Below, in pieces: positions 1 to 64,000 of a stretch of 64,000 bases of DNA. Under the pieces are notes generated by a model, which was not told where the DNA came from, ran no database searches, and was given only the letters and a program-made list of their open reading frames with translations. This DNA comes from Bolinopsis microptera. Its lineage: Eukaryota; Ctenophora; Tentaculata; Lobata; Bolinopsidae. The stretch is from contig NC_087077.1 in assembly GCF_026151205.1 (NCBI RefSeq), positions 12,684,983 to 12,748,982 of the forward strand. Direction: 5' to 3'. How positions within the stretch are numbered: position 1 is the stretch's first letter; every line of letters begins with the position of its first letter. The position numbers were made by a program, and so were the translations under genes.

Positions 1-1511
1 CCTCAGTCCTCAGTCCTCCTCAGTCCTCCTCTTCATCCTTCTCCTCAGTCCTCCATCCTCCTCCTCAGTCCTCCCCCAGTCCCCCTCCTCCTCCTCCTAT
101 TCAGTCCTCCTCCTCCTCCTCCTCCTTCTCAGTCCTCCTCAGTCCTCCTCCTGAGTCCTCCTCCTCCTGAGTCATCCTCCTCAGTTCTCCTCCTCCTCCT
201 CCTAGGTCCTCCTTCTGGGTCCTCCTCCTCCTCCTCCTCCTGGGTCTTCCTGATCCTTCTCCTCCCTCTCAGTCATCCTCCTCAGTCATCCTCCTCAGTC
301 ATCCTCCTCAGTCATCCTCCTCAGCCATCCTCCTCAGCCATCCTTCTCAGCCATCCTCCTCAGTACTCTTCAGTACTCTTAGGCGGACATAGACGGACAT
401 AGACGGACATAGGCGGACATAGGCGGACATAGCCGGACATAGACGGACATTGGCGGACATAGGCGGACATAGGCGGACATAGGCGGACATTAATGGACAC
501 CTAAATTGCTAAATAAAATGTTCAATTTTTGCTGTTATAGGCGGATCATGTTTTTTGTCCGTTTGGTACCCTATATTTTCAAAACGGACAAAAAATAGAG
601 CGGACAAAAACGGACAAAAATGGACAAAAACGGACAAAAATGGAAATAACATTTAGATGCTTCCTCCTCCTACTCTTCCTCCTCCTCCCCCTGGGTCTTC
701 CTGATCTTCCTCAGTCCTCTTCCTCCTCCCCTCCTCAGTCCTCCTCCTACTCCTCCTCCTCGTCCTCAGTCCTCCTCATCAGTCCTCAACAGTCCTCCTC
801 CTCCCCAGTCCTCTTCCTCCTCCTGAGTCCTCCTCCTGGGTCCTCCTCCTGGGTCTTCCTCCTCCTCTTCATCCTCCTCCTCTTCCTCCTCAGTCCTCAG
901 TCCTCCTCAGTCCTCCTCTTCATCCTTCTCCTCAGTCCTCCATCCTCCTCCTCAGTCCTCCCCCAGTCCCCCTCCTCCTCCTCCTATTCAGTCCTCCTCC
1001 TCCTCCTCCTCCTTCTCAGTCCTCCTCAGTCCTCCTCCTGAGTCCTCCTCCTCCTGAGTCATCCTCCTCAGTTCTCCTCCTCCTCCTCCTAGGTCCTCCT
1101 TCTGGGTCCTCCTCCTCCTCCTCCTCCTGGGTCTTCCTGATCCTTCTCCTCCCTCTCAGTCATCCTCCTCAGTCATCCTCCTCAGTCATCCTCCTCAGTC
1201 ATCCTCCTCAGCCATCCTCCTCAGCCATCCTTCTCAGCCATCCTCCTCAGTACTCTTCAGTACTCTTCAGTACTCTTCAGTCCTCAAAATGTTTGTCCGC
1301 TAATGTCCACCAATGTCCGCTAATGTCCACCAATGTCCATCCAAGTCCGCCAATGTCCGTCCGGGTCCGCCAATGTCCGTCCGAGTCCGCCAATGTCCGT
1401 CCGTGTCCGCCAATGTCCCAAAAAACACGTCCGTTGTCTCATAGAATCCAAAAAGGACAGGACATAGGCGGACATAGACGGACATGACACCCCCCCCCCC
1501 CCCCCCCCCCC
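1..1511. mobile_element. Foldback-like composite element, copy A (left end outside window)
   Basis: This is a partial copy of a composite element that is complete at 25479-27482. In order: a CCT/CAGTCCTC-rich minisatellite (1-370), an array of GGCGGACATA units (382-490), a unique core of about 130 bp with AACGGACAAAAA repeats (491-640), a second CCT-rich block (655-1280), an inverted array of AATGTCCGCC units (1290-1410), then GGACATGACA and a run of 21 C. Positions 1-360 repeat almost exactly at about 895-1260, so the copy is internally duplicated or rearranged. Long inverted terminal regions built of short tandem units are typical of foldback elements. The simple-sequence ORFs inside it have no protein-like composition. 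Confidence 0.7.
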
Positions 1512-2239
1512 TTGATTAAACCAAATGGATCTGGAGGGGTTATTCTAGAAATGTATAACATATATATATATATTATATAATGTATAATGTATAAGTGATA
1601 CGACAGATGGTTTAACCAACCGATGTGTTCTTCTGTAGACGGTGAATAATATATGAAGTAGGGAGAACTTATTCCATATTTTTAGTCCACTATGTTACAC
1701 ATTATGTACATTGCATTCTTTACATTTTTTACATTTTTGAATCTGCTTCTTGACCACCTCTGTAGCTGTCCCTGGCTTAGTTTACTCTGCTTCTTGACTC
1801 CCGGTTACGTGCTCAGGTCATTATACCCATGTGTATTAGCAAGTATACTCTAGTAAGTATAGCTAGATTAATAAGTTTTTCAACACAACCCGCCCAAAGT
1901 CCATACCCTCCACATCAAACACTACATTATATATTTAGAGTAAAATTACTGAATATTGATTAAAATAGTGAGCTTCCCCGCTGAAGATTTGAGCAAGTAG
2001 TTTGTATGTCACGTGTCTCTCTCTCTCTCTCTCTCTCTGCGCTCCTTATTTGGCTCGTGTCCAAAGTCAAGTAGTAATATGAACCAGGTAATTTATAAAG
2101 TGTCAACCATTGACAGGTAACCTTTAATTTGGATTCTAGTTAAATGAACTCAGTATAATAACCGAGCTGCTGCTGCGGGTGGGGTGTAACACACATCTCC
2201 AGACAGGTTTACAAGTATAATCCATTATAAATATTTCAG

Positions 2240-33910
<31,671 letters not shown>

Positions 33911-33999
33911 AAGTAGAACCTAAAACCACCAAACAGACCAAGGACCGTTACTAAGTAACCGTTACTAAGTAACTGTCACTTCAGCTCCTGTCCGATACA

Positions 34000-36600
34000 C
34001 ACCCACCCAATAACTCTCTCAGTAGCTGCTTTCCGCTGAACACTGGCAAGTTGCCAGAATCCGTCTGATTTTGAGAGTCTTGTTTTTAGGCCTGGAATGT
34101 GCGGAAGAACTCGTAGGATTTGGGTGGGACTGTACTGTGTACAGTTCTACTTACTTATCCGCACTGGATGTGTTCATTTTACATGGTGCAGTGGGCACTA
34201 GAAGCATGCACAGTGCAAAGCTCTCAGTGCGCACTGGGTTTAGTGCGCACTGGGTGCAACGTGTACTGCTTCCCCAGAGCACACCCTGTACCTGTACAGT
34301 GCTGTGCGTGTACTGCTTCCCCAGAGCACACCCTGTACAGTGCTGTGCGTGTGGACGGTGTGTTTTGCGCTCAATGCGCATCAGCGTGCTGGAAATTGGT
34401 ATTATGCGCTATGTGCTGCTGTATTGGAGTAAAGTGAATCAGGAGCCTGGAATTCAGTTCATAGTAATGACTTGTTAAATAGTTATCTTTCCAACCACCT
34501 AGGATCCTCCTTTCAAAATATAATGTATATTGCTTACTTCAGGTAAGTGATATATAAATATAATATATTTTAGGTTTTATTTCTGCTAATTTCACTTTAT
34601 TACTCTCGTCTGTGCCGCTAAATTATTTTCTCATCAACAAGATTGTCTCATGTAGGAATATGTTTGTCAATAAATTCAAAATTTGTGCGAATTGGTACAT
34701 TGATCTGTAGATTTGTAAATATGAAATTTTTAGACTGAAGCTCAAGTCGAGTCAAAATATTTTTTTAGTATTTTTACGTTTCTTAAACGTGGGAAGCTGT
34801 GTTAAGAAGCTTTATCACTGCAGTGTTTCCACCTATATTGAAGACGCCCGATCATTGCACGTGACACTGACCAGTGTTTTCTAAGGTGCGCTGAGCTGCG
34901 GCGCACTCAATGATTGTGCGTCGCAACCATAGGTGGGATTCACCTGTCCGTTATCAAGGATGAAATTTATTTTATGTAGCCTTCCTCTTATGCTCTCTGA
35001 TTTTATTGATAATTCCTGTCCTGACTATTTTAAGCGGAATATTGTAATTTATAAACTTAAAATTTTTTAGAGCCGTGTACAGAGAGACAATGTAACATTT
35101 TGCTTTATGATTGATTATAATTAGTTATAATTATAATTAGTTATAATTGTAATTAACTTATAATTATGATTTTGCTTTATAATTAATCGCCTAATAACGT
35201 TTTAACCGGTTAATAGAGTTTAGAAGTGATTTGTTATTATCCCCTAGCAATAACGTGTAATTGTAGCTATCTGATATCAACTGTATAGACATTTAATAAT
35301 ATAATCACTGTTCTATCCTCGTAATGATCGCATTTAATTGATCAGCTCACAGTAATAACCTTATATATTGCAATGACGATTTATCTTTGTGATGTTCAAC
35401 ACTTAGTGCCATGCACGTGCTACGTTGCTGCGCGCAAACTGCGCGATGCAAATGAGTTTTCTCATCACGCTGCACGTGCATGCTGTTACAGGTCGAACAA
35501 AATTGTTTTTTCCGAGCATCAGGAATTGCTCCTGAATGATAGTCTTACAATCGACTGGAACTTTTATTATTACATAAGTTTAACACGCATGTTATTTGAA
35601 CTATTTAATCCTAATCACATACATCATAAATCACACTAACTTACAATTTACATGCACACCAACTTGTATTCACAAAATCTTCAAATTTAAAATTTACAAA
35701 CACTCTGGCTCACATGAACAATACTCATTATAAATAATTGAATAACGCTATTCTTCGAAGTCTCACAGTCAGTCACACTAACTCTGGCATAAGGCATAAG
35801 CACATTATTTGTTCCCACTCATTCACCTCATTCGTAATCGTACTCATAAGGCAATTTTTCAACTCCACAACTATCATATGTAACAAGATTCGTCACTCAT
35901 GTGCTTATGACTTTAAATTTGTTCGTCCTCAGCACCACCACTTAGTCTGACTGAGCGCCCTTAGATGGGCTTCTAATTTGTAATTAAGTTAGCTCTACAG
36001 AAGAGGATATAATGTGTTTTAAAGTTCGCTGTTGAAACTTGTTACGTATTGCAGACTCAGATGTCGACCAATTTATAATAATTCGTAAACGTCACAGTTA
36101 AGAATTTTTCATAATTACCCAACAAATGTTGTCCACCTCGTTTGACTCTACCCTCATCTTCACCTCACTCCACAGCCTTGTTCATGAAGTTAAGATGTGT
36201 GTAACTCAGTTACTATCAACTGTAGTAGGGATAGCTTTCTTGTTGATTAATATTGCGGTGCTGATATTGGATATGATTCATATTTCCACATACATATGCT
36301 CTTTTTTTTTTTGGGCGAGCGATTTAATGGAAGCCCTTCTTGTTGGAAAATTTCACTCTGTTCAAATTACATGTGAAAATCAAATTCTGTTTTCAGTTTT
36401 ATGTTACCCAAATTATTGGGGGTAATTTTAGAATTTACTACTTTATAGTTGACAAAGAAGTAATTGGACACTGAAAGTATCGGCACCCCAAGCTTCCGTA
36501 GGATCATTTCATAGTTAATCATTCAAAGATAATTGCTTTGTTAAACTGGTTGTTTTATTATTATTAAGATCATTCGTTTCCTTTTTCACGCTCTGAAATT
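34000..36600. other. Intergenic region downstream of the RasGAP gene
   Basis: AT-rich and without supported genes. It includes a 45-bp direct duplication (CTGCTTCCCCAGAGCACACC at 34266 and 34313) amid CACTG-rich sequence at 34180-34390, and AATTATAATTAGTTATAA simple repeats near 35110. The open frames here lack splice sites and homology. Confidence 0.5.
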
Positions 36601-37141
36601 TTCCATAAATCTTCGCGCGCGAAAAGAGGTATAGTTATAGTTATATACAACGTGTATCAAATAAATCTTGATGAGGAACATTATTGGGGACCTACCCCAG
36701 TATTGTTTAGTATTAGTAAGAGAACCCTTGTAGGTTTACAACCTACCAGGACGCGCGCCGAGTTGGACTCGTCGACGGTCCTGTATATGGAACAGATATT
36801 TTACGAGTATCACCCGTTAAGAGAACCCCCTGACATAACAGGCGTGCTTTAATTTTATAAGGCTTGCAGAGCGCAGATAAACTTAAAAAGTGCAAAATAT
36901 TTACGATTACTATTTTTAAATGAGTTGAATCCGTGCATCATGCATGACAAAAATTTACGATTTGCTTAACCACTTTTGAATGACGATGCCAACCCTTCCA
37001 AATTGTTGCTTCGTGAAGCACAGCAACAATTTTTGACTTACAGTTACATCGTCATTTTATTTAGTGCCGTGGTTGTAGCGGCTCTTACTAAATCGCTCGC
37101 CCGAACCACAAACCATGCCTACAATGATTTAGTGAGCGCTT

Positions 37142-37277
37142 GTCATACGTTGTATGACCCGCCGCGCACGAAGTGCGCGGCTCCCCCTGTAGCGTCGAAG
37201 ACGCTACAGGGGCAGTCGCTACAGGGGGCGCTTCACTATAGTCGTTTTACTATAGTCTTTTCACTATAGTGAAACGA
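37142..37277. repeat. Cluster of perfect short-loop hairpins, copy 1
   Basis: In succession: GTCATAC-GTT-GTATGAC (37142-37158), GCCGCGCAC-GAA-GTGCGCGGC (37161-37181), CCCCTGTAGCGTC-GAA-GACG... closing with GCTACAGGGG (37184-37212), then GTCGTTTTACTATAGT / ACTATAGTGAAACGAC (37242-37277). All stems are perfect or nearly so and two share a GAA loop. Confidence 0.85.
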
Positions 37278-37540
37278 CCGTGGGGGTCACCACGTGATAC
37301 AAGTGAGCGCGCTATTTCATATCTAGGACTTACTGGGCCGCGCTTGATACATGTTTCGTATCCCAATATCAGAAAAGTGGCATGCAACGTATGTCAAGGC
37401 CGCGCTCAGCCTGTCATTCCGCCTAATCTCTATTCGGTTTATGAACATGTATACCGGGATCAGAGACAAATTTCTAGTGTAGCGGTTGTTGCAGTGATTC
37501 AGTGATTCATAATCTTCAGTTAATTGACGAAGTAAATTCT

Positions 37541-37583
37541 TGTCATACGTTGTATGACCCGCCGCGCACGAAGTGCGCGGCCG
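37541..37583. repeat. Hairpin cluster, copy 2
   Basis: Repeats the first two hairpins of 37142-37181 without a single change. A third, decayed piece (GTGCGCGGCTCCCCCTGTAG) lies at 47405-47424, where the third stem has been broken. Confidence 0.85.
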
Positions 37584-38218
37584 GTCGCGCTAAATCACTC
37601 TACAGTCGATTCTTCCATTTTCACCACTTTTAGTTTCGCATTGGATAAGCACATGTTATACGCGCGCGTTACGTGTCAATCATATTTGATCCCGATTTCT
37701 TACTTTGGGTTTCAAACTTGCTTGTCGAGTTTTCGTCAATAATCAATTATCATCCATGATTCATCATTGCCACTTGTGTAATACCTTGAAATCCTATAAG
37801 TTGAATGAATAGGTTTTAAAATTGTTGACATAGCATAGAAGGACTGTTGTCAGAATGTAGAATGATACAGAGCCGCCTTCAGAAGTTAAAATTGTTGAGC
37901 CTTATTTTCTAGTGTACTGTTTCGTATGACATATGAGTCGAGGTACAAATAGAATTTTTCGCTGGATCAAAATGCTGAGATTTTAATATAAAGCAAAGCC
38001 AAGTATCAATAAACTAGTTTAGATTACGCCTGATTGCTTGAGTCCTATTTAAAAATATTTTTGATATGTGATCCTAGAAGTAGAATCACAAATTTTGCAT
38101 TCGTTTTAATTGTGTTTTTTTTATGCGAAGAGCATAATATATTGTTTTTCCTTAAGCCAGCTGATCCAGCTATTGTAAAAGTCTACGGTCTAAAATGCTG
38201 CTTACTTTAGAAACATTA

Positions 38219-38692
38219 CCTGAGGACCCCAGGCTATTATGTTCATTAACAGAATAAAGATTTGGCGGAATGACAGGCTGAGCGCGGCCCAGTAATAGAA
38301 ACACTGCGCTTCTTATTTGAATCATTAAATCTAGGCTGCATAAAATGATAGGTTTTCGGATTTTGACCTGAGCAGCCGAAACTGATATTATTATTATTGT
38401 TATCCATATAATATACTATTATCGATGTAGTTTAATAGACTATAAATTTATTATATAACCTGGTTTTATTTCCATAGAAGTGTTTTTACCAGTTACTTTA
38501 GTAAATTAACAAAATGTACGTCTCCACTCTGCAGTTCCGACTGCAATTCGAACTTTGCCGTCTAGAATCTAGTGTGAATATTATAGATATTTACAACAAA
38601 TATTTTAATTGGTAATCTTGTTTTGCTTTACTGGGCCGCGCCAAATCTTTATTCAATATGTTAATGAACATAATAGCCTGGGGTCCTCAGGT
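38219..38692. repeat. Inverted repeat of about 70 bp with 330-bp spacer
   Basis: Left arm CCTGAGGACCCCAGGCTATT...GGCCCAGTAA; right arm TTACTGGGCCGCG...AATAGCCTGGGGTCCTCAGG. The left arm has 19 extra bp that are also present at 37398-37425. Related TACTGGGCCGCG motifs occur at 37333 and near 48660, so this is a dispersed family, probably of MITE type. Confidence 0.65.
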
Positions 38693-39290
38693 AAGTTTTG
38701 CTCTTATGAGTGGGTCAATCATTTATTTTTAATTGTAGTTGACGAAATCGTAGTATTAATAGATTATTTTAACATTGTATCTTTGCAGCTATGTAAGTTT
38801 TCAGTACGTCCTGTTTATGACAAAGGCATGTAGCCGAAACGTCGACAAAGAATTATGTTTTAACACACTGAGTGGAGACTCTCATTTCGTCAACTACAAT
38901 TAAAATATTTTAATTATCAGGTTCATCAGCATGGGACAAGTTGCAGATCAACCGCCATATAGGTACGTACTACAAGTTTTCATTTATGACTCAGTAATAC
39001 AATTAAACAACAAGTTAACTTAAGAGTTGCAATTTGATTGATATACAATATCATGCGATAGTTTATTAAAATACTTCGAAGGCTTTTAACTTGAATAACA
39101 ATATCATTTTTAAAGCAAGGTTTGTAATTGAAGGCAAGCATATCGGTCTGGGTAACACGACTCCTGTCCGACAGCGACAGCTGTCCGACAGCGACATCTG
39201 TCCGAATCAGGGTACCAGAAAAAAACGACATCTGTCCGAAATTGTGACCTGATTTGAGATATGATCTGAGCCATAGTTTACTACCACAGT

Positions 39291-39593
39291 TTATTTTTCG
39301 ATAGCTTTGAGGAAATCCATAGGGTTGCTGTAGTTGTCGTAACCATCTACAATTCTCTGAAGTTGTCCATCATAACGGATCCATTTGGGTGCACGTGGCT
39401 CAGGTAGTTCCCGCCAGTCTCTTTTGGTTTTCTTCACGTCTGTAACAGGAGAGTTTGGAGTCAGGTACTCCTCCCAGATGTTGGTCTGCTTAACATGCTT
39501 CAGGAGGGCTTTCTTGTAGTGGAAGTTACATCCTCGTCTGGTAGTGGAGGGCCACACGGAAGCAACTTGCTCGAGATTCGTAACCCAATCCAC
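39291..39593 (-). pseudogene. MULE-like transposase fragment
   Basis: About 100 codons: LEQVASVWPSTTRRGCNFHYKKALLKHV resembles the (V/F)FP..x..GC.FH(F/Y)..A... block of MULE transposases just after the last catalytic region, followed by a conserved-looking RAPKWIRYDGQLQRIVDGYDNYSN. The 5' part is missing and replaced by the CCCTGA array. Confidence 0.5.
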
Positions 39594-39836
39594 CGACCCT
39601 GACCCTGACCCTGACCCTGACCCTGACCCTGACCCTGACCCTGACCCTGACCCTGACCCTGACCCTGACCCTGACCCTGACCCTGACCCTGACCCTGACC
39701 CTGACCCTGACCCTGACCCTGACCCTGACCCTGACCCTGACCCTGACCCTGACCCTGACCCTGACCCTGACCCTGACCCTGACCCTGACCCTGACCCTGA
39801 CCCTGATCCTGATCCTGATCCTGATCCTGACCCTGA
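39594..39836. repeat. (CCCTGA)n hexamer array
   Basis: About 40 copies of CCCTGA with a few CCTGAT units at the right end. It differs from the CCCTAA telomere unit by one base. It starts where the MULE fragment breaks and ends where the satellite begins. Confidence 0.95.
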
Positions 39837-41440
39837 CTTTAAACTTTCCAGATAGTTACATGGCTATAAGACGGATAATCTGAGCAAGTTTGGGCAAATT
39901 TCTATGTGCCAAACTTGAGATATGACTTCAAACACATTAAAATATCTCAAATTGGCGGTTTTGGTACGATATTTGACGAAAGTCGATTATCTCAAGATCT
40001 AACTGATAGAATTTCTTTAAACTTTCCAGAAAGGGGGGGAGCCAAGTAGATTTTTGTAGATATTTGGATACGTTAATTCACCACTTGTTTCGTGAATTAT
40101 CCATTACAATAATCTACAAATATCTACATTTATCTACAAAAAATGTATATCTCAAATATGTGCCCAGAAATTCTACTGAATTTTTGGAGATAAATGTATA
40201 AATTTGTAGAATTTGTAGAATTTTCGTGAATTATCCATTGACAATAATCTACAAATATCTACATTTATCTACAAAAAATGTAATCTCAAATATGTGCCCA
40301 GAAATTCTACTGAATTTTTGGAGATAAATGTATAAATTTGTAGAATGTCAACCACTTTTTTCGTGGATTATCCATTCTACATTAATCTACAAATATCTAC
40401 AAATATCTACTTGGCTCCCCCCCCCCCCCCCCCCCCCAGATAGTTACATGGCTATAAGACGATTAATCTGAGCAAGTTTGGGCGAATTTACATGTGCCAA
40501 ACTTGAGATATGACTTCAAACACATTAAAATATCTCAAATTGGCAGTTTTGGTACGATATTTGACGAAAGTCGATTATCTCAAGATCTTACTGATAGAAT
40601 TTCTTAAAATGTTTCCAAATAGTTACATGGCTATAAGACAGACAATATGAGCAAGTTTGAGCGAATTTCTATATGCCAAATTTGAGATATAACTTCAAAC
40701 ACAAGAAAATATCTCAAATTGGTGCGTTCTAGCGGAACGCGGGCATATATTTTGAGATCTAACTGATAGAATTTTTTTAAACTTTCCAGATAGTTACATG
40801 GCTATAAGACAGATAATCTGAGCAAGTTTGGGCGAATTTTTATGAGCCAAACTTGAAATATGACTTCAAACACATTAAAATATCTCAAATTGGCGGTTTC
40901 GGTACGATATTTGACGAAAGTCGAGTATCTCAAGATCTAACTGATAGAATTTTTTTAAACTTTCAAAATAGTTACATGGCTGTAAGACGGATAATCTGAG
41001 CAAGTTTGGGCGAATTTCTATGTGCCACACTTGAGATATGACTTCAAACACAAGGAAATATTACAAATTGGTACGGTACGCAGGCATATATTTTGAGATC
41101 TGACTGATAGAATTTCTTTACACTTTCCAGATAGTTACATGGCTATAAGACGGATAATCTGAGCAAGTTTGGGCAAATTTGAAATTTCTATGTGCCAAAC
41201 TTGAGATATGACTTCAAACACATTAAAATATCTCAAATTGGCGGTTTTGGTACGATATTTGACGAAAGTCGATTATCTCAAGATCTAACTGATAGAATTT
41301 CTTTAAACTTTCCAGATAGTCACATGTCTATAAGACGGATAATCTGAGCAAGTTTGCGCGAATTTCTATGTGCCAAACGTGAGATATGACTTCAAACACA
41401 AGGAAATATTTCAAATTCTATCAGTTAGATCTTGAGAAAA
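39837..41440. repeat. Satellite array, unit about 175 bp, seven copies
   Basis: Units begin near CTTTCCAGATAGTTACATGG (39842, 40433, 40610, 40788, 40968, 41125, 41308) and contain TGAGCAAGTTTGGGCGAATT and GATATGACTTCAAACACA. Two sub-types differ in the segment after AATATCTCAAATTGG. A G-tract MITE has split the first unit. Confidence 0.85.
40028..40437. mobile_element. MITE with G-tract terminal inverted repeats
   Basis: About 400 bp. It starts GGGGGGGAGCCAAGTAGAT and ends ATCTACTTGGCTCC plus about 21 C, an inverted match. It is inserted in CTTTCCAG|ATAG of the satellite with a CCAGA-like duplication. Inside are two diverged copies of a segment with CACTTTTTTCGTGGATTATC and ATCTACAAATATCTACA. 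Confidence 0.7.
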
Positions 41441-43309
41441 TCGAAAATAACCGCCAGCTTATGTAATGTAATCACAACTTGTTTAAGTTGACTATGAAAA
41501 CCTTCCCCAGTTTGGCTATGATATAATTGATATCTCTAAATAAAATTGGCCTACGTTAAGATTCACCATTGAGCGAGCTACAAAAAATACACAGTACACA
41601 CTCACATTCCTACCCAGTGCACACTATAACTGTTGCCAGATAAAACATTCAATGACTTGCTTTAATTACAATTAATAAACGATGTGCAGACACGTCATGC
41701 TAAAATACATATTCCGAAGTAAGATTAATCCCAGAATAATTTTTAGCAACTTTCAGACACGTTTTCAAACATAATCCAACAGCTACAGACAACTGCTGCA
41801 AGGAACTATTTCTTCCAGATGTAATGAATCGAAATTTAATAGGGTCCTTGTGCATTTTTGTCGTACCATACAGATATGGAAGCTTTCTATTCTCAGACTT
41901 GATTTTAATTCCATGAGACTTGAGGAAGTCTGCATGTCTGAGAATGATTTCAGGATCTTGTTAAGGTTGATATCCTCAACATATTTATTAGTGTACTGAA
42001 CTACCATGTAATTGTTACACCGCAATTCCAGTCGCAAGCCTGGGACCACTACTAGCATAGTCACAACATCTACAAAGCTGCCATATAGCCTGACTGACAA
42101 TTTTCTCGACTGACTGACAATGTTTCTTCTTTTTCCCCATTTAGAATACAAAGATTAGTACATTTTAGCTTATGATTAATATTATATTTTTACCTATAGT
42201 TTACTTAGATTTCAGGTTGACTCTTCTTTGACCAAACGTATTTACATCGATACAATTAGTATAATGTAAACAAACAAAACCCCGATTTACCACGAACCCC
42301 GATTTACCGCGAATGTTTCCTTTCCCCCAAACTCCGCGGTAAATCGGGGTTTTACTGTATTTAAAAAGTTTCGATTCCGCAATAATTTCCGTTCACAAAT
42401 TAGGTGGGATCATGATTCATACATATCAAATTCTGCATACATGTATATATTGATATTGTATAACTCAATCTATAGCATATAATAAGACGGGTGTACTCAT
42501 CAATTAATTTAGTTTAAACACTACTTTATTTAGCTCCTTATTATATTTGAAATCCGAATTGAATATTATTTATGAGAGTCAAATTTTTGTTGATCCCACG
42601 TTTGATTACGATGTTGTCACATTGAAACGTTGAATAATTCCTTTCCTCCTTATTTTATTTTTCATAAATATCTTATCATAAATATCTTATCAGGAGCAAA
42701 GAAAAACAGTCCTGGCTGTCCAAGAACCCTAACAGGGCCGGAACACACAACCAGTGATAGCAGGAAATACAATAAGCAGTGGCGTAACAACAAAAAGAAC
42801 TAGAGGGATAGAACAGGTTACCACTTCCTGTAAAGAAGAAGAATAAAAAACATTCCCCCCATCTCACGTGCAGGCAGATTAAAAATCTTACTGTTATCTA
42901 TATTTTGAGACCTCATGTGGCGTGTTTTTCTGCTTTTTATACTTATAATACTAAAGATTCTGCAGTCTTAACTCTTATACTTTTCAAGTAAAAATAATTG
43001 ACTTCGGTAAAATTGTAATATGCCGACTCGCTATAAAGGTTTAAAACATGAGTGATTGTTGGTTGTAAAGTGCTAAGTATTTTTCCTTCTTAAATGGCTA
43101 TATAAAAAGGCTTGTTATATTAGCCGGAGTTTAGCAGCTCTGAAACAACCTTATGATAGAGCGCACAAATATAGAGCAGCTGTTATGAACAGTCAACTAA
43201 TAGCCATTTAACGGCCGTGATCATGTCGTTACGATAATACATAATAGCCGTCTCAGCTTTTTTAGCCGGTTAATTAGTTTACCGGCTTACGCAGTGGGAG
43301 ATTTATAAT
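41441..43309. other. Intergenic AT-rich region
   Basis: No supported gene apart from the small pogo-like inverted repeat listed next. A 122-codon minus-strand frame at 41783-42151 has no recognisable domain. Confidence 0.5.
42275..42358. mobile_element. Tiny pogo/Tc1-like MITE
   Basis: AAACCCCGATTTACCGCG at the left is mirrored by CGCGGTAAATCGGGGTTTTACTGTA at the right. Read from the right it begins TACAGTAAAACCCCGATTTA, as in pogo/Tigger-type terminal repeats next to a TA. Only about 80 bp remain. Confidence 0.55.
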
Positions 43310-43757
43310 TCGCATCGTTTTGTCGTTTTAGAACCTAGAAATAGTGCTCAAAGCTGGCTTTGTGGTTAAGTTTTGTAGTTGGAAAGTGTTTTTAATGTAG
43401 AGCACTGGGAGCTCTGAGGATTTATAATTGGCATCATTTAGCCGTCTCATAACCTAGAAATAGTGCTCAGAGCTGGTTTTGTGGTTGAGTTTTGTAGTTG
43501 GAAAGTGTTTTTAATGTAGAGTACTGGGAGCTCTGAGGATTTATAATTGGCATCATTTAGCCGTCTCATAACCTAGAAATAGTGCTCAGAGCTGGTTTTG
43601 TGGTTAAGTTTTGTAGTTGGAAAGTGTTTTTAATGTAGAGTACTGGGAGCTCTGAGGATTTATTATTCGCATCATTTAGCCGTCTCATAACCTAGAAATG
43701 GTGCTCAAAGCTGGTTTAGTGGTTAATTTTTGTAGTTGGAAAGTGTTTTTAATGTCC
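43310..43757. repeat. 119-bp tandem repeat, about four copies
   Basis: Units begin GATTTATAATTGGCATCATT at 43310, 43419, 43538 and 43657 (spacings 109, 119, 119). The array ends just before the ATG at 43789, so it forms the upstream region of that candidate exon. Confidence 0.9.
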
Positions 43758-43788
43758 ATGTCGTGTTCGGTGTTTTATAACTCCCGAC

Positions 43789-43905
43789 ATGGCTGCACAA
43801 CAGTCTCCCTTAAGAACACTTTCCACTGTTAATGCAAATTATCATTTACGATCGTTGTTCTACCAATCTGCCTTAATAAATTTGTTCATGAATTCATACA
43901 CTGTA
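43789..43905 (+). CDS. Candidate first coding exon of an unidentified gene
   Basis: ATG in good context (CCCGACATGG) opens MAAQQSPLRTLSTVNANYHL... ending FMNSYT at a consensus donor ACT|GTAAGT, phase 0. A tiny in-phase candidate exon (GTTTATAG|AGATCTGCGG...TATCAG|GTTAAC, 44061-44081) would add RSAARYQ. Resemblance to the N-terminal LYQAA region of Rpr2/Rpp21-type proteins is too weak to name it. It might belong with the exon at 45610. Confidence 0.35.
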
Positions 43906-44127
43906 AGTGTAGACTGTATTATTAGTGCCGTACATTTGATTAGCAATTTACTGGGCATGCGACTTAATTGTGTCATGATGTTGATAGTTGCCAAATTTCG
44001 GTAACAAATTAGGACTTAATTTGAGTTTACTGCACGCGCGATGAATAATTTGTGTTTATAGAGATCTGCGGCGCGTTATCAGGTTAACCAGTGAAATCAC
44101 GGCGTTTTCGTCACGTGACAGTCGAGT

Positions 44128-45268
44128 GTAGAGGGCTAATATTAAATACTAGTGGACTCTATGCAGCTCTTCAAGCACCCCTAATTTTACTGATCTGGAG
44201 GTCACATTTTATTGGGCCAGTACAGGCTAATATTAAATACTAGTGGACTCTATGCAGCTCTTCCAGCACCCCTAATTTTACTGATCTGGAGGTCACATTT
44301 TATTGGGCCAGTACAGGCTAATATTAAATACTAGTGGACTCTATGCAGCTCTTCAAGCACCCCTAATTTTACTGATCTGGAGGTCACATTTTATTGGGCC
44401 AGTACAGGCTAATATTAAATACTAGTGGACTCTATGCAGCTCTTCCAGCACCCCTAATTTTACTGATCTGGAGGTCACATTTTATTGGGCCAGTACAGGC
44501 TAATATTAAATACTAGTGGACTCTATGCAGCTCTTCAAGCACCCCTAATTTTACTGATCTGGAGGTCACATTTTATTGGGCCAGTACAGGCTATTATTAA
44601 ATACTAGTGGACTCTATGCAGCTCTTCCAGCACCCCTAATTTTACTGATCTGGAGGTCACATTTTATTGGGCCAGTACAGGTTAATATTAAATACTAGTG
44701 GACTCTATGCAGCTCTTCAAGCACCCCTAATTTTACTGATCTGGAGGTCACATTTTATTGGGCCAGTACAGGCTAATATTAAATACTAGTGGACTCTATG
44801 CAGCTCTTCCAGCACCCCTAATTTTACTGATCTGGAGGTCACATTTTATTGGGCCAGTACAGGCTAATATTAAATACTAGTGGACTCTATGCAGCTCTTC
44901 AAGCACCCCTAATTTTACTGATCTGGAGGTCACATTTTATTGGGCCAGTACAGGCTATTATTAAATACTAGTGGACTCTATGCAGCTCTTCCAGCACCCC
45001 TAATTTTACTGATCTGGAGGTCACATTTTATTGGGCCAGTACAGGTTAATATTAAATACTAGTGGACTCTATGCAGCTCTTCAAGCACCCCTAATTTTAC
45101 TGATCTGGAGGTCACATTTTATTGGGCCAGTACAGGCTAATATTAAATACTAGTGGACTCTATGCAGCTCTCCCAGCACCCCTAATTTTACTGATCTGGA
45201 GGTCACATTTTATTGGGCCAGTACAGGCTAATATTAAATACTAGTGGACTCTATGCAGCTCTTCAAGA
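44128..45268. repeat. 91-bp satellite with four-unit higher-order structure
   Basis: About 12.5 units starting GCTAATATTAAATACTAGTG. Neighbouring units alternate CTTCAAGCACC and CTTCCAGCACC, and every fourth boundary carries GCTATTATT then GTTAATATT, so the repeat period is 364 bp. Near-identity points to recent amplification of the tetramer. Confidence 0.95.
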
Positions 45269-45609
45269 GGTTTATAAACTCGTTCATGTGCTATGGTCGT
45301 GCGTCCGCGTCGATGTAGGAGGTGTGGAGCCTGCTAGTAGAGAAAATATGAAGTTTCCAACAGTAAATATTATTATCAATATCAAAGGCAGGGTATTACT
45401 TCGACCTCCGAGGCGAGGTATCCGTGTGGACCCTGGTTGTTATCAGGGTTGGAAAGATAAAGATAATTTTGTCTGTTAAAGTGGGTTATCACTCTCTGCC
45501 ATCAGAGTCATAAATCACATCTCCGCAGGGTTTGCCAGGTTTTCCCTAATATTGCTTTGCTTCCAATTCTTATAATAATCAAAATATAAAATCCGATATT
45601 ATTTTTGCA

Positions 45610-45909
45610 GGAAGTGATATTGGGATATGGCCAGCTGATGCAGATGTAAACAAATGCTGCGATTATCCAGCATCAGAAGACGAGGATGAAGAAGTAGAAG
45701 ATGATGAGGTTGGAGAAAATGGGGATAAAAGAAAGAAGAAACGGGACCTAGACTATAAAGGAGATTGGCGGGAGCTTTCAAACAGAATAACTTCCTTCAT
45801 TAATGATCCCGAGTTTGACGTGATGGACGATGATGTCCGTGCATTATGTTTAAAGAAACTGTCAGATACCGCCAATGATGTGGCATCCTATATTTACAAA
45901 AGAAACTAA
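45610..45909 (+). CDS. Terminal coding exon of an unidentified acidic protein
   Basis: Acceptor TATTATTTTTGCAG|GAAGTG; only the frame that enters in phase 1 is open, giving 99 residues to stop TAA. It reads SDIGIWPADADVNKCCDYPA, an acidic run (SEDEDEEVEDDEVGENGDKR), a basic KKKR and a helical tail ending DTANDVASYIYKRN. The upstream exon may end at GAGGCGAG|GTATCC (45418), which has the right phase. I do not recognise the family. Confidence 0.6.
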   Translation, partial: GSDIGIWPADADVNKCCDYPASEDEDEEVEDDEVGENGDKRKKKRDLDYKGDWRELSNRITSFINDPEFDVMDDDVRALCLKKLSDTANDVASYIYKRN

Positions 45910-46014
45910 TATCTAGATAACATAGATCATACGATTATATTTGATAATATATTACTTTAAAAGCCGTGCAGCATTTTAGATATTAGATATTAAACTAACC
46001 ATAATATGATATTC

Positions 46015-47115
46015 TCCGTCTAACTATTCGATCTGTCTCCATCCCACTATTCAATCTGTCTCAACGTTCATTCTCTGTTTAACTATTCAATCTCTGTCTC
46101 AGTGTTCATTTTCTTGTTTAACTATTCAATCTTTGTCTCAGCGTTAATTCTCTGTCTCGACATTCATTATCCGTCTACGTCTCACTATTCAATCTGTCTC
46201 AATGTTCATTCTCTGTCTCGACGTTCATTCTCCGTCTCACTATTCAATCCGTCTCAACGTGTATTATCTGTTGAACTATTCAATCTCTTTTTCAGTGATC
46301 ATTCGTTGTTTAACTATTAAATCACTGTTCATTCCTGTCTCGACGTTAATTCTCTGTCTCACTATTCAATATCTGTCTCACTGTTCATTCTCTGTCTCGA
46401 CGTTCATTCTCCGTCTCACTATTCAATCTGTCGCAACGTTCATTATCTGTTTAACTGTTCAATATCTGTTTCACTGTTCATTTTCTTGTTTAACTATTCT
46501 ATCTTTGTCTCAGCGTTCATTCTCTGTCTCGACATTCATTATCCGTCTCACTATTCAATCTGTTTCAATGTTCATTCTCTGTCTCGACGTTCATTTTCCG
46601 TCTCACTATTCAATCTGTCTCAATGTTCATTCTCTGTCCCGACGTTCATTCTCCGTCTCACTATTCAATCTGTCTCAATGTTCATTATCTGTTTAACTGT
46701 TCAATATCTGTCTCACTGTTTATTTCCTTGTTTAACTATTCTATCTTTGTCTCAGCGTTCATTCTCTGTCTCGACATTCATTATCCGTCTCACTATTCAA
46801 TCTGTCTCAATGTTCATTCTCTGTCTCGACGTTCATTCTCCGTCTCACTATTCAATCTGTCTCGACGTTCATTATCTGATTAACTATTCAATCTCTTTCT
46901 CAGTGATCATTCTCTGTTTAACTATTAAATCACTGTTCATTCCTGTCTCGACGTTAATTCTCCGTCTCATTGTTCAATCTCTGCATCAGTGTTCATTCTC
47001 TATTTTAGAGTTAATTCCCTGTCTTACCTTTCAATCTTTTTCGGTGTTCATTCTCTGTCTCACTGTTCAATTTCTGTCTCACTGTCCATTCTCTGTCTCG
47101 CTGTTCAATCTTCGT
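46015..47115. repeat. TTCATTCTCTGTCTCGACG / CACTATTCAATCTGTCTC tandem array
   Basis: About 1.1 kb of mixed 18- to 55-bp units (GTTCATTCTCTGTCTCGAC, GTTCATTCTCCGTCTCACTA, TTCAATCTGTCTCAAT, GTTTAACTATTCAATCT). It begins about 100 bp after the stop of the preceding exon and may be in its 3' UTR. All three plus frames stay open over long stretches, a mark of composition and not coding. Confidence 0.9.
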
Positions 47116-47676
47116 GTTTCTTTCCAAGTGTTACAGTGACAAGGAGACCGAATGATATTGTTGTAAAACAAAAAGCTTGTCCGCTTTAGTTATAGTGATA
47201 TTAAAACATATACAACACCATGTATTATGAAATTTTAGATTTTGTTACAAAATATGGACAGTGAATTTGATGTTGTTGTCTAATAATACAAGACGTGAGG
47301 CGCGGCGACATTATAAATTTAAGAATTGCCCGCGCATTTTAGTACTTTGCCGCGGCTCCACTAGTTTTTAACGTTTACCAGTGTAGAGTGATTAATTATC
47401 ATCCGTGCGCGGCTCCCCCTGTAGTGTCGAAGATACAAGTAAATTCATCGCAGTAAATTCATCGCAGCTCGGCATTGACAGATGTTACTAGTCTAATTTT
47501 CTTCGAAGTATGAAGTAGCGCGCGCCGCTTTCTTCTCGAAATGTTGCCCGATGCCAGATCATTAACAATGGTCAAAGCGACAAAGCTCAGCACAGTAGCG
47601 CATCTCGCCTATCTATCGTCGTTGATAGAAGCATAATTGACTGCACGGCACAGTAACGCATCGCGCTACAAGATCT

Positions 47677-48546
47677 ATAGTAGTAGAGGCTCTTACGGGC
47701 ATTGTCTGCTCGATACGCTAGGGACCCCAGATACACCTTACTAGACGTATTTTTGACCGTAGAATCGATTAAAAGTGGTTTCAAGATGATTGGACTGATT
47801 TTTCTGGGTTAAAATTGCAAAAAACCGATTTTTGAGCCAAAAATAGGCCAAAAAACCATGTTTTTTGATATTTTGAGCAAGTTAATTTTGATGGCATGTC
47901 GGCAAAACTTGCATGGAGATAGCTGAAAGACAGCCGCACAAGATGGTATAAAAATAAAACAAATCCCTCTATTTTTTTTGGTGTAAAAATCCAAAAAAGT
48001 GGTAAAAATTTTGACTTTTTTGCTTGAAGTTTGAATAATTTTTTGCAGTTGTATTTAATCAACCCAAAAATAGTTTCATCGTGTTTGCCTAAATTTTTCC
48101 TTTCCGAGAAGTACCCACTTCATATACTTTATCAAAGTTTGAATATTGTCACTCCGCAAGCGTTTTTGCCAAATTTTCGACGCGCACTACGCGCAAAAGC
48201 ATTTAGTTGTTATCAATTGGCCCCCGCGCGTTCATCATAAATTTCAAACAGCTATAACTCAGCGAGATTATGTCCGTTCTAGCTCATATTTTCACACCAA
48301 ATAAAAAATAATGTGATCTTATTGCTGACAAAATATGAATATAATTACTCTATTTGCCTTAGAGTAATAGACTGTCAAAGTTTAAAACGCGCATTGGTAA
48401 AGCACGTGACTAATAAGGCCAAATTTATACTTCTTAACATATTATCGATCCTTAGACATCATACTATTGTGTCCAATTAGCGGTTAGGTCTCTAAACTCG
48501 TAGCAGAAAACACGTCTTTTTGCCCGTAAGAGCCTCTACTATAGTG
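47677..48546. mobile_element. MITE-like element with 20-bp inverted termini
   Basis: AGTAGAGGCTCTTACGGGCA at the left is exactly inverted at the right (TGCCCGTAAGAGCCTCTACT). About 870 bp lie between, with no transposase. A TATAG sequence flanks both ends. Its interior has T-rich and CGCGCACTACGCGC segments. Confidence 0.6.
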
Positions 48547-49244
48547 AAGATCATGAATCACTGATTCACGGCGACAACTGCTCCACTAGAAATTCTTCAC
48601 ACCAAAATTGGCACGGCTCTGATATATGAAAGACATCGGTGTTTGTGGCGCGATGCACTGTTGGGCCGCGCATCCAATAACCCTTCTCGCAACCACATCA
48701 TTTAAATCGGTGAGATGTACCACAGGGCCACTATATACGGAAGATTGGCATAGTCAATTAGATGATGTGTTAACAGTTAATTTAGAGATACGGCAATCTT
48801 GATGTTACGTGTTACGGACGGCCACGGTTTCTTGTAAAACCAAACTAGGGTTATCGGACATTTGAGAGTTTACCCAGATTGTGAATTTTACTTGACCAAC
48901 AAACTTGAACTAGGGTCTGACAGAACTTTTGAGGGGTTCCGCGAGGCAGCCATGACTTTCGCAATTAACAAAATAAGACTACTAGTTAATAATTAAAAAT
49001 TAAATTCGGACAAAATTTACAAAAGACATTTAAACTGGTATTAGCAAAAATGAGGATCAATTTCTACCAATTTCTCCAATTAATATTTTTGTATAATCCA
49101 ACAGAAGTTGTCATTTTGTAGCTTTTGCACAATTGATCTTAACCTCTTTGCTCTTGCTTTTTCTTGTCTCTGGCCTGAAACACGGTCGGTTTAGTATAAG
49201 TTTTTTGCGTTTTAAAATCTGAAGAGAAATCAATCAAATAAATA

Positions 49245-49371
49245 TTTTGTTACAGATCAGCGAAGCTTCTACAAACAATTGTACAAGAATTAGGAAATGA
49301 TATTTTTTGTGGCATCTGCTGTAGTCTCGAACGAGAATTACTCGGTCAAGAGGATAAAGATGCGAAATAAT
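49245..49371 (-). ncRNA. H/ACA snoRNA, family L copy 1
   Basis: H box AGACTA, CAGAT/ATCTG and CTTGTACA-TGTAGAAG stems, ACA at 49250-49248. It is in the last intron of the host gene. Confidence 0.6.
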
Positions 49372-49542
49372 CCGAAACAACAAAATAATAGTCAATTTAA
49401 TTCTGGGTTTTGCAGCTGGCGAAAGGAAACTTACCGCTTACTTGAAAGAGATGTATTTTCCTTCTACCAAAACCAATCTGTTACCTGAAGCGGTTCAAGT
49501 TAAGTTGGGGTGGCTTAAGTTAAGATAGAAGTTTATCATAGG

Positions 49543-49620
49543 AGTTTCAGATAGAGCTAATATTTGGATATCATTAACATCCAGGACATTTCATAAATCG
49601 GTTAGATGTCATCATTTGTA
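49543..49620 (-). ncRNA. Box C/D snoRNA, U44-like (copy 1)
   Basis: C box ATGATGA (49615-49609), D box CTGA (49550-49547); guide ATATTAGCTCTAT to 18S as in copies 2 and 3. Confidence 0.75.
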
Positions 49621-49806
49621 AGGAATCTCTATTTGCATATTTTGAAGCAGTCACAGATTTCCAATTACCTCAGTTGTTTTTAAGGCGGAGTTTACAAGAT
49701 AGTGAGACTAGATAACTGCAAAGATCAGATTCAGTCGTTCTTTATATCTGAAATGATATCTTGCGTGTGAATTTGTTATTTAAATTTGACCATGTGAACA
49801 CTGCAG

Positions 49807-49881
49807 TTTAAATCAGATCTGTACAGATTGGCATAATCATTGCTATCAGCCGAAAGATGGTGTGATTGATCATCATTAAAT
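49807..49881 (-). ncRNA. Box C/D snoRNA, U80/snR60-like (copy 1)
   Basis: C box 49876-49870, D box 49816-49813, TTTAA/TTAAA terminal stem. Same body as copies 2-4. Confidence 0.8.
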
Positions 49882-50076
49882 ACATAGATGAAAATGAACA
49901 GTTTTAATTAAAATTTAGATTCTTACAATTGGGAAGTTTTTAGTACGTCATGTGCAGAGTCTAAGCTTGAGTAAGTCCTTTTAGCAACCTTCCCTTCCTG
50001 TAAAAGAATGTAGAGTAATTTCCCAATCTTTAAAAAGCTGCACTACGTGAACTGTGAAGGTCAGTAAGTAGGGATA

Positions 50077-50198
50077 ATTTGTTACAGATCAGCGAAGCTT
50101 CTACAAACAATTGTACAAGAATTAGGAAATGATATTTTATTTGGCATCTGCTGTAGTCTCAAACGAGAAATTCTCGCCAAAGAGGATAAAGATGCGAG
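50077..50198 (-). ncRNA. H/ACA snoRNA, family L copy 2
   Basis: H box AGACTA, the same 3' hairpin as copy 3 with the variant ATCTGTAACA end; ACA at 50082-50080. 5' part contains GGCGAGAA-TTTCTCG. Confidence 0.6.
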
Positions 50199-50409
50199 GC
50201 AAATAGACAAGACCTACAAATTACTAAGTGAGACTAACCGTTTTCTAACTTTTCAGTTGTTGTCTCTTGGTTTCACAAGAACTGTACTATAGTGGTCCCC
50301 AAGAAAATAACGCAAAAGAACAGTACACAGATCGTTCTTTTCATGTCTGAAATGGGGTTTGAATTCAGAAAGGATTGAAGCAAGCATGAAAATGTGAACA
50401 CTGGAGGTC

Positions 50410-50480
50410 AAATCAGATCTGTACAGATTGGCATAATCATTGCTATCAGCCGAAAGATGGTGTGATTGATCATCATTAAA
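50410..50480 (-). ncRNA. Box C/D snoRNA, U80/snR60-like (copy 2)
   Basis: C box 50476-50470, D box 50416-50413. Flanked by an exon (50643-50533) and its near-duplicate (50346-50241). Confidence 0.8.
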
Positions 50481-50703
50481 TGAAAAAGATGGCAAATAGA
50501 CAAGACCTACAAATTACTAAGTGAGACTAACCGTTTTCTAACTTTTCAGTTGTTGTCTCTTGGTTTCACAAGAACTGTACTATAGTGGTCCCCAAGAAAA
50601 TAACGCGAAAGAACAGTACACAGATCGTTCTATTCATGTCTGAAATGGGGGGTTTGTATTAAGAAGAGATCGTTGCAAGCATGAAAATGTGAACACTGAA
50701 GGT

Positions 50704-50776
50704 TAAATCAGATCTGTACAGATTGGCATAATCATTGCTATCAGCCGAAAGATGGTGTGATTGATCATCATTAAAT
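50704..50776 (-). ncRNA. Box C/D snoRNA, U80/snR60-like (copy 3)
   Basis: C box 50771-50765, D box 50711-50708. Identical to copy 4 between the boxes. Confidence 0.8.
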
Positions 50777-50981
50777 GAAAGAGAAAACAAGGATCAGTTT
50801 TAATTGAAATATAAATACTTACAATTGGAGAGTTTTCAAGAGTCCTAGCTTGAGTTTTGAGTCCTAGCTTGAGTTTTGAGTCCACTTCAGTAGGAATACG
50901 TCTTCTTCCTGCAAAAGAAAGAATAAATTTGCCAATCTTAAAAACGCTGCAGTTCGATCCGAACGTCAGCAAGTAGGGACA

Positions 50982-51105
50982 TTTTGTTCCAGATCAGCGA
51001 ACCTTCTACAAACAATTGTACAAGTATTAGGAAATGATTTTTGTTGTGGCATCTGCTGTAGTCTCGGACGAGAAGTTCTCGCTTTTAAGAGGATAAAGAT
51101 GCGAA
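50982..51105 (-). ncRNA. H/ACA snoRNA, family L copy 3
   Basis: H box AGACTA, 3' hairpin with GCAGAT/ATCTG lower stem and CTTGTACA-TGTAGAAG upper stem, ACA at 50987-50985. About 90% identical to the copies at 50.1 and 49.3 kb, with differences in the loop and terminal bases. Confidence 0.6.
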
Positions 51106-51284
51106 ATAACTAGACGAAATACGAAGTTTGACTTACCATTTCCTGACATCTTATATTTTCATTTAGTTGTCTCTAGGATTGACTCTCGCTAGGTATACCC
51201 AGGTACAGCTGTAGTCTTTATTTCTAAGAAATAATCAAGGTTACCACAATATTATTTTAATAAATAGGAAAACAGAACTTAATG

Positions 51285-51351
51285 AATGATTCAGGAGCTG
51301 ATTGTCTATCAATCTTTTTTCTGAGACTCTAGTCAAATATCATCATAATAT
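51285..51351 (-). ncRNA. Box C/D snoRNA (family K)
   Basis: C box ATGATGA (51346-51340), D box CTGA (51293-51290); D guide GACAATCAGCTC. Target not identified. Confidence 0.65.
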
Positions 51352-51570
51352 TAGTCAGAAGAATGTGTCTAGAAATATTTTAAATCATTACCAGTGAGTG
51401 GCAGTGAGATGAATTAGTAGCGTTGTAGCAATTTATCTTGTCCATAGAGATACCCTGATACCAATTTAGCTGCTATCTTTTATTTTACTTAGAAAAAAAC
51501 TTAAGATAGCCTGAAAATGAATTTAGAGTTAATGACAACTTAAAAAAACATAACGATCGCTAGCCTGAGA

Positions 51571-51645
51571 ATGAGTTCAGACAGTATGAATACAATAAGC
51601 ATCATGTCGCTTATATCAAGTAAGGTTTTTATACATCATTATCAT
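51571..51645 (-). ncRNA. Box C/D snoRNA (family E, copy 1)
   Basis: C box ATGATGT (51638-51632) preceded by a second ATGATAATGATG, C' ATGATGC, D box CTGA (51580-51577). Shares D guide TTCATACTGT with the copy at 59.8 kb. Confidence 0.65.
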
Positions 51646-51802
51646 TAATTTGAAGTCACTAGGTAGAGATGTATTTTAACTTACAGTAGCTCTGGTATGT
51701 ACTGAAGAGTAAAGAGGATAGCGTTAGTCTTCAACGTCAAACCTGGAATAGTTTACTAAAATATCTGGTCTCCAATATAAAACTGGGGCATTTCAACGAG
51801 AA

Positions 51803-51876
51803 ATATATCAGAAATAGAACAATGTTTATAAATCAGTAACACGAAGTTTCAAACATTTTTGCTATCATCATTAAAA
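51803..51876 (-). ncRNA. Box C/D snoRNA (family J)
   Basis: C box ATGATGA (51871-51865), D' CTGA (51836-51833), D box CTGA (51811-51808). The terminal stem is weak. Target not identified. Confidence 0.6.
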
Positions 51877-52062
51877 AAATTAAAGGTTGCGTTTGGGGTT
51901 ATATTCTCACATACCTGAAAGGGACATGGGGAAGGATTGCTTGACGTATGATGAGAATACTCCTTATCAGTCTTGATCTTTATTAGACTTGAACCTCGAA
52001 CTGGATTAGTTTCTATTAAGATCCAATCTCAAACAGAAAATTGGGAATTTCAAATAAGAGAT

Positions 52063-52147
52063 ACAGATCAGATAGAGCTAATATTGAGATATCAGTAACA
52101 TCCACGACATGACATTTCATAAATCGGTTAGATGTCATCATTTTGTT
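52063..52147 (-). ncRNA. Box C/D snoRNA, U44-like (copy 2)
   Basis: C box ATGATGA (52141-52135), extra CTGA midway, D box CTGA (52071-52068). Same ATATTAGCTCTAT guide to 18S as copies 1 and 3. Confidence 0.75.
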
Positions 52148-52308
52148 AAGAAAAGTTAATTCACAAATTCTAATTGTCATAGCAAATACCTCAGATGGTA
52201 AGGATTTCGCAACGTTTGAAGAGGTCACTTTAACCATTTCTTGATATCTGGAATGATGCCTTTATTAAGAATTCCGTTATATAAGTTTGAAAATATGACA
52301 GCTGTAGT

Positions 52309-52382
52309 TTAAATCAGATCTGTACAGATTGGCATAATCATTGCTATCAGCCGAAAGATGGTGTGATTGATCATCATTAAAT
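52309..52382 (-). ncRNA. Box C/D snoRNA, U80/snR60-like (copy 4)
   Basis: C box ATGATGA (52377-52371), D' CTGA after TTTCGG, C' ATGATTA, D box CTGA (52317-52314). The D' guide CACCATCTTTCGG is complementary to CCGAAAGAUGGUG of 28S rRNA (13 nt), the site guided by U77/U80 and snR60. The D guide (CTGTACAGAT) fits a second, more variable site. Confidence 0.8.
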
Positions 52383-52442
52383 AAAGAGATGAAAATGAAT
52401 AATTTGTATTGAAAAATATACTTACAATTGGAGAGGTTTCAG

Positions 52443-53762
52443 GGTGTCTTCCACGAACAGTTTATGGTGTACTTAAGAATGACTTAAGTACAAATTTAAG
52501 TACAACCCTTCGTTTGTCGTCCACGAACTGAGTCTTAAGTACAAATTTTTACTTAAGTCGCATGATTTAAGTTCCTACTTAAATATTTAAGTACGACTTT
52601 GGGAGTTAAACTTAGCGTGCACTTAAAGTTGCGTTAGCCTCCATATATGGTGCGTGTTGGAAGCGTAATTGTAATCGATACTTACTTAAGCCCCAAATTT
52701 ACTTAAGAGTGGACTTAAATCAGGGAGATTTAAGTAAAAAGTTAAGACCAGTCCAAACCTCACTTAAGCTGTACTTAAGTCGAACTTAAATGTAAAATCG
52801 GATTTTGTGATAACTAAAAATAGTGATTGAGGAACAGTAAACAGTTTCGAGGGTTTTAAAAACATATAAACCGTAAATTTGGAGTGTTTTTCAATAAGCT
52901 GAAGGTCTTAGTAACAGTTATCTCCAGTCAATATTTACATGAACGAATCAATGACACATGTTCTAGCTTCCTGTCCCAATTTCAGGGCCCCTTTTTCACT
53001 GACGTCCTCGCGATGTCTGTATCTACAGGGTAGTCCATATTCCTAGATCTGCAGTAATTATGCAGGACCATACAACTAACTATGATATTACATGCGGTGT
53101 CTTCCTGACATAATATTGCACCACCTGTCTTCTTGCAGAGACACCTAAACTTCGATTTCAGGACACCAATGGCCCTTTCTACAGTACATCTGCACTTTTT
53201 GTGTGCAACTTTGTACCGTTTCTCTTTCGGAGTGAGATTTTCTTCAAGCAGTGGAACCATTATGATTTCTCGCTGGCCGTACCCCGAATCACCAAGAAGC
53301 TAACCCTTATAGTTAGGCCCTTGGCTCTTGACAAAATCTTCGATCAAGGTCTTAACCCCACTTAATTTCCAAATGGTTGAATCATGGATACTACCGGGCC
53401 AACGCACAACAGAGTTCAGAAATCGCTCATTGATGTCACATATAACCTGACAGTTGATAGCATGTCCCTCTTCCAAATAACTGGAAATGACATAATCAAT
53501 AATACTAATAGAATCTGCCTGGGTGCGCTCAATTTGATTCCTACTTGCTATCACACCATTGGTTAGTGTGACCTGCGTTACCTCAGTCACGTGACAGTTA
53601 AGTACTCTGCATGATACCCGTTCGTGGACGACAGGTTTGTCCTAAATTTGTGTTTGCTTAAGTGTCTCTAGTTTCGTGGACAGCAGAAATTGTCGTACTT
53701 AAGCTAAGTGCGAACTTAGCTTAAGTTCAAAAAAGTTAAGTACAAGTTTCGTGGAGGAGGCC
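52443..53762 (-). mobile_element. PIF/Harbinger transposon inserted in a host-gene exon
   Basis: 1320 bp. Terminal inverted repeats GGTGTCTTCCACGAA (left) and GGCCTCCTCCACGAA (read in from the right). Target duplication CAG at 52440-52442 and 53763-53765, fitting the CWG preference of some animal Harbingers. Subterminal regions are dense in ACTTAAG and AAGTAC motifs in both orientations. It codes a broken transposase. Acceptor ACGTTTCAG is just upstream and donor CCAATT|GTAAGT just downstream, so it sits in an exon. Confidence 0.85.
52982..53590 (-). pseudogene. Harbinger (HARBI1-like) transposase, disrupted
   Basis: Two frames in the same register separated by one in-frame stop (TAG at 53299-53297). 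First part: INCQVICDINERFLN with the first catalytic Asp and WPGSIHDSTIWKLSG. After the stop comes LLGDSGYGQ (second Asp), then KKCRCTVERAIGVLKSKFRC with the catalytic Glu and NIIVSCMVLHNYC. The N-terminal part is missing or diverged, and no Myb-like partner is present, so it is dead. Confidence 0.8.
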
Positions 53763-53893
53763 CAGGTACATCGTGCTCAATGTCAATTGTCAGCTCACTG
53801 AAACGTAACATAAATTAAACAAAGTTACAAGCAAATAATGCGATCTAACAATATGAGCAATAAATTATGCAGATTATACTTATAACTTATTTA

Positions 53894-54022
53894 ATTTGTA
53901 GTTCACTAGCGTAACAAACACACAGATATGCGGGTTGTTTAAAAAGTGATCAGGTTCCTCTCGCTAGAGTATACAACCCAGCACCCATTATTCTAGGTGC
54001 CAAGTGAAAAGCTCTAGCGTTA
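53894..54022 (-). ncRNA. H/ACA snoRNA
   Basis: 5' hairpin with CGCTAGAG/CTCTAGCG base stem, pocket, and GCACC/GGTGC upper stem; H box AGAGGA (53961-53956); 3' hairpin with TCAC/GTGA base, pocket and AAACAA/TTTGTT upper stem; ACA (53899-53897). All canonical elements are in order and spacing. Target unknown. Confidence 0.7.
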
Positions 54023-54230
54023 ATTAGTTAATTAATTACGCTGCTAAGTTTACTGAGAATGAGACTTACTCTTCAGGTGGAAATAAAATGATTTAGCGTC
54101 TCGTTGGTGGAAACATCGGATCTAGCATACATAGTTAGTCATGAAGCTAATTCTCCTATTCTCACAGATCCTGTGAAATACCACTATTAGAACATGTTAA
54201 GGTTAAACAGCCGGTTGTATGCTGTGCTTT

Positions 54231-54299
54231 GGTTTCAGAATCACTAAATATCAACATTATTTTGTCTGATGACCGTCGTGATGTAATTCATCATTAAAT
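54231..54299 (-). ncRNA. Box C/D snoRNA, U35/snR73-like (copy 1)
   Basis: C box 54294-54288, D box 54238-54235; same body as copy 2. Confidence 0.7.
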
Positions 54300-54476
54300 A
54301 TCCTAAAACTAAGATAAAAATAGTTATAATATCCAAATGAGTTAATACCTATAATCCTTCTTCTTGACATCTCTCCAGAGTATAGAGTTCGTTATGAGAC
54401 GACACTTAACAAAGCCTGAAAATAGGTACAGTGAATATAAACAGGTAATAAATGAGACAGAGAGGTAAGATATTAT

Positions 54477-54545
54477 CACACTCAGATACTATCTAGTGTA
54501 CATAACCACACGGTTGTTCAGGTACAAGTTAACATCACCGTGTTT
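54477..54545 (-). ncRNA. Box C/D snoRNA (family I, copy 1)
   Basis: C box GTGATGT (54538-54532), D box CTGA (54485-54482). Two differences from copy 2, near the loop (CACACGG against CACACAA). Confidence 0.7.
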
Positions 54546-54781
54546 TGTAATATATATAAGATTTGACAGTGAAGAATGTTGACTAACCTGATATCTATTA
54601 CATGTATTATCTATTCCGTCATCAGATTAACATCCATCTTCTCGGCTACACTTTGTTTAGAATTGGATGAGCTCAATCGCAGTCTTACACCATCCAGTAT
54701 GTTGCGTTCGAGGCTGATCTGATAAGAAAATCAGTGTTAGTTTTGGCGGCCGATATTGAAGCATAAAAATACTTTCGCATC

Positions 54782-54850
54782 ACAAATCAGAACTTCTTAG
54801 AGGATTGACTGTCATAGATTTATCCAGATCGAGTTGATCATCATTTGTAA
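54782..54850 (-). ncRNA. Box C/D snoRNA, U61-like (copy 1)
   Basis: C box 54844-54838, D box 54790-54787; guide identical to copies 2 and 3. ACAAATG/CATTTGTG-type terminal stem. Confidence 0.8.
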
Positions 54851-55028
54851 GGTATGTAAGGAGTGCCAAAATAAAATGAGAACACATACCTATACTGAGA
54901 AGAGGGTGACTACTGGCTGGCATCAACTATGGCATCAACTCTTCTTTTCAACGAACTTCCAACAAAACTGAAGCGTTATTAAAGTAAGAGACTTTGTTAG
55001 TGACAACAATAAAGTAACACAAGTGTTA

Positions 55029-55098
55029 CAAATCAGAATCACTAAATATCAACATTATTTTGTCTGATGACCGTCGTGATGTAATTCATCATTTAAAA
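55029..55098 (-). ncRNA. Box C/D snoRNA, U35/snR73-like (copy 2)
   Basis: C box 55092-55086, D box 55036-55033. Identical in the 28S guide to copies 1 and 3. Confidence 0.7.
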
Positions 55099-55295
55099 AA
55101 CTTAAAACCAGCAGAAAACGTATAAAGCACGGGTAGGGGCCGAGCACCCTTCCCCGATATAAAGTTGTAATAACGAACCTGTTGAACAAGTGACCCAAGT
55201 AGTAGTAGACGATAGAGCCGTACTTTACAGACTGAAATAAATAGGGCTATTTAGAATAAAGAAGGAAATGTGGTTAGTTACTGGTTCGATTTTTA

Positions 55296-55368
55296 AGTAA
55301 ATCAGTAAAAAATTAGAGTTTATTTCGCTGTCAGCAAGTTGTCCACGAAATATTATCATCATTTTGAA
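55296..55368 (-). ncRNA. Box C/D snoRNA, U36/snR47-like (copy 1)
   Basis: C box 55362-55356, D box 55305-55302. Same 18S guide as the copy at 56.9 kb; the bodies are identical from C to D. Confidence 0.8.
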
Positions 55369-55577
55369 TTGAAAAATATTTTACTGTCTAAGAAGTGATT
55401 TTTTTCTTACCTAATAACTGGCAGTGCAGAATCGAGCCACATTACTTTTCAGGTGTAAGAGAAGGGAATGAGAACACCTGTACCTCGCCTGAAAATGACA
55501 GAGTCCGGTTAGTTTCAGTATTCTTAAGGGGAACCAAATAGCTGACCATCTACAGAATCCAAGAAAATTTCGGATAA

Positions 55578-55648
55578 CAGCACTCAGATACTATCTAGTG
55601 TACATAACCACACAATTGTTCAGGTACAAGTTAACATCACCGTGTTTT
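55578..55648 (-). ncRNA. Box C/D snoRNA (family I, copy 2)
   Basis: C box GTGATGT (55640-55634), D' TGA in TACCTGAAC, D box CTGA (55587-55584); AACAC/GTGCT-type terminal stem. D guide CACTAGATAGTAT; target not identified. Confidence 0.7.
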
Positions 55649-55884
55649 GTAATAAATATATAAGATTTGACAGTGAATACTGTTGACTTACCTCTGAACT
55701 GCACATGAGACTGCTCCAGTCAAGTTAGTAATTAACAGATGAAGTTAATGTTGATCCACGAAAATTGGCTGCTAATTTGAGACTCGTATCTGATACCGTG
55801 TTTTGGTGTCGTGATTGCTGGCCTGAAATAGAATTCAATAGAAGTATTGGCGGTGTTTAACTTAGCTGAGAAATATTGTCGATA

Positions 55885-55952
55885 TCAAATCAGAACTTCT
55901 TAGAGGATTGACTGTCATAGATTTATCCAGATCGAGTTGATCATCATTTGTA
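55885..55952 (-). ncRNA. Box C/D snoRNA, U61-like (copy 2)
   Basis: C box 55947-55941, D box 55893-55890. The guide is identical to the copies at 56.2 and 54.8 kb. The flanking exon is a clear duplicate of the one next to the 56.2-kb copy. Confidence 0.8.
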
Positions 55953-56223
55953 TGGTCCGTAAAGCGTGCCAAAAAAAGATCTGACAGTGAATACTGAACT
56001 TACCTCTGAACTGCAAAAGAGACTGCTCCAGTAAGCTAGTAGTAAGCAGATGTAGTAAGTTAGAAGTAAGTGTTGACTGTTAATCCACGAAGAGTGGCTG
56101 CTAATTTGAAATTCCTATCTGAATTCTGATACCGTGTTTTGGTGTCGTGATTGCTGGCCTGAAATAGAATTCAATGTAAGTATAAATGGCGGTGTTTAAC
56201 TTGGCTGAAAAATATTGTCGATA

Positions 56224-56291
56224 TCAAATCAGAACTTCTTAGAGGATTGACTGTCATAGTTTTATCCAGATCGAGTTGATCATCATTTGTA
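56224..56291 (-). ncRNA. Box C/D snoRNA, U61-like (copy 3)
   Basis: C box ATGATGA (56286-56280), D box CTGA (56232-56229), AAATC-type terminal stem. The D guide CCTCTAAGAAGTT is complementary to AACUUCUUAGAGG of 18S rRNA (13 nt); the fifth position is a uridine, as for U61 (18S U1442 human). Confidence 0.8.
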
Positions 56292-56615
56292 TTGTTCGTA
56301 AACAGTAAACACGTGCCACAATAATACGAGAACACAGAGCAGACTTACTTTAGCTGTTAGTGGGTTCAGGAAGAAAGGTCTAGTTTCAGCTCGGAATTCT
56401 CCACAGACACAACTGAAGAGTTATTAAAGTATAAGAGATTTTGTTAATCTTATATTTGATCCTTCGAACAGCTGTTGAGCAATGAAACGCAAACATAATC
56501 TTAGCAAAATGAATATATTTCTTTTATCTTCAGCATTTAATCAGTCACATAATCTGAGAATATCAAAGGTTAGAGATTTTGTTAGTGATAAAACATAAAA
56601 TGTAAAAAAGTCTTG

Positions 56616-56686
56616 CGTATCAGAATCACTAAATATCAACAAGGTTTTGTCTGATGACCGTCGTGATGTAATTCATCATTTAAAAA
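56616..56686 (-). ncRNA. Box C/D snoRNA, U35/snR73-like (copy 3)
   Basis: C box ATGATGA (56679-56673), D box CTGA (56623-56620). The 5' guide TCACGACGGTC matches GACCGUCGUGA of 28S rRNA (11 nt), near the cytidine guided by U35 and snR73. Box D' would be the degenerate CAGA, so site assignment is less sure. Confidence 0.7.
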
Positions 56687-56875
56687 CAAGCAGAAATATA
56701 AACCAGGGTGAGGGGTTGAACCCTCCCTCCGGACAAAGTGGCAATAACGAACCTGTTCAATGAATTAGCTTCTTCCAGATATTCAGTTGGAGCTTTTCAT
56801 ACAAACTGAAACGTAAAGGGCTATTTAAAGTCAAGAAAGAGTCAAGGGTTGCTAAGGTGATGATTTTATTTTTAA

Positions 56876-56947
56876 ATAGATCAGTAAAAAATTAGAGTTT
56901 ATTTCGCTGTCAGCAAGTTGTCCACGAAATATTATCATCATTTCGAA
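56876..56947 (-). ncRNA. Box C/D snoRNA, U36/snR47-like (copy 2)
   Basis: C box ATGATGA (56941-56935), D' CTGA after ACAACTTG, D box CTGA (56884-56881). The D guide ACTCTAATTTTTT is complementary to AAAAAAUUAGAGU of 18S rRNA (13 nt), pointing at the adenosine modified by U36 (A668 human) and snR47 (A619 yeast). Confidence 0.8.
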
Positions 56948-57140
56948 TTGAAGTGTAATATGTTTTACAACTTAGAAAAAAGTATTTTCTTACCTTATAA
57001 TTGCAAGAATCAAGTCACTAGACGTATCCGCTGTCAAGGCTAGGAAGTAGGTGCAGTGCGAACCAAACTCACCTGAAAACAACAGACTCCAGTTAGTATT
57101 AGATTGTAAAGGAACCAAAATTATATTAACAGATTTCAAG

Positions 57141-57263
57141 ATATGTTCGGATTTACAGACGCTTTGCCGACAATTTCTCAACAGAGCCTTGTAAAGCCGG
57201 ATATCTTTACCACCATTAAATTATCACTACAGCTTATGTTACTAAGTGTACTCAACAGGTGGG
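57141..57263 (-). ncRNA. H/ACA snoRNA candidate, homologous to the one at 61.1 kb
   Basis: 5' hairpin closed by CCACC/GGTGG, linker with AAAGATAT in the H-box place, 3' hairpin with CGGCTTTACA/TGTAAATCCG lower stem (one internal mismatch), and ACA (57146-57144) just after it. Intron 57320-57073. Confidence 0.6.
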
Positions 57264-57449
57264 TGCACAAGTATTTACTGGTAAATAGGTTACTGAAAAA
57301 GTAATTTAAGACACTTACCACTACAAAAATTAATATGCTCGCCCCGCAGTTTCATCATTTTCCTCTGAAGTTCAGTGTATTATCAGTTTGTTTTTTTAAC
57401 TTCCACAGATCTTTCTCCGTTAGCCCTGCAAAAAGGATAATGTAATAAT

Positions 57450-57823
57450 TTCAGGTAAAGTGAATGAGGACTACATGGTCATTTCAAGCTACGAAATGTG
57501 TGAAGACCAATAACGGGGCGGTCGTAAGAACAACCGTCCACAAAGAATGGTCATCACGAAACACGAGCCCCAAAAACTGGGGCTCGGTCAGAGGGTTGTG
57601 TAGCACGTCCATGACTCGAACACTACCTATACGCTACACAATAATGCAGCGGACACACGCTCACTTGCACCCTGTACGAGCAGTACAATGTACATTGTAC
57701 ACGAGTGTACAGTGTACATTGTACACGCATGTGCAGGACCAGGAGAGGGTTTGTGTGTCAGGTAGCGGCCCTAAGGAGACGTGCAAGGAGGGGGAACTGA
57801 ACATTATGTGAAACAACTTACTG
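57450..57823 (-). other. Host intron with GC-rich structured segment, no canonical snoRNA
   Basis: Contains a perfect hairpin CGAGCCCC-AGTTTTT-GGGGCTCG (57562-57584) and nested palindromes built of GTACAATGTACATTGTAC (57686-57736). It is higher in GC than the other introns. I find no C/D pair; it may be another kind of structured RNA or an old insert. Confidence 0.45.
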
Positions 57824-57988
57824 TTATGATGTGACTTTTGGTGCAGATTATGTCCGAAGCAGCTGCTTATCACACCGCATCTGAGTCTCCTAAAGAGATA
57901 CGCTGAGTTAGATGTCATACTCTAGAGAGCAAAATGTCAACAAAAAGGTTATGTTTATAACTTCCAATAAATTTGTAGAGATATCTTA

Positions 57989-59195
57989 CAGAGGCACATA
58001 TTAGGTGCGGTAAAGAAATCGAAATTATGCGGTACCGCACCCGACTATAAAGGTAAAATGTGCGGTAAGGTGCGGTAAATTTTTACCAATTATGCGGCAA
58101 ATGTGCGGCGATTTTTTCGAAATTTGTGCGGGAATTGTGCAGTTTTCTTTTGCATTTTCTCAAGGACTTTGGAAATTCTAAACGTATAACCGCCGCTCTT
58201 ATCAAAAATAGGTATGTTTATGTGTTACTGAGGGTGTAGTTCTTTACTAAGACCATGATTGAACATATATTGAGATTCAGTTATCTGAGAACAGTGACTT
58301 GATCTGGTAAAGATCAGGAGACAGTTATTTGAAGACGCCTCTTGATAGAGTCGATCAGATCCCATGCGTGATCGCAAATATGTGACACGCTTGTTGGCAT
58401 TGATCGTCAGTACTTGTGAACCATTTGATCCAAGATCCATTAAGCCCACTATAAAGCCAACGCTACAACGAATAGAGGGAGCTCATTACCCTTTACACCT
58501 ACTTCTTCTATTATCACCTACTTTGGATCATGGAATCTACTCAACAACTTCAACCCCCTGGAATCAGATGATGTGGTGAAGTTACGAATGATAACTGATA
58601 CACTATAATCGAAGTACGGTAACGACGAGGGTTTTATAACGGCCTGGGTCACGGTCCTGAAAGGGCCTGGGTAACGGTCCCGAAAGGGCCTGGGTAACGG
58701 TCCCGAAAGGGCCTGGGTCACGGTCCCGAAAGGGCCTGGATCACGTGGTAACCGAGTCACGTGGCCTAGGCATGAGTCCCAAAAGGGCCTGGGTCACGGT
58801 CCCGAAAGGGCCTGGGTCAGGGTCCCGAAAGGGCCTGGGTCAGGGTCCCGAAAGGGCCTGGGTCACGTGGTAACTGGGTCACGTGGCCTATGTATGAGTT
58901 CCAAAAGGGCCTGGGTCACGGTCCCGAAAGGGCCTGGGTCAGGGTCCCGAAAGGGCCTGAGTCACGGTCCTAAAAGGGCCCGACTTTTAACATATTTTGG
59001 TTTTTACACTCGAAAATCTGAACGCGAAAATTTCAAAATTATGCGAAATTACGCGGAAAATGCTAGATTATGCGGAAATATGCAGAAAATTACAAAATGT
59101 GCGGAAATGTGCGGAAAACAATAAAATATGCGGAAATGTGCGTAAAACGGTAAATTGTGCGATCCCGCACCCATCGCACCTAATATGTGCCTCTG
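57989..59195. mobile_element. Non-autonomous hAT element
   Basis: 1207 bp with perfect terminal inverted repeats starting CAGAGGCACATATTAGGTGC at both ends and a perfect 8-bp target duplication ATATCTTA (57981-57988 and 59196-59203), diagnostic of hAT transposition. Subterminal regions are rich in TGCGGTAA and TGCGGAAA motifs. The centre is a GGGTCACGGTCCCGAAAGGG minisatellite (58640-58980). No transposase. It lies in a host-gene intron. Confidence 0.9.
58641..58980. repeat. 23-bp minisatellite inside the hAT element
   Basis: About 14 units of GGGTCACGGTCCCGAAAGGGCCT with CAGG and AACG variants. Two units carry GTCACGTGGTAAC blocks, giving a longer repeat of about 155 bp. Confidence 0.9.
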
Positions 59196-59298
59196 ATATC
59201 TTAGAGCACTATAAGTTCGTGATAAGACATCCCCAGAGAAAAGTTACACAAACCTCCGACCCCAAAACGAGGCTGGAGGAGAGGTGACTAGACTGTCT

Positions 59299-59428
59299 TA
59301 ATGTCACACGAATGTAACGCATTAAGCGGGGTTCTGCGCTTCATGCTGACTGATTCGTGTATAATTCAGTATATTATTATTTACCCTGATTAATTAATGA
59401 CTAATTAAACGAACCGGATAATTAAGGA
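59299..59428 (-). ncRNA. H/ACA snoRNA candidate beside the hAT insertion
   Basis: 5' hairpin with TTAATTA/TAATTAA stem, H box ATAATA, then a textbook 3' hairpin: ACACGAAT/ATTCGTGT lower stem, an open pocket, AAGCG/CGCTT upper stem, and ACA (59304-59302) one base after the stem. The hAT element sits about 100 bp downstream in the same intron. Confidence 0.65.
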
Positions 59429-59531
59429 TCTTTCACCAACTTTGTCAGAAACAATTCACAGCCAGCTAAACCTGCAGGGACAGAATTTTAGTACCAATGT
59501 AACTAAGGGCTGAAAGGTGTTAATTTAGAGA

Positions 59532-59613
59532 GATGTTCAGACAAGAATGAAACTTGCAGTAAGTCAACATAAAGTGTTACCTTTTATGTTTTCGCAAAAC
59601 GTCATCATTTAAA
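59532..59613 (-). ncRNA. Box C/D snoRNA (family F)
   Basis: C box ATGATGA (59608-59602), D box CTGA (59540-59537). D guide CAAGTTTCATTCTTGT. Target not identified. In intron 59656-59510. Confidence 0.7.
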
Positions 59614-59801
59614 ATTATGTAGAAATTGAAGAGCCCTAAAACGTCAAACTCACCTAGTCTATATTCATGGGCATGTAGTTCTGACAATTACGCCTTCTCA
59701 GTTCTCACGTTACGTGACTCTGGTCGTTGTGTCGCAGAAACTGTAAGGGTTGTAACGGTTAGGGGAGATGATCTGACAGGGTCTGTTTAGAGACACAGTT
59801 T

Positions 59802-59878
59802 TGATTTCAGACAGTATGAATACTAAAAGCATCATGTTGCTTTATCATTATTATAAAGTGTTATACATCATTAAACAT
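59802..59878 (-). ncRNA. Box C/D snoRNA (family E, copy 2)
   Basis: C box ATGATGT (59871-59865), inner ATGATGC as C', D box CTGA (59810-59807). Shares CATACTGTCTGA and the inner block with the copy at 51571-51645. Target not identified. Confidence 0.65.
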
Positions 59879-60069
59879 TATCTCAAACGAATATTTAGTT
59901 TCGAAAATCAAAATAGGACTTGACCGACCTGGTATAACTATTGAAGGAATGCGGTTGGAATCAGGAGCTTGTTTTTTGAGAACTTGTCATGGCTCTAGTT
60001 CGTAAAAATTCTGAAACAAAATTATTTATATTTCTGCACAATATGAGTTGAAAAGTTGTGTTGTTAGCA

Positions 60070-60149
60070 GATTATCAGATAGAGCTAATATTGAGATATC
60101 ATTAACATCCACGACACTTCATAAATCGGTTAGTGGTCATCACGTTTAG
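60070..60149 (-). ncRNA. Box C/D snoRNA, U44-like (copy 3)
   Basis: C box GTGATGA (60143-60137), D box CTGA (60078-60075). The guide before box D, TATTAGCTCTAT, is complementary to UAGAGCUAAUA of 18S rRNA; the fifth base upstream of box D points at the adenosine methylated by U44 (18S A166 in human numbering). Confidence 0.75.
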
Positions 60150-60304
60150 AGTTGAATTAAAATTGGTAAACAGAAATTTTGTCATTTTCTTACCACTTTG
60201 AAGAGTTTAGCTGTAGAGCCTGATGTTTTTTTATGGTCAACTATCTGAAGAAGTAAAATTTTAAAAATAACTGTGGATGATCAAGACGTTCAAATTTTAA
60301 TATA

Positions 60305-60403
60305 GAGTATCAGTATTGAATAACATAATCAAGAGGTGAAGAGATTAAAATAACTTTAACTCAACAATTCTTTCATAACTAAGACAATTGTCATCATTTA
60401 AAA
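60305..60403 (-). ncRNA. Box C/D snoRNA (family N)
   Basis: C box ATGATGA (60397-60391), D box CTGA (60313-60310), AAAT/ATTT-rich terminal stem. It is unusually long (about 95 nt) for this cluster and has no clear D'/C' pair. Target unknown. A decayed paralogue is at 60815-60910. Confidence 0.65.
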
Positions 60404-60565
60404 ATATTACGGGATTGATCGAAAATTTAACAAAATCTACCTTGAGAAAAGAAATATCCACATCTAGCGACTAGCACAGTCTGGTATTACAAGTTCCACA
60501 CACTGAAAAGATTAAATATTTAAATATATTGTAGCAGAGAACATTTAACGAATTTAGAGATCACA

Positions 60566-60631
60566 TAATATCAGTAATAGACAAATGACAGCACTATTTG
60601 CTCAGTCGGGGAATCTACTCATCATAAAATA
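60566..60631 (-). ncRNA. Box C/D snoRNA (family M)
   Basis: C box ATGATGA (60625-60619), D' box CTGA after TTCCCCGA (60605-60602), D box CTGA (60574-60571). Short and canonical. Target not identified. In intron 60676-60505. Confidence 0.75.
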
Positions 60632-60814
60632 TAAAGATTCCACCCCCATCGCAGACTGTTCAAATTCCAACATTACCTGTTGAAAGAGATTTGAAGTAGA
60701 TGTGTCGAGCAAGTTGCACAATATCAGTTAACGAATTCCATCTGTGCTGCGTCTGAAATATTGTCGAATTTAAAATTCTGAGCAAAGGGAAAGTTTTCTA
60801 AATTCATTTAATAA

Positions 60815-60910
60815 AGAGTCAGTATTGCAGAATATAATCAAGAGGTGAAGAGATTAAAATAACTTTAACTCAACAATTCTCGCATTACTAAAACCTGTCT
60901 TCGTGTAAAA
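60815..60910 (-). pseudogene. Decayed copy of C/D snoRNA family N
   Basis: Body identical in long stretches to the snoRNA at 60305-60403 (GTTGAGTTAAAGTTATTTTA, TCTCTTCACCTCTTGATTAT) and it keeps the D box CTGA (60822-60819). The C box has become GTAATGC, so it should not form a snoRNP. Confidence 0.6.
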
Positions 60911-61082
60911 TTACTTTCAAAATAGGAGAATGATGCAGACTTAAGGATAGGGCTTACCATTTGGGAAGAAAGCAAACACTCCTCGTCCACTGTCCAACTC
61001 GTAACCTGAGGAAGATTGCTTATCAGTGATTGACACACCTTCGAGAAAACAACAACAAGATAACACAAACATAACCACGAAT

Positions 61083-61216
61083 GAATGTCTGGAATTGCAG
61101 ACGCTTAGCCGGAGAAAATACCGACGAAGCCTTAAATAGCCTAGTCACTGTCTCACCACAAAGTAATATCACCAGCGCTAAAGAGCCTGGTGCACTTAAC
61201 TGGGTGAAGAAGGTAT
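61083..61216 (-). ncRNA. H/ACA snoRNA candidate, homologous to the one at 57.2 kb
   Basis: 5' hairpin with CACC/GGTG base and CACCAG/CTGGTG upper stem, H-box-like AGACAG, 3' hairpin, and ACA at 61088-61086. The segment GGCTAAGCGTCTGCAA matches GGCAAAGCGTCTGTAA at 57.2 kb, so the 3' pocket is shared. Lies in intron 61242-61008. Confidence 0.55.
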
Positions 61217-61386
61217 TAGAACTAAAGAAGGCAGTATCTTACCATTTATTTCTTGTAGGGTAAGAGGATCGAGAGAGTAGCAGTGGATTGATCAGGGTGG
61301 ATGTGATTTGTGAACCACATTTCCGTTATCTGATGGAAGAAAAGTCTTAGAAATCTGGGAACTATAAGTTAAGCTATATTCTTCGA

Positions 61387-61461
61387 ATTGATCAGATTGT
61401 TGTTTGGCATCAATATAATCAGCCGGCAATTCCTATCAAAGATTCTAACTCATCATCGAAA
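61387..61461 (-). ncRNA. Box C/D snoRNA (family P)
   Basis: C box ATGATGA (61456-61450), D box CTGA (61395-61392), D' box CTGA after GCCGG, C' TTGATGC. Target not identified; the D guide holds GCCAAAC, which could pair with a GUUUGGC segment. One copy only. Confidence 0.75.
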
Positions 61462-61610
61462 AAGGATTGTTAAGAAATCAACATACCTGATTCTTTAAGA
61501 CAAGTGTTCGAGTCCGAGAGACATCTGCGTGGTTTCTTAGATGATATCTGAAATTAGGACAGTTATAAAAAGAGCATTAATTTATAATAGTTAAATTTAG
61601 TTTAATGAAT

Positions 61611-61691
61611 TGGTCATCAGATAGGAGCGAAAGAATGCAGTAAATCGACATTATCAGTTTCAGTTGAACTATGTTATCATCACTTTTGACC
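61611..61691 (-). ncRNA. Box C/D snoRNA (family O)
   Basis: C box GTGATGA at 61683-61677, D box CTGA at 61620-61617, internal D' candidates CTGA in CAACTGAAACTGATAA. A perfect terminal stem GGTCA/TGACC closes it. Target not identified. Sits in intron 61732-61549. Confidence 0.75.
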
Positions 61692-62026
61692 GCAATTATT
61701 GACTCTATCTAAGTAAATAAAATGGAATTACCTTTGAGTGCTGAGAAAACGACTGGGAACGAGCGAAGAACTTCAGGCTTTCAGGACTGCTGCAAATTTG
61801 ATGAGAGTTCCAAGAGACGGGAAGTGTTGGTTGTTAGCATAATAAGAGCAGGTTATATTGGCTCAGAATTATGATTCACATTTTCATTCAGTTCAGTGTC
61901 AAATTTCTTAATAATCTTGATAGTTGATACAGGGATTAGGCTAGTTGGTACAGGGATTAGGGTAGTTCCGAGAGGACAAATGAAACGACTTATTATTTGT
62001 TAAAACTGAAATAATTTAATCTCAAA

Positions 62027-63253
62027 TCAATAGAAGAATCCGAGAATTTTGCCTCCAGTGTGTTTCCGCCTTGCTTCTTCGTGATCCATAATTCCGGAAG
62101 ACGTCGTCAGAACGAGTTTTCTGCAAATGGGAATGAAGTGAGCAAGGGTATGGGCTATCATTATTATCAAAGAGCACTGCTGAGTTCTCGGTTATACATA
62201 ATTCCAGTTCGAACATGCCACGGAAGCAGTGTCTGATGTTACAAAACCAATAGTTAAAAGCAACATCTGGTTGCTTTTTGGGAATATGAATCTGGACTTT
62301 TCAACATTAACCCTTAAAGCTCCGCTCTTACCTCAAGTCCCCACAGGGATAGACAAGAAAGTAAGTGTGAGAATGAACTTACCCGAACTGACGAGAAGGA
62401 AGCAGATTGGTTGTCCACTTTTCGATATCAGTGACACACACGTCGAACCTTGGACTGATAACTCCGCACTTGTTTAATCGACCATTTAACATAACGACAA
62501 TCTTGCCGGCTCTGTGGTCATCAACTACTTCGAACTCATCGATGTAACCTGTGAGAGGAGCCTGTCAGACGACTTGATTGTGAGCTGAAGTGTGACTGAA
62601 CTCTCAAATAGCCAAAATATCATCAATCAGAGGACTGAGATGTAAAATTGGCGTCATTTCCGAGAGACTGTTTTGGAGGAAAGGGGTATCCCTTGAAGTT
62701 AATAATTTCTTACCAGTAACATGAGAATAAGCTGGTACTAGTCCAGACTCAGTGCTCAATCATATCAGCAACAACTAACAATGGGTGCCAAAAATAACTT
62801 GAGTTGTTGCTGATTTGTGTTAACAGGCCTGATTAACATAAATAGCAACGAATCTACAAGTTCATTTTGGTCCAAAGTTTCTTCAAAGAACTTTTTCAAG
62901 CTGTGGAATAAAACCAACATAAGACTTGGAGTAGTCAAAGTTATTTTAATAGATGCACAATGCACACCTAAAGACTTTCATGCGATTTTTGCTTCAAAAA
63001 CATCCCAAGATTTTCTTTGGGGTAAATGAATAACGGATAAAAAGGGAAAGCAAATCGATGCAACACTATAATTTTAGATACGGAAACTAAAAACAGACAA
63101 ACAGAGCCAACAAAACGTACCGTGTTTCATCATAACAGTTAGAAATTTGATGATAACTTTAGAGCTGGGTCTGATAAGGACCTGTCGCTTGCCACGCTTC
63201 TCTGCGTTATAAATCGACTTCAGAGCGTCGTTCAACACATCCATTCGAACCAT
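62027..63253 (-). CDS. RPS15A: 40S ribosomal protein S15a (uS8)
   Basis: Small-subunit ribosomal protein uS8, which binds the central domain of 18S rRNA. Three coding exons: 63253-63121 ([20 protein letters not shown]..), 62548-62383 ([20 protein letters not shown].., ending LLPSRQFG) and 62120-62027 ([20 protein letters not shown] then [10 protein letters not shown], stop TGA). Phases 1 and 2 match. About 130 aa, the normal family length; complete and intact. The ATG has good context (CATCACCATGG). Its two introns hold a candidate C/D RNA, a candidate H/ACA RNA and a 13-bp stem-loop. Confidence 0.96.
62234..62344 (-). ncRNA. Possible H/ACA-type RNA in RPS15A intron
   Basis: GGACTT/AAGTCC hairpin, AGATTCATA linker, then a hairpin with CCAA/TTGG base and a perfect AAAAGCAAC-CAGAT-GTTGCTTTT top, then ACA (62239-62237). 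H and ACA boxes are not ideal. Confidence 0.35.
62560..62632 (-). ncRNA. Possible box C/D snoRNA in RPS15A intron
   Basis: C-box-like TTGATGA (62626-62620, first base off consensus) and D box CTGA (62568-62565) 52 nt apart, with a short CTG/CAG closing stem. Target unknown. Confidence 0.4.
62763..62818 (-). ncRNA. Perfect 13-bp stem-loop in RPS15A intron
   Basis: ATCAGCAACAACT and AGTTGTTGCTGAT are exact inverted copies separated by about 25 nt. It could be a precursor hairpin or a splicing structure; no family recognised. Confidence 0.4.
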
Positions 63254-63310
63254 GGTGATGCGGTGTTAGGGGCTACTTAGCTATAAAGGTAGGAAAGGTT
63301 AGATTGGGTT
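63254..63310 (-). promoter_or_regulatory. RPS15A 5' UTR with TOP-like or splice-acceptor tract
   Basis: The 180 bp between the RPSA stop and the RPS15A ATG contains CTAACCTTTCCTACCTTTAT|AG. The pyrimidine run could be a 5'-TOP transcription start, normal for ribosomal genes, or, since it ends in AG 27 nt before the ATG, a trans-splice or intron acceptor. Confidence 0.4.
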
Positions 63311-63434
63311 GTAGTAACTGGTTGATAATTTAAAATGTGCTACGGGAATTTTAGGTAGAGATGACTTTTTGGAGTCAACTGATGCAGTAAAACTAGGTGG
63401 GTTAAAATAAATATTAAAACTGAACATTCAGGGT

Positions 63435-63992
63435 TTAGGTGGTCCAGTCAACAGTGCCTTCAGCACCCCAGTCAGTAGTAGTGGCCTCAGCTCCCCAATC
63501 AGCACCGCCAGTGGCAGGCTCGGCTACCCACTCTTCTTTAGCTGGGAAGGTGGAAGCAGGTGCGATCATGGTGAGAGGTTCAGCAGCAGCGGCCAAAGGT
63601 TCGGCGGCAACAGCGAAGGGATCAGCGACGACAGGAGCGGCGTTGTAAGTATCCTGAGCAGGTTGTACTTCAGGTACCTCGGCAACCTCTTCCTCCTCCT
63701 TGGTCTCCTCGCGGAAGAAGTACAGATCGGGCATGACATCCCAGTCGATGGTTCGTGGGGTATCTCCTCTCATTCTGCGTACTTCCCGAGCCAGCAGCCA
63801 CCACATAAGACCAACAGAGTGGATGCTCTTGATGTTAGCGGGGATGGCAATGTCGACGTACTTGGTGGGGGAATCGGTGTTGCAGAAAGAGATAACGGGG
63901 ATGTTAACGTAACTGCTCTCCATGATAGCCTGGTGATCGGCACAGGGGTCGGTCACAACCAGAAGTCTGGGCTCCTTGAAAGCAGCCTGGAT
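63435..63992 (-). CDS. RPSA: 40S ribosomal protein SA (uS2), C-terminal exon
   Basis: Small-subunit protein uS2 (laminin-receptor precursor in animals). The exon likely starts at the acceptor CTAATCAG near 63993 and reads [20 protein letters not shown].., [36 protein letters not shown] and VMPDLYFF, then an acidic tail with repeated EEW/DWGAE units (stop TAA 63437-63435), the animal-type C-terminal extension. The 5' part lies beyond the window edge. It is in line with RPS15A on the same strand, 180 bp upstream of it. Confidence 0.95.
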
Positions 63993-64000
63993 CTGATTAG

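What the first reader, a model, noticed from the sequence alone, without database searches (positions are those of the whole stretch)
48960..61990. Dense snoRNA factory: about 33 C/D and H/ACA genes in one non-coding host
Minus-strand introns each hold one unit with canonical RTGATGA and CTGA boxes closed by short terminal stems, or H and ACA boxes with paired hairpins. I count 26 C/D copies in 14 families, one decayed copy and seven H/ACA candidates, all in one strand and one exon-intron series. Known animal UHG/GAS5-type hosts carry around ten, so this is unusually large, and it mixes both classes.
Basis: partly seen in the sequence, partly recalled or inferred. Interest (0 to 1): 0.92.

Follow-up and report, generated by a model that had tools for sequence, protein, structure and literature searches.

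The report
Comb-jelly snoRNA factory gene
A comb jelly appears to keep about 33 small guide RNAs for chemically marking its ribosomes, one per intron, in a single gene that seems to make no protein; the kind of gene is known, but this one is unusually large and mixed, and it sits in a very early animal branch.

Summary
The minus strand at about 61790-49000 reads as a spliced, apparently non-coding snoRNA host gene of the ctenophore Bolinopsis microptera. Of 32 clean introns (median 184 nt), 26 hold one box C/D unit each (14 families), one holds a decayed copy and five hold H/ACA-like units; a TE-split intron holds one more, strong H/ACA fold. Longest spliced ORF: 55 aa (shuffles 64).
In 23 of 26 cases the D box ends 62-70 nt before the 3' splice site. 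In 18 paralogue pairs snoRNA bodies are 96% alike, flanks 52-53%, next exons 41%, unrelated sequence 32%. Guides pair with rRNA above shuffles; one has a perfect 14-bp match to the genome's own 18S.
The kind is known: UHG/GAS5-type hosts. New, as far as my searches show: the ctenophore case, its many rRNA-guide families with block duplication, and at least three more dense clusters in the same genome, one mostly a single tandem family. Expression is untested.

The parts
49000..61790 (-). predicted non-coding snoRNA host gene (32 clean introns in three blocks, two TE-split intervals); both ends, and the exon ends next to the TE-split intervals, are arbitrary
   Evidence: splice-site series, median exon 79, median intron 184, longest spliced ORF 55 aa vs shuffle mean 64
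61617..61683 (-). [not shown]
   Evidence: Rfam RF00309 56.7 bits, above gathering; guides of 9 and 14 nt (1 GU) to recalled 28S core
61392..61456 (-). C/D family B, snR77-like, intron 2
   Evidence: D' guide 10 nt with one GU to 18S, recalled and own
61083..61207 (-). H/ACA-like unit, intron 3
   Evidence: z -3.29
60811..60894 (-). decayed copy of family F, intron 4
   Evidence: 88% to F, no C box
60571..60625 (-). C/D family E, intron 5
60310..60397 (-). C/D family F, intron 6
60075..60143 (-). C/D family G copy 1, intron 7
   Evidence: D guide 11 nt to own 18S
59807..59871 (-). C/D family H copy 1 (SNORD41-like), intron 8
   Evidence: Rfam 26.5 bits E 0.25
59537..59608 (-). C/D family I, intron 9
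   Evidence: perfect 14-nt D guide to own 18S
57989..59195 (.). repetitive element, many genomic copies, splits interval 10
57141..57275 (-). H/ACA-like unit, intron 11
   Evidence: z -2.66
56881..56941 (-). C/D family J copy 1, intron 12
   Evidence: 13-nt D guide to own 18S
56620..56679 (-). C/D family K copy 1, intron 13
   Evidence: 11-nt guide to recalled 28S
56440..56573 (.). short dispersed repeat inserted in intron 13, 12-bp target duplication, adds 138 nt
56229..56286 (-). C/D family L copy 1 (U61-like), intron 14
   Evidence: Rfam 24.5 bits; D guide to own 18S, 12 Watson-Crick pairs, 13 with one GU
55890..55947 (-). C/D family L copy 2, intron 15
55584..55640 (-). C/D family M copy 1, intron 16
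   Evidence: 95 nt to 3' splice site
55302..55362 (-). C/D family J copy 2, intron 17
   Evidence: identical to copy 1
55033..55092 (-). C/D family K copy 2, intron 18
54787..54844 (-). C/D family L copy 3, intron 19
54482..54538 (-). C/D family M copy 2, intron 20
54235..54294 (-). C/D family K copy 3, intron 21
53894..54023 (-). H/ACA snoRNA with two hairpins and internal pockets, intron 22
   Evidence: MFE -41, z -3.95
52440..53763 (.). Harbinger-type element (DDE_Tnp_4) inserted in intron 22
   Evidence: Pfam PF13359 on 53641-53300, multicopy
52314..52377 (-). C/D family N copy 1 (Me28S-Am982-like), intron 23
   Evidence: Rfam 35.6 bits E 0.0082; 13-nt guide to recalled 28S
52068..52141 (-). 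C/D family G copy 2, intron 24
51808..51871 (-). C/D family O, intron 25
   Evidence: 12 nt to an own 28S fragment
51577..51639 (-). C/D family H copy 2, intron 26
51291..51346 (-). C/D family P (SNORD52-like), intron 27
   Evidence: 10 nt to an own 28S fragment
50982..51105 (-). H/ACA-like family, copy 1, intron 28
50708..50771 (-). C/D family N copy 2, intron 29
   Evidence: identical body
50413..50476 (-). C/D family N copy 3, intron 30
   Evidence: identical body
50077..50200 (-). H/ACA-like family, copy 2, intron 31
49813..49876 (-). C/D family N copy 4, intron 32
   Evidence: identical body
49547..49615 (-). C/D family G copy 3, intron 33
49245..49368 (-). H/ACA-like family, copy 3, intron 34
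62027..63253 (-). RPS15A coding region with two introns, immediately upstream of the host; the name is recalled from its translation, no family search was run on it
   Evidence: read from sequence, splice sites

Best explanation
This is a UHG/GAS5-type snoRNA host gene of the ctenophore Bolinopsis microptera. RNA polymerase II makes one long transcript from about 61790 to about 49000 (inferred). Its short exons are spliced together into a throw-away RNA (inferred), and each excised intron is trimmed to one snoRNA (inferred). C/D proteins assemble on the unit while the intron is in the spliceosome, because the D box lies a fixed ~66 nt before the 3' splice site (spacing shown, coupling inferred). 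The C/D units guide 2'-O-methylation of 18S and 28S rRNA (pairing shown for most families, activity inferred); the H/ACA units would guide pseudouridylation (inferred). The gene grew by duplicating exon-intron blocks. Copies are kept nearly identical in the snoRNA body by selection, conversion or both, most simply for dosage.
For: 22 RTGATGA-CTGA units on the host strand vs 0 on the other and 0.38 in shuffles. D box to 3' splice site 62-70 nt in 23 of 26; sd 2.7 without the two outliers, against sd 10.1 for 5' splice site to C box over all 26. A blind acceptor score puts 16 of 26 best acceptors at 61-71 nt vs 6.3% of 5000 random positions; 15 of these 16 are the acceptors that I used, one lies inside the repeat in intron 13. 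That intron is the 207-nt outlier; it holds a repeat insertion with a 12-bp target duplication, and without its 138 nt the distance is 69. Paralogue bodies 95.7%, flanks 53% and 52%, next exon 41%, unrelated 32% (18 pairs in 7 families). Guides: against own 18S, 4 of 14 families have at least 11 Watson-Crick pairs next to a D/D' box (200 shuffles: mean 0.07, maximum 1), family I with 14 pairs where own 18S differs from the recalled vertebrate type; against recalled rRNA core, 9 of 14 have at least 9 (100 shuffles: mean 1.25, maximum 3). No ORF above shuffles. Species from a protein 100% identical over 76% of its length, on a contig of the same length as G000:C6.
Against: No RNA evidence at all. 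Fetched archaeal rRNA gave no enrichment (at least 9: 2 of 14 vs shuffled 1.14). Family E pairs with recalled 18S but not with own 18S (7 nt). Own 28S was found only as degraded fragments; scanned against them, families A, F, H, K and N did not show the pairings expected from the recalled core, and the recalled 28S stretch that A and N should pair with has no exact match anywhere in the assembly, so these targets rest on recalled or Rfam-consensus sequence. In 10 of 26 introns the blind best acceptor lies outside 61-71 nt, and in 8 of them it is not the acceptor that I used. H/ACA calls are weak except intron 22; my scripted H/ACA finder missed introns 3, 11 and 31 and also reported hits in six C/D introns.
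Confidence: 0.93

Rival explanations
1. The host is not a separate gene: the snoRNA introns lie in a long 3' extension, or a downstream cistron, of the RPSA-RPS15A transcript, resolved by polyadenylation or trans-splicing.
For: RPSA stop to RPS15A ATG is about 180 nt and RPS15A stop to the first snoRNA intron about 295 nt, same strand. The first host exon is preceded by an acceptor-like TTTGCAG ending at 61790 (it scored below the listing limit of 6), with no donor scoring above 5.5 between RPS15A and 61731.
Against: A poly(A)-signal-like ATTAAA follows the RPS15A stop. The C3 array lies downstream of an RRM-like reading frame on the same strand, not of a ribosomal-protein gene (judged by eye). 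No RNA data.
Confidence: 0.2
2. Copies are alike because of ongoing gene conversion among them, with little selection on copy number.
For: Family N bodies are identical in all 6 pairs; a high rate of conversion is thought likely for SNORD115/116 (PMC11028025, passages).
Against: Conversion tracts would need to stop at the snoRNA edges in nearly all pairs, while flanks are 28-86% alike. G and H copies have diverged to 75-90%.
Confidence: 0.3
3. The units are dead relics or chance motifs.
For: One copy (intron 4) is decayed; Rfam at its gathering score names only one unit.
Against: Shuffles, phase, body-versus-flank conservation and own-18S pairing.
Confidence: 0.03

Closest known systems
UHG/SNHG1 and GAS5-type non-coding snoRNA hosts (vertebrates)
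   Same: one snoRNA per short intron, no conserved ORF, rRNA guides (recalled); [quoted passage not shown]
   Different: about 33 units here against about 8-10 (recalled); many within-gene duplicates; C/D and H/ACA together; ctenophore
Drosophila Uhg1 (16 snoRNAs; PMC4430873, passages)
   Same: non-coding host dedicated to snoRNAs that act on 18S and 28S rRNA
   Different: about half the number of units
SNORD115/SNORD116 tandem arrays (22 + 44 human copies; PMC7917289, passages)
   Same: many C/D copies multiplied by cis duplication
   Different: [quoted passage not shown] here 14 families in phase with the 3' splice site, most with rRNA guides. The C2 array of this genome resembles them more.

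Membership tests
box C/D snoRNA | C box RUGAUGA and D box CUGA at 50-110 nt, above chance | tested here: met
   26 units; 22 exact vs 0.38 in shuffles
box C/D snoRNA | guide next to D or D' complementary to rRNA | tested here: met
   as a set: 9 of 14 families on recalled core, 4 of 14 on own 18S at 11 or more pairs; the other families fell below those limits, and no intact own 28S was found
box C/D snoRNA | terminal stem closing the kink-turn | tested here: inconclusive
   1-6 bp, several with scores near zero
H/ACA snoRNA | hairpin - H box - hairpin - ACA with internal pockets | tested here: inconclusive
   clear in intron 22; partial in introns 3, 11, 28, 31, 34; no ACA in interval 10
UHG/GAS5-type host | spliced host without conserved ORF | tested here: met
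   32 introns with GT at the start (intron 24 written two bases off) and AG at the end; longest ORF 55 aa vs shuffle mean 64. Splicing itself and exon conservation between species were not tested
UHG/GAS5-type host | one snoRNA per intron | tested here: met
   32 of 32 clean introns carry one unit or remnant: 26 C/D, 1 decayed, 5 H/ACA-like
UHG/GAS5-type host | D box at a fixed distance from the 3' splice site | tested here: met
   23 of 26 at 62-70 nt
UHG/GAS5-type host | 5'-TOP promoter, NMD-sensitive spliced RNA, mature snoRNAs released | not testable with these tools
   needs RNA data
SNORD115/116-type array | one or two families repeated in tandem, no rRNA target (recalled) | tested here: not met
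   14 C/D families, 9 of them with rRNA guides at 9 or more pairs

The most novel reading that the evidence does not exclude
Ctenophores may package much of their rRNA-modification guide set into a few giant dedicated non-coding host genes, each in strict phase with the 3' splice site and enlarged by block duplication, with some guides amplified to tens of copies in tandem. That would place splicing-coupled C/D snoRNP assembly and large host arrays at or near the root of animals, with dosage rather than imprinting as the driver.
Probability: 0.5. Interest if true: 0.7.

Novelty: new member of a known kind. Interest (0 to 1): 0.56.

Why it matters
I found no description of ctenophore snoRNA genes or hosts: of the 9 papers with both 'ctenophore' and 'snoRNA' in the library none is about them by title and abstract opening; in the two that I searched by passage, one mentions snoRNAs as background and one predicts them with snoSeeker only to label small-RNA clusters. 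The locus makes two questions directly testable: whether the vertebrate-type fixed spacing, and hence splicing-coupled snoRNP assembly, dates to the base of animals, and whether within-gene guide duplicates are kept for dosage. Family I shows a guide that fits its own 18S where this differs from the recalled vertebrate type.

Tried and rejected
A strict terminal-stem filter for C/D units found only 6 candidates in the whole window and was dropped. Eukaryotic rRNA was sought in IMG/VR and GTDB contigs; in what I checked only a 28S scrap (L001) and archaeal rRNA turned up (of 18 GTDB loci 5 were checked with Rfam, L002 was not checked). Archaeal rRNA gave no guide enrichment. A scripted H/ACA finder proved unspecific. 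The SNORA38-like hit at 45615-45471 (30.4 bits, gathering 60) lies on the strand opposite to a plus-strand reading frame and is not counted as part of the host. Two RTGATGA at 57557 and 57358 are not counted (TE-split interval; exon). The C/D-like 62626-62565 in an RPS15A intron is out of phase (16 nt to the acceptor) and not counted. A whole-region genome search mostly returned transposons, so TE-free pieces were searched instead. Exact patterns for the 28S stretch that families A and N should target found nothing in the assembly.

Corrections to my own steps: one search used an acceptor at 56554 for intron 13 that lies inside the inserted repeat; 56413, as, is the better reading. It also wrote the intron-24 donor as 52190 (GT is at 52188). 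For introns 8 and 9 the first acceptors that I picked gave 24 and 27 nt (then 22 of 26 lay at 62-75 nt); I changed them to 66 and 65 nt after seeing the rule, and the blind score prefers the same two. An earlier count said 24 copies for the C2 array and 'first 100 places'; recounted it is 25 copies, and the number of places listed was not counted.
Full report
ORGANISM. The window is G000:C6:12684983-12748982. A protein of the window (31842-33302, minus; EFF-AFF fusogen by Pfam) is 100% identical over 76% of its length to Bolinopsis microptera LOC134816802, listed on a contig of 20,932,313 bases, which is the length of C6. So this is a ctenophore.

OBSERVATION. On the minus strand from about 61790 to 49000 a regular series of short exons and introns is read: 32 introns with clean boundaries, median 184 nt, and 35 exons in three blocks, median 79 nt, the outer ends of the blocks being arbitrary. 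Two intervals are split by multicopy elements (59195-57989, and 53763-52440 with a Harbinger-type transposase frame). 26 introns hold one C/D unit each, in 14 families: N has four copies, G, K and L three each, H, J and M two each, and A, B, E, F, I, O, P one each. Intron 4 holds a decayed F copy. Introns 3, 11, 28, 31 and 34 hold H/ACA-like units, and the TE-split intron 22 holds the best H/ACA fold. 22 RTGATGA-CTGA units stand on this strand against 0 on the other and 0.38 in shuffles.

NON-CODING. The longest ORF of the spliced exons is 55 aa; shuffled sequence gives 64 on average. I had no second species, so exon conservation between species is untested.

PHASE. The distance from the D box to the 3' splice site is 62-70 nt in 23 of 26 introns, median 66. 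My first reading, made before the rule was seen, had 22 of 26 at 62-75 nt. A blind acceptor score finds its best acceptor at 61-71 nt in 16 of 26, against 6.3% of 5000 random positions. One of the 16 lies inside the repeat in intron 13; of the other 10 introns, two have the best score at the acceptor that I used (75 and 95 nt) and eight elsewhere. The two outliers are intron 16 (95 nt), whose acceptor region resembles that of H/ACA intron 11 (read), and intron 13 (207 nt), where a dispersed repeat with a 12-bp target duplication was inserted; the empty site gives 69 nt. [quoted passage not shown]

CONSERVATION. In 18 pairs of copies from 7 families snoRNA bodies are 95.7% identical, the 40 nt upstream 53%, the 60 nt downstream 52%, the next exon 41%, and unrelated stretches 32%. 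The duplications are thus old and the bodies are held constant. The order J-K-L-L-M-J-K-L-M-K along 56941-54235 shows block duplication.

TARGETS. The pairs include 28S sites for A, N, K, P and 18S sites for G, J, L, E, M. I then found rDNA of this genome on C5. On its best 18S, which lacks the 3' end because of a gap, families I (14), J (13), L (12) and G (11) pair perfectly next to the D box; at 11 pairs or more this is 4 of 14 against 0.07 in shuffles, maximum 1. That 18S is only about 80% identical to the recalled core in BLAST pieces, and degraded copies stand beside it, so it may not be the expressed copy; that family I fits it perfectly, having at most 8 pairs on the recalled sequence, speaks for it. 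O (12) and P (10) match fragments of own 28S. Against: E fits recalled but not own 18S; B has only 10 nt with one GU; M has two competing short matches (recalled 18S, own 28S fragment); A, F, H, K and N show no expected pairing in the degraded own 28S; the recalled 28S stretch for A and N has no exact match in the assembly; archaeal rRNA shows no enrichment.

GENOME CONTEXT. A search with TE-free pieces found copies of A and B in tandem on C3 and of I on C9. The surroundings are dense too: on C3 20 in-phase C/D candidates on one strand and 0 on the other, within 15813560-15824504, and on C9 12 against 1. Rfam recognises in four of those pieces, below gathering score, SNORA73-, SNORD14- (twice), SNORD53-, SNORD57- and SNORD18-like units, and above it snR60 and SNORA16. 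A genome-wide in-phase pattern has 329 matches against 60 for the reversed pattern; only part of the places is listed (to C3:15818390), and a number of them are plainly repeats or coding sequence rather than snoRNAs. Among those listed, 25 lie at C2:14388243-14414421 in three groups and are close variants of one family, many about 250 nt apart; a 1.2-kb piece shows four copies in exon-intron-like units with a guide like snoZ122 (28.6 bits, E 0.1, gathering 38).

MECHANISM. Shown: splice-site series, phase, conservation of bodies, guide pairing. Inferred: transcription, splicing, release, snoRNP assembly, methylation, dosage. Start of the host: an acceptor-like site at 61790 and RPS15A about 295 nt upstream of the first donor leave open whether it has its own promoter.

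NOVELTY. The host is a member of the UHG/GAS5 kind. What I have not found in print is a ctenophore host: the library search for 'ctenophore' with 'snorna' gave 9 papers, none on this by title and abstract opening, and passages of two do not describe one; the listings of two further searches show none by title. Most subscription papers are not in that library. That no other host carries as many rRNA-guide families is my impression, not a searched claim.

Noticed in passing
G000:C2:14388243-14414421 (part read as L083): Array of close variants of one C/D family, snoZ122-like guide, units about 250 nt apart in three groups; 25 exact pattern hits listed, so the true copy number may be higher.
   Followed up: partly
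G000:C3:15813560-15824504 (L070, L073) and G000:C9:4297681-4311717 (L072, L076, L078): Two further dense snoRNA host regions, with SNORD14- and SNORA73-like units on C3 and a SNORA16 unit on C9.
   Followed up: partly
G000:C1:14607864-14611444: Five in-phase C/D pattern hits within 3.6 kb, probably another multi-snoRNA host.
   Followed up: no
L057-L060 (C4, C3, C1, C9): Dispersed elements that share a common 5' flank and the first part of the intron-28/31/34 H/ACA unit but lack its ACA end; look like snoRNA-derived retroelements.
   Followed up: no
G000:C6:12750782-12750913 (L056, L071): A copy (93%) of the same H/ACA unit, intact to its ACA, lies about 1.8 kb beyond the window's end, upstream of the RPSA exons read there.
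   Followed up: no
window:62626-62565 and 62295-62165, minus: RPS15A introns hold a C/D-like pair out of phase and a weak H/ACA-like fold (z -1.71).
   Followed up: partly
window:45615-45471, minus: SNORA38-like hit (30.4 bits, E 0.011, gathering 60) antisense to a plus-strand reading frame.
   Followed up: no
window:31842-33302, minus: EFF-AFF cell-cell fusogen gene (Pfam E 4e-39); five relatives found, two of them named as ctenophore proteins.
   Followed up: no
G000:C5:2299000-2312902: rDNA stretch with one good 18S and degraded 18S/28S copies before a 5-kb gap; the exact 28S patterns tried found no other rDNA.
   Followed up: partly
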